Positions 1-64,000 of a DNA stretch of 64,000 bases are shown here, in pieces. Position 1 is the first letter of the stretch, and each line of letters starts with the position of its first letter. Made by a program: the position numbers and the translations under genes. This stretch comes from Ilumatobacter coccineus YM16-304 (GTDB lineage: Bacteria; Actinomycetota; Acidimicrobiia; Acidimicrobiales; Ilumatobacteraceae): positions 310,001 to 374,000 of the forward strand of contig NC_020520.1 of NCBI RefSeq assembly GCF_000348785.1, in the 5' to 3' direction. Below the pieces are notes generated by a model. That model made no database searches. It saw nothing but the letters and a program-made list of their open reading frames with translations, and was not told the DNA's origin.

Positions 1-156
1 CAGTCGGCCGAAGAGGTCGCCGCGGCCGGGCTCGCGGGGATCGCGAAGAACACGGCGATCGTCGTTCCGGGTGCGAAGAACAAGATCGGGGCGCTGGCGA
101 TCAACGCGATGCCACGTCGTCTCCGCCGCTTCGCCCTCGACAAGCTGCCGACCTAG
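1..156 (+). CDS. C-terminal fragment of a short-chain dehydrogenase/reductase (cut by window start)
   Basis: Frame 1 is open from the first base to the TAG at 154-156 and gives 51 residues. The segment VVPGAKNKIGALAINAMPRR followed by a basic stretch resembles the C-terminal tail of classical SDRs of the DltE/YdfG-like kind, where a 'VVPG..NK' element follows the Rossmann core. The catalytic YxxxK and NAD-binding parts lie upstream of the window, so substrate cannot be judged. Family assignment rests on the tail alone. Confidence 0.6.
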   Translation, partial: QSAEEVAAAGLAGIAKNTAIVVPGAKNKIGALAINAMPRRLRRFALDKLPT

Positions 157-202
157 CCGGCCACATCCCCGTTGGCGTTGCCGGGACGGTTACGTTCTGG
201 GC

Positions 203-889
203 ATGCCTGAGGCCCACGATGACGCGCACCATGACCATCACCACGATGACGGTCATGGTCACGGTCACGCCAATGATCGAGGCCTGCGCGGGATGCTGCG
301 GTATCTCCGCTGGGCGCCGAGCATGTGGAGGTCGGAGATCAACACGGCGGTGCTCGAGATGCTCGCCGTGCAGCCAGGCGAGCGGGTTCTCGACGTCGGC
401 GCCGGGATGGGCGCCGGTTCGGTGCTCGCCGCACGCGGTGGTGCCACGGTCGTCGCGGTGGAGCCGACGCCGTTCATGCGCCGAGTGCTCAGCGGGCGCC
501 GTCTGTTGCAGCGTGATCGATCGCGCATCGAGGTCGTCGACGGCTCGGCCGAGGAGATCCCGGTCGCCGACGACAGCATCGACGCGGTGTGGGCGGTCAA
601 CACCATGCACCACTGGGTCGATGTCCAGCGAGGCGTCGGCGAGATCGGTCGCGTCATCCGACCGGGTGGACGGGTGCTCTTGGTCGACGAGGACTTCCAC
701 GACCCGGCGCACCCCGACCACGACCGCTTCGGGGGCGAGGGGTCGGCCGATGACCACCACGGCTTCACCATGGTCGATGCCGACGCGATGGGGACGTTGC
801 TGTCGGCTGCGGGCTTCGGCGACGTCGTCGCCGCGAAGCGAGATGTCGGCGGACGGCCGGCGATCGTCGTGACCGCCACCGGCGCCTGA
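203..889 (+). CDS. SAM-dependent class I methyltransferase with His-rich N-terminus
   Basis: A 228-residue protein starting at the ATG at 203. The SAM-binding motif I VLDVGAGMGAG is followed by an acidic strand end (AVEP), a motif around AVNTMHHW and the post-motif VIRPGGRVLLVDED, the layout of Methyltransf_11/UbiE-like enzymes. Residues 1-24 are unusually rich in His and Asp (AHHDHHHDDGHGHGH), a composition typical of metal-binding leaders in metallochaperones and rarely seen on methyltransferases. The open frame continues upstream, but a start before 203 would overlap the SDR gene. Substrate unknown. Confidence 0.8.
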   Translation: MPEAHDDAHHDHHHDDGHGHGHANDRGLRGMLRYLRWAPSMWRSEINTAVLEMLAVQPGERVLDVGAGMGAGSVLAARGGATVVAVEPTPFMRRVLSGRRLLQRDRSRIEVVDGSAEEIPVADDSIDAVWAVNTMHHWVDVQRGVGEIGRVIRPGGRVLLVDEDFHDPAHPDHDRFGGEGSADDHHGFTMVDADAMGTLLSAAGFGDVVAAKRDVGGRPAIVVTATGA

Positions 890-910
890 CACCGTGCCCC
901 CACGCCGAGG

Positions 911-1018
911 GTGATTTCTGCCCAGGCTCGATGTGGTCGCGTGGGGGTGATTTTTGCCCAGGCTCGTTGTCGTCGCGTGGGGGTGATTTTTGCCCAGGCT
1001 CGATGTGGTCGCGTGGGG
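911..1018. repeat. three 36-bp tandem repeats between convergent genes
   Basis: Three consecutive 36-bp units begin with GTGATTT at 911, 947 and 983 and differ by only a few bases (unit 2 has TTGTCGTCGCG where units 1 and 3 have ATGTGGTCGCG). The array fills the space between the methyltransferase stop (889) and the stop of the leftward dehydrogenase (1020-1022). There are no spacers. It may act in termination or simply be slipped-strand expansion; function not known. Confidence 0.85.
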
Positions 1019-1019
1019 G

Positions 1020-2057
1020 TCAGTGGTCGGAGAGGTCGACTTCGTTGACCATCGGTGAGCCGTCGGCGAAGCGTGCGAGGTTCGTCGCGAGCAACGATTC
1101 GAGGTTGATCATGTAGCGATCGAGCGACACCGACGTGTGCGGTGAGAGATACAGGTTCGGGGCGTCCCACAGCGGGTCGTCGGCCGGCAGCGGCTCGACC
1201 TGGGTGACGTCGAGCGCCGCAGCGCGCAGATGACCCGATTCGAGCGCGGCGATCAGGTCGGCCTCGACGACGTGCGCACCGCGGCCGACGTTGCAGAAGA
1301 TCGTGCCCTCGGGCATGGCGGCGAAACGATCTGCGTCGAACAGGTCGATCGTCGTCGGATTCGACGGCAGCGTCGACACGACCACGTCGCAGCGCCGCAA
1401 CATCTCGTCGAGGTCGGCGGCGGGGAACAACTCGTCGACCGCATCGTCGACGTCACCTGGCTGCGCGCTCGCTCGTGTCGCCAGCACGGTCATGTCGAAC
1501 GCCCGGGCGCGCCGAGCGACCTCGCGGCCGATCGAGCCGAGCCCGGCGATGCCGATCGTCCGCCCCGTCGCCTCCGTGCCGAAGACTCCCTCCCACTCAT
1601 GGCGCTGTTGCTGCTGATCGAACGTGCGGAGGTGCTTCCAGATCTGCAGGACGCGAGCGATCACGAACTCGCCGATACCGGCGGCGCCGAGACCGCTCGC
1701 GTTCGTGAGTCGCACTCCTTGGCGGTGCAGCGCTTCGAGGTCGTACTTGTCGTAGCCAGCGGTGATGCTCTGGATCCACTGCAGCCGGGGCATCAGTTCG
1801 TCGAGACCGTCGGGAAGATCCAGCCCGATGGCGACGTCGGCGCGTTGCCATGCGGCGCGCATCTCGTCGGTGATCTCTGGCGTTTCGAGCCCGGTCGTGT
1901 TGCGCCCGTTCTGGTGCCCGCGAGCGGAACGGAGCTCCTCCGACTCGGTGTACGGCGTCCACACGACCTCGGCGCCTGGGTGCGCGGCGTCGATCACGTC
2001 GAGCAGCGACGGCGACGGTTCGAACCCGATCATGACGGCGACGACCATCGAGCTCAT
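1020..2057 (-). CDS. D-isomer-specific 2-hydroxyacid dehydrogenase (NAD(P)-dependent)
   Basis: 345 residues. The Rossmann motif IGIAGLGSIGREVARR lies near residue 170. The family catalytic residues are visible as Arg in NVGRG, Glu in DVTQVEPLP and His in LSPHTS. Enzymes of this family interconvert 2-hydroxy and 2-oxo acids (glycerate, phosphoglycerate, formate relatives). The ATG at 2057 overlaps the stop of the upstream fumarylacetoacetate-hydrolase-family gene as ATGA, so the two are translationally coupled; an ATG 24 bases further upstream is less likely. Substrate probably relates to the FAH-family partner and the PrdB-like gene upstream (inference). Confidence 0.88.
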   Translation of the reverse strand: MSSMVVAVMIGFEPSPSLLDVIDAAHPGAEVVWTPYTESEELRSARGHQNGRNTTGLETPEITDEMRAAWQRADVAIGLDLPDGLDELMPRLQWIQSITAGYDKYDLEALHRQGVRLTNASGLGAAGIGEFVIARVLQIWKHLRTFDQQQQRHEWEGVFGTEATGRTIGIAGLGSIGREVARRARAFDMTVLATRASAQPGDVDDAVDELFPAADLDEMLRRCDVVVSTLPSNPTTIDLFDADRFAAMPEGTIFCNVGRGAHVVEADLIAALESGHLRAAALDVTQVEPLPADDPLWDAPNLYLSPHTSVSLDRYMINLESLLATNLARFADGSPMVNEVDLSDH

Positions 2058-2908
2058 GCGTGATCTCCGACTCGGATGCAACGATTCGTGATCGTCCCGA
2101 TGCCGGCGATGGTGGACTCGACCAGATCGCCGTCGGCCAGGAAGTTGCCGGTCGACCCTCCGACACCGGCCGGGGTGCCGGTGAAGATCAGATCTCCGGC
2201 CGCCAGCGTGGTCACGTGCGACAGGTGGTTGATGAGTGTCGGAACACCGAAGATCAGTCCGGACGTCGATGCGTTCTGGCGAACGTCGCCGTTGACGCTG
2301 CAGGTGATCGCCAGGTCGTCGGGGTCACCGACCTCGTCGACCGACACGACGACCGGCCCGATCGGTCCGTAGGTGTCGAATGACTTGGCCAGACCGAAGT
2401 GCGGTGGGTTGGCGGCGAACTGCATCCGCCGATCGGAGACGTCCTGACCGACGGTGAGGCCGGCGACGTGGTTCCACGCGTCGGCCTCGGCGATGTCTTT
2501 GCCGCCCGGACCGATGACGACGACCATCTCGACCTCGTAGTCGACGAAATCGCTTCGGAGTTCGATGGTGCTGTTGGGTGCGCAGATGCACGACGGGAAC
2601 TTGGTGAACACCAACGGCGTCGACGGCGGCTCCATGTTGCTCTCGGCCGCGTGATCGCTGTAGTTGAGGCCGATGGCGAACACGTTGCGAGGCCGCGGGA
2701 CCGGGCTGAGGAGCGTCGCATCGTCGAGCGAGCCGGTGGGGGAGGCGTCGCCGAGGCGTGCGGCGAGCGCTGCGAGTCGTTCGGGTCGTTGCAACGCCGC
2801 CATCGGGTCGGAGCTCAGCGAACCGTCGCTGATCGTCTCGAGGTCGACGTAGTCGTTGCCGGTGACGAGCGCGGCGCGCCCGTCGACGTTGGCGAGTCTG
2901 AATCCCAT
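2054..2908 (-). CDS. fumarylacetoacetate hydrolase family protein
   Basis: 284 residues with the FAH fold signatures: FAIGLNYSDHAAE, DYEVEMVVVIG (acidic metal ligands), GQDVSDR, KSFDTYGPIGP and TGTPAGVG. Family members hydrolyse or decarboxylate beta-diketo or 2-oxo acids using Mg2+ (acylpyruvases, 2-hydroxyhepta-2,4-diene-1,7-dioate isomerases, oxaloacetate decarboxylases). It lies 82 bases downstream of the PrdB-like gene and overlaps the next dehydrogenase gene by 4 bases, so the three are probably one leftward operon. The short N-terminal extension matches the bacterial FahA/UGL type. Exact substrate unknown. Confidence 0.88.
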   Translation of the reverse strand: MGFRLANVDGRAALVTGNDYVDLETISDGSLSSDPMAALQRPERLAALAARLGDASPTGSLDDATLLSPVPRPRNVFAIGLNYSDHAAESNMEPPSTPLVFTKFPSCICAPNSTIELRSDFVDYEVEMVVVIGPGGKDIAEADAWNHVAGLTVGQDVSDRRMQFAANPPHFGLAKSFDTYGPIGPVVVSVDEVGDPDDLAITCSVNGDVRQNASTSGLIFGVPTLINHLSHVTTLAAGDLIFTGTPAGVGGSTGNFLADGDLVESTIAGIGTITNRCIRVGDHA

Positions 2909-2990
2909 CGACGCAGTCTGACGCCCGTCGACCGTCGACGACGACTTCGCTCCGCTCGAATGGCCGTCGACCCTGACGAACCTCGCGGGC

Positions 2991-4154
2991 TCAGTCGGGC
3001 GGGCGGTGTGCCGGGGCCATGTAGAACCACATCGGGAACGGCGCCTCCTGCTCCTTCATCGCTCGGCGTGCAGCGTTGATGGTCTTGCCGGCTTCGGTGG
3101 TCTCGTAGAACCAGGCCTCGACCGCACGGCTGCCGGGAGGCGGGCCGTCGACCAGTTCGAGCGCCGCTTCCTCGTAGTACGAGCGGATGTCGTGCACCAC
3201 TGCGATGGTGTTCTTGCCGGGCAGCGGATTGTCCTTCCACGAGGCGCCGTCACCCCACTGGTGGAGGATCGAGAGTGCGTCGGGGATGGTGTCGGCGTCG
3301 ATGACGCGGCCGACCGAGGTCACGCCACGCTTCGCGACCGCACGGTTGTAGGCGGCGCGCAACCCCTTCGCTTCGTCGACGCTGGCCGGAAGGTTCGGGT
3401 CGAAACGGGGAGGGATCGCGCACGAGATCGGCGTCTCGTCCGCTTCGATCACCACTGGATGGGTTTCGAGCACCGGGCCGGTGGCGTCGAGGAGCGCGAA
3501 CGCTCGGTGCAGCACGTCGGTCTGGAAGTCGGCGTCACCGGGACGGCCGAGCGGGCGGCCGAGGGGAAACTCGCAGTAGAGCGCTCGTGGCGGCGCGATC
3601 TGCTCGGCGACTTCCTTCATCGACGCGAGGACGATGGTGGTGAGGCCGGCTGCTTCGAAGACGTGGGCGAGCGTACTCACGGTACGCGTGCAGAGCGGTC
3701 AAACAGGGGTGAGGATCACCACGTCGACGCCGTCGGCCTGCATGTCGGCGGCGCACGCCGGGCCGGTGTCGAGCCGGAGTTCGCTCACCGTGTCGGGCTG
3801 ATTGCCGGCGAACGCGTAGTGGCGCGGCGCGACCTCGCCGATCACACCGGCATCGGCCAGCTCTTCGAGGCGGTCGATGGGGTACACCACGTTCACGTCG
3901 ATCTGGAACCCGGTGCGGTCGAAGTTGGGGCTCCAGTGTCCGAGCACGAGATTGCGGTCGGCGCGGTCGAGCGATCGATAGCTGGTGTCGCCCTGCGTGA
4001 ACTTCTCGTCGTCGGGCCGATGGAGCGCCGCCGAGGTGACGATGGCGACTCGCGCCTCGGAGAGGGGCTTCGTCAGCGGGTTGAACGCGCGCTCGTCGAA
4101 CTCGGGAACCGGCGTGGTCGCCCCGAACTCGCGCATGGTTGCATCACCGGACAT
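2991..4154 (-). CDS. PrdB/GrdB-like reductase, candidate selenoprotein with in-frame TGA (Sec152)
   Basis: Read leftward from the ATG at 4154 (AGGAG ribosome site 8 bases upstream), the frame is open for 151 codons, meets TGA at 3701-3699, then continues in the same frame for 235 codons to 2991. Translating TGA as Sec gives a 387-residue protein with VVILTPV-U-PLCTRT, a UxxC redox motif. Both sides match the D-proline reductase PrdB / glycine-betaine reductase GrdB family: an N-terminal IVTSAALH, VVYPIDRLEELADAGVIGEVAP, an ADGVDVVILT strand directly before the redox residue, and after it an AGLTTIVLAS strand. In PrdB the Sec sits at this same place (LLTAGUGTC). A hairpin follows the TGA (3671-3687). 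It is first gene of a probable operon with FAH and hydroxyacid dehydrogenase genes. Alternatives: a true stop with a pseudogene, or a TGC-to-TGA sequence error. No Sec machinery is visible in the window. Confidence 0.75.
3671..3701 (-). promoter_or_regulatory. candidate bacterial SECIS element with its UGA codon
   Basis: Reading leftward, TGA (3701-3699) is followed by 11 bases, then a perfect 6-bp stem GCGTAC (3687-3682), a 5-base loop CGTGA (3681-3677) and GTACGC (3676-3671). The loop starts 17 bases after the TGA and has G as its second base. Both fit the published bacterial SECIS consensus (apical loop 16-37 nt downstream, a G among the first two loop bases). The stem is short; folding was judged by eye. 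Confidence 0.55.
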
Positions 4155-4239
4155 CGTGGACTCCTCGTCGATCGGAGGTTGGCCGCCGGGCGTTCGCGCC
4201 CGTCGTTCGCTCCATCATGGCGTGTCGGGCCGCTGGGAA

Positions 4240-4283
4240 CTGAACGCGAGTTGAGCGGGACCTGAGCGGGATCTGAGCGAGAC
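4240..4283. repeat. four 11-bp direct repeats in a divergent promoter region
   Basis: Four head-to-tail 11-bp units: CTGAACGCGAG, TTGAGCGGGAC, CTGAGCGGGAT and CTGAGCGAGAC. They lie between the divergent PrdB-like gene (start 4154) and the hydrolase (start 4401). Direct repeats with an 11-bp helical period are the usual binding pattern of OmpR/PhoP-type response regulators in actinobacteria. Which gene they control is not known. Confidence 0.55.
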
Positions 4284-4400
4284 GTGCTCGTGACCGTGTT
4301 CCGGCGAGCGCTCACTGCGGGTGAGCGTGGGACGGCGGCGACGGTTACTGTCGTGAGACCAGCCGTGGGTCGCCGTGACCTCGGCGCCATGAGGAGCCGC

Positions 4401-5585
4401 ATGACGATTGTCGACGAGGTGTTCGGGCAGACGAGGGATTGGATCGTCGGTCACCGAGAAGACGATCTGCCGCGGGCTCGGCTCACACCGGCACTCGCCG
4501 CGAAGTGGATCGTCGACGAATGGGCCCTCCAGCTCGAGTCGGCCAACAGCCGCCTGCGCGCTCCGTCGATGAGTTTCCGGCGCCGACTCCGCGACGAACT
4601 CGGCGACGGCGTCGAGATGTTCAACACGGAGGGCTGGGTCGACGATCCGCGGAGTTACCACGAGGACCCACCGCCGCTGAAGCGTCCGCGGATGACGAAG
4701 AAGTCGGTCGCCGGCCTCGAGTACGAGCACCTCATCGTCAAGAGCGGGTACGAGCCGCACGCCGACGAGCCGGGCCGTGATCGTTGGCTCGGCTACGAGC
4801 CGAACCGCAACGCTCACGCCTGGGTGCTGCGCCACGACGACGGGCCTCGGCCGTGGCTCATCTGCATCAACGGGTACCGCACGGGCACGCCGCTCGTCGA
4901 CTTCACCACCTTCAACGCAAAGCACCTGCACCACGATCTCGGGCTCAACCTCGCGTTCCCGGTGTCGCCGTTGCACGGCCCGCGTTCGGTCGGGGCGTCG
5001 GGCGACCGCGTGCTGTTCGGCGGGGCGATGAACACCGTGCACACCGCGGCACAGGCGATCTGGGACATCCGACGCCTCAAGTCGTGGATCCAGGACACGC
5101 AGGACGCGACCGCCGTGGGCGCCTCGGGTATCTCGCTCGGCGGCTACTTCACCTCACTTCTCGCGTGTTTCGAAGATGACCTCGCGTGCGCGATCGCGGG
5201 GGTCCCCGAAGCCGATCTGGTGCGGGGAATGCGCCGCAACGTCGAAGCCCTGCTCCCGCCGTTCTACGAGCAGTGGGGTTTGAGTTGGCGGTCGCTGGAG
5301 CGCGTCAACCGGGTGGTGTCGCCGCTCGCGATGGACCCGCTGATCCCGAAGGAGGCTCGCTACATCTTCGGAGGGCTCGTCGACCGCTGGGTTCGGCCCG
5401 GCAACGTGCATGCGCTGTGGGAGCACTGGGACGAGCCCGAGATCTGCTGGTATCAGGGCAGTCACCTGTCGTTCCGGATCGAACCCGAGGTCAATCGGTT
5501 CATCGACCGGGCACTTGCCGACCGACTCGGGGTCGTCGACGCTCGGAGCACGTCCGGCCGCTCGCACATCCGGCTGATCTCGTAA
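4401..5585 (+). CDS. alpha/beta hydrolase-fold protein of unknown substrate
   Basis: About 394 residues from the ATG at 4401, which has GAGGAG 4 bases upstream; an ATG at 4389 in the same frame is an alternative. The C-terminal half carries an alpha/beta-hydrolase core: ICINGYRTG before the oxyanion region, the nucleophile elbow GASGISLGGY, and a late His in WYQGSHLSF. The N-terminal ~130 residues have no motif I recognise. It is followed after 18 bases by the WS/DGAT gene and probably shares its transcript, which suggests a lipid or ester substrate (inference). Confidence 0.75.
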   Translation: MTIVDEVFGQTRDWIVGHREDDLPRARLTPALAAKWIVDEWALQLESANSRLRAPSMSFRRRLRDELGDGVEMFNTEGWVDDPRSYHEDPPPLKRPRMTKKSVAGLEYEHLIVKSGYEPHADEPGRDRWLGYEPNRNAHAWVLRHDDGPRPWLICINGYRTGTPLVDFTTFNAKHLHHDLGLNLAFPVSPLHGPRSVGASGDRVLFGGAMNTVHTAAQAIWDIRRLKSWIQDTQDATAVGASGISLGGYFTSLLACFEDDLACAIAGVPEADLVRGMRRNVEALLPPFYEQWGLSWRSLERVNRVVSPLAMDPLIPKEARYIFGGLVDRWVRPGNVHALWEHWDEPEICWYQGSHLSFRIEPEVNRFIDRALADRLGVVDARSTSGRSHIRLIS

Positions 5586-5603
5586 CCGACGGAGGCACGA
5601 CGC

Positions 5604-7163
5604 ATGAAGCAACTGACTGGCATCGACGCCAACTTCCTGTACATGGAGACGCCGTCGTCGTTCGGCCACGTCAACAGCCTCGTCGTGTACGAGCGCCCCG
5701 ACATCGACGGTTTCGACCCCTACGAAGCGTTCCGGTCGCAGCTCGAATCGCGGCTCCATTTGCTCGACCCGTTTCGACGCCGGTTGGTCGAGGTCCCGCT
5801 GTCGCTCGACCATCCGTACTGGATCAACGATCCCGACTTCGACCTCGACTTCCACGTCCGGCACATCGCGCTCCCCAGACCCGGCAACCTCGAGCAGTTG
5901 TCGACGCAGGTGGCGCGCATCATCGGCCGGCCGATCGATCGGAGCCGGCCGCTGTGGGAGGCGTACGTCTTCGAAGGATTGGAGAACGACGACTTCGCGG
6001 TGCTCACCAAGGTGCATCACGCGACGATCGACGGTGCCTCCGGCGTGCAGATGCTCGGCATCATCCTCGACAGCCAGCCGGGTGGCGACGAGGTGCCGCC
6101 CGACGACGGAAGCTGGACCGCCGACGAGGTTCCGAGCGACACCGAGATGTTCGCCCGAACCGCCGCGAGCTTCGTGCGCACCCCGGGAAAGTTCGCGAGG
6201 ACGCAGCTTCGGCTGATGCAGGACTTCGCTGAGATCACTCGGTCGAAGGGCGTGTCGGCCATGATCAGTTCGGTGCGTGAGCAGTTTCCGACGGCCGCGG
6301 GACGTGACCGCCGAGAAGGCAACCTGCTCGCCCGAACCGGCCTGACCGCACCGCCGACTCCGTTCAACAAGTCGATCACACCGCATCGCCGCCTCGCGCT
6401 CCGGGCGACGCCGCTCGCTGATCTCAAGGTGCTGAAGTCGGCGCTCGGTGCGACCGTCAACGACGTCGTCATGGCCATCAGCACCGGGGCGTTGCGCAAC
6501 TATCTCCTGCAGCACGACGCGCTGCCCGACGTGCCGCTGCGTGCGATGGTGCCGGTGTCGATTCGCACCGGCGACGAAGACGACATCTGGACCAATCGCG
6601 TGTCGGGCCTGGTGTGCGACCTGCCGACGCACCTTGCCGACCCGCTCGAGCGCGTCGCCTCGGTGCACGAGTCGATGGTGGCTGCGAAGGAGCAGTTCGA
6701 CATGACCCCGGCCGAGACGATGGTGGCGGCGGCACAGTTCGCGCCGCCCGCCCTCGCCGCGCAGGCATCGAGGGTGTCGGCGTCGTTGCGTCTCGCCGAT
6801 CGCACCAACCCGGCGGTCAATGTCGTCATTTCCAACGTTCCGGGTCCGCGTGAACCGTTGTACATGAGCGGTGCGCGGATGAAGAACTTCTTCCCGGTGT
6901 CGACCATCGCCCCCGGGGTCGGGCTCAACATCACGGTGCAGAGCTACGTCGACACACTCGACTTCGGTCTGGTCGCCTGTCGTGAGCTCATTCCCGATCT
7001 CGACGATCTGCTCGAGTTGCACCTCGCCGAGATCGACACGCTGTTCGCTGCTGCCGGCATCGACCGAGACGGCAGTCTGCTCGCCCCTGCCGAGCCCGCT
7101 GCGTCGAAGAAGCGCTCGGGCACCAAGCGCGCCGCGGCGAAGAAGAAGCGCTCGACATCGTGA
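5604..7163 (+). CDS. wax ester synthase / diacylglycerol O-acyltransferase (WS/DGAT)
   Basis: 519 residues. The N-terminus LTGIDANFLYMETPSSFGHV and the catalytic HHATIDG (HHxxxDG, near residue 139) are the hallmarks of bacterial WS/DGATs, which esterify acyl-CoA to diacylglycerol or fatty alcohols and feed lipid inclusion bodies. A second family block NVVISNVPGPREPLYMSGA is present in the C-terminal domain. The last ~25 residues are a Lys/Arg/Ser tail (KKRSGTKRAAAKKKRS), not part of the fold. GGAGG precedes the ATG by 8 bases. Acyl-CoA synthetase follows at once, consistent with storage-lipid or fatty-acid use. Confidence 0.93.
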   Translation: MKQLTGIDANFLYMETPSSFGHVNSLVVYERPDIDGFDPYEAFRSQLESRLHLLDPFRRRLVEVPLSLDHPYWINDPDFDLDFHVRHIALPRPGNLEQLSTQVARIIGRPIDRSRPLWEAYVFEGLENDDFAVLTKVHHATIDGASGVQMLGIILDSQPGGDEVPPDDGSWTADEVPSDTEMFARTAASFVRTPGKFARTQLRLMQDFAEITRSKGVSAMISSVREQFPTAAGRDRREGNLLARTGLTAPPTPFNKSITPHRRLALRATPLADLKVLKSALGATVNDVVMAISTGALRNYLLQHDALPDVPLRAMVPVSIRTGDEDDIWTNRVSGLVCDLPTHLADPLERVASVHESMVAAKEQFDMTPAETMVAAAQFAPPALAAQASRVSASLRLADRTNPAVNVVISNVPGPREPLYMSGARMKNFFPVSTIAPGVGLNITVQSYVDTLDFGLVACRELIPDLDDLLELHLAEIDTLFAAAGIDRDGSLLAPAEPAASKKRSGTKRAAAKKKRSTS

Positions 7164-7184
7164 CGCCGAGTCGCGACGGTCTCC

Positions 7185-8795
7185 GTGGCCGCTGACGGGT
7201 CGATGGCATCACGCTGGTCGCCGGAGGCGCTGTTCGACATCGGTCGTCGCGTCGGTCTGCTCGATCCGCGTCGCGTGCCGTCGGTGGCTGCGTCGACGGC
7301 GCGCTGGGGGCCGACCGTCGCCGCCCTGTACGCATCGGCGGCGCTCTCGTCCCCTCGGCGCGCGGCGGTGGTCGATGATCACGGGACGCTGTCCTACGCC
7401 GACCTCGACCGCCGGTCGACGCAAGCGGCGAAGGGGCTGCGTCACATCGGCATCGAAGCGGGCGCGAGCATCGGCGTGGCGTGTCGCAACCACGCCGACT
7501 TCGTCGAGATCACGGTCGCCGCGGCAAAGGCCGGTCTGCGGTGCATCTACCTCAACACCGGGTTCGCGGCACCGCAGATGACCGAAGTGCTCCGTCGCGA
7601 AGACGTCGCAGGCGTGGCCGTCGACTCGGCGTTGTTGCACCTGCTCGACGACAGCGACATCGACGGCCCGATCGTGGTGACCGGCGGCGGGCTCGTCGAC
7701 GGCGAGACGCTCGGCGGCCGCGCTCGGGCGCTGGCAGAGGTCCGCGACCTCGGCCAGCGGCGTCCCCCGCTGCTCGCGTCGATGCCGATCGCCCCCGTGC
7801 TGCTCACCTCCGGAACCACCGGCACCCCGAAAGGGGCTCGCCGGGGCAACCGGGCCGACCCGTCGGTCGCCACCGGCATCATCGAGCAGATCCCATATCG
7901 ACACGACGACGTGATGGCGGTGACCTCGCCGCTCTTCCACGCGTGGGGTCTCGCCCAGATGACCCTCGCCGCCGGACTCGGAGCCACCGTCGTGCTCGCC
8001 GAGTCGTTCGACCCCGACGCGACCCTGGCGCAGATCGAGCGCGAGCGCGTCACCGTGCTGGCGGTGGTGCCCGCCATCCTGCAACGGCTGCTCGCGTCGC
8101 CGATGCTCGACTCCACCGATCTGTCGTCGCTGCGTATCGTGGCGTCGAGTGGCTCGGCGTTGCCGGTCCCGGTGGTGGAAGCGTGGCTCGATCGCGTCGG
8201 ACCGAACCTCTACAACCTCTACGGATCGACCGAGGTCGGACAGGCCACCCTCGCCACGCCCGACGACCTGGCCCACGCCCCGTCCACCGCGGGGCGGGTG
8301 ATGCGCGGCTCGACGATTCGGATCCTCGACGAGTCGGGTGCCGAAGTCGCCACCGGATCGATCGGCCGGATCTTCGTCGGCAACGGTGCGCAATTCGACG
8401 GCTACACCGGTGGCGGAGGCAAAGAAGTCGTCGACGGGCTCATGTCGTCGGGCGATGTCGGATACGTCGACGATGGCGGACTGCTCTTCGTGACCGGCCG
8501 GGCCGACGACATGATCGTGAGCGGTGGCGAGAACGTGTTCCCGCGCGAGGTCGAAGACCTCCTGTTGGCGCATCCTGCGGTCGCCGACGTCGCCGTGGTC
8601 GGGGTGGACGACGACGACTTCGGTCAACGCCTCGCAGCGCACATCGTGAAGGAACCGGGCCGCAAGATCACCAAGAAGCAGGTTCGCGAACTCGTCGGAG
8701 CGAACCTCGCACGCCACAAGGTCCCGCGCGACGTCCACTTCGTCGACGAGTTGCCGCGCACGGCGACCGGCAAGATCCGGCGCTCGCGACTCTGA
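7185..8795 (+). CDS. fatty-acid/acyl-CoA synthetase (AMP-forming)
   Basis: 536 residues of the ANL superfamily. Visible motifs are the phosphate-binding LLTSGTTGTPKGARRGN, YGSTEVG, the hinge region SGDVGYVDDGGLLFVTGRAD, the GGENVFP core, and the C-terminal catalytic Lys in PRTATGKIRRSRL. The enzyme activates a carboxylic acid to its CoA thioester through an acyl-adenylate. It starts 21 bases after the WS/DGAT gene; GTG 7185 is used, and ATG 7203 is an alternative because neither has a clear ribosome site. It probably supplies acyl-CoA to its neighbour. Confidence 0.92.
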   Translation: MAADGSMASRWSPEALFDIGRRVGLLDPRRVPSVAASTARWGPTVAALYASAALSSPRRAAVVDDHGTLSYADLDRRSTQAAKGLRHIGIEAGASIGVACRNHADFVEITVAAAKAGLRCIYLNTGFAAPQMTEVLRREDVAGVAVDSALLHLLDDSDIDGPIVVTGGGLVDGETLGGRARALAEVRDLGQRRPPLLASMPIAPVLLTSGTTGTPKGARRGNRADPSVATGIIEQIPYRHDDVMAVTSPLFHAWGLAQMTLAAGLGATVVLAESFDPDATLAQIERERVTVLAVVPAILQRLLASPMLDSTDLSSLRIVASSGSALPVPVVEAWLDRVGPNLYNLYGSTEVGQATLATPDDLAHAPSTAGRVMRGSTIRILDESGAEVATGSIGRIFVGNGAQFDGYTGGGGKEVVDGLMSSGDVGYVDDGGLLFVTGRADDMIVSGGENVFPREVEDLLLAHPAVADVAVVGVDDDDFGQRLAAHIVKEPGRKITKKQVRELVGANLARHKVPRDVHFVDELPRTATGKIRRSRL

Positions 8796-8841
8796 TGACC
8801 TGGGTCGTGGGCGCCGCCGACCGACCTGCGAGCATGACGTC

Positions 8842-9846
8842 ATGACCACGATCAATCGCCGCGTCGTCCTCGTCGAACGTCCGGTGGGGCAGGCGCTGCC
8901 TCACCACTTCCGTGTCGAAGACGTCGAACTCGAGCCGCTCGGCGACGGCGACGTGCGCGTGGCGGTCGAGTTCATCTCGGTCGACGCCGGCACCCGCACG
9001 ATGCTGCGCGGTGAAGGGTTCCACATGCAGGTCGGGCTCGGCGAGACGATCCTGGCATCGGGCGTCGGACGGGTCATCGAGTCGAAGGCCGACGGGTTCT
9101 CGGTCGGCGACGCCGTCCGGGGTGGGCTCTGCGCCCAGACGATCGCCACCATGCCCGGCAACATGCTCGAACGCGTCGACGACTCACTCGGACCGCTCAG
9201 CCTGCACCTCGGAGCGCTCGGCGGTTCGACAGGTGTCACCGCCTGGATCGGTATCCGCGACGTGGCCAAGCCGGGGCCCGGCGACGACTTCGTCGTGTCG
9301 GCGGCGGCCGGAGCGGTCGGCTCGATCGCCGGCCAGATCGCGAAGCTCGACGGCGCCCGAGTCATCGGCATCGCCGGTGGGCCCGACAAGTGCGCGCACC
9401 TCGTCGACACGCTCGGCTTCGACGAAGCGATCGACTACAAGAACGACGACGTCAACGCTCGGCTGCGCGAGCTCTGCCCCGACGGCGTGAACGTGTTCTA
9501 CGACAACGTCGGTGGGCCGATCCTCGACGCGGTCCTCGACAACATCGCCATGCGCTCCCGCGTTGTGATCTGCGGCGCCGTCTCGCAGTACGACGACATG
9601 GACAACGTGACCGGCCCGTCGATGTACCTCCGTCTCGCCGAGCGGCAATCGACGATGGAGGGCTTCGCGTACTTCCACTTCCCCGAGAGCATCGAACCAG
9701 CGAAGGCCGAACTCGCCCGCTGGATCTCCGACGGCACGATCGTGATGCCCGAAGACATCCTCGACGGCATCGACCGCTACCCCGAAGCGCTGCAGTTCAT
9801 GTTCGACGGACGCAACGTCGGAAAGTTGCTCGTCAAGGCGTCGTGA
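8842..9846 (+). CDS. NADP-dependent medium-chain reductase of the zinc-independent PTGR/CurA type
   Basis: 334 residues. It lacks the zinc-ligand cysteines of alcohol dehydrogenases and carries the cofactor motif VSAAAGAVGSIAGQIAK, followed by GGPDKC and the DNVGG segment. This layout is typical of leukotriene-B4 12-hydroxydehydrogenase / 15-oxoprostaglandin 13-reductase / curcumin reductase relatives, which reduce activated C=C bonds with NADPH. It may continue the lipid-gene transcript (46-base gap). Physiological enone unknown. Confidence 0.88.
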   Translation: MTTINRRVVLVERPVGQALPHHFRVEDVELEPLGDGDVRVAVEFISVDAGTRTMLRGEGFHMQVGLGETILASGVGRVIESKADGFSVGDAVRGGLCAQTIATMPGNMLERVDDSLGPLSLHLGALGGSTGVTAWIGIRDVAKPGPGDDFVVSAAAGAVGSIAGQIAKLDGARVIGIAGGPDKCAHLVDTLGFDEAIDYKNDDVNARLRELCPDGVNVFYDNVGGPILDAVLDNIAMRSRVVICGAVSQYDDMDNVTGPSMYLRLAERQSTMEGFAYFHFPESIEPAKAELARWISDGTIVMPEDILDGIDRYPEALQFMFDGRNVGKLLVKAS

Positions 9847-9875
9847 TCCGGTCGCCGGGCGGCAAGTATGGGCGT

Positions 9876-12233
9876 ATGACCAACGTTGCCGACGGGGCCT
9901 CTCCCGATCTCGACACGCTTCGCGAGATCGAGCGACGCGTGCTGTGGCTCGCCACCCGGATCATCGACCACGCCAACCGGCGCGGCGACACCGACGTGAA
10001 GGTCGGCGGACATCAGGCGTCGAGCGCGTCGATGGCGTCGATCATGACGGCGCTGTGGTTCGCGCACATCGGTAGCGCCGACAAGGTCGCCGTCAAGCCG
10101 CACGCGTCGCCGGTGTACCACGCCATCAAGTACCTCACCGGTGAGCTCGACCGGTCGTACCTCACGAAGCTCCGCCAGCGCGGCGGTCTGCAGGCCTACC
10201 CCTCCCGGACGAAGGACCCGGACGTCTCCGACTTCTCGACCGGGTCGGTCGGGCTGGGTGCTGTCGCCCCGCTCTTCTCGGCGCTCACCCGGCGCTATGT
10301 CGACTCGCACTTCGGTACGCACGGTGACGCCCGGTTCATCGCGCTGGTCGGCGACGCCGAACTCGACGAGGGCAACGTGTGGGAGGCGATCGCCGACCCC
10401 GCCACGCAGGGGCTCGGCAACTTCACCATGGTGATCGACCTCAACCGACAGTCGCTCGACCGAGTGATTCCCGACATCGCCGCCACGCGCCTGAAGCAGT
10501 TCTTCACCGACGCGGGCTGGCACGTCGCCGAGGCGAAGTACGGCAGTCGGCTGTCGGCGGCATTCGCCGAACCCGGCGGTGAGACCCTCGAGGCGCACAT
10601 CGATGCCATGCCGAACGAGGCGTATCAGGAGCTGTTCGCCGTGTCGGGTCCCGACCTGCGTCGCAAGTTCCTGGTCGATGCCGACGACGCGGTGAGGCGG
10701 TTCGCCGACCGACTCGACGACGATGCGCTGAAGCATCTCGTCACCGATCTCGGTGGTCACGACCTCGGGTTGCTGATCGACACGTTCCGGTCGTGCGACG
10801 CCGAGGTCGACCGGCCGTCGGTGGTGTTCGCGTACACGATCAAGGGTCACGGTCTCGCCATGGCGGGCGACCCGATGAACCATGCCGCCCTGCTGAGCCC
10901 CGAGCAGATCGACGAGTTCCGGACGAGTGTGGGGCTCGACGAATCGACCGAGTGGGACCGCTTCGATCCCGACAGCCCAGCCGGTCGGCTCTGTCGCTCG
11001 GTCGGCAGCGAGGTCAACAACGCGTTGCCCACCCCGCGGCCGACCCTGCCGATCCCGACGGCGGCACGTTCGGTCACCACCAACGGCTCGACGTCGACAC
11101 AGGAAGCGTTCGGTCGCGTGCTCGCCAGCCTCGCCGACGTCGCCGGCGTCGGCGAGCGGCTCGTCACCACCGCGCCCGACGTGTCGATCTCGACCAACCT
11201 CGGTGGCTTCATCAACAAACGCGGCGTGTACTCACACGTCGAGCGCGCCGACCACGGAGGCGCCGAGCGGCTGTTGAAGTGGGCGCCGGGACCGGGTGGT
11301 CAGCACATCGAACTCGGCATCAGCGAGATGAACCTGTTCATGCTGTTGGGGCAGCTCGGGCTCAGCCACGACCACCACGGCGAGCATCTGCTGCCGGTCG
11401 GCACGGTCTACGACCCATTCGTGCTGCGCGGTCTCGATGCCTTCATCTACGGGCTGTACAACGACGCGAAGTTCGTCGTGGCCGGTACGCCGGCGGGCGT
11501 GACGCTCGCGCCCGAAGGTGGTGCGCACCAGTCGACGATCACCGCATCGGTCGGAGCCGAACTCCCGAACCTCACCTACTTCGAGCCGGCGTTCGCCACC
11601 GAGGTCGACTGGATCCTGTGCGACGCGCTCGACCAGGTCGGGCGCGCCGACGGGTCGAGTTCGTATCTCCGGCTCTCGACTCGGCCGATCGACCAGCAGC
11701 CGTTCGCGAGCGTCGTCGAGTCGATGGGTGCCGAGCGTCTTCGAGCACACGTGCTGGCCGGTGGCTATCGGCTTCGTGACGCTCCGAGCGACGATCGCCC
11801 CGGCGTCACCATCGTGACCACCGGCGTGATGGCGCCCGAAGCGCTGGCCGCCGCGGCCGAACTCGACGGGGAAGGGGTGCAGGCGAGCGTGGTCCACCTC
11901 ACGAGCCCGGATCGCGTCTACCGGAGTTGGCGTGACGGGTTCGCCCAATCGACCGCGTCGGCCCGCATCGTGCGGCGGCCGAGCCGTCTGCATCGGCTCG
12001 TTCCCGCGTCCGAACGGCGCCGTCCGATCGTGAGCGTTCACGACGCGGCGAGCCACAGCCTGGCCTGGCTCGGTTCGGCGCTGGGCGCGCGTCAGTACAC
12101 GCTCGGCGTCGACCGGTTCGGCGAATCGGGCACCATCGCCGACCTGCACGAGATCACCGGCATCGACGCCGGCAGCATCGTCAACGCAGCGTTGATCGCA
12201 CTGAGCGAACACGACGACGGCATCGACGAGTAG
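9876..12233 (+). CDS. thiamine-diphosphate enzyme, PDH E1 (AceE-like)/transketolase family
   Basis: 785 residues starting at ATG 9876; the frame is open further upstream but that part lies in the reductase gene. Domain order is transketolase-like: an N-terminal ThDP-binding domain with KVGGHQASSASMASIMTALW and the motif ALVGDAELDEGN ending in NFTMVIDLNRQSLD, a central pyrimidine-binding domain containing GISEMNLFMLLGQLG, and a C-terminal domain. The GDxELDEGN..N spacing and the DLNRQSLD segment resemble homodimeric pyruvate dehydrogenase E1 rather than transketolase proper. No E2/E3 genes are adjacent, so the acyl acceptor is uncertain. Confidence 0.82.
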   Translation: MTNVADGASPDLDTLREIERRVLWLATRIIDHANRRGDTDVKVGGHQASSASMASIMTALWFAHIGSADKVAVKPHASPVYHAIKYLTGELDRSYLTKLRQRGGLQAYPSRTKDPDVSDFSTGSVGLGAVAPLFSALTRRYVDSHFGTHGDARFIALVGDAELDEGNVWEAIADPATQGLGNFTMVIDLNRQSLDRVIPDIAATRLKQFFTDAGWHVAEAKYGSRLSAAFAEPGGETLEAHIDAMPNEAYQELFAVSGPDLRRKFLVDADDAVRRFADRLDDDALKHLVTDLGGHDLGLLIDTFRSCDAEVDRPSVVFAYTIKGHGLAMAGDPMNHAALLSPEQIDEFRTSVGLDESTEWDRFDPDSPAGRLCRSVGSEVNNALPTPRPTLPIPTAARSVTTNGSTSTQEAFGRVLASLADVAGVGERLVTTAPDVSISTNLGGFINKRGVYSHVERADHGGAERLLKWAPGPGGQHIELGISEMNLFMLLGQLGLSHDHHGEHLLPVGTVYDPFVLRGLDAFIYGLYNDAKFVVAGTPAGVTLAPEGGAHQSTITASVGAELPNLTYFEPAFATEVDWILCDALDQVGRADGSSSYLRLSTRPIDQQPFASVVESMGAERLRAHVLAGGYRLRDAPSDDRPGVTIVTTGVMAPEALAAAAELDGEGVQASVVHLTSPDRVYRSWRDGFAQSTASARIVRRPSRLHRLVPASERRRPIVSVHDAASHSLAWLGSALGARQYTLGVDRFGESGTIADLHEITGIDAGSIVNAALIALSEHDDGIDE

Positions 12234-12317
12234 CCACTCCGCTCGTCGCGGGGATGATTCACCTCGAGTTCAGATGGCGCTCACGTCAGCGTCATCCGTC
12301 GAGATCAGGATCGAGTC

Positions 12318-12560
12318 ATGCCTTCATGGATCGATCGACTGCTCGTGGATCTCGGACGGAACATCGTCGAACAGGGATGGGCAGGTCCGTGGACGTCGAT
12401 TCCGCCGATGGTGGTGGGTGACGAGCTCGGTGCCCGCCCGCTCGGCTGGTCGGACGACACCGGGTGGCCGGATCGTGACCCGCGGCCCGAGGGCGACCGC
12501 GACGATGGGCATCGTCATCGCGAGCTCGGTCAGGAGTTGACGGCGAGCTCGTCGAGGTAG
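12318..12560 (+). CDS. small hypothetical protein (weakly supported)
   Basis: An 80-residue frame with fairly G/C-rich third positions and AGGA 7 bases before the ATG. It is the only rightward candidate in the otherwise empty 12234-12529. No recognised domain; the second half is Asp/Arg/His-rich. It overlaps the convergent acyl-CoA dehydrogenase by 31 bases. It could be spurious. Confidence 0.35.
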   Translation: MPSWIDRLLVDLGRNIVEQGWAGPWTSIPPMVVGDELGARPLGWSDDTGWPDRDPRPEGDRDDGHRHRELGQELTASSSR

Positions 12561-13870
12561 TCGCCGTAGCGCTCCAACGCGGCTGCTCGGCGAGTCGGAA
12601 CGTGATCGATCGACGGATCCGCCGGCCGGTAGCGCTTCAACACCTGCCGCGCCACGGTGACCTTGTGCACCTCGTCGGGACCGTCGTAGATGCGTGCAGC
12701 ACGCGCCGCCCGGTACATCGCTTCGAGCGGCAGGTCGGTCGTGTAACCGAGCGACCCGTGAATCTGGATCGCCCGATCGATCACGTCGTGCAGCACCTTC
12801 GCACCCCAGAACTTGATGACGGCGATCTCGAGACGGGCATCGCTGTAGGTGCCCCCCGCCTCGTGGAGCTTGTCCATCTTCCACGCAGCTTGCAGCGTGA
12901 GCAGTCGGGCAGCTTCGCGGTCGGCGTACGACTGCGCGATCCAGTCCTGGATCATCTGCTTGTCGGCGAGGATCGACCCTTTCGTGAAGCGTGTGAGCGC
13001 TCGCTCGCAGAGGAGGTCGAAGGCGCGTTGTGATTGACCGAGCCAGCGCATGGCGTGGTGGATGCGACCGGGGCCGAGGCGCTTCTGCGCGAGCGCGAAG
13101 CCTTGCCCGATTCCGGCCTCGCCGCCCACGACGTTGTCGAACGGGACGCGCACCTCGTCGTAGATGATCTCGGCGTGACCGCCGGGTTCGCCGGTCTTGT
13201 GGTCGGGTTCGCCCATCGTCGGCACGTCGCGGAGGATGTTGACACCCGGCGTGTTGGTCGGCACGACGGTCATCGAGAACGCGGTGTACGGCGACGCGTC
13301 GTCGTCGAGATTGGTCTTCGCCATCACGATCAAGATGTCGGACACCGACGCGTTCGACGAGAACCACTTGTGGCCGTTGATGACCCATTCGTCACCGTCG
13401 CGGCGGGCGCTGGTGGTGAGCAGCGTCGGGTCGGCGCCCGCACCCGGCTCGGTCATCGAGAAGCACGACCGGATCTCTTGGTTGAGCAGCGGTTCCATCC
13501 ACTTCTTCTTCTGCTCGTCGGTGCCGCCGAGCGAGAGCAGTTCGGCGTTGCCGGAGTCGGGAGCGTTGTTGCCGAAGATGCGCGGTGCGAGCGGTGACTG
13601 CCCGAGGATCTCGTGCATCAGGCCGAGCTTGACCTGGCCGAAGCCGCCACCGCCGAGCTCGGGCGGCAGATGCGCGGCCCACAGGCCCTGGTCCTTGACC
13701 TGCTGCTTGAGCGGTTCGGTGATCTCGGCGAACGCAGCGCGCCCTTCTTCACTGCGGAACTCGGGCGCCAGCGTCTCGAGTGGGAAGATCTCCTCCTTCA
13801 CGAACTCGCGCATCCACGCGAGCTTCTGCTCGAATTCCGGTTCGGTCTCGAAGTCCCATGCCATCGCCAC
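12530..13870 (-). CDS. acyl-CoA dehydrogenase family protein (FadE-like)
   Basis: 446 residues in a full-length ACAD fold. The FAD/substrate segment CFSMTEPGAGADPTLL, the middle beta-domain INGHKWFSSNA, and the C-terminal helix block AIQIHGSLGYTTDLPLEAMYR are clear. Near the C-terminus IYDGPDEVHKVTVARQVLK replaces the usual catalytic-base region YEGTxxIxR, a form common in ACAD10/11-type enzymes. FAD-dependent alpha,beta-desaturation of an acyl-CoA is expected; chain length is unknown. The second ATG at 13864 is an equally possible start. Confidence 0.92.
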   Translation of the reverse strand: MAMAWDFETEPEFEQKLAWMREFVKEEIFPLETLAPEFRSEEGRAAFAEITEPLKQQVKDQGLWAAHLPPELGGGGFGQVKLGLMHEILGQSPLAPRIFGNNAPDSGNAELLSLGGTDEQKKKWMEPLLNQEIRSCFSMTEPGAGADPTLLTTSARRDGDEWVINGHKWFSSNASVSDILIVMAKTNLDDDASPYTAFSMTVVPTNTPGVNILRDVPTMGEPDHKTGEPGGHAEIIYDEVRVPFDNVVGGEAGIGQGFALAQKRLGPGRIHHAMRWLGQSQRAFDLLCERALTRFTKGSILADKQMIQDWIAQSYADREAARLLTLQAAWKMDKLHEAGGTYSDARLEIAVIKFWGAKVLHDVIDRAIQIHGSLGYTTDLPLEAMYRAARAARIYDGPDEVHKVTVARQVLKRYRPADPSIDHVPTRRAAALERYGDYLDELAVNS

Positions 13871-13910
13871 AGTCTCACGATGTGGGAGGCCGCGCGACGA
13901 GTCGCAGCAC

Positions 13911-13986
13911 CGCTTGTTTCCTTCGGTCCCGGTCGAAAAGAAACAAGCGCTTGTTTCCCTTGGACCCGGTCGAAAAGAAACAAGCG
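13911..13986. terminator. twin tandem hairpins, terminator- or REP-like
   Basis: Two near-identical 37-bp-spaced units, each a hairpin with perfect 10-bp arms CGCTTGTTTC / GAAACAAGCG: 13911-13920 with 13940-13949, and 13948-13957 with 13977-13986. The loops (about 19 bases, GGxCCCGGTCGAAAA-like) are also similar. The pair lies just after the stop of the leftward MFS gene (13988-13990) and before the acyl-CoA dehydrogenase, a good place for a terminator. Confidence 0.7.
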
Positions 13987-13987
13987 G

Positions 13988-15553
13988 TCAGTCGTCGTCG
14001 GACGCGGCAGCGGCTCGGGCAGCTTCGATCTTGGCCGTGGTGAGCTTCGGAGCAGCGACGGCCCACACGACGAAGTGCAACCCTCCGGCGATGAAGAACG
14101 GCATGCGCAACGCCAGTTCTCGCGAGCCCCAGACGTCGGTGAGGACGACGATCAGACCGCCGAGCGCGGCGCCCAGCGGCATCATGCCCCACGCGAAGAA
14201 GCGGTAGACGCTGTTGACCCGGCCGAGCAGATGATCGGGAATGATCGACTGGCGCAGGCTCACCGTGATCACGTTCCACAGCACCGCGACCAGCATCGCG
14301 ATCGCGAACATCAGCCACACGAGATACCACGAGTTGGCGATGCCCATTACACACGTCGTCGCCCCGCCGACCGTGAGCGTGAGCGACAGCGACGGTCCGG
14401 CACCGATCTTCTTCGCGATGCGCGATGCCGTCCAGCCGCCGATGACGCCACCGATCGCGCCGCCGGTTTCGAGCAGCGCGAACTCGGTGGGTGTGGTCTC
14501 GAGCACTTCCTGTGCGAACAGGACCATGGTGGCGACCGACATCGTGCCGAGCATGTTGAGCAGACCGAGGATGATCGCCATCGGTCGCAACAGATCGTGC
14601 GACCACAGCCAGGCGAACCCTTCTCGGAGTTCGTCCTTCCATGACGATGGTCGAGGGCTCACGGCGGGTTCGTGGTCGGGAGTCTGATCGCCCTCGACGC
14701 CATGCTTGGTCGCTGGCGCTCCCGGCGCGGGCCGTGACGATTGTCGAGGGCCCACTGCGAGTTCGTGGTCGGGAGTCTGATCTCCTTCGGCGCCGTGCTC
14801 GGTCGCTGGCGTTCCCGTCGCTGGCGCTCCCGGCGCGGGCACGGCTCGCGACTTGGAGCGGCGCTTCGTCGCGGGGATCAATGCGATCAGCGCAGCCGAC
14901 ACGGCGAACGTGGCGGCATCGAAGAAGAACGGGACCGAGAAGGCCGCGACGAGCAACAGGGCGCCGAGCGGCGGGCCGACGAAGGTGTTGGCGACCATCT
15001 CGATGCTCCAGAGGCGACCGTTCGCTTTCTCGAGATGCTGCTTGTGCACGATCGACGGCATGAAGGTCTGTGCCGAGTTGTCGTACAGCACCTCGGCGAA
15101 GCCCATGAGCAACGTCGCGAGGAGCACGATCACGTAGAGGAGGTGATCGGTCGCGAAGTCGGTCGCCGCGTCGTTGATCTCGTCGGGCCCGGGCAGGACA
15201 CCTTGCTTGCCGAGCACGATGAACGCCACGCCGAGCGTGAGCACGGCGCGGATCGAGTTGGCCAGCACCATCAGCGTGCGACGATCGTTGCGGTCGGTGA
15301 TGACCCCGGCCGGCAGCGAGAAGAGCAGCCACGGCAGACGTTGGACGACCGCCACGAGCGAGATCAGGAACGGGTTGCGCGTGACGGCCGAGGCCAGCCA
15401 CGGATACGCGATGAGCCCGATGCCGTCACCGAGGTTGGAGATCGTGCTCGCTCCGAAGAGCTTGAAGTAGTTGGCGCCGAGTCGGTCCTTCGGGGGTGCC
15501 GCCACCGGCTCGGGGGTCGATGGCGGTGTGGTGCTGTCGAGTTGATCGGTCAT
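13988..15553 (-). CDS. major facilitator superfamily exporter
   Basis: 521 residues with 10-12 predicted hydrophobic segments, starting NYFKLFGASTISNLGDGIGL and with the MFS loop signature PAGVITDRNDRR between helices 2 and 3, as in MFS_3/enterobactin- or macrolide-exporter-like proteins. A hydrophilic loop of about 75 residues between helices 6 and 7 holds a duplicated 31-residue Pro/Ala/Asp-rich segment. The ATG at 15553 overlaps the stop of the upstream HTH regulator (ATGA), so the pair is coupled and the regulator probably senses the exported compound. The frame extends past 15553 but that region is the regulator. Confidence 0.88.
   Translation of the reverse strand: MTDQLDSTTPPSTPEPVAAPPKDRLGANYFKLFGASTISNLGDGIGLIAYPWLASAVTRNPFLISLVAVVQRLPWLLFSLPAGVITDRNDRRTLMVLANSIRAVLTLGVAFIVLGKQGVLPGPDEINDAATDFATDHLLYVIVLLATLLMGFAEVLYDNSAQTFMPSIVHKQHLEKANGRLWSIEMVANTFVGPPLGALLLVAAFSVPFFFDAATFAVSAALIALIPATKRRSKSRAVPAPGAPATGTPATEHGAEGDQTPDHELAVGPRQSSRPAPGAPATKHGVEGDQTPDHEPAVSPRPSSWKDELREGFAWLWSHDLLRPMAIILGLLNMLGTMSVATMVLFAQEVLETTPTEFALLETGGAIGGVIGGWTASRIAKKIGAGPSLSLTLTVGGATTCVMGIANSWYLVWLMFAIAMLVAVLWNVITVSLRQSIIPDHLLGRVNSVYRFFAWGMMPLGAALGGLIVVLTDVWGSRELALRMPFFIAGGLHFVVWAVAAPKLTTAKIEAARAAAASDDD
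14644..14841. repeat. 93-bp tandem duplication within the MFS gene
   Basis: A unit starting ACGAT(G/T)GTCGAGGGC at 14644 recurs at 14737. The copies share long identical blocks such as GTTCGTGGTCGGGAGTCTGA at 14668 and 14761. The second copy has a 12-bp insertion (GTTCCCGTCGCT). It encodes the duplicated PAPGAPATxHGxEGDQTPDHE segment of the cytoplasmic loop, so it is a recent in-frame expansion. Confidence 0.85.
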
Positions 15554-16092
15554 TCGCCAGCCTCCGGCAGCGTCGGGTGATCGGTGGGGTACACGGCGGC
15601 CACGAAGCCGTACACGGTGTCGCCGTCGCGTTCGAGCGTGGTGAACTCCTCGGCGATCTCGTTGACCCGTGAGAAGAACTCGTCGGCTCGGTCGGCGGGG
15701 ATCCGGGCATGGCGCAGCGTGGCGAGCATCTTGCCGGGTGACGGCACGCGAGCTTCGGCCTGCGCCTCGGCGAGCATGTTGACCGGTTCGGCGCCCGCCG
15801 GCAGGGCATCGCCGAGCACGATCGTGCGCCCCACCCGACCGTAGAAGCGTTCTTCGATCGCCCGTACCTGCCGGGTTCGCACCACTCGGAGCAGACCCAC
15901 GTCGACGAGGAGGTCGACGTGATAGGCGATCGACGACTTGGGTCGTCCGACCGCTTCGGCGAGCTCGGTGACCGTTGCCGCTCGCTCGAGCACGAGGTCG
16001 AGGATCTGGCTGCGAAGCGGGTTGGCGATCGCCTTCATTCGGGCCGGCGTGTCGGCCGCTACCGATGGTTCGAGTTCGTAGTCGGGAGACAT
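15550..16092 (-). CDS. ArsR/HTH_20-type transcriptional regulator
   Basis: 180 residues starting at ATG 16092. Residues ~18-75 form a winged helix (MKAIANPLRSQILDLVLE, then TVTELAEAVGRPKSSIAYHVDLLVDVGLL), as in ArsR-like regulators of the HTH_20 group. There are no cysteine metal-site motifs, so it is not a classical metal sensor. The C-terminal ~100 residues, with FFSRVNEIAEEFTTLE, resemble an effector or dimer domain. It overlaps the MFS gene by 4 bases and probably controls it. Bases 16093-16140 are unusually AT-rich and contain two ATATC[CG]G blocks, a likely promoter/operator. Confidence 0.87.
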   Translation of the reverse strand: MSPDYELEPSVAADTPARMKAIANPLRSQILDLVLERAATVTELAEAVGRPKSSIAYHVDLLVDVGLLRVVRTRQVRAIEERFYGRVGRTIVLGDALPAGAEPVNMLAEAQAEARVPSPGKMLATLRHARIPADRADEFFSRVNEIAEEFTTLERDGDTVYGFVAAVYPTDHPTLPEAGE

Positions 16093-16209
16093 CGAGGCAG
16101 AATATCCGAGAAAAACAGAATGATCCACAAATATCGGACATTCGTTGCCGGTCGATGCTCGGCATTGCTCATGCGGGCCGATCGCGAGGTGGTCGGCGAC
16201 GCGCTCTAG

Positions 16210-16743
16210 TCAGACCGTGGTCGTGGTGCTGCCGGCGGGCGAGTTCGCGAACATTGCTTCGGAGTCGAAACCGATCCGGGTGTCGGGCGTGATCTTGATG
16301 ACCATGCGCCCGGGGCTGTCGAGGTGGGCGACGAACGCAGCTTGCTTCGTGGCATCGCCAGGCCGGACCTTCGCAGCCAGCACCGGGTAGAACCAGTCGA
16401 GTGTCGCCCGGTCGTCGAGGACCTCGGCATCACCCTTGTACGTGACCGCCTGGCTGACGCCGATGTCGGTTCCGCGACTCGAGATCGCCACGGAGACCCG
16501 GGGACGCGCCTCGACGGCGGGGACGCGCTTGCGACGCCGGGTGCAGGTGACCCAGAACGCTCCGTCGAGGTACACGAAGTTCATGATGACCCCCACCGGA
16601 TCGCCGGTCGAGGTGGTCCACATGAAGGTGCACTCCGTCTGCTTCTCGAGCAGCGTGGCCTCGCGGTCACCCGACAGGACGAACTTCGAGACGTCTTCGT
16701 AGCTGTCGGTGTAGTCGGAATGGTCGTTCGTTTGGTCGCCCAT
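16210..16743 (-). CDS. pyridoxamine 5'-phosphate oxidase-like split-barrel protein
   Basis: 177 residues with the flavin split-barrel pattern: EKQTECTFMWTTSTGDPVGVIMNFVYLDGAFWVT, then PAVEARPRVSVAISS and YKGDAEVLDD. In actinobacteria such proteins bind F420 or FMN, or sometimes haem; no residue visible here decides between them. It lies 30 bases downstream of the SDR gene on the same strand, so the two may be co-transcribed and act on one substrate. Confidence 0.75.
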   Translation of the reverse strand: MGDQTNDHSDYTDSYEDVSKFVLSGDREATLLEKQTECTFMWTTSTGDPVGVIMNFVYLDGAFWVTCTRRRKRVPAVEARPRVSVAISSRGTDIGVSQAVTYKGDAEVLDDRATLDWFYPVLAAKVRPGDATKQAAFVAHLDSPGRMVIKITPDTRIGFDSEAMFANSPAGSTTTTV

Positions 16744-16773
16744 GGGGCCTCCTCGTGATTGGGTGAGAACGGA

Positions 16774-17562
16774 TCAGCGCGGCTTCGCGCCGCCGCCGAC
16801 GCGCAGGATCTCGCCGCTGACCCAACTCGCCGCGTCGGACGCGAGATAGACGCACGCCGCCCCGATGTCTTGCGGGGTGCCGAGTCGGCCGAGCGGGATG
16901 TTCCACTCGTCGAGCAGTTGGTCGAGTTGGTCGTCGGTCTTGCCGACCGCTTTGAGCATCACTTCGGTCGGGATCGCTCCGGGAGCGACGCCGTTGACTC
17001 TGATCTTGGGTGCCAGTTCGGCCGACAGGGTCCAGGTCAGCGAATTGGTGGCCGCCTTCGCCGCGCCGTAGTGCGCGCTGCCGGGCACCGGGCCGGTTCC
17101 GGCACCCGATGAGATGTTGATGATCGAGCCCTGGTCGATGTAGCGCGCCGCGGTCATCGACCCGACGTAGACCGACGTGAGGTTGAGGGCGATCGTGCGA
17201 TCCCATTCTTCACGCGGGAGGTCGGCGAGCGGCATGCGCATCGGTGAGCCGCCGGCGTTGTTCACCCAGGTGGTGAGCGAGCCGAACTCGTCGACCGCGG
17301 CCTGGGCGAGCGCATCGACGGCGTCGTCGTCGGTGACGTCGGTGGTGACGGCGATGGCCCGACCGCCGGCGTCGCGGATCCGAGTGGCCACCTGTTCGAT
17401 CTCGGCGGTTCGTCGCGCCGCGACCACGACAGCGGCACCAGCCTCCGCGAACGACACGGCGATGCCTTCGCCGATGCCGCGACCGCCACCGGTGACGACG
17501 GCAACGTGGTTGGACATGTCGAAGAGTTGAGGTGTGGTGCGTGCGTCGGAGCTCATCGTCAT
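16774..17562 (-). CDS. short-chain dehydrogenase/reductase
   Basis: 262 residues. TGGGRGIGEGIA is the cofactor motif, NNAGG the NAG motif, and the catalytic YGAAKAA (YxxxK) and the C-terminal WVSGEILRVGGG are present, so this is a classical SDR such as 3-oxoacyl/alcohol dehydrogenases. The first of two close ATGs (17562, 17556) is used; neither has a clear ribosome site. It is transcribed away from the next gene (17653, rightward), with about 90 bases of shared promoter region. Confidence 0.9.
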   Translation of the reverse strand: MTMSSDARTTPQLFDMSNHVAVVTGGGRGIGEGIAVSFAEAGAAVVVAARRTAEIEQVATRIRDAGGRAIAVTTDVTDDDAVDALAQAAVDEFGSLTTWVNNAGGSPMRMPLADLPREEWDRTIALNLTSVYVGSMTAARYIDQGSIINISSGAGTGPVPGSAHYGAAKAATNSLTWTLSAELAPKIRVNGVAPGAIPTEVMLKAVGKTDDQLDQLLDEWNIPLGRLGTPQDIGAACVYLASDAASWVSGEILRVGGGAKPR

Positions 17563-17652
17563 CCAGTGTGCCCAACCGGGCTCGTCGGTCTCCGACCGAG
17601 GTGTCCGGGCCCGCCGACGTGGCAGGCTGTGGACGATGACGAGAGGTACTTC

Positions 17653-18162
17653 ATGAACGATTCATCCATCAAGAAGATCCCCGCCGACGACCGGCGGGCG
17701 AACTATCGAGCCAGCGAGATCGACGTCGACCGGGCCGAACTCGCGCAGCATCTCGCGGGCCGTCACCAGTGGGTGCTGGCGACGACCCGGCGCGACGGGC
17801 GGCCGCAGATGAGCCTGGTGACGGGCGGAATGATCGCCGATGGTCGGCTCGCGATCTCGACCTACCCGGAGCGGGTGAAGGCGAAGAACGTCCGGCGGAA
17901 CTCCGCGGTGTCGGTCGCCGTGATGGGTGAGCAGTTCAACGATGCCTGGATCCAGATCGACGGAGACGGCGAGGTCATCGATCTGCCGGACGCCGACGAC
18001 GCGTTCGTCGAGTACTACCGGTCGATCTCGGGTGAGCATCCCGACTGGGACGAGTATCGGCAGGCGATGGCCGATCAAGGGAAGTGCATGATCGTGATCA
18101 CGCCGACCCGGTGGAGCCCGCTGAGCAAAGGCGGCTTCCCACCGTCGCTGTTCGACGACTGA
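17653..18162 (+). CDS. PPOX-class F420-dependent oxidoreductase-like protein
   Basis: 169 residues from ATG 17653, with GAGAGG 6 bases upstream. The sequence HQWVLATTRRDGRPQMSLVT, then RLAISTYPERVKAKNVRRN, matches the actinobacterial split-barrel group (TIGR03618-type) that binds F420 or related flavins. C-terminal TPTRWSPLSKGGFPPSLF is also usual for the group. Reaction unknown. A palindrome at 18163-18195 follows the stop directly. Confidence 0.82.
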   Translation: MNDSSIKKIPADDRRANYRASEIDVDRAELAQHLAGRHQWVLATTRRDGRPQMSLVTGGMIADGRLAISTYPERVKAKNVRRNSAVSVAVMGEQFNDAWIQIDGDGEVIDLPDADDAFVEYYRSISGEHPDWDEYRQAMADQGKCMIVITPTRWSPLSKGGFPPSLFDD

Positions 18163-18195
18163 CCGGACGGTTTGTCTCTGAGACAAAGCGTCCGG
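18163..18195. terminator. palindrome directly after a stop codon
   Basis: CCGGACG (18163-18169) pairs with CGTCCGG (18189-18195), and TTTGTCTC (18171-18178) with GAGACAAA (18180-18187), leaving one internal G-G mismatch. It begins at the base after the TGA of the split-barrel gene. Probably a terminator; its shape, but not its sequence, is like the other palindromes in the window. Confidence 0.65.
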
Positions 18196-18320
18196 CTCGC
18201 GATCGAACCACGATCCGATGGTCCCCGACGACATCGATTTCGAGATCGCTCCACCGAGATGAACGGTCACCGGCGGTGCTCGAAGATGATGATCGTCCAG
18301 CGCGGCGCGAGACTGTGGTG

Positions 18321-19349
18321 GTGAGGAGCGAGTTCGATCCTGGGGCCAAGGAACGCGAGTTGCGAGCCGAGTCGTCGTCGTGGGAGACGTCGGTGGTCGT
18401 CGATGCCGAACCGGGCGACATTCCGGTGGTCGACATCTCGGCGTACGTCGAGAGCGGATCCGAGGCCGACCTGGCGACGGTCGCTGCGCTGGTGAACGAT
18501 GCGTGCGAGACGGTCGGCTTCTTCCAACTGATCGGGCACACGGTGCAGACGGATCTGATCGACTCGACGTTCGACGCCGTCCGTGCGTTTCACGATCTGC
18601 CCGTCGACGAGAAGCAGCAGATCGCGATGGACGGTGCCGATTGGCCGCTCGGTGGCGTCGGCTATCTGGGTCTGCGCTCGCGCAAGCTGCCGTCGCGTGA
18701 CCGCGGCAACCTGAACGAAGCGTTCTTGATCAAGGGTCAGGAGGGCATCGGTGTCGACGACAACCAGTGGCTCGCCGACGACGTGCTGCCCGGGTTCCGT
18801 ACGACCGTCGAGACGTACGCGTCGGCGGTCAACGAACTGGCCCTGCGGCTGCTGCCGATCTACGCGACGGCGCTCGGCCTCGACCCCTCGTTCTTCTCCG
18901 ACGCGTTCCGCGATCCGACGTGGCGGCTTCGGATGACGCACTACCCGCCCGATCAGTTCGGGGCCGACGACAACCCGGGTGCCGGCGCCGAGTACGGCAT
19001 CGCACCGCACGTCGACACGACCTTCTTCACGCTGCTGCTCCAGGACGGCCCGGGGTTGACGATCTACAGCCACCCTCGCGACGAGTGGATCACGGCGCCG
19101 GTCGTCGAGGGCGCGTACGTGGTCAACTCGGGTGAGCTGCTCAAGCACTGGACGAACGACAGGTATCTCAGCGTGCGCCATTTCGCGAACAACGATGCAC
19201 ACGTCTCGCGCTACTCGATCCCGTTCTTCTACAACGCGACGGCGAGTCACCCCATGGAGTGCCTGCCGACCTGCTGCTCCGACGACAACCCGCCGAAGTA
19301 CCCGCCCATCTCGTACGGCGAGAGCCAAGCCGTCGCGCAGGGGGAGTAG
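18321..19349 (+). CDS. isopenicillin-N-synthase-like 2-oxoglutarate/Fe(II) dioxygenase
   Basis: About 342 residues. The non-haem iron ligands are HVDTTFFTLL (HxD) and a distal His in YLSVRHFA, followed by the 2-oxoglutarate-binding Arg/Ser pair SRYSIPFFYN. The N-terminal domain IPVVDISAYV and DACETVGFFQLIGH are characteristic of the IPNS/gibberellin-oxidase family. Typical chemistry is hydroxylation or desaturation coupled to 2-oxoglutarate decarboxylation. Three in-frame GTGs (18315, 18318, 18321) and one at 18276 could start it, and no ribosome site decides. Substrate unknown. Confidence 0.85.
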   Translation: MRSEFDPGAKERELRAESSSWETSVVVDAEPGDIPVVDISAYVESGSEADLATVAALVNDACETVGFFQLIGHTVQTDLIDSTFDAVRAFHDLPVDEKQQIAMDGADWPLGGVGYLGLRSRKLPSRDRGNLNEAFLIKGQEGIGVDDNQWLADDVLPGFRTTVETYASAVNELALRLLPIYATALGLDPSFFSDAFRDPTWRLRMTHYPPDQFGADDNPGAGAEYGIAPHVDTTFFTLLLQDGPGLTIYSHPRDEWITAPVVEGAYVVNSGELLKHWTNDRYLSVRHFANNDAHVSRYSIPFFYNATASHPMECLPTCCSDDNPPKYPPISYGESQAVAQGE

Positions 19350-19358
19350 ACAGTTGCA

Positions 19359-20234
19359 GTGAGAGCGGCTGACAACACACGCCTCGGCGAGCTCATCTCG
19401 GTCGGCCGGACGTCGGAGGTGCACCGCTACGGCACCGACGGGGCGATCAAGATCCTGAAGCGCTCGACGCCGCCGCACTGGGCGCAGGTCGAGGCGTCGT
19501 TCACCACGTCGGTACGCCGCCTCGGAGTCGCGGCACCGGAGGTGCGCGACGTGCTGCACGTCGACGGGCGGGCAGCGATCCACTTCGAGATGATCGACGG
19601 GCCGTCGATGCTGGAGCGCATGATCGACCGACCGGCCGACGTCGCGGCGCTCGCGTGCGAGCTCGCCGACGTCCAGCGCGCGATCCACGAGGCCGGTGTG
19701 CCCGACGGCCTTCCAGGTCTGGTCGACCGTCTTCGCCTGAAGCTCGGCCTGGCGACCGACCTCGACGATCTCGAACGGTGCCGTGCGGTCGACGTGCTCG
19801 AGGCGATGCCTCGTGGTGCGGCGCTGCTGCACGGTGATCTGCATCCCGGGAACGTGCTGCTCGGCGCGTCCGGACCCGTCGTGATCGACTGGTTCGATGC
19901 CGCCGTCGGCCACCCGGCGGCCGACATCGCTCGCACGCAACTCCTCCTGCGAGCGTCGGGTGCAACCGATCTTCGCCACCTCCCGGGCGCCTCGACCGCC
20001 GTGGTCAGCGAGGTCCACGACGGCTACATGGCGCGGACGCTCGCCGGTCGGTCGGGGGCGGAGGCGGCGGTCTTGCGTCGCCAGCTCGACGACTGGCTGC
20101 GACTCCGAGCGGCGGGTCGGCTCGCCGAGCACACCGACGCCGACGTCAGCGGCTTGGTCGAGATCTGGCGGCAGGGTTCAGCCGTCGACGACCGCTCGGA
20201 GCTCGTCGAAGATCGCGGCGCTCGCGGCGATTGA
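19359..20234 (+). CDS. aminoglycoside/choline phosphotransferase-family kinase
   Basis: 291 residues with a protein-kinase-like fold: an N-terminal GRTSEVHRYGTDGAIKILKR lobe, catalytic loop LLHGDLHPGNVLL and metal-binding DWFDAAVG. Related proteins phosphorylate small hydroxyl compounds (choline, homoserine, aminoglycosides) or serve other roles; nothing here defines the acceptor. GTG start, 9 bases after the oxygenase stop and preceded by GGGGGAG, so it is probably in an operon with it. The 3' end overlaps the convergent inositol-phosphatase gene by 57 bases. Confidence 0.85.
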   Translation: MRAADNTRLGELISVGRTSEVHRYGTDGAIKILKRSTPPHWAQVEASFTTSVRRLGVAAPEVRDVLHVDGRAAIHFEMIDGPSMLERMIDRPADVAALACELADVQRAIHEAGVPDGLPGLVDRLRLKLGLATDLDDLERCRAVDVLEAMPRGAALLHGDLHPGNVLLGASGPVVIDWFDAAVGHPAADIARTQLLLRASGATDLRHLPGASTAVVSEVHDGYMARTLAGRSGAEAAVLRRQLDDWLRLRAAGRLAEHTDADVSGLVEIWRQGSAVDDRSELVEDRGARGD

Positions 20235-20972
20235 CAGGCCCTCGCCGTTCGAGGCCGGGTCGTCGACGCGGGCTCCGCCTTCGCTCGCGATGAGGTCGCC
20301 AGCGGCGTGGTCGTAGAGCTTGGTGTCGTGCTCGTAGTAGCCGTCGAGCCTGCCGCAACCGACCCAGCAGAGGTTGAGCGCCGCCGAGCCCATGCACCGA
20401 ATGTCGCGGCTCACCGGGAGCAGTCGGTTGAGGATCTCCGACTGCTGCGCTCGGCGCTCGCTCGAGTACGAGAAGCCGGTGCCGATCAGGGCCTGGTCGA
20501 GTGCGACGGTGTCACGCGCTCGGACGGGCACACCATCGCGTCGCGCGCCGCGCCCGAGCGCTGCCGAGAACGTCTCGTCTCGCACGATGTCGACCACCGC
20601 GCCGGCGACGGTGACGCCGCCGACCGTTGCCGCGATGCTCACCGACACCACCGGGAGGTCGTAGAGGAAGTTGACCGTGCCGTCGATCGGGTCGACGATC
20701 CAGCCCACGCCGTTGCGCCCGCGGTCGTCGTCGAGCTCTTCGCCGACGATCGTCGAGCCAGGGCACCGCTCGAGCAGTTCTCGGCGAATCAGCGCTTCGG
20801 ACTCGACGTCGGTGGCGGTGACGACGTCGGTCGGACTCGACTTGGTTCGGGTCGATGCAGCAGCCCCGACGGATGCGCGCACGAGTGTTGCCGCAAGTCG
20901 GGCGACCTCGACGGCGACGACGACGAGGTGGTCGCCCTCGGTCGCCGACGGCGGAACGACCGATGACGGCAT
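20178..20972 (-). CDS. inositol-monophosphatase-family phosphatase
   Basis: 264 residues with the Mg2+-binding motifs of the family in order: VGEELDDD, WIVDPIDGTVNFLYDLP, and C-terminal YDHAAGDLIASEGG (the usual W is replaced by Y). Members hydrolyse inositol-1-phosphate, fructose-1,6-bisphosphate, histidinol phosphate or PAP. It starts 1 base after the DeoR-regulator stop and is the last gene of the leftward polyol operon, so a sugar- or polyol-phosphate substrate is plausible (inference). Confidence 0.88.
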   Translation of the reverse strand: MPSSVVPPSATEGDHLVVVAVEVARLAATLVRASVGAAASTRTKSSPTDVVTATDVESEALIRRELLERCPGSTIVGEELDDDRGRNGVGWIVDPIDGTVNFLYDLPVVSVSIAATVGGVTVAGAVVDIVRDETFSAALGRGARRDGVPVRARDTVALDQALIGTGFSYSSERRAQQSEILNRLLPVSRDIRCMGSAALNLCWVGCGRLDGYYEHDTKLYDHAAGDLIASEGGARVDDPASNGEGLSIAASAAIFDELRAVVDG

Positions 20973-20973
20973 G

Positions 20974-21771
20974 TCAGGCCAGCACGACCGTGGTCCCGCC
21001 TGCTTCGATCGATGCGATCTGCGCAGGGTCGGTCTCGGTGTTGGTCACGAGCACGTCGACGTCGGACCAGTCGGCGAAGCGCACGAAGTGTTCGTGTTCG
21101 AACTTCGAGTGGTCGAGCAGCATCACGACCCGCCGGGCGGAGCGGATGATCGCACGCTTCCAGGCTGCCTCTTCACGATACGGCGTGGTCAGCCCGGACG
21201 ATGCGGTGGCGGCGTCGGCACTCATGAAGACCGTGTCGACGCGTAGCGGTTCGACGGCTTCGATCGCTTGGGAGTCGACCATGGCGAACGTGTTCTTGCG
21301 GACCTTGCCGCCGATGACGATCACGTCGGCGTCGGTGCGCTCGCTCAGTGAGCGAGCGATGAGCAGGGAGTTGGTGACGAAGCGCAGCTTGGTCTCGACC
21401 GGGATGAACTCGACGAAGCGGCCGGCGGTGCTCCCGGAGTCGATGATGACCGCGCCGGTGTCGGGGAGTTCGTGAAGCGCGGCCGCTGCCACCCGGCGCT
21501 TCTCGTCGTCGTGTTGGTCGTCGCGCACCGAGAGGAGCGGCTCGAATCCACCGGTCTCCCAGGGGGTGGCGCCGCCGTGGACACGACGGACCAGCCGGCG
21601 CTTCTGGAGCTCGGAGAGGTCGCGACGGATCGTCTCGGTCGTGACGTCGAATCGTTTCGCCAGGTCGGCGACCTCGACTCGACCGTGCTCGATGGCGAGC
21701 GACGCGATCTCCTGCAACCGCTGCGCCTGGAACAGGGCGGGGGACTGAGTGGAGGTGGCGCTGTCGGTCAT
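20974..21771 (-). CDS. DeoR/GlpR-family transcriptional regulator
   Basis: 265 residues. The N-terminal winged helix VEVADLAKRFDVTTETIRRDLSELQKRRLVRRVHGG is the DeoR signature. The C-terminal DeoRC sensor domain has IDSGSTAGRF and a late LLDHSKF, the phosphosugar-binding region. It lies between the polyol dehydrogenase (15-base gap) and the phosphatase (1-base gap) and probably represses the divergent polyol operons through the duplicated site at 23252-23328. The likely inducer is a sugar phosphate. Confidence 0.92.
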   Translation of the reverse strand: MTDSATSTQSPALFQAQRLQEIASLAIEHGRVEVADLAKRFDVTTETIRRDLSELQKRRLVRRVHGGATPWETGGFEPLLSVRDDQHDDEKRRVAAAALHELPDTGAVIIDSGSTAGRFVEFIPVETKLRFVTNSLLIARSLSERTDADVIVIGGKVRKNTFAMVDSQAIEAVEPLRVDTVFMSADAATASSGLTTPYREEAAWKRAIIRSARRVVMLLDHSKFEHEHFVRFADWSDVDVLVTNTETDPAQIASIEAGGTTVVLA

Positions 21772-21786
21772 CGATCGGGTGCGGAC

Positions 21787-23235
21787 TCAGTCGGGTGTGA
21801 TGAGCGCGGCGATCGCCGACTGTACCCCGCCGCCGCGAAGGGCGGCGAGTGCGTCGACGAAGGCCCGGGTGAAGGCGTCCGAGCCGCTCAGGTCGGCACC
21901 GAAGACCTCGGTGAAGCCGAGGAAGGCTGCCGGTTCGTCTCGGGAAGCGGTGGCGTGTGCGACCGCTCGGTCGAGCAGCGGGTCGGCCGATGGTGCGTCA
22001 ACGGTGGCGAGGTACTGGCACCACCCGGCGAGCGCGAGCGCCGACCGCTCGATCGATCCGTCGCCGGTGAGCTGCGCTCGCACGGTCGGGAGCAGAAACT
22101 TCGGGAACTTGGCCGACCCGTCGAGGCAGAGCCGGGCGATCTGGTCGCCGACACCCGGGTTGGAGAAGCGCTCGATCAGCGACGAGATGTAGTCGTCGAG
22201 ATCGATGCCTGCGGCGTCGGGAAGGGTCGTCTTCGCTTCGGTGTAGAGGAGGTCGGTGACGAATGCTCGCAGCGCCGGATCGGCCATCGCCTCGTCGACT
22301 CGCTCGAACCCGTCGAGCGCGGCGAGGTAGGCGAGGCAGGAGTGTCCGGCGTTGAGCAGCCGCAGTTTGGTGAGCTCGTAGGGCTCGATGTCGTCGGTGA
22401 CGATGACGTCGAGGTGTTCGAGAGGAAGCCGGTCGCCGGCGAAGTCGTCTTCGACCACCCATTGGCGAAACGGTTCGGCCACGACGGGCCACTCGTCGGA
22501 GATGTGCATCTCGTCGCGCAGCCAGTCGATGTCGGCGGGCGTGGTCGCCGGGGTGATGCGATCGACCATGCTGTTCGGGAAGCTGACGTGCGTGTCGATC
22601 CACTCGGCGAGGTCGTCGGATCGCTTGGCTGCTTCGCCGATGGTCGCGGTTCGGGCGACTCGGCCGTTGGTCATGATGTTGTCGCAGCTCATCACGGTGA
22701 GCGGGTGACCGTGCGTCGCGCGGCGCGCGGCGAGGCCGGCAACGAGCACGTCGAACGCGCCGCCAGGTGCTGATTCGTCGGCGACGAACTCGCCGCTCAC
22801 GTCGTCGACCGGGTACCCGCCTTCGGTGATGGTCATCGACACGATCTGTGTGTCGGGGTCGGCGATTCGAGCGACCAGTTCGTCGGGGCTGTCGGTGACG
22901 TGCACGAAGTCGACGATGCTGCCGATCACCTGGACGTCGGTCTCGGCGGCGCCTCTCGACACGAGCGTGTACAGGTGGTCTTGGCGGCGCAGCACCTCGG
23001 CGATCCGGGCGTCGAACGGCAGGACTCCCGCGCCGACGATCGACCAGTCGGTGTGGCCTCGTCGGGCGAGATCGTCGACGTAGGTGGCCAGGTGAGCTCG
23101 GTGGAAGCCCCCGACGCCGATGTGCACGATGCTGCGTCGCAGCGCCGTGCGGTCGTAGTCGGGGACGACCACCGTCGTGCTCAGCGCGCGCAGTGAGTCG
23201 GCGGAGATGGGGAGCGTCACTGTGTCGTCGAGCAC
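21787..23235 (-). CDS. mannitol-2-dehydrogenase-family polyol dehydrogenase
   Basis: 482 residues of the long-chain mannitol dehydrogenase family: IVHIGVGGFHRAHLATYVDDL (NAD-binding start), MTITEGGY, CDNIMTNG, FPNSMVDRITP and the catalytic KLRLLNAGHS. The enzyme oxidises mannitol, sorbitol or arabitol to a ketose with NAD. GTG 23235 is chosen because AGGG lies 8 bases upstream; GTG 23220 has no such site. It is first in the leftward operon and divergent from the transporter, which with the PfkB kinase gives a route polyol to ketose to ketose phosphate. Confidence 0.93.
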   Translation of the reverse strand: MLDDTVTLPISADSLRALSTTVVVPDYDRTALRRSIVHIGVGGFHRAHLATYVDDLARRGHTDWSIVGAGVLPFDARIAEVLRRQDHLYTLVSRGAAETDVQVIGSIVDFVHVTDSPDELVARIADPDTQIVSMTITEGGYPVDDVSGEFVADESAPGGAFDVLVAGLAARRATHGHPLTVMSCDNIMTNGRVARTATIGEAAKRSDDLAEWIDTHVSFPNSMVDRITPATTPADIDWLRDEMHISDEWPVVAEPFRQWVVEDDFAGDRLPLEHLDVIVTDDIEPYELTKLRLLNAGHSCLAYLAALDGFERVDEAMADPALRAFVTDLLYTEAKTTLPDAAGIDLDDYISSLIERFSNPGVGDQIARLCLDGSAKFPKFLLPTVRAQLTGDGSIERSALALAGWCQYLATVDAPSADPLLDRAVAHATASRDEPAAFLGFTEVFGADLSGSDAFTRAFVDALAALRGGGVQSAIAALITPD

Positions 23236-23251
23236 ACCGGGCACCCTAAAA

Positions 23252-23328
23252 CAACATGAAGCCAAGTGTCCAGCAAAGATTTGTGTGGGAATATCGCGAA
23301 TTCGTCTTGCATTCCAACATGAAGCCAA
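23252..23328. promoter_or_regulatory. two identical 14-bp sites in the divergent polyol promoter region
   Basis: CAACATGAAGCCAA occurs perfectly at 23252-23265 and 23315-23328, 63 bases apart (six helical turns) on the same strand. They lie between the dehydrogenase (start 23235) and the binding-protein gene (start 23387); the region is also distinctly more AT-rich than its surroundings. These are good candidates for operators of the DeoR-type regulator encoded in the locus. Confidence 0.7.
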
Positions 23329-23386
23329 CTAACAATGGGGCTCACGAACCGGCAGAGTGCCGTTCGTCACCACTCAAGGGGGAGCA

Positions 23387-24802
23387 ATGGCTCGAACGAA
23401 GAAGATCAAGACGAGGATCGTCGCACCGGCGGTTCTTGCCACATTTGCGCTCGTTGCCGGTGCATGCGGCAGCGACGACGCAGCCGAACCAGCCGAGGCG
23501 CCGGCAGAAGAAACGGCCGAGGAAACGGCTGAAGAACCTGCCGAATCGCCGGCCGAAGAACCGGCAGCCGAGGCTGATCGCTCGATCACCGTCGCACTCG
23601 TCGGCAACGACAACATCACCCGGATGGGCGAGCTCGCGGCGGAGTACTTCACGCCCGAGACCGGCATCGAAGTGAACCTGACCGTGCTCGACGAGCAGAC
23701 CCTGCGTGAAGTCACCACCCGTGACGTCGGCGCCGGCGGCGAGCAGTTCGACGTCGTCCAGATCGGCATGTACGAGACGCCGCAGTTCGGTGCCAACGGG
23801 TGGCTCGTCGGCCTCAACGATCTGGCCGCCGCGTCCGACACCTACGACATCGACGATCTCATCCCGGCGGTCCGCAACGGTCTGTCGGTCGACGGTGAGC
23901 TCTACTCCTCGCCGTTCTACGCCGAGTCGTCGTTCGTGATGTACCGCTCCGACATCATCGACAACATGCCGGATGCTCCGACGTGGGACGAGGTCGCGGC
24001 AATCGCACGCGAGATCGACTCCGACGAGATGGCCGGCATCTGCCTCCGCGGCAAGCCCGGCTGGGGTGACCTCGGCGCAGCCTTCACCACCGTCCTCAAC
24101 ACCTTCGGTGGCACCTGGTGGGCAGCGAACGAAGACGGCTCCATCGGTGAATCGCAGGTCGATCAACCCGAGTTCGCCGAGGCGCTGAACTTCTACGTCG
24201 ACCTGCTCAACGACGCCGGCGAAGACGATGCCGCCAACTCCAGCTTCAACGAGTGCAAGACGCTCTACGAAGAGGGCAAGGTCGCCATGTGGTACGACGC
24301 CACCGTGGCCGCCAGCCTCTTCCCCGAGGACGTCGTCGAGAACACGGCCTTCGCACTCGCTCCGACCAAGGAGACCGAGGCATCCGGTTGGCTGTGGGCA
24401 TGGACCCTCGCCATCCCGGTCAGCACCTCTGACCAGGAGGCTGCATGGGAGTTCATCGACTGGGCAACAAACGCCGACTACCACGAGATCATCGCGGCAG
24501 AAGACGGTTGGCGTGCAGTTCCTCCGGGCACCCGTCAGTCGCTCTACGAGCGCCCCGAGTACCAGGAAGCCGCCGGCGCATTCGCTCAGCGCACCCTCGA
24601 CGCGATGCTTGCAGCACCGATCGACAACCCCGGCACCACGCCGCGGCCCGGTCTGCCTGGCGTGCAGTACGTCGGTGTTCCTGAGTTCCAGGACGTCGGC
24701 ACCCGCTGCACCGAGCTGTTCTCCGCAGCGATCGCCGGCTCGATGAGCGTCGATGATGCACTGGCTGACTGCCACATCATCGCTTCCGAAGTCTCCAGCT
24801 GA
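23387..24802 (+). CDS. polyol/sugar ABC transporter substrate-binding lipoprotein
   Basis: 471 residues from ATG 23387 (GGGGGAG ribosome site). A lipoprotein signal peptide ends in the lipobox LVAGAC with Cys27. It is followed by an Ala/Pro/Glu spacer (residues 33-62) and a solute-binding domain of the SBP_bac_1/sorbitol-mannitol type (SmoE-like), with VALVGNDN, NGLSVDGELYSSPFYAESSFVMYR and NTFGGTWW. It is anchored outside the membrane and delivers substrate to the two permeases downstream. The hairpin at 24821-24864 probably gives it higher expression than the membrane genes. Confidence 0.92.
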   Translation: MARTKKIKTRIVAPAVLATFALVAGACGSDDAAEPAEAPAEETAEETAEEPAESPAEEPAAEADRSITVALVGNDNITRMGELAAEYFTPETGIEVNLTVLDEQTLREVTTRDVGAGGEQFDVVQIGMYETPQFGANGWLVGLNDLAAASDTYDIDDLIPAVRNGLSVDGELYSSPFYAESSFVMYRSDIIDNMPDAPTWDEVAAIAREIDSDEMAGICLRGKPGWGDLGAAFTTVLNTFGGTWWAANEDGSIGESQVDQPEFAEALNFYVDLLNDAGEDDAANSSFNECKTLYEEGKVAMWYDATVAASLFPEDVVENTAFALAPTKETEASGWLWAWTLAIPVSTSDQEAAWEFIDWATNADYHEIIAAEDGWRAVPPGTRQSLYERPEYQEAAGAFAQRTLDAMLAAPIDNPGTTPRPGLPGVQYVGVPEFQDVGTRCTELFSAAIAGSMSVDDALADCHIIASEVSS

Positions 24803-24820
24803 TCCTCCCGCCGAGAGGAT

Positions 24821-24864
24821 GACGAGCGAGCCCGGCCCGGCTGAGGGGTCAGGGCTCGCTCGTC
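24821..24864 (+). terminator. intercistronic hairpin after the binding-protein gene
   Basis: A perfect 13-bp stem GACGAGCGAGCCC (24821-24833) / GGGCTCGCTCGTC (24852-24864) with an 18-base loop, 19 bases after the stop codon and followed by CCTCTT. Such stems between a binding protein and its permeases usually work as partial terminators or protect the upstream mRNA. Confidence 0.75.
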
Positions 24865-25032
24865 CCTCTTGTGCGCGAGCACGAGCGGGACGAGACTGAA
24901 CACCACCACCATCACCACTCAGTACGAAGTGAACAACGGAGGCCTTCCATCGAAGGCCGGTCTGGTCAGCGCTGCGGACGTGGTTGCCCAGTCAGACCTT
25001 GTCCGAACCGGGGCGACAGCGAGGGGAAAGCC

Positions 25033-25989
25033 ATGTCCGATGCGGTGACCGAACACACCGAACCACAATCGATCGAGTACGACGAGCCGACCGATCACGC
25101 CGACGAGGTCAAACGACTCGAACGTCGCGAGGGCTGGAAACGCCGACTCCCGATTCTGCCGGCGTTGCTCTTCACGATTCTCGTCACACAGATTCCGTTT
25201 CTCTTCACGCTGTTCTACAGCCTGACCGAGTGGCGTCTCGACACGCCGGAACCCCGCGAGGTCATCGGGTTCGAGAACTACGCCGCCTTGCCCGACGACA
25301 AGTTCTTCCGCGACGCCGCCTGGGTCAGCGTGAAGATGACCGTGTCCGCGGTGCTGCTCTCGCTCATCGTCGGGACCGGCCTGGCTCTCCTGCTCGACCG
25401 GAAGTTCTTCGGACAGGGGTTCGTTCGAACGCTGCTGATCACGCCCTTCCTCGTGATGCCGGTCGTTGCCGGTCTCCTGTGGAAGACGCAGATGTTCAAC
25501 TCCACGTTCGGTGTCATCAACTGGTTCATCGAAACGCTCGGCTTCGGGCCGACCGAGTTCGCGACCAGATTCCCGCTGGCGTCGGTCGTGGTCGTTCTCG
25601 TCTGGCAGTGGAGTCCGTTCATGATGTTGATCGTGCTCGCGGGTCTCCAGGGCCAGGACGCATCGACGCTCGAAGCTGCTCGCGTCGACGGTGCGACGAG
25701 CTGGGGCACGTTCCGCCAGATCACCTTCCCGCAGCTCCGCCCCTACCTCGAACTCGGAACGCTGCTCGGAGCGATCTATCTCATCCAGGTCTACGACCAC
25801 ATCGAGATCATCACCGGTGGCTCACCTGACTCGAAGAACCTGCCGTTCTACATCGCGCAACGATCGATCGGCGGTGGCAACCGATTCGGACTGGCGTCGT
25901 CCTACTCGATCATCGTGGTCATCGCCTCGATCATCATCGCCAACATCGGCCTGCGCGTGCTGTCCGGCCTCCTGGAGGACGATTCCTGA
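25033..25989 (+). CDS. polyol ABC transporter permease, first subunit
   Basis: 318 residues from ATG 25033 (GAGGGG 6 bases upstream). A charged N-terminal ~38 residues precede six hydrophobic segments. The cytoplasmic EAA loop is EAARVDGATSWGTFRQITFPQLRP, the ATPase-coupling motif of MalF/UgpA-type permeases. It overlaps the next permease gene by one base (TGATG). It forms the membrane channel together with its neighbour. Confidence 0.92.
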   Translation: MSDAVTEHTEPQSIEYDEPTDHADEVKRLERREGWKRRLPILPALLFTILVTQIPFLFTLFYSLTEWRLDTPEPREVIGFENYAALPDDKFFRDAAWVSVKMTVSAVLLSLIVGTGLALLLDRKFFGQGFVRTLLITPFLVMPVVAGLLWKTQMFNSTFGVINWFIETLGFGPTEFATRFPLASVVVVLVWQWSPFMMLIVLAGLQGQDASTLEAARVDGATSWGTFRQITFPQLRPYLELGTLLGAIYLIQVYDHIEIITGGSPDSKNLPFYIAQRSIGGGNRFGLASSYSIIVVIASIIIANIGLRVLSGLLEDDS

Positions 25990-26888
25990 TGGCAATCTTC
26001 ACTCGAGCCCCCAAGGCGGAGCCGATTCTCGGTCAGAACCGCATCGTCGCCAACCTGCTGGCGTTGCTCACATGGTTCATCGGCCTGCTCTTCTTCTTCC
26101 CACTGTTCTGGATGGTGCTCAACGGCTTCAAGGAAGAGGCCGACGCCAGTGCCAGCCCGAAACTGTTCTTCGAACCCACCCTCGACCGATTCTCCGAGGT
26201 CACCGAAGACTCTCAGGGATTGCTGAGCTTCACCGAAGCGTTCGGCAACTCGTTCTGGGTCGTGCTCATCTCGACCATCCTGGTCATGGCGCTGGCCATC
26301 CCGGCTGCGTATGCCCTGGCCATCCGTCCGATGAAGAAATGGCGCGACATCCTGTTCTTCTTCATCTCCACGAAGTTCCTCCCGATCGTCGGTGCGATCA
26401 TGCCGATCTGGATCATCGCTCGCGACATCAAGTTCAGCTTCTGGTTCATCGAGATCGACGGGCTGCTGGGAACACGGACCGTGCTCGTCATCTTGTACAC
26501 CGCGATGAACCTGCCGCTGGCCGTCTGGATGTTGCGCTCGTTCTTCGCCGAGGTGCCCAAGGAGCTCATCGAAGCATCGCAGATCGACGGCTGCAGTCTG
26601 CTGGGCCAGATCCGGCAGGTCATCTTGCCGATCGTCGCACCGGGTGTGGCCGCGACCGCGCTGCTCTGCGTCATCTTTGCGTGGAACGAGTTCTTCCTCG
26701 CCATTCAGTTGAACCCCACCGGCGCGTCGACGATCCCGGTCTGGGTCAACTCGCAGCAGAAGTTCCAGGGCCAGTTCATCGCCGGACTCAGTGCGGCGTC
26801 GGTACTCGCGACGCTGCCGGTCGTCGTCGCCGGTTGGGTCGCGCAGAAGCGAATGATCCGCGGCCTCGCGATGGGAGCCATCAAGTGA
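25989..26888 (+). CDS. polyol ABC transporter permease, second subunit
   Basis: 299 residues with six membrane segments. The EAA loop is ELIEASQIDGCSLLGQIRQV, as in MalG/SmoG-type permeases. The start codon shares its A with the TGA of the first permease. A long C-terminal GWVAQKRMIRGLAMGAIK is the usual end of this subunit type. It pairs with the first permease to make the heterodimeric pore. Confidence 0.92.
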   Translation: MAIFTRAPKAEPILGQNRIVANLLALLTWFIGLLFFFPLFWMVLNGFKEEADASASPKLFFEPTLDRFSEVTEDSQGLLSFTEAFGNSFWVVLISTILVMALAIPAAYALAIRPMKKWRDILFFFISTKFLPIVGAIMPIWIIARDIKFSFWFIEIDGLLGTRTVLVILYTAMNLPLAVWMLRSFFAEVPKELIEASQIDGCSLLGQIRQVILPIVAPGVAATALLCVIFAWNEFFLAIQLNPTGASTIPVWVNSQQKFQGQFIAGLSAASVLATLPVVVAGWVAQKRMIRGLAMGAIK

Positions 26889-26933
26889 TCGAAACCTCAA
26901 CCACCGTCCACATCATCCGACTGGAGCAGCGTC

Positions 26934-28013
<1,080 letters not shown>

Positions 28014-28049
28014 GCCGGCCGCCGGCCCGACCTCCAATATCGTGTCGAC

Positions 28050-28988
28050 GTGATCTTCAGCTGTGGCGAGGCGCTCGTCGACCTCGTTCCCGACACGCCC
28101 GCCGGCGACACTGGCGAGGGTCGCGTTCCCCTGCCGGGTCGCGTTCCCCTGCCGGGTGGCGGCCCGATGAACGTGGCGATCGCCGCGGCCCGGTTGGGCG
28201 CAGCGTCGAGTTTCGTCGGCGGCATCTCCAACGACGAGTTCGGGGAGATGCTGTTGGCCCATCTGACGGTGAACGGTGTCGACGTGTCGTTGTGCCAGCG
28301 GTTCGATGCGCCGACGGCGAAGGCGATCGTCGAACACGTCCCGCAGTTGCGGTTTCGGTTCGAGGGGGTCGACACGGCCGACACGCAGCTCGCTGATCTC
28401 GACACCGACTCGATCGTCGGCGCCCACAACATCGTCCACGGCGGGACGCTGGGCATGTTCCGCGGCCCGACGGCCGAGACGCTGGCGCGGCTCGCCGAGT
28501 CGCACGACGGCATGGTGTCGCTCGACCCCAACATCCGGCCGCAGATCATCGACGATCGTGACGCGTGGTGGCACTTCCATCAGCGATGGTTGCCGCACGT
28601 CGACGTCTACAAGGGGTCGGACGAAGACCTCGAGTGGATCTGGCCCGACCGCACTCCCGAGGAGTCGGCCGAGTGGCTGCTCGCCAACGGTGTCGGTGCG
28701 GTGATCGTGACCAGAGGGTCGGAGGGATTGCAGATCCTGACGCCGACGACGTCGGCTCGGGCGACGCCTCCCGAGGTCGACGTCGTCGACACGGTGGGCG
28801 CCGGTGACACGATCGTCGGCACCGTGCTGACGTCGATCGTCGAGCACTTCGACGGCGCGGCGATCGAGCTCGCCGAGCTCGGCGCCACCGAGTGGCAGAC
28901 GTTCGCCGATCGAGCGGTCGCAGCGGCGGCCATCACCTGCTCGCGCGCCGGTGCCGACACCCCGCTGCGCTCCGAAGTCGACTGGTGA
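28050..28988 (+). CDS. PfkB-family carbohydrate kinase (fructokinase-like)
   Basis: 312 residues, GTG start. The N-terminus FSCGEALVDLVPD and substrate motif GGGPMNVAIAAARLG, plus the C-terminal DTVGAGDTIVG with the catalytic Asp, define a PfkB/ribokinase-fold kinase close to fructokinases. As last gene of the rightward polyol operon it probably phosphorylates the ketose made by the dehydrogenase. Between the first strand and the GG motif there is a duplicated GRVPLP hexapeptide encoded by an 18-bp tandem repeat, absent from the usual family layout. Confidence 0.9.
   Translation: MIFSCGEALVDLVPDTPAGDTGEGRVPLPGRVPLPGGGPMNVAIAAARLGAASSFVGGISNDEFGEMLLAHLTVNGVDVSLCQRFDAPTAKAIVEHVPQLRFRFEGVDTADTQLADLDTDSIVGAHNIVHGGTLGMFRGPTAETLARLAESHDGMVSLDPNIRPQIIDDRDAWWHFHQRWLPHVDVYKGSDEDLEWIWPDRTPEESAEWLLANGVGAVIVTRGSEGLQILTPTTSARATPPEVDVVDTVGAGDTIVGTVLTSIVEHFDGAAIELAELGATEWQTFADRAVAAAAITCSRAGADTPLRSEVDW
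28118..28153. repeat. perfect 18-bp tandem duplication in the kinase gene
   Basis: GGGTCGCGTTCCCCTGCC occurs at 28118-28135 and again at 28136-28153, followed by a partial GGGT. The expansion is in frame and adds a GRVPLP unit just before the GGGPMN substrate motif. Confidence 0.9.
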
Positions 28989-29066
28989 CCGGACGGCGCC
29001 CGGTGCTGGCGCCCGTCGATCGTCGAACTGGCGCTCCACCCTCTCGAGGTGGCAGCACCTTGTGCG

Positions 29067-30158
29067 TCAGCGTGGCGGGACGAGCACGAGTTTGCCGACG
29101 TGGCGTTTGGCGACGAAGTCGTCTTGGGCGCGGGCGATGTCGGCCAGCGGATAGGTCGCTGCGACGAGCGGCCTGATCTCGTTGCGTTCGATGTAGCCGA
29201 CGAGATCGGCGAACACCTCGTCGGGCTGAAAGGTGGCGCCGAACAGCGTGAGATCCTTGAGGTAGAGCGTGCGGATGTCGATCTCGCAGATCGGTCCGGC
29301 GATCGCCCCCGACGTCACGTACCTGCCGCCCGGACGGAGCAACTCCATGAAGGCGGGCCAGTCGTCGCCGGCGACGAGGTCGACGACGACGTCGAACGAG
29401 TTGCGCTCCAGCGCGCCGAGGAGGTCGTCGTCGCGGTCGACGACACGATGTGCGCCGAGCGCTGCGACCTGGTCGGCCTTGCTCGCGCCACACACCGCTG
29501 TGACGGTGGCTCCACGTCGGGTGGCGAGTTGGATCGCAGCCGAGCCGACGCCGCCGGAGGCTCCGGTGACGAGGACCCGTTCTGCTCCGACGCTGGCGCG
29601 TTGCAGCATGTTCTCGGCGGTCGACGATGCACATGGCATCGACGCGAGTTCGACATCGGTCCAGTCGCTCCGAACGGCAACCGCTCCGTAGGCCGGCATC
29701 GCGGTGAACTGTGCGAAGCCACCGTCGGCCTCCGAGCCGAGCGTCCAGCAGGCGAACGGGTTGGCCGGGTCGGGCTGCGGGTGGCGCATCATCGCTCGCC
29801 CGAGCACGCGTTCGCCGATGCGGTCGGGGTCGACCTCGGCGCCGACCGCCACGATCTCGCCGCACACGTCGGCTCCCTGGATGCGGGGGAACTCGAGTGG
29901 GGTGCCCGACCAGGTGGCGTCGGTCCGGTCGACGTCGTCGAGCCCTCCAGCGCCGGCGTTCGTGGCGCCGGTGACCGACTTCGAGTACCAACCGATGCGG
30001 GTGTTGATGTCGGTGTTGTTCACGCCCGCCGCGCCGACGCGGACGAGTACGTCACCTGGACCGACGGTCGGTGTCGGCACGTCGGTTCGGTACTCGAGCA
30101 TCTCGGTGCCGCCGTGCCCGGTGAGCAGGACGGCGGTCATGGTCGTCGGGATGATCAC
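29067..30158 (-). CDS. medium-chain alcohol dehydrogenase/quinone-reductase-like oxidoreductase
   Basis: 363 residues. The N-terminal GroES-like domain has VRVGAAGVNNTDINTRIGWY and FPRIQGADVCGEIVAVG. The cofactor domain has VLVTGASGGVGSAAIQLATRRGA, and a C-terminal AKRHVGKLVLVP. No structural four-Cys zinc lobe is visible, so it belongs with the zinc-independent NADPH:quinone reductase/zinc-binding-like MDRs. It is convergent with the kinase gene. The start at 30158 gives MIIPTTMTAVLL; the ATG at 30140 is an alternative. Confidence 0.85.
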   Translation of the reverse strand: MIIPTTMTAVLLTGHGGTEMLEYRTDVPTPTVGPGDVLVRVGAAGVNNTDINTRIGWYSKSVTGATNAGAGGLDDVDRTDATWSGTPLEFPRIQGADVCGEIVAVGAEVDPDRIGERVLGRAMMRHPQPDPANPFACWTLGSEADGGFAQFTAMPAYGAVAVRSDWTDVELASMPCASSTAENMLQRASVGAERVLVTGASGGVGSAAIQLATRRGATVTAVCGASKADQVAALGAHRVVDRDDDLLGALERNSFDVVVDLVAGDDWPAFMELLRPGGRYVTSGAIAGPICEIDIRTLYLKDLTLFGATFQPDEVFADLVGYIERNEIRPLVAATYPLADIARAQDDFVAKRHVGKLVLVPPR

Positions 30159-30219
30159 ACGGCGACCCTAGATGGAGCCGGCCTGCCGCCGCCGTGGCGC
30201 GCAGCCGGGCGCGGTCTGA

Positions 30220-31482
30220 TCAGTGTTCGAGGTACGGGGCGAGGAGTTGGTCGACGCGCAGATGTTCGGGGACGTGATCGCCCATGACGCGGTCGATCTG
30301 TTCGTGGAGGTGCCAGATGCGGCGTTCCTGGTAGTTGATCGGAATGCCGGTGAGCGCCGGTGACTCCATCGAGCGTTGCATCGGGGCCATGTTCATCTCG
30401 TCCTCGGCCATGATCTGGTTGTAGACCTTGCGACGCGCCTGCCAGTGCTCGGGCAGGTCGTCGGGGTCGAACCGATCGGACCCTTCGGGCGGCACGCCGT
30501 AGTAGATCCAGTCGAGGCGGGTCGTGTTCTTGTCGATCGGCCAGAACAGGTTGATCGGGAAGCCGATGCGGCCGAGCGGGATGATCGCGTTGGGGAAGAA
30601 GCTGACTGCGGTGCTGGTGCAGTCGACCATGCCGGGGAGACCGTCGATCGTTCCGGCTTCTCCGGTCGGCAGTTGCTTCCAGTCGTCCCATGAGCTCATC
30701 CCCGCCCGCTCGACGTTCTGCTTCGAGTACGGGGTGATCATCCGACTGTGGCCGTTGGGGTAGAGACCCATGGCGGCGCCGCGGTTGTCGAGCACGCTGA
30801 CGCCGTCGTGGGAGTGGATGTGGCGGAAGTGGTACACCTCGAGGAACGCCTCGGCGGTGACCTTCCAGTTGCACGGGACGATGCGCGTTTCGCGGTACAC
30901 CTCGCGCAGTTCCTCGGCGTGGAACGGATCGAGCATGCGGGCGAGCGGGCCGATCCACTCGTGGAGTGGCGTGGCATCGAGGTCGCGGTTGACGAAGATG
31001 AAGCCGCCGTAGGTGTCACACGACGCCCGGGGGAGGCAACGGACCGACCAGTCGAGTCCGACGAAGTCGCGTTCGTCGGGCACCGACACGAGTTGCCCTT
31101 CGTCGACCTCGTAGGTCCACGAGTGGTACTGGCATCGGAGTCGGCGCGCCGACCCGCGTTCGTCGCGCACGACCGGCGCGCCACGGTGCTGACAGGTGTT
31201 GTAGTAGCAGTTGATGTCGCCGTCGGTGCCGCGCACCACGAGGAGCGGCACGCCGAGATCGTCGAACGTGTAGTAGTCGCCCGGGTTCGGGATGTCTTCG
31301 ACACGGCCCGCCATCACCCAGGTCTTCGGCCAGAGATGCTCCTGCTCGAGGTCGTGGAACTCCTGACTCGTGTGCCGCTCCGTGGAGATGTCGTGAAAGG
31401 CGGGGAAACCTTCGGGTGGGGCGAGTCGCCCGAACTCGTAGGCCATGTCGGCCTTGATCTGCTCGATGAGTTGTTGATCCAC
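30220..31482 (-). CDS. Rieske-type ring-hydroxylating oxygenase, large (alpha) subunit
   Basis: 420 residues. The Rieske [2Fe-2S] ligands are C97xH99 and C117xxH120 (CQHRG and CQYHSW). The catalytic domain has the mononuclear iron site EAFLEVYHFRHIHSH. This architecture is that of aromatic-ring dioxygenases and related carnitine/choline-type monooxygenases. No beta subunit or ferredoxin gene adjoins it, so it may be a single-component-type oxygenase with distant electron donors. A palindromic operator lies 26 bases upstream and a TetR regulator gene just beyond. Confidence 0.92.
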   Translation of the reverse strand: MDQQLIEQIKADMAYEFGRLAPPEGFPAFHDISTERHTSQEFHDLEQEHLWPKTWVMAGRVEDIPNPGDYYTFDDLGVPLLVVRGTDGDINCYYNTCQHRGAPVVRDERGSARRLRCQYHSWTYEVDEGQLVSVPDERDFVGLDWSVRCLPRASCDTYGGFIFVNRDLDATPLHEWIGPLARMLDPFHAEELREVYRETRIVPCNWKVTAEAFLEVYHFRHIHSHDGVSVLDNRGAAMGLYPNGHSRMITPYSKQNVERAGMSSWDDWKQLPTGEAGTIDGLPGMVDCTSTAVSFFPNAIIPLGRIGFPINLFWPIDKNTTRLDWIYYGVPPEGSDRFDPDDLPEHWQARRKVYNQIMAEDEMNMAPMQRSMESPALTGIPINYQERRIWHLHEQIDRVMGDHVPEHLRVDQLLAPYLEH

Positions 31483-31507
31483 GAAGCCCTCTCGCGTGCG
31501 CTCGACA

Positions 31508-31531
31508 TCGTTACTGAACGAACAGTAACGA
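31508..31531. promoter_or_regulatory. palindromic operator upstream of the Rieske oxygenase
   Basis: TCGTTACTG (31508-31516) and CAGTAACGA (31523-31531) form a perfect 9-bp inverted repeat around the spacer AACGAA. Size and symmetry are typical of TetR-family sites. It lies between the TetR gene (ends at 31588) and the oxygenase start (31482), so repression of the oxygenase by that TetR protein is the simplest reading. Confidence 0.7.
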
Positions 31532-31587
31532 AGTCGGGGGCGGAGCGTGACGGCGGAGCGTCGGGCGGTCGACGGCGCCGTGGTGGA

Positions 31588-32151
31588 TCAGCTGTCGACC
31601 CAGCCGGCGACGAGTCGCTCGACCTCGTCGTAGAGGTCGGCGTCGTCGACGTCGAGGCCGATCTGGTCGCGGTGCCCGAGCCCGAGCAGGATGAGGTACA
31701 GCACCTTCACCTGGGTCTGGCTGAGTCCGGCCGCGCGTTGGATCTGAGCGTTGGCGGAGTGCCATTCGGCCAACAGGGTCGCGACCTCGGGGTGGCGGAT
31801 CGCGGCGACGTGCAACTCGAGGCTGAGGTTGCGCATCGTGGAGTTCTGCGGATCCATCCACAACGCGACGGCACGTTGCACCGATGGGCGCACGAAGGAG
31901 TTGTCGGCGTGCACCCGCTGGAGATGTCGCCTGCTGGCAGCGACCATCAATTCGGCCTTGCCGTCGAAGTGGCTGTACACCGCAGGCGTCGACACGTCGG
32001 CACGTCGGGCGATCTCGGCGAGGGTGGCACCGTCGTACCCGAACTCGACGCACACCTCGACGGCGGCATCGAGCAGTCGTTCACGCGTCGGCGTGCCGTG
32101 CTCGTCGAGCTTGGGAGGCCGACCGATGCGACTGGTGCTGCTCTCGGTCAT
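31588..32151 (-). CDS. TetR-family transcriptional regulator
   Basis: 187 residues. The N-terminal HTH is RERLLDAAVEVCVEFGYDGATLAEIARRADVSTPAVYSHFDGKAEL, the classic TetR signature with its recognition helix and the YSHF segment. The C-terminal domain is helical and unclassified. It precedes the Rieske oxygenase on the same strand, with a palindrome in the space between. Probable substrate-responsive repressor. Confidence 0.93.
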   Translation of the reverse strand: MTESSTSRIGRPPKLDEHGTPTRERLLDAAVEVCVEFGYDGATLAEIARRADVSTPAVYSHFDGKAELMVAASRRHLQRVHADNSFVRPSVQRAVALWMDPQNSTMRNLSLELHVAAIRHPEVATLLAEWHSANAQIQRAAGLSQTQVKVLYLILLGLGHRDQIGLDVDDADLYDEVERLVAGWVDS

Positions 32152-32230
32152 CTCGCCGAAGTGTAGGCGCGGGCGACCACCGCAGGTTTCGACTTCAGGC
32201 GCCGGGGTCCGGACCGTGTGGTGGCGACAC

Positions 32231-32992
32231 TCACTTGGGCATGAACCGCGTGCCGGCGTCGAGACGGACCGTGTCGCCGTTGAGCATCGGGTTCTCGATC
32301 ATCGCGATCGCCAGTCGGGCGTACTCGTCCGGCCGGCCGAGTCGCTTCGGGAACGCCGCGTCCTTGGTCAGGTTGACGGCCTGCTCGTCGCTCACCCCTG
32401 CGGTGAGGCCGGTCGCGAACAGGCTCGGAGCGATCGTGTTGACCCGGATGCCGAGCATGCCGAGGTCGCGTGCCATCGTCAGGGTCATCCCGGCGATACC
32501 CGCCTTGGCGGCGGTGTACGCAACCTGTCCGATCTGCCCTTCGAACGCGGCGATCGACGCGGTGTTGATGAGCACGCCGCGCTCGTCGTCGTCGTTCGGT
32601 TCGTTGTTTGCCATGTGCGCGGCGCAGAGGCGGTTGGTGTTGAACGTGCCGACCAGGTTGAGGTCGATCGTCGCGCGGAAGTCGTCGAGGCTGAACGGCC
32701 CGCTCCGGCTGAGCGTGCGGCCACCCTTGCCGCCACCGGCGGTGTTCACGGCGACGTCGAGGCCGCCGAGTGCCTCCACCGCCTCGCCGATCACCACTTC
32801 GATCCCCTCGAAGTCGAGGACGTCGGTCGGGTGCCAGGTGCCGCCGAGTTCGGCCGCCACTTCGGCGCCGGCCGACTGTTCGCGGTCGAGGATCGCCACC
32901 GAGCCGCCGCCCGCCGCGATGCGTTCGGCGGTCGCACGGGCGAACCCGGACGCTCCACCGATCAGGATTGCCTTGATGCCGTTGATCTCCAT
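32231..32992 (-). CDS. short-chain dehydrogenase, 3-hydroxyacyl-CoA dehydrogenase type II-like
   Basis: 253 residues from ATG 32992, with AGAGG 8 bases upstream. The cofactor motif is the less usual LIGGASGFARATAERIA, followed by NTAGGG, the catalytic YTAAKAGIAGM and DAGTRFMPK at the end. The ending and the GGASGFA motif resemble HSD17B10-like enzymes that oxidise 3-hydroxyacyl-CoA. It may form an operon with the TetR gene (79-base gap) and the oxygenase. Confidence 0.88.
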   Translation of the reverse strand: MEINGIKAILIGGASGFARATAERIAAGGGSVAILDREQSAGAEVAAELGGTWHPTDVLDFEGIEVVIGEAVEALGGLDVAVNTAGGGKGGRTLSRSGPFSLDDFRATIDLNLVGTFNTNRLCAAHMANNEPNDDDERGVLINTASIAAFEGQIGQVAYTAAKAGIAGMTLTMARDLGMLGIRVNTIAPSLFATGLTAGVSDEQAVNLTKDAAFPKRLGRPDEYARLAIAMIENPMLNGDTVRLDAGTRFMPK

Positions 32993-33144
32993 GGTCGATG
33001 CCTCTCGTGAGTCGTTCGTGAGTCGAAGTCGTTGCGGTCGCCGCCGCGTGGGCGACTCGACCGTGTCGAACAGCGTCGCGGGTGCGGCACTCAGATCTCG
33101 CATCGAGCGGCGACGTCAGGGCCGCCCGCTCGCACGGTCGGTGG

Positions 33145-34161
33145 TCAGGGTGTCGGTCGGCCACCGGTGGGCGTCGAAGTGGCCGGTGCCAGGCAGTGGC
33201 CCGCCGGGCACGGGTCGGGCCACGGTCCGGCCTCACCCACCCAGAGCACCGGGCCGCCCGCCGTGCGCTCCTCCACGAGTTGGCGAAGACCGGTGACGAA
33301 CGCCGGGTGCGTGCCCACGGTCGGTGCGCGCCGCATGTCGATGCCCACGGAGGTCGCGGTCTCGGCTGCCTGGAAGTCGAGGTCGAACTGCACTTCCATG
33401 TGGTCGCTCACGAAGCCGAGCGGCATCAGGGTGACCTCGGTGACGCACTGTTCGGCCAACGTCGCGAGATGGTCGTTGATGTCGGGTTCGAGCCACGGGA
33501 CGTGAGGCGGGCCGCTTCGACTCTGGAAGGCGAGGTCCCAGTCGGCGCCGACTCGACCGGCCACGAGGCGAGCCATCTCGTCGAGCTGTGATTCGTAGTC
33601 GCACCACTGCGCCATGGAGACGGGGATCGAATGGGCCGTGAACACGAGCCTCGCGCCAGGTCGGTGCACCTCGGCGATGCGGTCGACGACGGCATCGACG
33701 AAGCCGGGGTGGTTGTAGTACAGCCGGAGCTTGTGCAGGCCGGGGGCGCGCTCGCCGACCTCGGCTGCGGCACGGTCGAGGTCTTCGCGGTACTGGCGGC
33801 ACCCGCTGTACGACGAGAACGCCGAGGTCGCCAGCACGAGCGCGTTCGCCACGCCGTCGTCGGCCATCTGCGCGACCGTGTCGGCGAGGTACGGCTCCCA
33901 GTTCCGGTTGCCGAAGTAGATCGGCAGATCGATGTCGTGCGCGGCGAACTCGGCGCGCAGCGCGTCGATCAACGCCAGGTTCTGGTCGTTGATCGGGGAG
34001 CGGCCACCGAAGCGTTCGTACTGCTCGGCGACGACGGCCAGGCGAGCGTCGGGAACATTGCGTCCGGCGGTCACGTTGCGCAGGAACGGCATCACGTCGT
34101 CGGGTCCTTCGGGTCCGCCGAAGCTCAACAGGCACAGTGCGTCGTACGTCGGCTCGTCCAT
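33145..34161 (-). CDS. ferrochelatase (coproporphyrin-type, actinobacterial)
   Basis: 338 residues. LLSFGGPEGPDDVMPFLRNV, the conserved GGRSPIND, the catalytic His in FTAHSIPVSMA and MPLGFVSDHMEV define ferrochelatase. Actinobacterial enzymes insert Fe2+ into coproporphyrin III and often carry a [2Fe-2S] cluster. Here SGCRQYRED (middle) and DPCPAGHC (C-terminus) supply cysteines at comparable places, though only three obvious candidate ligands are seen. No other haem genes are nearby. Start ATG at 34161. Confidence 0.92.
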   Translation of the reverse strand: MDEPTYDALCLLSFGGPEGPDDVMPFLRNVTAGRNVPDARLAVVAEQYERFGGRSPINDQNLALIDALRAEFAAHDIDLPIYFGNRNWEPYLADTVAQMADDGVANALVLATSAFSSYSGCRQYREDLDRAAAEVGERAPGLHKLRLYYNHPGFVDAVVDRIAEVHRPGARLVFTAHSIPVSMAQWCDYESQLDEMARLVAGRVGADWDLAFQSRSGPPHVPWLEPDINDHLATLAEQCVTEVTLMPLGFVSDHMEVQFDLDFQAAETATSVGIDMRRAPTVGTHPAFVTGLRQLVEERTAGGPVLWVGEAGPWPDPCPAGHCLAPATSTPTGGRPTP

Positions 34162-34279
34162 GCGCTCAGTATGGACGCGGTTCCGCTGCGCACGCCCAAC
34201 TCGGCGCCGATCGACAGCACGTCCGTTGCCATTGCCTGATGGCCTTCGGCCGGCCGCCGCACGATGCGATACTGCTCTC

Positions 34280-34993
34280 ATGCGATCGACGCCACGGCCT
34301 CCCGCTTGGATGACGGCGCTCGAAGGACGTGCCGTCGGTGAACGGCTCGCGATGCGCGTCACGCGCCCGCTGCTCGAACGTCTCCCGCGCGGTGACGGGC
34401 ACGCGGTGTTGGTGCTGCCCGGAATGCTCACCGACGACCGTTCGACCGAACCGCTCCGCGACCTGCTGCGGTCGCTGGGATATCGCTCGTACGGCTGGCG
34501 TCAGGGCATCAACCTCGGCCCGACGCAGGCGATCATCGAGGGGCTCTCGCGCCGCGTCGACGAGCTCGTCGAACGCAACACGACGTTGAGCCTGGTGGGT
34601 TGGAGCATGGGCGGGATGTTCGCCCGTGCGATCGCCCGCGAGCGGCCCGACGCGATTCGGCAGGTCATCACCCTCGGCAGCCCGATTCGTCTCGGTCCAC
34701 CCGACGGAGATCGCGGGCCGCTGCCGGTGCCGACCACCTCGGTGTACTCGCGCAGCGACGGCATCGTGCACTGGTCGGCGAGCCTCGTCAAGGCGAGCCC
34801 TCGCGCCGAGAACGTCGAGATCATCGGGAGCCACTGCGGCCTCGGGGTCAACCCGTCGGTGGCGGTGGTGATCGCTGATCGACTCGCCCTTCCGGAGGGT
34901 TCGTGGACGCCGTTCGAGCCGCCGTGGTGGCTTCGGATGAACTATCCCACGCCCGCCGATTTCGATCAGGGCATCGCTTCCGACCGTCGCTGA
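34280..34993 (+). CDS. alpha/beta hydrolase (lipase/esterase-like)
   Basis: 237 residues from ATG 34280. AVLVLPGMLTDD precedes the oxyanion region, and the nucleophile elbow is LVGWSMGGMFAR. A likely acid is in VYSRSDGIVHW and the His in GSHCGLGVNP, so the triad is complete. The type resembles small triacylglycerol-lipase/PGAP1-like hydrolases. It is divergent from ferrochelatase, with about 118 bases between. Substrate unknown. Confidence 0.82.
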   Translation: MRSTPRPPAWMTALEGRAVGERLAMRVTRPLLERLPRGDGHAVLVLPGMLTDDRSTEPLRDLLRSLGYRSYGWRQGINLGPTQAIIEGLSRRVDELVERNTTLSLVGWSMGGMFARAIARERPDAIRQVITLGSPIRLGPPDGDRGPLPVPTTSVYSRSDGIVHWSASLVKASPRAENVEIIGSHCGLGVNPSVAVVIADRLALPEGSWTPFEPPWWLRMNYPTPADFDQGIASDRR

Positions 34994-35184
34994 ATCAGGC
35001 TGTCGAGCCGCATCCTCGGCGCGTCGTGACGTGGCCGACGGTGGCCCCGATCGGCGCCGAATCTTCCCGTCACCCCCCGGACGCTGGATGTTCACCCGCG
35101 CGGTCCCGCGGCCACTCTGAGAGGTGGTAGAACCTGGATTCGTTCCCGACCTTCAGGAACTTCCCGCCAACTTTCGGAGGAAAA

Positions 35185-38100
35185 ATGTCCACACTTCACA
35201 GCCGTTCGCGGCGACGGGCTGCAGTCTCTGCAGTCACGGTCGCTGGGCTCGGCCTCACGACTGCGGTCGTCGGCGGTGTCTCACCGCTCGTCGGCGCGGC
35301 AGACGGCGACGAGACCGTTCAGATCTTGTCGTTCAACGACTATCACGGCCATGTCGAGGCCGACACACCCGGCACGATCGACGGGTCGTTCGACGACGAT
35401 CAAGCTGCCGGTGGAGCCGAGTACCTCTCGGCGAAGCTGACCGAGCTGCGCGAAGCGACCGACGCCGACAACAGTTACACGGTCGCGGCCGGTGACCTCA
35501 TCGGCGGTTCGCCCTACTTCTCGGGCCTGTTCCACGACGAACCCTCGGTCGAGTCGCTCAACGCAATGGGCCTCGACTACTCGGGTGTCGGCAACCACGA
35601 GTTCGACGAGGGGGTGACCGAGTTGATGCGGATGCAGAACGGCGGCTGCCATCCCGACGACGGTTGCTACTTCACCGACTACGACGACGACACACCTGGC
35701 GATCAAGAGTTCTCGGGCGCGGTGTTCTCATGGCTCGCTGCGAACGTCACCGAGGACGCACCCGACGGCACCGACGACTTCGCCGACACGATCGCTCCGT
35801 GGTCGGTCGAGACGACCGAGGCCGGACACGAGATCGCCTTCATCGGCATGACGCTCGAAGGCACGCCCGAACTCGTTGCGGCATCCGGCATCACCGGCTT
35901 CACGTTCCACGACGAGATCGTCGCCGGTAACGCTGCCGTGGCCGACATCAAGCTGGCGCATCCGACACTCGAGACGATCATCGTGCTGCTCCACGAAGGT
36001 GGCATCCCGAGTCCGTTCGCGATCAACGGTTGTGCCGGCGTGTCCGGACCGGTCGTCGAGATCGCCGAAGGACTCGACGCCGAGATCGACGCGATCGTCA
36101 CCGGCCACACGCACCAGCCGTACACGTGCTCCATCCCAGACCCGGACGACGATCCGCGTCCGGTCGTGAGCGCCTGGTCGTTCGGCCGAGTCGTCACCGA
36201 GATGATCCTCGAACTCGACGACGACGGCGAAGTCGATCGTGACACGTTCACGATGGTGAACCACCCGGTGATGCAGGCCGAACTCACGCCCGACCCCGTG
36301 CAGACGTCGATCATCGAGAAGTGGTCGCCGCTCGCCGAATCGATCGGCAGCACACCGGTGGGCACCATCACCGCCGACATCACGCGCGGCGAAAACGGTG
36401 GCAACCGCGGCATCGAGTCGGCAGCGGGCAACCTCGTCGCCGATGCGCAACTCGCGGCGACCGCCGAGGCTCCGCTCAACGCGGAGATCGCCTTCATGAA
36501 CCCCGGTGGTCTGCGCAGCGACCTCACCTACGCGACGTCCGACAAGGGCGAAGGCGACGGCGTCGTCACGTACGGCGAAGCGTTCACGTTCCAGCCGTTC
36601 AACAACACGATGTTCGTGTTGCCGATGACCGGAGCGCAGATCCAGTCGGTGCTCGAAGAGCAGTGCCAGCCGGGTGGCAGCAGCCGCCCGTTCCTGCACC
36701 TCGGTGTGTCGGAGGGCTTCACGTACGACCTCGTCACCTCGAGTGTCGGCTCGACCTGTACCGGCGTGGAGGTCTCGAACGTCAAGCTCAACGGCGTCGA
36801 CATCGAGCCCGCTGCGATCTATCAGGTCGCGGTCAACAACTTCCTCGCTGACGGTGGCGACAACTTCGACACCTTCGCCGAGGTCGACCCGTTCGACCGT
36901 AAGCCGGGCCCGCAGGACATCGATGCGCTCAACGACTACCTCGACGCGAACTCGCCGGTCGAACCGCCGTCGATCGATCGAGTCAACGAGACGTTGACGG
37001 TGCTGCCCGGCACCACCGAAGCGCTCACCCCGGCCCGCCTCCTCGAAACCCGCGTGGGCGACGACAAGAAGACGGTCGACGGTGAGTTCGAAGGCATCGG
37101 CCCGAACCCGGCCGACGAGGTGGTCGAACTGACCGTGCTCGAGCGCGGTGGGGTGCCCGAGGGCGCCGACGCCGTGTGGCTCAATGTCGCGGCCATTCGC
37201 CCCGACACCAAGGGCTACCTCACGGTGTACCCGTGCGACGCCGAGCGTCCGCTCTCGGCCAACGCCAACTACACCGCCGGCTCGGTCGTCTCGAACGCCG
37301 TGCTCGCCAAGGTCAGCGACGAGGGCACGGTGTGCATCTACACCAACCGCACCTCCGAGCTGACCGCCGACGTCATCGCGTACGTGCCCTCGGGTGGATC
37401 GCCCACGGCAATCGACCCGGTGCGGTACCTCGAGACCCGTGTCGGCGACGACGCCAAGACCTTCGACGGTCTGTTCGAAGGCGACGGCCCGATCCTCGGT
37501 GACACGACACTGAAGCTCGACGTCGCCGGACGTGGTGACGTCGCTGCCGATGCGAAGGCAGTCGTGATGAACGTCGCTGCGATCAACCCGGCGACCAACG
37601 GCTACCTGACCATCTACGCATGTGACGACGATCGGCCGCTCGCGGCCAGCGTCAACTTCCGTGCCGACGAGGTCCGGTCGAACTCGGTCACCGCGGGTAT
37701 CGGTGAAGACGGCGACGTCTGCATCTACGCCCGCCAGACCGTCGAGGTCACCATCGACATCAACGGCTTCATCCCGGCCGATGGTTCGCCCGATCCGGTC
37801 GAACCGGCTCGCATCCTCGAGACCCGTATCGCCGACGAGTACAAGACCGTCGACGGTGAACGCGAGGGCGAAGGTCCCGTCGCAGCCGGCGAGGTGGTCG
37901 AGTTGATCGTCGCCGGACGTGGTGGCGTCGCCGACGACGCGGTGACCGCGGTGCTCAACATCGCAACGGTCAACCCGACCGGCCCCGGCTACGCAACGGC
38001 GTACCCGTGCGGTGAGGAACAGCCGAACACGGCGAACGTCAACTACCGAGGTGGCGACGTCAACTCCAACGCCGTCGTCGCCAAGATCGGTGACGAGGGC

Positions 38101-38193
38101 AAGGTGTGCATCTTCACCTCCGCCGCCACCGACATGGTGGTCGACGTGACCGCGGAGATCCCCGTGGTCGTGCCGCACCGCCCGGCCAGCTGA
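35185..38193 (+). CDS. secreted 5'-nucleotidase-type metallophosphatase with three C-terminal repeats
   Basis: 1002 residues, preceded by GGAGGA. A signal peptide (residues 1-39) ends at VGAADG. The metallophosphatase domain has SFNDYHGH, AGDLIGGSPYFSG, VGNHEFDEG and VTGHTHQPY. The 5'-nucleotidase C-terminal domain (about 395-580) has NPGGLRSDL and NNFLADGGDNF. From about 614 come three ~129-residue repeats (starting near 614, 744 and 872), each with (P/Y)xR(L/I)LETR at the front, a YPC/YAC and a VCI(Y/F) cysteine, and a final VD(V/I) strand. The protein probably releases phosphate or nucleosides outside the cell, with the repeats for binding or attachment. Confidence 0.9.
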   Translation: MSTLHSRSRRRAAVSAVTVAGLGLTTAVVGGVSPLVGAADGDETVQILSFNDYHGHVEADTPGTIDGSFDDDQAAGGAEYLSAKLTELREATDADNSYTVAAGDLIGGSPYFSGLFHDEPSVESLNAMGLDYSGVGNHEFDEGVTELMRMQNGGCHPDDGCYFTDYDDDTPGDQEFSGAVFSWLAANVTEDAPDGTDDFADTIAPWSVETTEAGHEIAFIGMTLEGTPELVAASGITGFTFHDEIVAGNAAVADIKLAHPTLETIIVLLHEGGIPSPFAINGCAGVSGPVVEIAEGLDAEIDAIVTGHTHQPYTCSIPDPDDDPRPVVSAWSFGRVVTEMILELDDDGEVDRDTFTMVNHPVMQAELTPDPVQTSIIEKWSPLAESIGSTPVGTITADITRGENGGNRGIESAAGNLVADAQLAATAEAPLNAEIAFMNPGGLRSDLTYATSDKGEGDGVVTYGEAFTFQPFNNTMFVLPMTGAQIQSVLEEQCQPGGSSRPFLHLGVSEGFTYDLVTSSVGSTCTGVEVSNVKLNGVDIEPAAIYQVAVNNFLADGGDNFDTFAEVDPFDRKPGPQDIDALNDYLDANSPVEPPSIDRVNETLTVLPGTTEALTPARLLETRVGDDKKTVDGEFEGIGPNPADEVVELTVLERGGVPEGADAVWLNVAAIRPDTKGYLTVYPCDAERPLSANANYTAGSVVSNAVLAKVSDEGTVCIYTNRTSELTADVIAYVPSGGSPTAIDPVRYLETRVGDDAKTFDGLFEGDGPILGDTTLKLDVAGRGDVAADAKAVVMNVAAINPATNGYLTIYACDDDRPLAASVNFRADEVRSNSVTAGIGEDGDVCIYARQTVEVTIDINGFIPADGSPDPVEPARILETRIADEYKTVDGEREGEGPVAAGEVVELIVAGRGGVADDAVTAVLNIATVNPTGPGYATAYPCGEEQPNTANVNYRGGDVNSNAVVAKIGDEGKVCIFTSAATDMVVDVTAEIPVVVPHRPAS

Positions 38194-38198
38194 CGCAT

Positions 38199-38229
38199 CG
38201 ACCGTCGTGCCCAGTCGGCACGACGGTCG
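38199..38229. terminator. bidirectional terminator hairpin between convergent genes
   Basis: A perfect 13-bp stem, CGACCGTCGTGCC (38199-38211) / GGCACGACGGTCG (38217-38229), with loop CAGTC. It begins 6 bases after the nucleotidase stop and precedes the stop of the leftward methyltransferase (38328). Confidence 0.8.
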
Positions 38230-38327
38230 GTTGCAACGAACAACCGATGGCGCCCGTGCCCGGATCCGCACCGCGAGGTGGTCAGGATCCGAGTGCGGGC
38301 GCCGTCGCGTTCACGGGAGCCGGCCCT

Positions 38328-38969
38328 CTACGACGCTTTGGTCGCCGTGCCGATGATCTGGTGACGCACCCACGCGGCGGAGCGTCCCCGATCGATCTCG
38401 TCGAGCTCGACCGAGGCGAACGGCCCGGCGCGGAGCAGATCGGCGGTCGTCTGGTCGATGCGGCAGCCGTTGAACATCCAACGGTGCGGACGTCGGAGCA
38501 CCTGCTGCAGCCGTCGAGTGCGCGAACCCTCGGGCGAGCGGACGTGCTCGATGAAGAAGTACACGCCGCCCGGCGTGAGCATCCGGTGCGCCTCCTCGAC
38601 GACCGCGGCCGGATCGTCGACACCGCACAGCAGCAACGTGCCGACCACGCCGTCGGCCGCACCGTCGGCCACGTCGACCGACTCGCCTCGCAAGCTGCGG
38701 ATCTCGAGATCGACGCCGTGCCGTTCGGCTTGCGCCCGCAACCGCTCGTGCATGTGGGGGTTCGGCTCGATCGCGATGACCTTCACACCTGGCTGGTAGT
38801 AGCGCATGTTCGCACCGGTTCCGGGGCCGAGTTCGACGATCGTGCCGCTCATCGTTCCGATGACGTCGGACTTGCGTTCCCCGAACGCGGCATGACCGTC
38901 GGCGGCGCCGGCGTCGAGCAGCTTGGCTTCGAAACGGCTCCGGAGTTTCTGCTTCGCGAAGTCAGGCAT
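38328..38969 (-). CDS. class I SAM-dependent methyltransferase
   Basis: 213 residues. Motif I is IVELGPGTGANMRYYQPG, the acidic strand end is AIEPNPHMHERL, and later motifs are TLLLCGVDDP and MLTPGGVYFFIEHVRSP, close to METTL7/UbiE-like methyltransferases. No neighbour defines the substrate. Bases 38230-38327, downstream of the terminator, hold no gene I can support. Confidence 0.85.
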   Translation of the reverse strand: MPDFAKQKLRSRFEAKLLDAGAADGHAAFGERKSDVIGTMSGTIVELGPGTGANMRYYQPGVKVIAIEPNPHMHERLRAQAERHGVDLEIRSLRGESVDVADGAADGVVGTLLLCGVDDPAAVVEEAHRMLTPGGVYFFIEHVRSPEGSRTRRLQQVLRRPHRWMFNGCRIDQTTADLLRAGPFASVELDEIDRGRSAAWVRHQIIGTATKAS

Positions 38970-39034
38970 CGCGACACGCTAGGTCGGGGCACCGTCCGCA
39001 AGCGCAGCTCCGTCGGTTCGTTAACGTCTGAACG

Positions 39035-39469
39035 ATGAGTACCCGATCACCTCACGACGTGTCGGCGAGCATGCATGCGCAGGACCGAGTGGCGCAGGGC
39101 ATGGCGATGTCGATCGACGCGGTCGACGACGGTTCGGCCACGGTGTCGATGGTGGTGACCGACGAGATGTGCAACGGTCTCGGGGTCTGTCACGGCGGCC
39201 TGCTGTTCACGCTCGCCGACACGGCGATGGCGCACGCGTCGAACGCCGGCGATCAGCGAGCGTTCTCGACCACGGCGCAGATCGACTGGATCAACTCGGC
39301 CCTGGTCGGCCAGACCCTCACGGCGACGAGCACACGGATCAGCCAGCGCAGCAAGAGTTCGATCCACGACGTGATGGTCGTCAACGATCTCGGCGAGACC
39401 ATCGCCTTGGTCCGCGGGCAGACCCTGACCGTCGGCGGCGCGGTGGCCGTGTCCGACCCGGCGAGCTGA
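39035..39469 (+). CDS. paaI: PaaI-type hydroxyphenylacetyl-CoA thioesterase
   Basis: 144 residues of the hotdog-fold PaaI group. MCNGLGVCHGGLLFTLADTAMAHASN is the family signature with the catalytic Asp, and VRGQTLTVGG ends the core. The thioesterase rescues CoA from dead-end intermediates of the aerobic phenylacetate pathway. Its position just upstream of marR-paaADBC supports the name. Residues 1-20 are a short hydrophilic head. Confidence 0.88.
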   Translation: MSTRSPHDVSASMHAQDRVAQGMAMSIDAVDDGSATVSMVVTDEMCNGLGVCHGGLLFTLADTAMAHASNAGDQRAFSTTAQIDWINSALVGQTLTATSTRISQRSKSSIHDVMVVNDLGETIALVRGQTLTVGGAVAVSDPAS

Positions 39470-39470
39470 C

Positions 39471-39974
39471 GTGACCGGCTCCGACTCTGGCGCCCCCGGC
39501 GCCGACGACTTCGAGGCACGTGCCGCGGCTCGTGTGTCCGACCTCGGCGACGACATCGACGTCACGACGTTCGCCGCGATGTTCGATCTGTTTCGGGCGT
39601 CGGCGCGCCTCATCAGCGACCTCGAGAACACGGTCCATCGGCCCGCCGGGCTGTCGACCGCCGGCTTTCGTGTGCTGTTCACCGTATGGGTCTTCGAGTC
39701 GTTGGAGCCGCGGCAGATCGCTCACCTGTCCGGCGTGTCGCGCGCTGCGGTGTCGGGCGTGGTCGCCACGCTCGAACGTGACGGCTTCGTCACCCGAACG
39801 CGCCGGACCGACGACCGGCGACTGATCAGCGTCGAGCCGACCGATGCGGGCCGCGCCGTGCTCGCCTCGGCGTATCAGCAGCAGAACCTGCGCGAGCGCG
39901 AGCTGTTCTCGACGTTGTCGGCCGACGAGTTGGCGCAGTTCACGGCGACGCTGCGCAAGCTCCTCGCCACGTGA
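39471..39974 (+). CDS. MarR-family regulator of the phenylacetate cluster
   Basis: 167 residues, GTG start one base after the paaI stop. The winged helix LEPRQIAHLSGVSRAAVSGVVATLERDGFVTRTRRTDDRRLISVEPT is the MarR signature. A near-palindrome, GTTAAGGCCTTGAC, lies 31 bases before paaA and is a natural target. MarR-type repressors that respond to phenylacetyl-CoA or related ligands control paa genes in several bacteria; here the role is inferred from position. Confidence 0.9.
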   Translation: MTGSDSGAPGADDFEARAAARVSDLGDDIDVTTFAAMFDLFRASARLISDLENTVHRPAGLSTAGFRVLFTVWVFESLEPRQIAHLSGVSRAAVSGVVATLERDGFVTRTRRTDDRRLISVEPTDAGRAVLASAYQQQNLRERELFSTLSADELAQFTATLRKLLAT

Positions 39975-40008
39975 CCGGCGACGCCTACCGGCAACGGTCA
40001 GCGAGATA

Positions 40009-40022
40009 GTTAAGGCCTTGAC
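40009..40022. promoter_or_regulatory. near-palindromic operator before paaA
   Basis: GTTAAGGCCTTGAC is symmetric except for one base pair per half (GTTAAGG against GTCAAGG). It sits in the 78-base gap between the MarR gene and paaA, 31 bases before the paaA start, and is the only symmetric site in that gap. Confidence 0.55.
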
Positions 40023-40052
40023 GATCTCGGGCCGTCGCGCGACGATGGACCC

Positions 40053-40985
40053 ATGAGAACGCTGGCCGCTCCTCCGACAGGCGGGCGAACCTGGTCCGAC
40101 CTCGATGACTTCCAGTCGTTCATCGACGACGGCGGCATCGTCGAACCCTCCGACGAGATGCCCGACGAGTACCGCAACGAGGTCTTCCGCTTCATCGAGT
40201 TCCACGCCAACTCCGAGTTGATGGGTGGGCTCACCGAACGCGACTGGATCCCCCACGCGCCGGGCCTGCGGCTCAAACAGATCTTTCTCGCCAAGACGCA
40301 GGACGAGATCGGCCACGCGCATCTGCTCTACATGGTCGCCGCCGACATGGGCGTGAAGACGCGAACCGAGATGCTCGAGCAGCTGTTCGACGGGCGCTCC
40401 CGTTTCCACAACGTCTTCCACTACCAAGCCGTCACCTGGGCCGATCAGGTGGCGATCGCCTACCTCGTCGACGCGGCAGCGTTCGCGAGTCAACGAGCCG
40501 TCTTCGCCGAGTGCACCTACGGGCCGTACAAGCGAGTGCTCAAGCGCATCGTCGCCGAAGAGGGCTTTCACATGCGGCACGGCGAAGAGATGCTGCTGCG
40601 CCTGGCCACGGGCACGCCGACGCAGCACGAGATGTTCCAGGCTGCGCTCGATCGCTGGTGGTGGCCGGCGGTGCAGTTGTTCGGCCCCGACTCTCCTCCG
40701 GGCGACGCCGACCCGTTGATCCGTTGGAAGATCAAGTCGCAGCGCAACGAAGTGCTGCGCGACGCCTACGTGCAGAAGTACGTGCCGCTGCTGCAGAGCT
40801 ACGGGTTCCGCATCCCCGACGACGAGCTCCATCAGGATGCCGCCGGTCGGTGGGTCACGAGCACGATCGACTGGGAGCCGTTGAAGGCGACCATGCGCAA
40901 TGGTGGCCCCGACTCGGCTCGCCGCATCAAGACGGCAGCCGACAACTGGGCCGACACCGCCTGGGTGCGCGAGGCCCTCGGATGA
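40053..40985 (+). CDS. paaA: phenylacetyl-CoA 1,2-epoxidase catalytic subunit
   Basis: 310 residues. The di-iron ferritin-like core shows FLAKTQDEIGHAHLLY and IVAEEGFHMRHGEEML, the two ExxH pairs; FHNVFHYQAVTWADQ and MFQAALDRWWWPAVQLFGP are typical of PaaA. The enzyme forms the ring-1,2-epoxide of phenylacetyl-CoA with PaaC as partner, and electrons from PaaE. The stop overlaps the paaD start as ATGA. The start ATG 40053 matches the usual short N-terminus. Confidence 0.95.
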   Translation: MRTLAAPPTGGRTWSDLDDFQSFIDDGGIVEPSDEMPDEYRNEVFRFIEFHANSELMGGLTERDWIPHAPGLRLKQIFLAKTQDEIGHAHLLYMVAADMGVKTRTEMLEQLFDGRSRFHNVFHYQAVTWADQVAIAYLVDAAAFASQRAVFAECTYGPYKRVLKRIVAEEGFHMRHGEEMLLRLATGTPTQHEMFQAALDRWWWPAVQLFGPDSPPGDADPLIRWKIKSQRNEVLRDAYVQKYVPLLQSYGFRIPDDELHQDAAGRWVTSTIDWEPLKATMRNGGPDSARRIKTAADNWADTAWVREALG

Positions 40986-41527
40986 GCACTGTCATCCCGA
41001 GCGCGGTCGCCTCCGTGTCGATGCTCGACGCTGTTCGTGAGGCGGTCGCCGCGGTCGACGATCCGGAGTATCCCGATGTCTCCATCGTCGACCTGGGTCT
41101 CCTCGAATCGCTCGACGTCGTCGGCTCGCGAGCGACCGTCGGCCTGATCCCGACCTTCTCGGGTTGCCCGGCGCTGCACATGATCGCCGCCGACGTGGCG
41201 GCATCGGTCGAAGCCGTCACCGGCATCGCCGAGTGCGTGGTCGCATGGCTTCCCGGCCCGGTGTGGTCGACCGATCGCATGTCGAGCGCTGCAGCCCGGC
41301 GCCTGTCCGACGAGTACACCGTCACGCTGCGCCGCAAAGACGGTGGCCTCCGCTGCCCGGTCTGCGGCAGCGACGCGGTCACCGATCAGTCGATGGCCGG
41401 CCCCACCCGCTGCCGCTCGATCGCCTGGTGCAACACCTGCCGCAACCCCGTCGAAGTCATGCGCACCACCAACCTGGTTATTTCCATCCCGGATGGAAAT
41501 AACCAGGTTCGGGGAGGTGGGGCGTGA
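40982..41527 (+). CDS. paaD: PaaD, epoxidase maturation protein (MIP18/DUF59 plus zinc-ribbon-like tail)
   Basis: 181 residues starting at the ATGA overlap with paaA. The MIP18/DUF59 domain has VDDPEYPDVSIVDLGLLES and TFSGCPALHMI; the C-terminal cysteines CPVCGS and WCNTC are the PaaD tail, thought to serve Fe-S or di-iron assembly. The final ~18 residues (from TTNLVISIPDG) are encoded by a perfect 39-bp palindrome and are not part of the family's usual end. The stop overlaps the paaB start as GTGA. Confidence 0.93.
   Translation: MSTVIPSAVASVSMLDAVREAVAAVDDPEYPDVSIVDLGLLESLDVVGSRATVGLIPTFSGCPALHMIAADVAASVEAVTGIAECVVAWLPGPVWSTDRMSSAAARRLSDEYTVTLRRKDGGLRCPVCGSDAVTDQSMAGPTRCRSIAWCNTCRNPVEVMRTTNLVISIPDGNNQVRGGGA
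41471..41509. repeat. perfect 39-bp palindrome inside the 3' end of paaD
   Basis: AACCTGGTTATTTCCATCC (41471-41489) is the exact reverse complement of 41491-41509, with a single C in the middle. Its outer arms, AACCTGGTTA / TAACCAGGTT, are shared with the palindrome at 56760-56804. It lies in frame in paaD and 15 bases before the paaB start. Confidence 0.92.
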
Positions 41528-41796
41528 ACACGTACGAGGTGTTCTTGAAGAAGCCGGGCAAAGACGAGTTCCGGCACGCCGGGACGCTCGATGCCCCCGA
41601 CCCCGACATGGCGTTGATGCTTGCCCGAGAGACGCACAGCCGTCGGGGTGAAGGTGCCGAGATGTGGCTCGTCGATCGCAACGACGTGCTGGTCGGCGAC
41701 CCCGACCACCTGGCGCTCACCGCCGACAAACCACATCGCCACAACGACGGCACCGCTGTGGCCGCCCGTCGCCGAGAGAACCGAGCGAGCTCATGA
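41524..41796 (+). CDS. paaB: phenylacetyl-CoA epoxidase subunit PaaB
   Basis: 90 residues. The small PaaB fold is recognised from YEVFLKKPGKDEFRHAGTLDAPDPDMAL, then ARETHSRRGEGAEMWLVDR. PaaB bridges PaaAC heterodimers in the epoxidase complex and has no known catalytic residue. GTG start overlaps the paaD stop, and its own stop overlaps the paaC start (ATGA), so all four genes are translationally linked. Confidence 0.94.
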   Translation: MNTYEVFLKKPGKDEFRHAGTLDAPDPDMALMLARETHSRRGEGAEMWLVDRNDVLVGDPDHLALTADKPHRHNDGTAVAARRRENRASS

Positions 41797-42545
41797 CCCT
41801 GTCCGACGGTTCACGCGAGTTCCTGCTGGCCCTGGCCGACGACGAGCACATGATCGGAGCTCGGCACACGTCGTGGATCGGTCTCGGGCCGTTTCTCGAA
41901 GAGGACCTCGCCTTCTGTTCGATCGCGCAGGACGAGCTCGGTCACGCCATCGCGCTCTACGAGATCCTGCTCGACGATGCCGGCCGTTCGCGCGACGAAC
42001 TCGATGCCTTCGCGATCATGCGAGACGCAAAGGAGTTCCGCAGTTGCCAACTCGCCGAGGTCGAGTGCGGCGCGTGGAGCGACTCGCTCGTACGCCACTG
42101 GCTCTACGACCGCGCCGAGTCGCTTCGGTGGGAGGCCCTGCTCGACTCGAGCGACCAGGCTGTGGCGTCGCTCGCGGCACGAGCGCTTCGCGAAGAGTCG
42201 TTTCATCTCGCGCACGCCGCGCAGTTCATGTCACGAATCGCACCGGACCGGCCACGCCAGATCCTCGACTCGATCGATCGGCTCCTGCCCCTGGCGATCC
42301 GACAGTGGCAACCCGTCGACGGGGAGCCGGCCGCACTCGCCGACGGTGTCGCCACCGCCTCGTCGGCGGAGCTCGCCGAACGCTGGGAGCTCGCGGTGCG
42401 CGCCGACCTCGCCGACTGGAACCTCGAAGTCGCCTGGCCTGCCGTGCCCGACGTCGCCTCGCGCACCGAACGCAGCGTGGGATTCGACGACTTCCTCACC
42501 GGGCTTCGCAAGGTGATCGTCCTCGACGAAGCCGCCGTCTGGTGA
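41793..42545 (+). CDS. paaC: phenylacetyl-CoA epoxidase structural subunit PaaC
   Basis: 250 residues from ATG 41793. The ferritin-like fold shows AFCSIAQDELGHAIALYEI and ALREESFHLAHAAQF; the typical motif RHTSWIGLGPFLEEDLAF opens the protein. PaaC forms the non-catalytic partner of PaaA. It is the last paa gene in the window: no PaaE reductase, PaaK ligase or ring-opening genes follow. Confidence 0.94.
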   Translation: MTLSDGSREFLLALADDEHMIGARHTSWIGLGPFLEEDLAFCSIAQDELGHAIALYEILLDDAGRSRDELDAFAIMRDAKEFRSCQLAEVECGAWSDSLVRHWLYDRAESLRWEALLDSSDQAVASLAARALREESFHLAHAAQFMSRIAPDRPRQILDSIDRLLPLAIRQWQPVDGEPAALADGVATASSAELAERWELAVRADLADWNLEVAWPAVPDVASRTERSVGFDDFLTGLRKVIVLDEAAVW

Positions 42546-42606
42546 CGCGCTGAGCGTCACCACCACCCAGCTCACATCTGTCCAACATCACGAACCGGAG
42601 ACCTCA

Positions 42607-42999
42607 ATGCCCACACTCACCAGCCTCTGCACCATCGTCGTCACCCTCGACTTCACCCCGATCGGCAAGGTCGGAACCGGCCTGCGCATCGACGTTCCGT
42701 TCAGCGGCGTGGCGACGTCGTCGCACTGGGACGGCGAACGGCCCGTCGAAGGGGTCGACTACGTCACCATCGACGGCAACGGCATCCAGCAGCTCGACAT
42801 CCGCGGCCGCATCGGCACCGGCAAAGAGGTCGTGAGCTACCGCGCCGTCGGCCGCGGCAACGAGGCCGGACCGATGGAACTGCTGGTCTTCGAAACCGCC
42901 AACGAAGAACTCGCGCATCTCAACTCGACGATCGCCGTCGCGGTCGGATCGGTCGATGGCAACCAACTCACCCTCGACGTCTCCGCCGTCGAACGCTGA
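42607..42999 (+). CDS. DUF3237-family protein
   Basis: 130 residues, preceded by GGAG. The pattern VPFSGVATSSHWDGERPVEG, then YRAVGRGNEAG and FETANEELAHLN, matches DUF3237 beta-barrel-like proteins, which are of unknown function. It is 61 bases after paaC and on the same strand, so it may be transcribed with the paa genes. Confidence 0.75.
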   Translation: MPTLTSLCTIVVTLDFTPIGKVGTGLRIDVPFSGVATSSHWDGERPVEGVDYVTIDGNGIQQLDIRGRIGTGKEVVSYRAVGRGNEAGPMELLVFETANEELAHLNSTIAVAVGSVDGNQLTLDVSAVER

Positions 43000-43011
43000 A
43001 CCCCACAACCG

Positions 43012-43038
43012 GTCATCTGGTGTCAGACACCGGATGAC
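43012..43038. repeat. REP-like palindrome, GGTGTC-A-GACACC family
   Basis: A 27-bp palindrome, GTCATC-T-GGTGTC, A, GACACC-G-GATGAC, 13 bases after the DUF3237 stop. One T-G wobble aside, the arms are fully complementary. First of the series that brackets the heliorhodopsin gene. Confidence 0.88.
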
Positions 43039-43116
43039 GGGGGCGTGACCGTTGTTTCCGCGAGAAGTGTCGAGCATCGTGAGAGTGGCACGGCGAATTC
43101 GGGGTACATGTAGAAC

Positions 43117-43878
43117 GTGATCGAACTCGACGAAGCACGAGCAAAGAACCTCCGACTCTGGAATCTCGGCCTCACCGTCCTGCACGGCGTCCAGGCGGTC
43201 TTGATTCTGGTGATGGCGAGCGACTTCGTCATCGCGGTGACCACCGCGCCACCCACCGGCCCTCCGGGAAGTCGCGTCCCCGACGCAGAAACACTCGTCG
43301 ATGTCCGCATCGGAGCAGCGATCGCGATCTTCCTCGCGCTCGCCGCGATCGATCACCTGATCACGGCCACGGTGGCTCGCTCGGCCTACGAGTCCGACCT
43401 GCGAAACGGGATCAACCGGTTCCGTTGGATCGAGTACTCGGTCAGCGCGACGATCATGATCCTGCTGATCTCGGCGTACTCGGGGATCACCGAGGTCACG
43501 GCCTTGTTCGCCATCGCCGGCACGAACGTGTCGATGATCCTGTTCGGCTGGCTGCAGGAGCGCTTCAACCCTCCGGGACGCACTGAGACCACGATGCTGC
43601 CGTTCTGGTTCGGTTGCGTCGCCGGCACCGCGCCGTGGGTCGCGATCTGGTTCAACGTCGTCACGGCCGACACCGTGCCCGGCTTCGTCTACGGCATCGT
43701 CGTCGCCGAACTCGTCTTCTTCTTCAGCTTCGCGCTCAACCAGTGGCTGCAGTACAAGGGCGTCGGCAAGTGGCGCGACTACATCTACGGCGAGAAGGCG
43801 TATCTCGTGCTGAGTCTCGTCGCGAAGTCGGTGCTGGCCTGGCAGATCTACGGCGGATCGCTCGGCACCGACACCTGA
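43117..43878 (+). CDS. heliorhodopsin
   Basis: 253 residues with seven hydrophobic segments. RFRWIEYSVSATIMI (residues 101-115) with Glu106 and SLVAKSVLAWQIY with Lys237 are the heliorhodopsin counterion and retinal Schiff-base motifs; in the type protein 48C12 these are Glu107 and Lys241. His23 and His80, also conserved in that protein, are at the same numbers here. Heliorhodopsins are retinal photoreceptors inverted in the membrane and do not appear to pump ions; signalling or enzyme-regulating roles are proposed. GTG start. No retinal-synthesis gene is nearby; both flanks carry the same palindrome. Confidence 0.95.
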   Translation: MIELDEARAKNLRLWNLGLTVLHGVQAVLILVMASDFVIAVTTAPPTGPPGSRVPDAETLVDVRIGAAIAIFLALAAIDHLITATVARSAYESDLRNGINRFRWIEYSVSATIMILLISAYSGITEVTALFAIAGTNVSMILFGWLQERFNPPGRTETTMLPFWFGCVAGTAPWVAIWFNVVTADTVPGFVYGIVVAELVFFFSFALNQWLQYKGVGKWRDYIYGEKAYLVLSLVAKSVLAWQIYGGSLGTDT

Positions 43879-43885
43879 CCCAGCG

Positions 43886-43916
43886 CCGTCATCTGGTGTC
43901 AGACACCGGATGACGG
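43886..43916. repeat. REP-like palindrome, GGTGTC-A-GACACC family
   Basis: The same 27-bp core as at 43012, extended to CCGTCATC / GATGACGG arms, 7 bases after the heliorhodopsin stop. Confidence 0.88.
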
Positions 43917-43932
43917 GACCGTCGTGTCAAAC

Positions 43933-43945
43933 GGTGTCAGACACC
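43933..43945. repeat. partial copy of the REP-like palindrome containing a stop codon
   Basis: Only the core GGTGTC-A-GACACC is kept, with GGATG on one side. The TGA of the leftward lipoprotein gene (43939-43937) is read from this core, and its last residues (SASGV) come from the element. Confidence 0.8.
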
Positions 43946-45133
43946 GGATGCGGAGACGGTGTCGACGAACCAGGCATGGCGGATGTCGTCGGCGAGCGGG
44001 CGGGCCTCGAAGGTCCCGCTCGGCAGATGGAACAGCGTCGTGCCGTCGATCCACAGCATGCCGCGATCATTCGAGTCGACTTCGACATCGGTCACCGTCG
44101 GAGGAAAATCCAGGGCGGCAGCAGGGTCTTCCTCGAGCGTGACCGGGTCGAACATCCGCACGACCGAGAGATCGGGACCGGTGACGTGGATGGCGATCAT
44201 CCCATCGGACGTCGTCCCCGCGAACCGGGTCGAGTCGAGGTCGGACAGATCGGAGACTTCCGCCGTCAGCGTCGACCGCAGCGTTGCCGCGTCGAACAGT
44301 TCGAGTTCGGTCCTGAACGACGTCGGGTCGTCGCCGGCGGCGACGACAGCGACCAGGGTGTCGTCGTCTGCCCAGTCGAGGTCGATGATGCTGCGGATCT
44401 CGGCGCCGGGCTGCTGATTCAGCAGGACCCCGGTTCCCTCGCCGCTGGTCGTGTCGACGACGGTGAGTGCCATGAAGTTGGCAGTGGCCCATCGGGCGCC
44501 GCTCGGGCTCAACGTCGGTGCACTGCCGACGGCGAACAGCCGCGAGTCGAGCGGTGCAGCGAGGGCGAAGACGTTGCCGCTCACCGGTTCGCAGCAGTCG
44601 GCGTAGACGAGGGAACCATCGACGACTCCGGCGACGTCGGAGATGTAGTTCGGGCCGGTGCCCTCGTCGACCGGCTCCCGTGGGTCTGGGTTGTCGACGA
44701 GGAGGACGGGGCCGCCGGCGCCGTCGACGCCGAGTGCGCCGGGGAGATGGACCAGATCGCCGTCGGTCTGGAGCGCCACGACGTCGTTCGGCGCGACGAC
44801 CAGTTCACCCGGCGGCACCGGGGCGTCGAGGTCGAAGCGTTCGCCGCCGTCGTCGGGAGTCGTCGAACTCGGTGCCGGTGTCGTCGTGGCGGCGACAGAG
44901 GTGGTGGTCTCGACGACGGTCGTCGGCGGAATCGTCGTGGCCGGATCCGTCGTCGCCGGTGTCGTCGGTGCAGTCGTCGTCGAGGCGGCGTCGGTCGTTT
45001 CGGTGGTCGTTGCGGGTGCGTCCGTCGAGGGGCCGGCGTCCGAGGTTCCGTCGGGCCCAGCGCCGTCGCTGCCCGCGCACGCGGCGAGCGAAAGCGTGGT
45101 GATGAGGGCGATGGTCGGCCGAAGCAGTTCCAT
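43937..45133 (-). CDS. secreted lipoprotein with Thr-rich linker and propeller-like domain
   Basis: 398 residues from ATG 45133. The signal peptide MELLRPTIALITTLSLAAC ends in the lipobox with Cys19, followed by a ~75-residue Thr/Ala/Pro/Ser linker. The rest alternates short beta-strand-like segments such as FMALTVVDTTSGEGTGVLL and LFHLPSGTFEARPL, suggesting a beta-propeller-like extracytoplasmic domain; no enzyme motif seen. Its C-terminal codons and TGA come from a palindromic element. Confidence 0.8.
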   Translation of the reverse strand: MELLRPTIALITTLSLAACAGSDGAGPDGTSDAGPSTDAPATTTETTDAASTTTAPTTPATTDPATTIPPTTVVETTTSVAATTTPAPSSTTPDDGGERFDLDAPVPPGELVVAPNDVVALQTDGDLVHLPGALGVDGAGGPVLLVDNPDPREPVDEGTGPNYISDVAGVVDGSLVYADCCEPVSGNVFALAAPLDSRLFAVGSAPTLSPSGARWATANFMALTVVDTTSGEGTGVLLNQQPGAEIRSIIDLDWADDDTLVAVVAAGDDPTSFRTELELFDAATLRSTLTAEVSDLSDLDSTRFAGTTSDGMIAIHVTGPDLSVVRMFDPVTLEEDPAAALDFPPTVTDVEVDSNDRGMLWIDGTTLFHLPSGTFEARPLADDIRHAWFVDTVSASGV

Positions 45134-45221
45134 GCTTCGAGCTTGGCCGACGTGCTGCCGACGTGCAGATCGCGGTCGGGGATCGACGGCTGACCAGCCG
45201 CGATGCCGCCCCTCAGCACCC

Positions 45222-45248
45222 GTCATCTGGTGTCAGACACCGGATGAC
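45222..45248. repeat. REP-like palindrome, GGTGTC-A-GACACC family
   Basis: The same 27-bp core as at 43012, 13 bases beyond the stop of the leftward aspartate kinase gene. CC/GG pairs extend the arms. Confidence 0.88.
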
Positions 45249-45261
45249 GGGGTTGGCGCGG

Positions 45262-46512
45262 CTACTTGCGGGTGGGGAGCGGAGCGCTGTAGTCGGCGCC
45301 CGAGTCGAGATCGAACGCGGTGTGCAGCGCGCGTGCGGCACGCTCCATGTCGCCGGCCGGGATGATGATCGACACGCGGATGGTCGACGTGGAGATCATC
45401 TGGATGTTGACGTCTTCGTCGGCGAGGACGCGGAACATCTTGGCGGCGATGCCCGGCGACGACTTCATGCCGGCACCCACCAGCGACAGCTTCGCGATGT
45501 CGTTGTCGTGGGTGACCGTTTCGGCGCCGATCTCGGCAGCCACCTGCTGGACGATCGACGTCGCCTCGTCGAGGTCGGCCATCGGCATGGTGAAGCTGAT
45601 GTCGGTGCGGCCCTCGGTCGACGTGTTCTGCACGATCATGTCGACGTTGACGTTCGCCGCGGCGAGCGGCTCGAACAGCGCCGCGGAGATGCCCGGCTTG
45701 TCGGGCACGCCGAGCACGGTGACCTTGGCTTCGGTCATGTCGGTGACGACGCCGGAGATGATCGGATCTTCCACAGAGGGCTCCTCGTTGCTGACCAGCG
45801 TGCCGGGCTCCCAGGTGAAAGCCGAACGCACGTGGAGGGGGACATCATGATTGCGAGCAAACTCGACCGAACGCATCGCCAGCACCTTCGAACCGGCGCC
45901 GGCCATCTCGAGCATCTCGTCGAAGTGGACCTTGGCGAGCTTGCGAGCTTGCGGCACGATGCGCGGGTCGGCGGTGAACACGCCCGTGACATCGGTGTAG
46001 ATCTCGCACGAATCGGCACCCATCGCCTGTGCGAGCGCCGAGGCGGTGAGGTCGGAGGCACCACGACCCATCGTGGTGACTTCCTTGTCGGTGCTGACGC
46101 CTTGGAATCCGGCGATCACGCAGACCTTGCCCTCGGCGAGCGAGTTGCGGACACGATCGCCCTTGACCTCGATGATCTTGGCCTTGCGGTGCGCGGTGTC
46201 GGTGATGATGCCGACCTGGCTGCCGGTGTAGCTGATCGCGTCGATGCCGCGATCGGCGAGGGCCATGGTGAGCAGCGCTGCGGTCTGGCGTTCGCCGGTG
46301 GTGAGCAGCATGTCCATCTCGCGGCCCGACTGCTTCTTGGCGACCTGATCGGCGAGGCTGATCAGGTTGTCGGTGGCCTTGCCCATCGCCGACACGACGA
46401 CGATGACGTCGTTGCCGCGCTTCTTGGTGATCGCCACGTTGTCGGCGACCGCGTGGATGCGATCGGGATCGGCCACCGAGGTGCCGCCGTACTTCTGAAC
46501 GATCAGTGTCAC
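45262..46512 (-). CDS. lysC: aspartate kinase
   Basis: 416 residues. The N-terminal kinase domain has VQKYGGTSVADPDRI and TTMGRGASDLTASALAQAMGA, the latter a variant of the usual SDTTAVALA. Two C-terminal ACT domains follow (VTVLGVPDKPGISAALF and LSLVGAGMKSSPGIAAKMF), which bind Lys/Thr for feedback control. It makes beta-aspartyl phosphate, first step toward Lys, Thr and Met. Actinobacteria usually have asd directly downstream; here a palindrome and the lipoprotein gene follow. Confidence 0.95.
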   Translation of the reverse strand: MTLIVQKYGGTSVADPDRIHAVADNVAITKKRGNDVIVVVSAMGKATDNLISLADQVAKKQSGREMDMLLTTGERQTAALLTMALADRGIDAISYTGSQVGIITDTAHRKAKIIEVKGDRVRNSLAEGKVCVIAGFQGVSTDKEVTTMGRGASDLTASALAQAMGADSCEIYTDVTGVFTADPRIVPQARKLAKVHFDEMLEMAGAGSKVLAMRSVEFARNHDVPLHVRSAFTWEPGTLVSNEEPSVEDPIISGVVTDMTEAKVTVLGVPDKPGISAALFEPLAAANVNVDMIVQNTSTEGRTDISFTMPMADLDEATSIVQQVAAEIGAETVTHDNDIAKLSLVGAGMKSSPGIAAKMFRVLADEDVNIQMISTSTIRVSIIIPAGDMERAARALHTAFDLDSGADYSAPLPTRK

Positions 46513-46597
46513 GGGTACGAGAGGTTATCGGCAGGCCGACGGCACCCCAGGCACGGGTTTCGCGCCTGCGCTGGGGTGCCGACTCAGCGGAGTGCGA

Positions 46598-46945
46598 TCA
46601 GGCGCCCTTGACGACGTGTTCGACGACGTCGAACGACATGAGATCGGCGCCCTGTGCGACCGGCTTGCGAGCCTGCTCGCCGTCGCCGTCGGTGTTGCCG
46701 TCGGCCTGGCCGGAGCCGTGACCCTTGGCGAAGTCCTGGCTGTCGACCCACGCCTGGAAGTCGGCTTCCGACGCCCAGCGCGTGTAGACGAAGTAGCGGT
46801 CTTCGCCCTCGGTCGGGCGCAGCAGCTGGAAGTCTTCGAATCCCTCGAACTGCTCGACCATCTTGGCTCGACCGGCGAATCGCCCTTCGAGCTGCGGGCC
46901 CATGCCCTCGGGAATCGTGATGGCATTGATCTTGACGACGCTCAT
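46598..46945 (-). CDS. ABM-fold monooxygenase, HmoA/MhuD-like
   Basis: 115 residues from ATG 46945. VVKINAITIPEGMGPQLEGR and FEGFEDFQLLRPTEGEDRYFVYTRWASEADFQAWVDS match the antibiotic-biosynthesis monooxygenase fold, most like haem-degrading HmoA/MhuD enzymes. An Asn early in the protein and a His in FAKGHG would fit haem binding. The C-terminal ~35 residues, with many Asp/Gly, are a linker-like tail. A role in iron release from haem is inference. Confidence 0.78.
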   Translation of the reverse strand: MSVVKINAITIPEGMGPQLEGRFAGRAKMVEQFEGFEDFQLLRPTEGEDRYFVYTRWASEADFQAWVDSQDFAKGHGSGQADGNTDGDGEQARKPVAQGADLMSFDVVEHVVKGA

Positions 46946-46982
46946 GCCATCAGCATGCCAGCTCGACGGGCCAGTCCGACCG

Positions 46983-48809
46983 TCAGCCCCGCGTCCACTC
47001 GCAGATGCCACCGAAGCGGGCGCCGACGTCTCCTGATTGGATCGTGATCGCGAGCGGTAGTGGGTCGTAGCGACTGTCGATTCGGATGGTTTCCATCGGC
47101 GACCAGTCGAATCCGCCGACGAATCCGGCGAAACTGTTGAGTCGCGACGCCACACAGATCTCGCCGAACGGCACCGTCGTCGTGTACGTGCCCGGGGCGA
47201 TGTGGTCACCGACGACGTAGAACCCCTCGTCGAACGTCGACGGGAACGACGACGGCAGCGGATCGGGGGCCTCGTACGGCGTCACGGTTCCGCACGCCGA
47301 GTATTCGATCTCGACCGTGTCGTCGGTGGGTGCGACCTCGATGATCAGTTGGGCGCCGTGGAAGGTCGACACGTAGCCGTTCAGTTTGAACTCCTCGTCA
47401 TCGTCGCGTCGATCGATGTCGCAGAAGCCGTCGTCGAACTCCTGCTTGATGTAGCGGCCGGGCGGCATCTGGTACGGGCCGACGGGGTAGTGGTCGTCGT
47501 AGTGATCCCGGGCGACGAACTCGAGCGGGCACCGCTCGCCGGTGTCGGCCGGTGCGTCGCCGATCAGGTAGCCGGCGACGTCGACGATCATCTCGACGTC
47601 GGACGACGCGAACATGCACACCATGCCGTTGCCGCCGAGTTTGGCGACGACGGTGTTGGCGATGACCTGCCCGGCGGAGTAGTTGAGGTTCGCCGCGTTC
47701 GGTCGGTCGGAGTTGCGGGGGTGGGCGGTGACGTAGCCGTTCTCGTCGGTGCCCACGGCGGTGACGTTCAAGATCACGGCGCTGGCGTCGGCGGGGATGT
47801 CGACCCGCCCACCGACCGGCAACTGCAGGGTGGTGCCGGCGCGTCGGTAGCCGATCTTCTCGACGATGCCGTCGGCGGTCTCCCCGCTGCCGCGGGTGTC
47901 GGTGATGCGCTGCGGTGCGTCGAGCGGTGCGTACGTGTCGGTCGGCAGGCTGCCCGACACGTCGACCACCACGTCGGTCGTGGCCGAGGTGAACACGCAG
48001 GTCGTGCCGTCGCCGTCGAGCTTGGCGATCACGCTGTTGGCCACGACGTCGCCGGCGCTGTAGTTGAGGTTGGCCGACAGCGGCTGCGGTTGATCGCACG
48101 GGTACACGGTGACGTACCCCCGTCGGGCAGGCCCGATGACGGTCACGTTCAGCACGGCGGTGGTGGCATCGGCGTCGATGCCGGCGCGACCCGCGACCTG
48201 GACTTCGAGGGCGGTGCCCTCGGTGTTCTTGCCGCCCTTCTCGAGTTGGCCGTCGACGGTGTCGCCGGTGCTGCGGGTGTCGACGATGCGCTGTGGCGAG
48301 TCGAGCGCTTCGAACGAGCCGCTCGGTAGCGATCCGGTGGCGTCGACGATGATGTTGGTGGTCGACGACGTGAAGATGCACGTCTTGCCGCTCGGGTCGA
48401 GCTTGGCGAACACGGCGTTGGCGATCACCTGGCCCTGCGCGTAGTTGAGGTTGGCGGCGTTCGGCTGATCCTGGTCGCACGGATAGATCGTCAGGTAGCC
48501 GCGGCTCGTCGTGTTGGCGACGGTGACGTTCAAGACGGCGGTGTCGGCATCGGCGGGGATGCCCGCTCGGCCGGCCACCTGCAGTTCCAGGGTGTCGCCT
48601 CCGCTGACCGGCCCGCTCTTCTGGTCGTCGCCGTCGGCGGTCTCCCCGGTGGGCCGGGTGTCGGCGATGCGCTGCGGCGATGCGAGCGCTTCGAAGGTGC
48701 CGTCGGCGGCAACGGGCGAACTCGGGGTGACCGCTCCGATGGTGACACCGGTGACGGTGATGGCGAACGCGGCGGCGAGTCGACGGAATGAACGTCGTGG
48801 CGAAGACAT
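46983..48809 (-). CDS. secreted protein with three ~129-residue repeats and a beta-rich C-terminal domain
   Basis: 608 residues. A Sec signal peptide (SFRRLAAAFAITVTGVTIGAV...PVAA) is followed by three repeats beginning near residues 38, 166 and 293. Each starts SPQRI.DTR.(T/S)G(E/D)T and contains a VLNVT strand, a YPC (the third copy has HPR instead), an (A/S)ANLNY segment, a VCxF cysteine and a final VDV/VDA strand. These are the same repeats as on the 5'-nucleotidase. The C-terminal ~180 residues have two GxYxxxxxx(C) segments (PGRYIKQEFDDGFCDI and PGTYTTTVPFGEICV) and no known catalytic motif. Confidence 0.85.
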   Translation of the reverse strand: MSSPRRSFRRLAAAFAITVTGVTIGAVTPSSPVAADGTFEALASPQRIADTRPTGETADGDDQKSGPVSGGDTLELQVAGRAGIPADADTAVLNVTVANTTSRGYLTIYPCDQDQPNAANLNYAQGQVIANAVFAKLDPSGKTCIFTSSTTNIIVDATGSLPSGSFEALDSPQRIVDTRSTGDTVDGQLEKGGKNTEGTALEVQVAGRAGIDADATTAVLNVTVIGPARRGYVTVYPCDQPQPLSANLNYSAGDVVANSVIAKLDGDGTTCVFTSATTDVVVDVSGSLPTDTYAPLDAPQRITDTRGSGETADGIVEKIGYRRAGTTLQLPVGGRVDIPADASAVILNVTAVGTDENGYVTAHPRNSDRPNAANLNYSAGQVIANTVVAKLGGNGMVCMFASSDVEMIVDVAGYLIGDAPADTGERCPLEFVARDHYDDHYPVGPYQMPPGRYIKQEFDDGFCDIDRRDDDEEFKLNGYVSTFHGAQLIIEVAPTDDTVEIEYSACGTVTPYEAPDPLPSSFPSTFDEGFYVVGDHIAPGTYTTTVPFGEICVASRLNSFAGFVGGFDWSPMETIRIDSRYDPLPLAITIQSGDVGARFGGICEWTRG

Positions 48810-48875
48810 GCGGTCAACGTACGCCTGCCCCGATAACAGCTGACCAACAGCTCGGCGGCGGCCCGCGCTGCCTGG

Positions 48876-50063
48876 TCAGGCGAGTTCGGCGAGCAGCGTG
48901 AGGCCGTCGTGGACGTCGACGAACCGGGTCGTGAGCGGCGAGAGTCCGAATCGGAGCACGTCGGGGTCGCGCTTGTCGACCACCACTCGCCGCTCGGCCA
49001 TCGCTGACTGCAACGCAGCGGCGTCCGGGTGCGTGATCGAGACGTGCCCACCGCTCGACACCGGTGGGCGGGCGGTGGTGCAGATCAACCCGAGCTGCTC
49101 GGTGAGGTCGATCGCGAAGTTCGCGAGCTCCGCGGCCTTGCGGGCGATCGCCTCGATGCCGGCCTCGGCGCTGACCGAGATGCCCGAGCGAGCGGCGACG
49201 AGGCCGAGGATGCCGGGTGTGCCGTTGAGCATCCGGCCGATGCCGGGCTTCGGTTCGAACGGATTGTCCATCGCGAACTGGTCGGTCTGGCCGAACCAAC
49301 CCCAGATCGGCTGTGTCACGTCAGGCTGGATCTCCCGACGGACGTAGGTGAAAGCGGGTGATCCGGGCCCACCGTTGAGGAACTTGTACGTGCAGCCGGC
49401 CGCCAGCTCGACACCGGATCCGGTGAGATCGAGGTCGACGACGCCGGCCGCGTGCGAGAGATCCCACACGGTGATCGCTCCGGCGTCGGCCGCTCGCCGC
49501 GTCTCGATGGCGAGCGGAGCGACCGCAGCTGTCCGGTAGTCGACGTGCGATCGAACCACCACGTCGACACCACTCAGATCGTCGAGCCCGTGACGGACCT
49601 CGACGGCCGCTGGCCTGTCGGAACGCAGCCGAGCGATCCCGTCGATGACGTATCGGTCGGTCGGGAACTCCGTCGCTTCGACGGCCACGACCACAGCGTC
49701 GTGGGAGCCACCGGATCGCTGGCGGCTGAGTTCGATGGCCACGTTGACCAACTGGAACAGACACACCGTGGTCGAGTCGTGCACCGCCACTTCGCCGGGC
49801 CGGGCACCGAGCAGCGGAGCGAGTTCGTCGCCGACCGTGAGCGGCAGGTCGAGCCAGCCGTGCTCCCACCACGACGTGATCAGGTCGCCGGCCCACTGCT
49901 GTTCGACCACGTCGCGGAGGGCGTCGACCGTGCGCCGCGGCGTCATGCCGAGCGAGTTGCCGTCGAGGTACACGAGGTCGGGGTCGGCGATGACGAACTC
50001 GTCACGCCAGCGGGCGAGCGGATCGTGAGCATCGAGTTGTTCCGCGTCGTGTCGAGAGATCAT
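48876..50063 (-). CDS. kynU: kynureninase
   Basis: 395 residues. YLDGNSLGMTPRRT, HDSTTVCLFQLV, VWDLSHAAGVVDLDL and the PLP-Lys segment GCTYKFLNGGPGSPAF with GWFGQ are those of kynureninase. The PLP enzyme cleaves kynurenine or 3-hydroxykynurenine to (hydroxy)anthranilate and alanine. No tryptophan dioxygenase or formamidase is beside it; the preceding genes on the same strand are a DNA ligase (24-base gap) and a CoA-transferase. Confidence 0.92.
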   Translation of the reverse strand: MISRHDAEQLDAHDPLARWRDEFVIADPDLVYLDGNSLGMTPRRTVDALRDVVEQQWAGDLITSWWEHGWLDLPLTVGDELAPLLGARPGEVAVHDSTTVCLFQLVNVAIELSRQRSGGSHDAVVVAVEATEFPTDRYVIDGIARLRSDRPAAVEVRHGLDDLSGVDVVVRSHVDYRTAAVAPLAIETRRAADAGAITVWDLSHAAGVVDLDLTGSGVELAAGCTYKFLNGGPGSPAFTYVRREIQPDVTQPIWGWFGQTDQFAMDNPFEPKPGIGRMLNGTPGILGLVAARSGISVSAEAGIEAIARKAAELANFAIDLTEQLGLICTTARPPVSSGGHVSITHPDAAALQSAMAERRVVVDKRDPDVLRFGLSPLTTRFVDVHDGLTLLAELA

Positions 50064-50087
50064 CCGGCACTCATCCTGACCGACGCG

Positions 50088-51011
50088 TCAGTCGTCGACA
50101 AGGCCGACGAAGCTCGCGTGACGCACGTGTCCGTCGTTGGTGAACTCGGCGATGTCGACGATCGCCCGCAGCTCGGGAGCGACCCAGGTCGCGGTGCGCG
50201 CGATGGGTCGAGGAGGCGCGGGGTCGAACGGGCACTGCTCGGTCTCCAGGGCGGCGAGCCGGGTGCGAAGCGACTCGAGCACGTCGTGGGTGAAGCCGGT
50301 GCCCACGCCCCCAGCGAACCGAAGACGGTCGTCTGCGCCGGAAGTGGCGTCGGGTTCGACGACGCCGACGAGGAGCGCTCCGAACGTGGACGAACGGTTG
50401 CCGGTGCCGGCGGTGAAGCCGCCGATCACGACCTCGACCCGCACCCGGTTCTTCAGCTTCAGCCAGTCCTTCGACCGCGCGCCGGGCCGATACACCGAAT
50501 CGACCCGTTTCGCGATGAGCCCTTCGAGGCCCTGTTCTGCCGTGGCATCGAGGAGCGCCTTGCCGCCGGTCAGATGGTGCGCGGGAACGGCCCAGTGGTC
50601 GCCTGGCTCCACGAGTTGCATCAGCAGGTCGCGGCGCGACGTGTACGGCAGGTCGACCGTGTCGGTGCCGTTGATCGAGAGCACGTCGAACGCGTGGAAC
50701 ATCGCCGGGTGGCGTGAGGCGTCGCGCGCCTGCACGAGATCGAAGCTCGGGAGGCCGTCGTCGCCGATCACCAACATCTCGCCGTCGAGGATCGCCGTGT
50801 CGGCGTTGACGGCGCCGGCGATGTCGAGCACCTCCGGCCACCGCTCACTGCTGATCTTGCCCGACGTGGTCTGGAGCCGCACCGACGAGCCGTCGATGTG
50901 CGCGAGCGTCCGGTGTCCGTCCCACTTGATCTCGTAGGCCCACCCGTCGTCGGAGGCCGGCAGCGTCCCGAGGGTGGCCTTCATGGGGCTGACCGGGAAA
51001 CGCAGGGCCAC
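50088..51011 (-). CDS. ATP-dependent DNA ligase (LigC-like)
   Basis: 307 residues, GTG start. Motif I with the adenylated Lys is EIKWDGHRT; later motifs are AILDGEML, FHAFDVLSING, GLEGLIAKRVDSVYR and KDWLKLKNRVRVEVVIGGF. A nucleotidyltransferase plus OB fold makes up the whole protein, with no polymerase or nuclease (Ku/LigD) domain. Mycobacterial relatives act in accessory DNA repair. It starts 6 bases after the CoA-transferase stop, an odd partner for it. Confidence 0.92.
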   Translation of the reverse strand: MALRFPVSPMKATLGTLPASDDGWAYEIKWDGHRTLAHIDGSSVRLQTTSGKISSERWPEVLDIAGAVNADTAILDGEMLVIGDDGLPSFDLVQARDASRHPAMFHAFDVLSINGTDTVDLPYTSRRDLLMQLVEPGDHWAVPAHHLTGGKALLDATAEQGLEGLIAKRVDSVYRPGARSKDWLKLKNRVRVEVVIGGFTAGTGNRSSTFGALLVGVVEPDATSGADDRLRFAGGVGTGFTHDVLESLRTRLAALETEQCPFDPAPPRPIARTATWVAPELRAIVDIAEFTNDGHVRHASFVGLVDD

Positions 51012-51017
51012 GACGAC

Positions 51018-52256
51018 TCAGTTCGGAACTCGGCTCGACAACACGCCGTCGGCTTCGAGCGCGTCGAGGTCGTCGGTGCTCAACCCGAGGAGATCACCGA
51101 GCACCGTGCGGTTGTCTTCGCCGCGGAACTTCGGCACGCCCGCCACGCCGACCCCCGGGCCGTCGGAGAAACGCCACGGCGAGTTGGGCACGGTGATCGT
51201 GCCACCGGCGCGGTCGTCGACCTCGACCGTTGCCCCGCGAGCCTCGGCCCAGTCGGTTCGGGCGAGGTCGCCCGGCTCTCGGACCCTGCCGACGGCCAGT
51301 CGGTTGGCGGCGCAGATCCGCTCGAACTCGTCGGGGTCGGGGACGGTGAGGGCAAAGGCTCGGATGAGCTCGCACAGGTCGTCGTAGTGCTCGAGCCGCG
51401 CCGCGACGTCGGCGAAGCGTGGGTCGTCGGCGAGGTCGGGTCGCTCCATCGCCGACAGGAACAACTCGAAGGTGCCGCGCTCGGCGGGGTGACCGGCGAC
51501 GATGAGCGACTCGCCGTTCGCCACCTTCATGACGAGGTAGTCGCCGGGTCGGAACGATCGGATCCACTGCGGGTCGGGCTCGCCCTCCCAGAGATCGTTG
51601 TGCAGATGCTCGTTGACGTAGAGCATCGTCTCGGCCATCGACACGTCGATGAGCTGACCGCGACCGGTGCGCTCGCGATGGAACAGCGCCGCGAGGATCG
51701 CGGCCCCCGCTTCGACGGCCGTGTACACGTCGGCGTGGCTGTGCGGGTCTTTGGTGAGCTGCCCGCCGCGGGCGTTGCCCTGCGATGCGATGAGGCCCGA
51801 CTCGGCTTCGACGACCGGGGCATAGGCGCGCCGACCGACCCACGGCCCGTCCTGGCCGTAGCCCGAGATCGACGCCACGATCAGGCGCGGGTTGCGTTCG
51901 AGCAGCGCGGCGGGGCCGAGGCCGAGTCGCTCCATCACGCCCGGTCGATAGTTCTCGACCACCACGTCGACCTCGTCGCAGAGGCTGCGCACGAGTTCGG
52001 CGCCACGCTCCGTCGACAGGTCGATGCTGAGGTTCGCCTTGCCGACGTTCTGCTGCGCGAAGTACGTGGCGACGCCGTTCCGGCGCGGGAACGAGTAGCG
52101 GGTGAGGTCGCCGTCGGGCGGTTCGAGCTTGATGACGTCGGCCCCCATGTCGCTGAGCATCCGTGTCGCGTGCGGCCCCGACAGCACGCGGGTCAGATCG
52201 AGAACACGTATGCCATCGAGAGGTGTCGCAGCCGTCATCACCTCATCGTGTCGCAT
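51018..52256 (-). CDS. CaiB/BaiF-type (class III) CoA-transferase
   Basis: 412 residues. LDLTRVLSGPHATRMLSDMGADVIKLEPP, VVVENYRPGVMERLG and SISGYGQDGPW (with the Asp-containing family region further on: AYAPVVEAESGL) define the class III family, which moves CoA between carboxylic acids. The ATG at 52256 has GGAG 9 bases upstream; the ATG at 52238 has a crowded site and is less likely. A REP-like palindrome lies between it and the divergent SDR. Confidence 0.92.
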   Translation of the reverse strand: MRHDEVMTAATPLDGIRVLDLTRVLSGPHATRMLSDMGADVIKLEPPDGDLTRYSFPRRNGVATYFAQQNVGKANLSIDLSTERGAELVRSLCDEVDVVVENYRPGVMERLGLGPAALLERNPRLIVASISGYGQDGPWVGRRAYAPVVEAESGLIASQGNARGGQLTKDPHSHADVYTAVEAGAAILAALFHRERTGRGQLIDVSMAETMLYVNEHLHNDLWEGEPDPQWIRSFRPGDYLVMKVANGESLIVAGHPAERGTFELFLSAMERPDLADDPRFADVAARLEHYDDLCELIRAFALTVPDPDEFERICAANRLAVGRVREPGDLARTDWAEARGATVEVDDRAGGTITVPNSPWRFSDGPGVGVAGVPKFRGEDNRTVLGDLLGLSTDDLDALEADGVLSSRVPN

Positions 52257-52284
52257 CGCGCAGCACTCCGTCGAAACGACCCTC

Positions 52285-52311
52285 GTCATCCGGTGTCTGA
52301 CACCGAATGAC
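52285..52311. repeat. REP-like palindrome, GGTGTC-T-GACACC family
   Basis: The 27-bp palindrome GTCATC-C-GGTGTC, T, GACACC-G-AATGAC, with one C-A mismatch, lies between the divergent starts at 52256 and 52356, unlike the other copies, which are at gene ends. Confidence 0.85.
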
Positions 52312-52355
52312 GCATCGGGTCGGCGGGGGCCGTTGCGGAGCGCGACACTCGGGGC

Positions 52356-53180
52356 ATGACGAACTCGACGCTCGCTGGCCAGGTCGCTCTCATCACCGGT
52401 GGCGGCACCGGCATCGGACTGGGATGCGCGCGTGCGCTGGCGGCCGACGGTGCCGCGGTGGTGTTGGCCGCCCGCAACACCGAGCGATTGGAGGCAGCGG
52501 CCGAACGGCTGGTGGCCGAGTTGCCCGACGCCGAGGTGGCGACGGTCGCCTGCGACGTCACCGACGAGGCGAGCGTCGCCGCTGCATGCGAGCACGCCGC
52601 CGAGATGGGGAGGTTCTCGATCGTGGTGGCCAACGCCGGGTACGGGTCGGCATCGCCGTTTCACCTCACGTCGACCGAGGAGTGGAACGGCGTCATCAAC
52701 ACGAACCTGACCGGCGCGTTCATCACCATGCGCGAGGCCGTGCCGCATCTCGTGGCTGCCGGCGGCGGGTCGATCGTGGCGGTGTCGTCGATCGCCGGTG
52801 TCGAGACGCACCGGTTCATGACGCCGTACACGGTGTCGAAGGCGGGTCTCGAGATGCTGGTCAAACAGGTCGCCGACGAACTCGGCCCGTCGCGCATTCG
52901 TGCCAACGCCGTGCGTCCCGGCCTCGTTCCGACCGACGCGACCGAGGGGATGATGCAGGTGCCGGCCATCGTCGACGACTACCTGGCGCAGATGCCGCTC
53001 GGCCGAGCCGGGCTGCCCGAAGAGATCGGCGCGGCGGTGCGCTTCCTGGCCGGCCCCGAGAGCGCGTGGGTCACCGGCACGTGCATGTCGGTCGACGGCG
53101 GACATCACCTCCGGCGCGGTCCGAACCTCGATGCGGTGATGGACATGCTCCACCCCGACGGCACCGCCCCCACCGCCTGA
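52356..53180 (+). CDS. short-chain dehydrogenase/reductase
   Basis: 274 residues. ITGGGTGIGLGCARALA is the cofactor motif, VVANAGYG the NAG motif, and SSIAGVETHRFMTPYTVSKAGL contains the catalytic Ser and YxxxK. WVTGTCMSVDGGHHLRRGPN ends the protein and resembles actinobacterial SDRs of the 3-oxoacyl reductase type. Divergent from the CoA-transferase. Confidence 0.9.
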   Translation: MTNSTLAGQVALITGGGTGIGLGCARALAADGAAVVLAARNTERLEAAAERLVAELPDAEVATVACDVTDEASVAAACEHAAEMGRFSIVVANAGYGSASPFHLTSTEEWNGVINTNLTGAFITMREAVPHLVAAGGGSIVAVSSIAGVETHRFMTPYTVSKAGLEMLVKQVADELGPSRIRANAVRPGLVPTDATEGMMQVPAIVDDYLAQMPLGRAGLPEEIGAAVRFLAGPESAWVTGTCMSVDGGHHLRRGPNLDAVMDMLHPDGTAPTA

Positions 53181-53264
53181 CGCCGGCCGGCGAGCGAGTG
53201 CTCTGAACGCGTGGTGACGCGCGTTACGTCGGTTTTCGTGGCCACCGCGTTACGGTCAGTGGTT

Positions 53265-53286
53265 CGTCAGGCGTGTTTGCCTGATG
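53265..53286 (+). promoter_or_regulatory. hairpin in the leader of the helicase gene
   Basis: CGTCAGGC (53265-53272) and GCCTGATG (53279-53286) pair, with one G-T wobble, around GTGTTT. It lies 66 bases before the helicase start in a ~170-base gap, and no ordinary ribosome-binding sequence precedes the ATG. It may be a leader structure or a terminator for the upstream SDR. Confidence 0.4.
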
Positions 53287-53351
53287 GGCGCTGTTCGGGA
53301 ATCTGCTCCGGCCTCAGCGCTGTTTGTAGCAGAAACTGAAAGTACCCCCTC

Positions 53352-54854
53352 ATGACCACCATTGATGCTGGCGCGCGCGACGCGTCTGTCGACACCACGT
53401 TCGCCGACCTCGGTCTTCCCCGGAAGATCGTCGACGTGCTCGAACGCAAGAACATGTCCACCCCGTTCGCCATCCAGGCTGCGGTCATCCCTGACGCTCT
53501 CGACGGCCGCGACATCGCCGGCCGTGCACCGACCGGCTCGGGCAAGACCCTCGGCTTCGGGCTCCCCGTCGTCGCCAAGCTCGTCGACGCCAAGCCGAAG
53601 CGCCCGGTCGCTCTCGTGCTCGCTCCGACCCGTGAGCTGGCCGAACAGATCATGGCCGAACTCAACCCGTTCACGAAGGCCGTCGGCCACCATGCCACGT
53701 CCATCTACGGTGGCGTCGGCTACGGCAACCAGCGCAAGGCGTTGGATCGTGGCACCGAACTCGTCGTCGCGTGCCCCGGCCGCCTCGAAGACCTCATCCA
53801 GATGCGGGCGATCGACCTGCGCGACGTGACCACGCTGGTCATCGACGAAGCCGACCAGATGGCCGACATGGGCTTCCTCCCGGCGGTGCGTCGTATCGTC
53901 GAGCAGACCGCCAACGACCGTCAGGTGCTGCTGTTCTCGGCCACGCTCGACGGCCCCGTCGCCAAGCTCATCCGCGACTTCCAGCACGATCCGGTGCGCC
54001 ACGAGGTCGGGCCCAAGGGCCCCGACATCCACGCCGCCCACCACGTCTTCTGGAAGATGGATCGCGCCGAGCGCAACCAGAACACCGCCGGCGTCATCGA
54101 GCGGTGCGGCTCGACCATCGTGTTCACCCGTACCCGCCACGGCGCCGACCGCCTCGCCAAGCAGCTCGGCAAGCTCGGGGTCACCGCGCAGCCGATCCAC
54201 GGCGGCCGAAGCCAGGGTCAGCGTGACCGTGCGCTCGCCGCGTTCAAAGACGGCAGTGCCGACGCTCTCATCGCCACCGACGTCGCCGCCCGCGGCATCC
54301 ACGTCAACGGCGTGTCGGCAGTCGTTCACTACGACCCGCCGGCCGATGGCGCCACGTACCACCACCGTTCCGGTCGTACGGCTCGCGCCGGGGCGACCGG
54401 CATCGTCGTGTCGCTCGTCGACCCGTCGATGATGAAAGACGTCAAGAAGCTCCAGCGCGACGTGGGCATCCAGGTCGAGGTGACCCCGCCCGACCTCGAC
54501 GAGTTGGAAGTGGCACTGCTGCTCGAAGGCTCCGCCTCCGACGATGCGCCGGTCGACGTGGTCGACGCCGTTCGCACCGAGGAGCCGCGCACCGAGCGGG
54601 CCCCGAAGCGAGACCGTGTTCCCGAGAACACCGGGCCGGTCCCCGACGGGCACGAACTCGGCACGGTGAAGTTCTTCAACGCGTCCCGTGGCTATGGCTT
54701 CATCACCCGCGACTCGGGTGGCGACGAACTCTTCGTTCACTTCTCGAGCATCGAGACCGAAGGCTTCAAGACGCTCAACGAGAAGGCTCGCGTGTCGTAC
54801 GTGGTCGGCCAAGGCAAGAAGGGCCTCGAAGCCCAGGCGGTCACCGTTCGCTGA
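53352..54854 (+). CDS. DEAD-box RNA helicase fused to a cold-shock domain
   Basis: 500 residues. The helicase core has the Q motif (F..LGLPRKIVDVL...PFAIQ), APTGSGKT near 58, APTRELAEQ, the DEAD box VIDEADQM near 165, LFSAT near 195, and the C-terminal TDVAARGIHV and HRSGRTARAG. After a charged linker (~400-435) comes a complete cold-shock domain, GTVKFFNASRGYGFI and ELFVHFSSIE (RNP1 and RNP2). The fusion couples RNA binding to unwinding. A leader hairpin and the absence of a clear ribosome site upstream would fit cold-regulated expression (inference). Confidence 0.93.
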   Translation: MTTIDAGARDASVDTTFADLGLPRKIVDVLERKNMSTPFAIQAAVIPDALDGRDIAGRAPTGSGKTLGFGLPVVAKLVDAKPKRPVALVLAPTRELAEQIMAELNPFTKAVGHHATSIYGGVGYGNQRKALDRGTELVVACPGRLEDLIQMRAIDLRDVTTLVIDEADQMADMGFLPAVRRIVEQTANDRQVLLFSATLDGPVAKLIRDFQHDPVRHEVGPKGPDIHAAHHVFWKMDRAERNQNTAGVIERCGSTIVFTRTRHGADRLAKQLGKLGVTAQPIHGGRSQGQRDRALAAFKDGSADALIATDVAARGIHVNGVSAVVHYDPPADGATYHHRSGRTARAGATGIVVSLVDPSMMKDVKKLQRDVGIQVEVTPPDLDELEVALLLEGSASDDAPVDVVDAVRTEEPRTERAPKRDRVPENTGPVPDGHELGTVKFFNASRGYGFITRDSGGDELFVHFSSIETEGFKTLNEKARVSYVVGQGKKGLEAQAVTVR

Positions 54855-54912
54855 CGTCAGACCGACGCTCGGCGAGGCCCGTGTGAGCGGCGCGCTCGCT
54901 TAAGGTTCGGTC

Positions 54913-57900
54913 GTGCATGACGACCGGGAGTTGATCGAGCGGCGGATCGAACGCGAGCTCTGGGAACGGTTGCTCCCGCTGGTCCACGTCGACCGCCGAG
55001 CGCTGTCGGTCGCAGCCGGAAGCGATCCCGACGATCTCGCCGAGTTCGCGGTCGGAACCGACTGGGGTCTGCCGTGGACCACGACGTGGTTCGAAGCCTC
55101 CGGCGACATCCCGGGCGGATGGCTCGGTCGTCGTGGCACTCGAATCGAGGCGGTGATCGACCTCGGTTTCACGCGTTCGCCCGCCGGCTTCCAGGCGGAA
55201 GGGCTCGTCGTCGAGCGTCGTGCCGACGGTTCGATGCGGCCGCTCCAGGGCATCCATCCTCGTCGCACCAACTACCGGATCGACGACCCCGGCGAGCACC
55301 TGACGCTGCTCGTCGAGGCCGCGTCGAACCCGACGTTTCCGCAGTTCGCTCCCTCGGCCCAGGGGCTCCCCGAGACCGCCGGGACCGAACCGCTCTATCG
55401 ATTCCGCACCGCTGACCTGGTGTTGCTCGACGTCGAGACCGAAGCGCTCGCTCATGATCTCGACGTGCTCGACGGCACGATGCGCTCACTCGCGCTCGGC
55501 GATCCGCGACGCGCTCGTCTGCGCCAGGCCATCGTGCAGGCGCTCGACGCGCTGCCCGACATCGCGGCCGGTCGTCGCGCCGTCGCACCGCATCTCGAAC
55601 CGCTCGATCTACCGCAACGACACCGGATCGTCGCGACGGGGCACGCGCACATCGACACGGCGTGGCTGTGGCCGATCCGCGAGACGATTCGCAAGTGCAC
55701 CCGCACGTTCGCCTCTGCAGTGGCGTTGATGGACGACGATCCGTCGTTCGTGTTCAGCTGTTCGCAGGCGCAGCAGTACGCCTGGATCGAAGAGCGCCAC
55801 CCCGACCTGTTCGAACAGATCCGCGAGCGCGTCGAGCGCGGCCAGTGGAATCCGGTCGGAGGCATGTGGGTCGAGGCCGACATGAACCTGCCGTCGGGCG
55901 AGAGCCTCGCCCGTCAGATCGTGTTCGGTCAGCGCTACTTCACCGAGAAGTTCGGCGCCCCGTCGACCGAGGTCTGGATCCCCGACGTGTTCGGGTACCC
56001 GGCAGGACTTCCGCAGTTGTTCGCCGCAGGTGGCATGCATCGGTTCGTCACGCAGAAGCTGTCGTGGAACAAGCAGAACCGCTTCCCGCATCACACGTTC
56101 TGGTGGGAGGGACTCGACGGTTCGCGGGTACTCACTCACTTTCCGCCGGTCGACACCTACAACGCCGAGATCACCCCCGGCGAGGTCGCGCACTCGATCG
56201 AGCGGTTCCAGGATCACGCGTGGAGTGCGGTGTCGCTGGTGCCGTTCGGCCACGGCGACGGTGGTGGTGGCCCGACGCGCGAGATGCTCGAACGTGGGCA
56301 TCGGATCGGCACGGTCGACCCGAAGGCGACGCTCGAATTCGGCACCCCCAGCGATGTCTTCGACGCGATCGAGCGCGAGGCGACGTACGGCGCACCGGTG
56401 CCGGTGTGGCGCGGCGAGCTCTACTTCGAGATGCACCGGGGCACGTTGACCAGCCAGTTGCGCACGAAGCTGGGCAACCGACGTTGCGAGCGGTTGCTGG
56501 TCGAGGCCGAGCTGTGGGCGGCCTCGCTCGGGCGTTCGGCCGACGTCGACGAGCTGTGGAAAGAAGTGCTCACTCAGCAGTTCCACGACATTCTCCCGGG
56601 CTCCTCGATCGCGTGGGTGCATCGAGACGCGGAGGAGGTGTTCGAGCGAGTCGAAGCCGACCTGAACGAACGAATCGACGCGATGCTCGCCGAACTCGCT
56701 CCCGCCGAACTGTCGGTGGCCAACCCCGCCGACGTCGCATTCGACGGCATCGTCACCGTCCCAACCTGGTTACATCGCTCCGGGAGCGATGTAACCAGGT
56801 TGGGGCAGGAGCTGGGTGATGGGTCGGTGGCGGTGCGGGCCGGCGCGCCGGCGCTCGGGGTGGCGGCGCTCGAACCGCTCCCGGCGGAGGATCGGGTCGT
56901 GGTGTCGGACACGGCGATGACCAACGGTCACCTCGCCGTCCGTTGGAACCGCAACGGCGACATCTCGTCGATCATCGACCTCGCGGCGCGGCGAGAACTC
57001 GTGCCCGACGGTCGGATGGCTGCCGTGCTCGAACTCGGGCGTGACCAACCGGTCGAGTACGACGCCTGGGACCTCGAATCGTGGACGCGTGCGAACGCCC
57101 GGCCGGTCGGCGGTGGGATCATCGCCGTCGAGGCGGAGGGACCGCTGGTCGGTCGGGTGTCGGTGACGCGCCGTTTCGGTTCGTCGACCGCGGTCGTCAC
57201 CTACGAGTTGCAGGCGGGAGCGCGACAACTGCTCGTCCATGTCGACCTCGACTGGCATCATGACGAACACCTGCTGTCGATGGCGTTCCCGCTCGACGTT
57301 CGTGCCGACACAGCGTCGTGTGACGTGCAGTTCGGTGTGGTCGAGAGGCCGACGCACCCGTCGTCGCCGTGGGACGCCGCCAAGTTCGAGGTGTGCGCTC
57401 ACCGCTTCGTCAGTCTGAGCGAGCCGTCGTTCGGTGCCGCCGTGCTCAACGACGGGCGATACGGCCACGCGGTGTTCGACGAGGCGATCCGGGTCAGCTT
57501 GGCTCGTGCGGCCAGGTACCCCGACCCCGATGCCGACCACGGTCGCCACCGCGTGACGCTGGCGGTGCTCGCACACGACGGAGACCTCGCTGCGGTACGT
57601 GCCGCGGCCGCGCAGCTGAACCAACCGTTGCGAGTGCTCGCGGGTGGATCGCCGCACACGGCGAATGGGGCGTCCGACGAGCCTGTCGTGGCGATCGTGT
57701 CGTCGCAGCCGGGTACGTCGAGCATCGAGGTCGACGCGGTCAAGCTCGCCGACGACGGGTCGGGTGATCTCGTCGTCCGATTCCACGAGGCGGTCGGGGA
57801 TCGAGCGACCATCAGCGTTCGCTGCCGCCGGCGGATTGCGGCGGCGTCGCGGTGCGACCTCATGGAGGCGCCGCAGCGCGGCGAAGAGTGTCTCGACGGC

Positions 57901-57981
57901 ATCGTGTCGACCACGATCCGTCCGTTCGAGTTGGTCACGCTCCGGCTGCGGCTGGCCGCCGACGACTTCGACGGCCGCTGA
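54913..57981 (+). CDS. glycoside hydrolase family 38 alpha-mannosidase
   Basis: 1022 residues, GTG start. The GH38 zinc site and start are in GHAHIDTAWLWPIRE (near residue 242), and the nucleophile Asp is in WIPDVFGYPAGLPQL (near 354); QQFHDILPGSSI is also conserved. The N-terminal ~235 residues are the accessory beta domain, and the C-terminal half the beta-sandwich domains. There is no signal peptide, so it is cytosolic and probably trims imported mannosides. Residues ~617-632 (WLHRSGSDVTRLGQ) are encoded by a 45-bp palindrome and form a linker insertion. Confidence 0.93.
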   Translation: MHDDRELIERRIERELWERLLPLVHVDRRALSVAAGSDPDDLAEFAVGTDWGLPWTTTWFEASGDIPGGWLGRRGTRIEAVIDLGFTRSPAGFQAEGLVVERRADGSMRPLQGIHPRRTNYRIDDPGEHLTLLVEAASNPTFPQFAPSAQGLPETAGTEPLYRFRTADLVLLDVETEALAHDLDVLDGTMRSLALGDPRRARLRQAIVQALDALPDIAAGRRAVAPHLEPLDLPQRHRIVATGHAHIDTAWLWPIRETIRKCTRTFASAVALMDDDPSFVFSCSQAQQYAWIEERHPDLFEQIRERVERGQWNPVGGMWVEADMNLPSGESLARQIVFGQRYFTEKFGAPSTEVWIPDVFGYPAGLPQLFAAGGMHRFVTQKLSWNKQNRFPHHTFWWEGLDGSRVLTHFPPVDTYNAEITPGEVAHSIERFQDHAWSAVSLVPFGHGDGGGGPTREMLERGHRIGTVDPKATLEFGTPSDVFDAIEREATYGAPVPVWRGELYFEMHRGTLTSQLRTKLGNRRCERLLVEAELWAASLGRSADVDELWKEVLTQQFHDILPGSSIAWVHRDAEEVFERVEADLNERIDAMLAELAPAELSVANPADVAFDGIVTVPTWLHRSGSDVTRLGQELGDGSVAVRAGAPALGVAALEPLPAEDRVVVSDTAMTNGHLAVRWNRNGDISSIIDLAARRELVPDGRMAAVLELGRDQPVEYDAWDLESWTRANARPVGGGIIAVEAEGPLVGRVSVTRRFGSSTAVVTYELQAGARQLLVHVDLDWHHDEHLLSMAFPLDVRADTASCDVQFGVVERPTHPSSPWDAAKFEVCAHRFVSLSEPSFGAAVLNDGRYGHAVFDEAIRVSLARAARYPDPDADHGRHRVTLAVLAHDGDLAAVRAAAAQLNQPLRVLAGGSPHTANGASDEPVVAIVSSQPGTSSIEVDAVKLADDGSGDLVVRFHEAVGDRATISVRCRRRIAAASRCDLMEAPQRGEECLDGIVSTTIRPFELVTLRLRLAADDFDGR
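56760..56804. repeat. perfect 45-bp palindrome in frame inside the mannosidase gene
   Basis: The 22-base left arm (56760-56781; containing AACCTGGTTACATCGCTCC) is exactly the reverse complement of 56783-56804, with one G between. The outer part AACCTGGTTA is shared with the paaD palindrome while the inner part is different. The length is divisible by three and the reading frame stays open. Confidence 0.93.
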
Positions 57982-57988
57982 CTCCGAG

Positions 57989-58021
57989 CCCGTCAATCGG
58001 TGTCTGACACCAATTGACGGG
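57989..58021. repeat. REP-like palindrome, GGTGTC-T-GACACC family (variant)
   Basis: CCCGTCAATCGGTGTC, T, GACACCAATTGACGGG with a single mismatch; 7 bases after the mannosidase stop. The outer arm reads GTCAAT rather than GTCATC. It is 3 bases from the next copy, making a twin. Confidence 0.87.
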
Positions 58022-58024
58022 CTC

Positions 58025-58051
58025 GTCATCGGGTGTCTGACACCGGATGAC
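58025..58051. repeat. REP-like palindrome that supplies the stop of the sigma-factor gene
   Basis: GTCATC-G-GGTGTC, T, GACACC-G-GATGAC. On the minus strand it encodes the last residues (PVSDTR) and the TGA (58028-58026) of the sigma-factor gene. Confidence 0.88.
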
Positions 58052-59312
58052 GGGGGCGGTCTGGGTGGGCGAGTCGTCGGCGGCGTCGTTCGAGGTCGAG
58101 GCGTTGCGCGTCGTTGTCGCAGCAGGCGATGGCTCGTTCGATCGCTTCGACGGCCTCGTCGTCGCGCCCCAACCGCGTCAGCAGTTCGCCGCGAGCGGCG
58201 TGGAAGTAGTGGTAGTCACTCAGGTCGCCGTCGAGGTCGTCGGCGAGCAGGATGGCGTCGAGTGCGAAGAGACCGACGTCGGGCCCGTCGGCTTCGGCAA
58301 CGGCGATCGATCGGTTGAGCGCGAGCAGCGCCGTGGGCTGACGACGCATCAACACGTCGTACAGCCGGACGATGCCTCGCCAATCGGTGTCGTCGAACGT
58401 CGGCGCGGTGGCATGGTGTCCGGCGATCGCGGCGTGGAACTGGAACGGCCCGCCCCGTTGTGCGGCGTGGGCGCGGGCCAGTGCGGCGAGCCCCCGATCG
58501 ATCCGGTTTCGATCCCAGCGCGCCCGGTCTTGGTCACGCAGGAGGACCGGCCGTCCGTCTGCGTCGACTCGAGCTTCTCGTCGAGCGTCGATCAACAGCA
58601 TCAGCGACAGCAGTCCATCGACCTCCGGGTCGGAAGGAACGAGTCGGTGGAGGAGCTCACCCAGCCAGATGGCCTCGTCGCAGAGGTCGCCTCGCACCAG
58701 CTCCGCCGAGGTGGCACTGGTGTGCCCTTCGGTGAAGATCGAGTGGATCACCGCACACACGGCCGGCAGTCGTTGCGCGAGCGTGTCGAGCGTCGGCGGT
58801 TCGAACGGGATGCCGGCGAGACGCACTTTGTCCTTCGCTCGGGTGATGCGCCGGGTCATGGTCGCCTCGCTGGTGAGGAACGCGTTCGCGATCTGGGCGG
58901 TCGACAGACCGGCGACGATCCGCAGCGTGAGAGCGATCTGTGCCTCGTGCGCGAGTGCGGGGTGGCAGCACCCGACCAGCAGTGCGAGTTGGTCGTCGAG
59001 TGCCGCATCGAGCTCACCGGTCGAGCCATCGGTCGCGTCGGGCCGTCCGACGAGCGGGAGGAGTTCGTCGAGTCGCTTCGTCCGGCGGATGCCGTCGATC
59101 GCTCGTCGTCGGGCAGTGGTGAGCAGCCATGCGGCCGGTCGGTCGGGCACACCGTCGGTCGGCCACCGCCGTGACGCTTCGATGAACGCTTCCTGGGCCG
59201 CGTCCTCCGCTGCCCCGAGATCACGTAGATCTCGAACGAGGACGGCGACGAGCCGCGTCCATTCTCGTTCGAAGATCGCGGTGACCTCGGGGTGGGTGGC
59301 GGAGTCGTTCAT
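58026..59312 (-). CDS. ECF42-type RNA polymerase sigma factor with C-terminal TPR-like extension
   Basis: 428 residues. Region 2 is FEREWTRLVAVLVRDLRDLGAAEDAAQEAFIEASRRWP with the DRPAAWLLTTARRRAID segment, and region 4 IALTLRIVAGLSTAQIANAFLTSEATMTRRITRAKDKVR. The ~240-residue helical extension (IHSIFTEGHTS, ALNRSIAVAEADGP, YHYFHAARGELLTRLGRDDEA) is characteristic of the ECF42 group, which has no anti-sigma factor and is controlled through that extension. The DGPF/YCII gene immediately upstream is the group's regular partner. The last residues come from a palindromic repeat. Confidence 0.94.
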   Translation of the reverse strand: MNDSATHPEVTAIFEREWTRLVAVLVRDLRDLGAAEDAAQEAFIEASRRWPTDGVPDRPAAWLLTTARRRAIDGIRRTKRLDELLPLVGRPDATDGSTGELDAALDDQLALLVGCCHPALAHEAQIALTLRIVAGLSTAQIANAFLTSEATMTRRITRAKDKVRLAGIPFEPPTLDTLAQRLPAVCAVIHSIFTEGHTSATSAELVRGDLCDEAIWLGELLHRLVPSDPEVDGLLSLMLLIDARREARVDADGRPVLLRDQDRARWDRNRIDRGLAALARAHAAQRGGPFQFHAAIAGHHATAPTFDDTDWRGIVRLYDVLMRRQPTALLALNRSIAVAEADGPDVGLFALDAILLADDLDGDLSDYHYFHAARGELLTRLGRDDEAVEAIERAIACCDNDAQRLDLERRRRRLAHPDRPRHPVSDTR

Positions 59313-59345
59313 CGCGTCACGAGGACGGTTCGACCGGGCATCGCG

Positions 59346-59699
59346 TCAGCCGTCGAACTCCATCACCGGCCGGACTTCGACGCGCCCGAAGGTGGCGTTG
59401 GGGATCTTGGCGGCCCAGTCGATCGCCTCGTCGAGGTTGGCGACGTCGATGACGTAGTAGCCGCCGATGACTTCCTTCGTCTCGATGAACGGACCGTCGG
59501 TCACGATCCGCTCGCCGTCGCGCATCGAGACGGTGGTGGCGGTCTCGGTGCCTTGCAGTGCCTCGCCGCTCACCATCGCGCCGATCTCGTTGAGCGCGGT
59601 GCTGTACTCGAACCACTCCTGCATGTACGGACCGAACTCGGAGCTGTCGGGTGCGGGTTCGTCGGCGGGGTCGCTGACCAGAATGAGCATGTACTTCAT
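59346..59699 (-). CDS. YCII/DGPF-domain protein, partner of the ECF42 sigma factor
   Basis: 117 residues from ATG 59699, with AGGAG 8 bases upstream. MKYMLILVSDP, RIVTDGPFIETKEVIGGYYVIDV (the DGPF motif) and AIDWAAKIPNATFGRVEVRPV are those of YCII-related proteins. Such genes are the usual targets and companions of ECF42 sigma factors; the biochemical activity is unknown. The 243 bases between it and the divergent WXG100 gene hold their promoters and no other gene I can support. Confidence 0.92.
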   Translation of the reverse strand: MKYMLILVSDPADEPAPDSSEFGPYMQEWFEYSTALNEIGAMVSGEALQGTETATTVSMRDGERIVTDGPFIETKEVIGGYYVIDVANLDEAIDWAAKIPNATFGRVEVRPVMEFDG

Positions 59700-59942
59700 G
59701 ATGTGTCTCCTTGTGTCGGTCGGCCCTGATGGCCGATCTCGTGGGTTCGACGAACGAGACCGGACGAATCGGACAGGCCGGACAGAATTTCTCGAGGTGT
59801 CGTGCGGGTAGCGGTGCGGTGGGTTGGTCGCACAGTAGTTGGCGTCGGTTTCCCTTTCGCCGGGTTCGGCACCCACTGAGTGGCTGGCGGCGACCATCCG
59901 GTGGCCGCCGACATCACACGATGAACCACGAGGAGACATCAC

Positions 59943-60209
59943 ATGTCTGGAACACACGCAGTCACGCCCGACGAACTCGCCAGCCTGGGCGGCACGCTCA
60001 AGGCGCAGATCGAGGCGGTCAACACGATCATCACGTCGGTCGACAATCCGTTGGGTTCGATCGCCTGGACCGGTCCCGCGAAGGAGAAGTTCACACAGGA
60101 GTGGTCGGGCAACTTCAAGAGCGCGCTGGTGAAACTCAACGAGGCGTTCGAGGTCGCCGGCACCGACTGCGAGCGACGGGCAGAGGGCGCGCGCATCGCG
60201 CTCGGTTGA
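59943..60209 (+). CDS. WXG100-family (ESAT-6-like) small protein
   Basis: 88 residues, with GAGGAG upstream. WTG at 42-44 (AWTGPAKEKF) sits between two predicted helices, the WXG100 hallmark; the length is right for the family. WXG100 proteins are usually type VII secretion substrates, but no FtsK-type ATPase, EccB-E or toxin gene is in the window, so this is an orphan copy. Confidence 0.85.
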   Translation: MSGTHAVTPDELASLGGTLKAQIEAVNTIITSVDNPLGSIAWTGPAKEKFTQEWSGNFKSALVKLNEAFEVAGTDCERRAEGARIALG

Positions 60210-60287
60210 CCGCTGCGGCTGCCGCGTCGCGCAGGGCTCCCACGACGGAGTGCCTGCGCGGCCCGGGCCGTCTCATAGGATTGTGTC

Positions 60288-60662
60288 GTGCCGCCTGCAT
60301 CCCCGAGACGTTCACATCCACTCGTGGATGCGGTCCGGCCACTCGTCGATGCCGTCGGCGGCCAGATCGTGCCGTCCGATGCGGCCGAGTCGGCCGACGT
60401 GCCGCTGGTGTGGGAGGGCGACGTGATCGGTGCCGTTCGGTTGGCGCCGTTGCACGGAGCGCTCGATCGGTTGATCGCCTCGGTCGAGGCCGAGCTCGGT
60501 CAGTCGCTGCCGCTGCTGCCGCGAGCACAGAAGCAGCGGGCGATCCGTCTGCTGGAGGAGCGGGGTGCGTTCGTGCTGCGTCGGTCGGTCGAAGACGTGG
60601 CCGATGCGATGGGCGTGAGCCGCATCACCGTCTACAACTACCTCAACGCGGTGCACAAGTGA
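60288..60662 (+). CDS. HTH protein with a DauR/YheO-like C-terminal DNA-binding domain
   Basis: 124 residues, GTG start. The C-terminal ~45 residues (KQRAIRLLEERGAFVLRRSVEDVADAMGVSRITVYNYLNAV) match the HTH_22 domain of DauR/YheO regulators. The N-terminal half, WEGDVIGAVRLAPLHGALDRLIASVE, may be a shortened sensor domain like the PAS-6 part of those proteins. Its stop overlaps the HAD gene start as GTGA. Effector unknown. Confidence 0.8.
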   Translation: MPPASPRRSHPLVDAVRPLVDAVGGQIVPSDAAESADVPLVWEGDVIGAVRLAPLHGALDRLIASVEAELGQSLPLLPRAQKQRAIRLLEERGAFVLRRSVEDVADAMGVSRITVYNYLNAVHK

Positions 60663-61360
60663 GTCGCCGCATCGATCGGTACGACGTCATCGCCTTCGAC
60701 GCCGACGACACGCTGTGGCAGAGCGAAGACCAGTTCCAGGCGGCCGAGGCTCGCTTCGCCGAACTGGTGTCGCCGTTCGCTCCGGTCGGCGTCGACGTGC
60801 TCGATGCACTGCACGCCGTGGAGCGGCTCGACATCGCGTCGCAGGGGTACGGCGTCAAGGCGTTCACGCTGTCGATGGTTCGAGCGGCGATCTCGATGAC
60901 CGACGGTGACGTGCCGACCGACGTGATCCGTCAGGTCGTCGATCTCGGGGCCGACATGCTCGTCGACCGGGTGCACCTGCTCGACGACGTCCCCGAGGTG
61001 TTGGAGCAGGTCGGCGCGCACGTTCGCCTGGCGTTGATCACCAAGGGCGACCTCGTCCATCAGACCCGCAAGGTCACCACCTCGGGGCTCGAGCATCATT
61101 TCGCCGATGTCGAGATCGTGCTCGAGAAGGACCCGTCGACGTACGAGCGGGTGCTCGCTCGGCTCGGTGTGTCGGCCGATCGGTTCTTGATGATCGGCAA
61201 CTCGGTGAAGAGCGACGTGCTTCCGGTGATGGCCATCGGCGGCGACGCGGTGCACGTCCCGTATCACATCACCTGGGATCTGGAACGGGTCGACGATCTG
61301 ACCGTGGAGGTCGACGAACTCGATTCGATCTCACACGTTCCCAAGTGGCTCGGCCTCTGA
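60659..61360 (+). CDS. HAD-superfamily hydrolase
   Basis: 233 residues. Motif I is IAFDADDTLWQSE (nucleophile Asp), motif II LALITKGDL, the motif III Lys lies in VEIVLEKDPSTYERV and motif IV is MIGNSVKSDVLPV, so all catalytic residues are present for a phosphatase. The insert (~residues 25-90) is helical, as in haloacid-dehalogenase subfamily I. Coupled to the HTH gene upstream by a 4-base overlap. Substrate not recognised. The 3' end overlaps the convergent Ddn-like gene by 30 bases. Confidence 0.88.
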   Translation: MSRRIDRYDVIAFDADDTLWQSEDQFQAAEARFAELVSPFAPVGVDVLDALHAVERLDIASQGYGVKAFTLSMVRAAISMTDGDVPTDVIRQVVDLGADMLVDRVHLLDDVPEVLEQVGAHVRLALITKGDLVHQTRKVTTSGLEHHFADVEIVLEKDPSTYERVLARLGVSADRFLMIGNSVKSDVLPVMAIGGDAVHVPYHITWDLERVDDLTVEVDELDSISHVPKWLGL

Positions 61361-61939
61361 CCCGCCGTCGTCCGAAACGCCATCGCCCGGAGCGGGCGGC
61401 TGCTCCCGGAGCGACACCGACTCGACCACAAGCTTCACGATGGGGATCTGGCGCTCGGTGCGAGCCTGGTAGGTCTCGTAGTCGGGCCAGAACCGGACCA
61501 TCTGTTCCCACCGGAGCTCGCGTTCGTCGCCCTCCACGGTCACGGCGACGGCTCGACAGTTGAAGGTTCCGGCGATCACCTCGCAGTGAGGGTCGGCCAG
61601 GAGGTTCTTGTACCACTGCGGATGGTCGGGTGTTCCGCCCTTGCTGGCCACCACGAGGTAGCCGTCGCCGCAGGGCTGGTACAGCAGCGGAGCCACCCGC
61701 GGCTCACCGGAGGTTCGCCCTGTCGTGACGAGCAGCAGCGTCGAATGGAGACCCTCCGCACTGGCGCTGGAGTTCTCGGACGCATTCCAGTCGTGCGCGG
61801 CGACCGGGTCGGTCATGTACAGCTCGACGTGTCGGAAGAACCACGACAGGTCGCGGCCTCGGGTCGGGTCGTCGGCGCTGGTCTCGCCGGCGTCGCCCGG
61901 TTGGTCGGTTGCCGGCTGGTCGGATGATGGTGCTGTCAT
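61331..61939 (-). CDS. Ddn-type deazaflavin (F420)-dependent nitroreductase-family protein
   Basis: 202 residues from ATG 61939. After a disordered head of ~40 residues comes LLLVTTGRTSGEPRVAPLLY, GYLVVASKGGTPDHPQWYKNLLADPHCEV and RWEQMVRFWPDYETYQARTERQIPIVKL, the DDN/nitroreductase F420-binding family. Last gene of the leftward operon; the start overlaps the SnoaL-like gene stop (ATGA). Confidence 0.9.
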   Translation of the reverse strand: MTAPSSDQPATDQPGDAGETSADDPTRGRDLSWFFRHVELYMTDPVAAHDWNASENSSASAEGLHSTLLLVTTGRTSGEPRVAPLLYQPCGDGYLVVASKGGTPDHPQWYKNLLADPHCEVIAGTFNCRAVAVTVEGDERELRWEQMVRFWPDYETYQARTERQIPIVKLVVESVSLREQPPAPGDGVSDDGGSEAEPLGNV

Positions 61940-62430
61940 TGCAACTCGCTCTCGTTCATGACCGACTGGAAGACCGCGGCATAGGCATCGCCCAGCCCCG
62001 GCGAACGCGGGTCGGGGCCGCCGTCCTTGAACCATTGGAGTCGGCGGGACCGGAAACGCCAGGTGCCGTCGACGTCGCGTGCGTACTGGTCGTGATAGCG
62101 ACCGCTTCCTCGGATGCGCCAGCCGTGATCGGCCGACAACTCGATCACCAGCAGGTCGACCGAGCCGTTGCCCTTCGCCCCGTCGACCTCGATCACCGGG
62201 TTGAGCATGAGGTGGCGTGTGCCGGCCAGCATCGGTTGGTCGCGGGTGTGTTCCTCGGCGAGTGACATCAACCGGTGCAGTTTCGCCCGCGAGCGAATGG
62301 TCACGCCGTTGTCGGTGAACTCGGCATCGTCGGTGAAGAGGTCGGCGTACGCATCGGGTTGCCGGGGCCACTCGTCGACGATCTGGCCGTAGCGCCCGAT
62401 GAGGTTCGAGATGTGCTGGTAGTCGTTCAC
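61936..62430 (-). CDS. SnoaL-like / NTF2-fold protein
   Basis: 164 residues from GTG 62430. ISNLIGRYGQIVDE, YADLFTDDAEFTDNG and GRYHDQYARDVDGTWRFRSRRLQWF match the SnoaL_4 family of NTF2-fold proteins (ring dehydratases, isomerases and cyclases). It is 10 bases after the hydrolase and overlaps the Ddn-like gene by 4 bases. Likely acts on a ring or polyketide-like compound within this operon (inference). Confidence 0.85.
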   Translation of the reverse strand: MNDYQHISNLIGRYGQIVDEWPRQPDAYADLFTDDAEFTDNGVTIRSRAKLHRLMSLAEEHTRDQPMLAGTRHLMLNPVIEVDGAKGNGSVDLLVIELSADHGWRIRGSGRYHDQYARDVDGTWRFRSRRLQWFKDGGPDPRSPGLGDAYAAVFQSVMNESELQ

Positions 62431-62440
62431 GATGGCTCGC

Positions 62441-63433
62441 TCACGACCGTGACGCAGGCCCGGCACGAAGGTGGCGATTCATCTCGGCGACGGCGCGGTC
62501 GAACGCCTGGAGACCTTCGGGGAGGATGCCGCCCATGTTGCAGAACGCGTGCGGCAGCCCCTGTTCGAGCCGCGCGTCGACCGTCACTCCCGACCGAGCG
62601 AGCATCTCCGCGTACCGCATCGCCTCGTCGCGGAGCGGGTCGTACTCGGCGGCAAGAATCAGGGTGGCGGGGTGAGCGGTCGGTACCGAGTCGGCCGATG
62701 CGGGGGTGAGACGGGGATCGGTGTGCGTCGCCTCGTCGGGCGCGTACTGGTGCCACATCCATTCCATCTGTTCGCGAGCCGGCGGCAGCAGGCCGCCGAG
62801 CGACTGCCACGACGGTGTCGACATGTTGATGTCGAGCGCGGGTTCGAGGAGGAGGAGGAACTGCAGACCCGCGTCGTCGCCGGCGCTCGCTGCCACTGCC
62901 GCCGCGAGACCGCCACCCGAGCTCTCACCGGCGAGAGCGATCCGCGTGCGGTCGCCTCCGATGTCGTCGGCGTGGGTTCGTGCCCACCGGACCGCGGCGA
63001 CGCAGTCGTCGAAGGCGGCCGGAAAGGGTGCCTCGGGAGCGAGTCGGTAGTCGACGTTGACGACCACGGCGCCCGTCTGATCGGCCATGCGGCGGCAGAG
63101 GTGATCGGAATGTTCGAGGTCGCCGAGGATCCAACCGCCCGCGTGGAAGTAGACGACGATCGGTTGGCCTGGCTCGTTGCTGGCCCGGTAGACGCGAACA
63201 TCGAATTCGGCGTCGTCTGGGCCGATGCGGTGCTGAGCCACCCGCCACATCTCTTCTCGCTCGGGGACGGTCGCTCGATTCGCGGCCGCTTCCCGGGAGC
63301 CGTCGACACCGATCCGGTTCATGGTCGGCGCGGCCCGGATCGCGCCGAGGATCGCTCCGACGAGCGGTGACGGCTCGGACAGGCCGAGTCCCGCAAAGTC
63401 GATCGGGGCGACGGTCGGGGTGTCGCCACTCAT
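62441..63433 (-). CDS. alpha/beta hydrolase of the hormone-sensitive-lipase family
   Basis: 330 residues from ATG 63433. The HSL oxyanion motif reads HAGG in VVYFHAGGWILGD (classical HGGG), the nucleophile elbow is AGESSGGGLAA, the acid is in AAEYDPLRDE and the His in QGLPHAFCN. Such enzymes hydrolyse short- to medium-chain esters or lactones. ATGA overlap with the upstream decarboxylase-like gene. Confidence 0.92.
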   Translation of the reverse strand: MSGDTPTVAPIDFAGLGLSEPSPLVGAILGAIRAAPTMNRIGVDGSREAAANRATVPEREEMWRVAQHRIGPDDAEFDVRVYRASNEPGQPIVVYFHAGGWILGDLEHSDHLCRRMADQTGAVVVNVDYRLAPEAPFPAAFDDCVAAVRWARTHADDIGGDRTRIALAGESSGGGLAAAVAASAGDDAGLQFLLLLEPALDINMSTPSWQSLGGLLPPAREQMEWMWHQYAPDEATHTDPRLTPASADSVPTAHPATLILAAEYDPLRDEAMRYAEMLARSGVTVDARLEQGLPHAFCNMGGILPEGLQAFDRAVAEMNRHLRAGPASRS

Positions 63434-64000
63434 GTCGGCGGCTCCAGTCGGATCACGGCATTCCGAGGCAGCGTCACGCGTGAATGGACGACGGTCGCGG
63501 TGCGATATTCGAGTACCGGGAGCGCCCTGAGCGCCTCGATGATGTGCGCGGAGCTCGGTGCTTGCTGCCAGGTGGGAGCGTCGAAGCTGATCGTTCCCTG
63601 GCCCGTCCACGCCTCGGACACCGCGACGGTCGACAGCAGCTTGGTCGGGTAGTCGGCGTCGGCGCCACCTTCGGGATTCGGGATGTACTTCCAGCCGAGC
63701 GCGACCTGTTCTCGCTCACCGCTGAGCGAGGCGAGTACTGACTCGTCGAGCGGTGAGAGGCCGTCGACCTCGCCGCGCACCAGTCGCGTGCCGTACTCGC
63801 TGCATTCGAAGGCGGCGCGGCCATCGGAGCGTTCGTGGTCGGGGATCTCGCCGACGATCTTGGCGTAGCCCTGGAGTTCGCGGCCGGCGATCACGGGCCT
63901 CGGGTCGGATTCCCAGATCACCAGGCTGTACGGGCCGACCACATCGTGATCAGGATCGTGGCCGCCGCTCGACGATCGATGGCGAACGTTCACCTGGACG
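63430..64000 (-). CDS. acetoacetate-decarboxylase-family protein (5' end beyond the window)
   Basis: At least 189 residues; the frame is open to the window edge. VVGPYSLVIWESDPRPVIAGRELQGYAKIVGEI resembles the RE(x)2G(x)(x)K region that holds the Schiff-base Lys of acetoacetate decarboxylase, and LGWKYIPNPEGGADADYPTKLLS is also typical of the fold. Family members decarboxylate, hydrate or condense small oxo-acids. Head of the four-gene operon as visible. Completeness cannot be judged. Confidence 0.82.
   Translation of the reverse strand, partial: VQVNVRHRSSSGGHDPDHDVVGPYSLVIWESDPRPVIAGRELQGYAKIVGEIPDHERSDGRAAFECSEYGTRLVRGEVDGLSPLDESVLASLSGEREQVALGWKYIPNPEGGADADYPTKLLSTVAVSEAWTGQGTISFDAPTWQQAPSSAHIIEALRALPVLEYRTATVVHSRVTLPRNAVIRLEPPT

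Follow-up and report, generated by a model that had tools for sequence, protein, structure and literature searches.

A long PrdB-like gene with an in-frame TGA in Ilumatobacter coccineus, and its predicted selenoprotein

What might a gene related to a reductase subunit of amino-acid fermentation be doing in Ilumatobacter, an actinobacterium taken to be aerobic, and does the TGA in the middle of it stop translation or specify selenocysteine (Sec)? Both questions are raised by a locus of Ilumatobacter coccineus YM16-304 at positions 2991..4154, on the minus strand, of a 64,000-nucleotide stretch of DNA (hereafter the window), which covers positions 310001-374000 of a single-contig genome of 4.83 Mb. 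The frame runs from an ATG at 4154 through 151 codons to a TGA at 3701-3699 and continues through 235 further codons to a final TGA at 2993-2991. With the first TGA (3699..3701, minus strand) read as Sec, a product of 387 amino acids is obtained in which Sec is residue 152, and among the 80 relatives retained for comparison, conservation spans the whole of this product. A first-pass annotation had described the same codons and the same single TGA, leaving the strand unstated, had read the surrounding residues as VVILTPV-U-PLCTRT and had expected gene callers to give two fragments. Translation returns the same residues, and a mechanical list of open reading frames does contain a 151-residue and a 229-residue part. 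As ordinary calling of open reading frames splits the gene, it is easily missed.

Decoding of the in-frame TGA

The TGA could in principle be what the standard code makes of it, a real stop, created by a sequencing error or by decay of the gene, and the two entries in the mechanical list would then be fragments. This explanation is opposed by the relatives of the gene. A scan of genome contigs yielded 213 of them, and the best 80 of the 213, with 60-79% identity to the window gene, were retained; the closest named ones are Ilumatobacter and Acidimicrobiales MAGs. The column of residue 152 holds TGA in all 80, which come from separate genome records. Moreover, when these relatives are compared with the window gene, the difference rates at codon positions 1, 2 and 3 are 0.226, 0.190 and 0.508 before the TGA and 0.239, 0.174 and 0.518 after it. 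Since the two patterns are alike, selection at the protein level appears to act on the downstream part in the same way as on the upstream part. Together with the conserved hairpin and the Sec machinery of the genome described below, this leaves the fragment explanation with hardly any probability.

A survey of the class gave a wider view of the same column. Among 395 genomes, 131 match the family profile and 54 have a full-length copy, taken as more than 400 bits and counted by eye, two of these copies being cut or split by contig ends (genomes G184 and G185). One TGA lies within the match in 52 of the 54, and the column, read directly in 34 of these 52, is TGA every time. The remaining two copies, from a single genus (genomes G158 and G194), have no stop and carry Ala at the column, with the codons GCG and GCT; the protein can thus persist with neither Sec nor Cys at this place. 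The first-pass annotation had proposed asking whether homologues have U or C there; TGA is universal among the 80 relatives, and only 2 of the 54 full-length class copies, those with Ala, depart from the expected pair. In a phylum sample of 396 genomes, eight have a copy above 400 bits, six of which belong to the same class as the window genome; one of the two from outside it has TGA and the other Cys (TGC). The Cys155 codon (3690..3692, minus strand), which supplies the C of UxxC, is invariant in a 32-row alignment and is also retained in the Ala and Cys copies. Both Ala copies (L132 and L133) have lost the hairpin, and selA was not found in their genomes.

Some further copies deserve separate mention. 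A divergent longer branch related to the long family (L137 and L138) also has TGA, with the residues U-PLCSGAV and U-PACTRAV. Copies with 60-67% identity occur in records titled Chloroflexi or Dehalococcoidia (L056, L099 and L100), either by transfer between phyla or by mislabelling of MAGs. A TAG within a short copy of another genome was considered as an amber Sec codon and rejected, because the TAG proved to be a stop further upstream, and the column itself is Cys.

The second line of evidence is a bSECIS-type hairpin at 3671..3687 of the minus strand (GCGTAC-CGTGA-GTACGC), whose first base lies 11 nt past the last base of the TGA. Zhang and Gladyshev are said to have described in 2005 bacterial SECIS elements at about such a distance from UGA, with a G early in the loop. 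The consensus, GCGYAC-CGTGA-GTRYGC, begins eleven bases after the TGA, and all six pairs form (G-T allowed) in 79 of the 81 sequences made up of the 80 relatives and the window. These sequences are related to one another and comprise 64 distinct 45-nt stretches. Under a null model in which synonymous codons followed these genes' own usage (500 runs), a mean of 0.4 and a maximum of 3 of 81 sequences were fully paired. The serine codon within the stem is AGT in 65 of the 65 sequences that have Ser there, and AGT makes up 6% of Ser codons elsewhere in these genes. Furthermore, the third position of codon 157 and the first of codon 161 vary together in 80 of 81 sequences (T-A in 39, C-G in 41, one mismatch), a swap that also alters residue 161 between Thr and Val or Ala. 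On a quick tree built without codons 157 and 161, the two swapping positions changed 10 and 9 times; well-supported branches offer three informative pairs, all three concordant, which is too few for a test. The complete stem is also present in 35 of 35 additional TGA copies from genomes of the class and the phylum, a set that includes the window's own gene, and the two Ala copies and the Cys copy form 3, 3 and 2 of the six pairs. A search of the whole genome for the pattern TGA-N16-CCGTGAGT returned only two genes, both PrdB-like; it proves little, because a reversed control also gave two matches.

The machinery for Sec insertion is present in the genome. A tRNA-Sec scores 66.5 bits and has the anticodon TCA; selA (413 bits) and selB (275 bits) are both above their cut-offs and overlap each other; and selD (369 bits, at 2441028-2441951) has an in-frame TGA of its own, in GAGUGCK. 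Downstream of the selD TGA lies a strong hairpin whose loop differs from that of the PrdB-like genes. The 64-kb window itself contains no tRNA gene and no Rfam match at the gathering threshold. Across the class, selA occurs in 50 of the 52 genomes with a TGA copy and in neither of the two with an Ala copy, the base rate being 275 of 395. All the genomes among these that lack it are incomplete MAGs (64-80%): completeness is 79% and 70% for the two with a TGA copy, and 80% and 64% for the Ala genomes. As the two Ala genomes come from one genus, they count as at most one event. The search for selA, selB, selC and selD proposed by the first-pass annotation has therefore turned up all four, and its main claim, a selenoprotein with UxxC, is borne out by the conserved TGA, the hairpin and this machinery.

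On this comparative evidence, residue 152 is almost certainly Sec. SelB carrying Sec-tRNA would bind the hairpin just past UGA 152, so that Sec is inserted and translation is not terminated, a step that the comparison of relatives supports. In bacteria, termination and Sec insertion compete with each other, and a mixture of products is compatible with the present data; the UGA might thus act as a regulatory switch, with a 151-residue product as the usual one and the full-length protein made only when selenium is plentiful. Such a short form would end just before UxxC and would have no redox centre, and the family is conserved along its whole length, both of which make the switch an improbable explanation. 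A full-length selenoprotein is the reading followed in the sections below.

Relation to PrdB and GrdB

Judged by its sequence, the window protein is a member of the GRDB superfamily. It matches PF07355 (GRDB) with 41.8 bits over residues 8-149, against a gathering cut-off of 22, which upholds the placement with GrdB and PrdB made in the first-pass annotation. The likeness to GrdB (PF07355, TIGR01917/TIGR01918) consists in passing this cut-off. However, the match covers only positions 200-345 of the 347 in PF07355, so that the first ~200 residues of GrdB have no counterpart here, and no GrdE-type gene was found in the genome of the window gene. The score with TIGR01918 is 60.4 bits, below the cut-off of 65.45, and the match starts at profile position 198. 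The best NCBIfam match is TIGR04483 (PrdB), with 137.3 bits over residues 17-222, and two relatives score 141.8 and 120.5 bits with the same model. This PrdB-like domain, encoded at 3489..4106 of the minus strand, also gives the matches to Rossmann-type folds described below; the Sec of UxxC falls in the same column as that of PrdB.

These matches make it necessary to consider whether the protein is a genuine PrdB, the subunit of D-proline reductase, occurring in an actinobacterium. TIGR04483 is indeed the top NCBIfam match, and among the matches listed, annotated PrdB proteins of plasmid records are 33-37% identical to about half of the protein. Against a curated cut-off of 300, however, 137 bits fall short by more than half. 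Annotated PrdB from Enterococcus, Terrisporobacter and Peptoclostridium have 237-241 residues, whereas the window protein has 387, and they read U-GTCHR where it reads U-PLCTR. None of the three has the additional C-terminal domain, which begins at about residue 225 and is a feature of the family of the window protein. A tree, whose rows used frames found by script and which came with long-branch warnings for all the groups given here, separates the three PrdB, together with three GrdB-like rows, from this family and the remaining rows, with a support of 94/96. It groups the long form together with a support of 69/70, and two divergent longer copies join the long form at 92/95.

The partner protein bears on the same point. 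In D-proline and glycine-type reductases, a pyruvoyl subunit (PrdA/GrdE, PF09338) holds the amine as a Schiff base. The title of a 1999 paper by Kabisch et al. names the pyruvoyl group. The gene prdA lies beside the annotated PrdB in two of the three cases, the exception being that of the Peptoclostridium plasmid, whose gene table is incomplete. A profile search with PF09338, a model that recognised a true PrdA used as positive control, found no PrdA-type gene in the genome of the window gene. Across the class, PF09338 is present in 24 of 395 genomes and in none of the 54 with a full-length copy, the lists being compared by eye. Since the pyruvoyl subunit was not found together with the long form, the long form should not work by the Schiff-base activation of amines used in D-proline and glycine-type reductases. 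By these sequence comparisons, the window protein is very probably not a D-proline reductase, and a true PrdB is accordingly very unlikely. In three class genomes (L142, L143 and L145), a PF09338 gene was seen near the frame of a GrdB-like selenoprotein with UGTGTRC, and systems of the glycine-reductase type seem to occur in the class.

Structure prediction adds to the description of the two domains. The AF2 model has a mean pLDDT of 91 and places residue 152 between a strand (145-149) and a helix (155-168), in keeping with the earlier remark that Sec would sit at a strand end. The whole model matched no PDB fold at E <= 0.001; VIA-align returned generic Rossmann-type chains over residues ~29-237 with Z <= 7.7, and a sequence search of the PDB with the window protein gave a single match, at E 0.065. 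The C-terminal, mostly helical domain (residues ~225-387; 2994..3482, minus strand) has about 160 residues and a mean column identity of 69%, against 73% for the whole protein. Searched alone against the PDB, its model (mean pLDDT 82.6) gave a best Foldseek E of 2.7 and a best VIA Z of 3.1, and neither a known nor a new fold is shown for the domain as modelled. Pfam gave no match for the C-terminal domain of the window copy; with 32 C-terminal halves, five families appeared, each in one member only, with a best E of 0.01. In genome G090 (L135:3147-3732), an open reading frame comprises the C-terminal half only (residues 190-384), as a stand-alone domain, a broken gene or a fault of assembly.

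The same genome contains a second PrdB-like selenoprotein gene at 1392039-1392656 (L021:1390-2268), encoding 292 amino acids with UPVCHQT. Both genes have TGA, followed at an equal distance by a hairpin with an identical loop. The second protein is 37% identical to the window protein over residues 18-224 and belongs to another branch of the tree, and it is without the C-terminal domain. The first-pass annotation had named neither this second gene nor the C-terminal domain, the hairpin and the missing pyruvoyl subunit.

Genomic surroundings and proposed function

The first-pass annotation had sought a clue to function in an operon with two genes downstream on the minus strand. A gene of the fumarylacetoacetate-hydrolase (FAH) family (2054..2908) follows 82 nt after the selenoprotein gene, and the inferred ATG of a gene of the D-2-hydroxyacid dehydrogenase family (1020..2057) overlaps the FAH stop (ATGA). 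This clue has not lasted, as neither is a conserved neighbour: of the 80 relatives, 6 have an FAH gene nearby and none has the dehydrogenase, many of the loci being cut short. No constant partner gene emerged from the 81 loci (80 relatives and the window). An AMP-binding CoA ligase is found in 23 of 81, enoyl-CoA hydratase in 16 (immediately upstream and on the same strand in 9 of the 76 loci whose upstream DNA is available), sulfatases of two clusters in 12 and 8, and an acyl-CoA-dehydrogenase-like cluster in 12; a family of the metallo-beta-lactamase fold is also recurrent. The neighbouring genes were called with a rough script and many of the loci are truncated, so the surroundings suggest a loosely catabolic context and nothing beyond it.

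The window protein is probably a stand-alone, thiol-driven reductase acting on an organic electrophile, a reading by analogy to which a probability of about 0.6 is given. The N-terminal PrdB-like domain of Rossmann type would present Sec152 immediately ahead of a helix, and Cys155 follows three residues later. By analogy with GrdB, PrdB and other UxxC proteins, the selenolate of Sec152 would attack the electrophilic substrate, Cys155 would resolve the selenium adduct as an Se-S bond, which a low-molecular-weight thiol or thioredoxin would reset. In place of the pyruvoyl subunit, the domain fused at the C-terminus may build the substrate site or close it. In a bolder version, put forward tentatively, the helical domain would replace PrdA/GrdE within one polypeptide, and an electrophile other than an amine (C-X, C-O or S-linked) would be reductively cleaved by Sec as part of aerobic catabolism.

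Alternatively, the protein could be a selenoprotein in which Sec serves to reduce peroxides or disulfides or to sense redox state, as in thioredoxin-like UxxC proteins, with no cleavage of a carbon substrate. Differences in neighbours between loci are what a general redox protein would show, and many thiol-redox selenoproteins carry UxxC (PMC2398784). Against this stand the homology, which is to GrdB and PrdB and to no thioredoxin family, and the recurrence of CoA-ester, sulfatase and acyl-CoA-dehydrogenase family genes near some loci. A thiol-redox role is therefore rated as the less likely of the two, though as a serious competitor, and reduction of an organic electrophile is preferred.

Place among PrdB-type selenoproteins of the ocean

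An undescribed aerobic relative, as the first-pass annotation called it, is too strong a description. According to two ocean metagenome reports, selenoproteins of the PrdB type rank among the most abundant: the Sargasso Sea data of 2005 held 42 PrdB selenoprotein genes, the third most abundant known family (PMC1088965), and the GOS data of 2008 held PrdB with 235 Sec and 110 Cys members and UxxC (PMC2398784). PrdB-type Sec proteins of the ocean have thus been in print since 2005, and the kind is already known. Those proteins and the window gene, compared by description only, share the PrdB type and UxxC; length, C-terminal domain, host and partner are not given in the accessible text of either report (PMC1088965, PMC2398784). 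In a search of openly available journal articles, none of the papers listed dealt with the long form, its C-terminal domain, its hosts or the missing partner. What appears to be new here is the long, partner-free PrdB-like form.

Since 2005, the PrdB-type proteins of the ocean have carried the name of an enzyme of Clostridial amino-acid fermentation. For the long-form branch, the evidence given here indicates that these proteins cannot act in the manner established for D-proline reductase. Hosts can now be named for this branch (Acidimicrobiia, and Chloroflexi by the titles of a few records), and its architecture and hairpin are described as well. The question of function for such PrdB relatives has thereby become testable with one gene.
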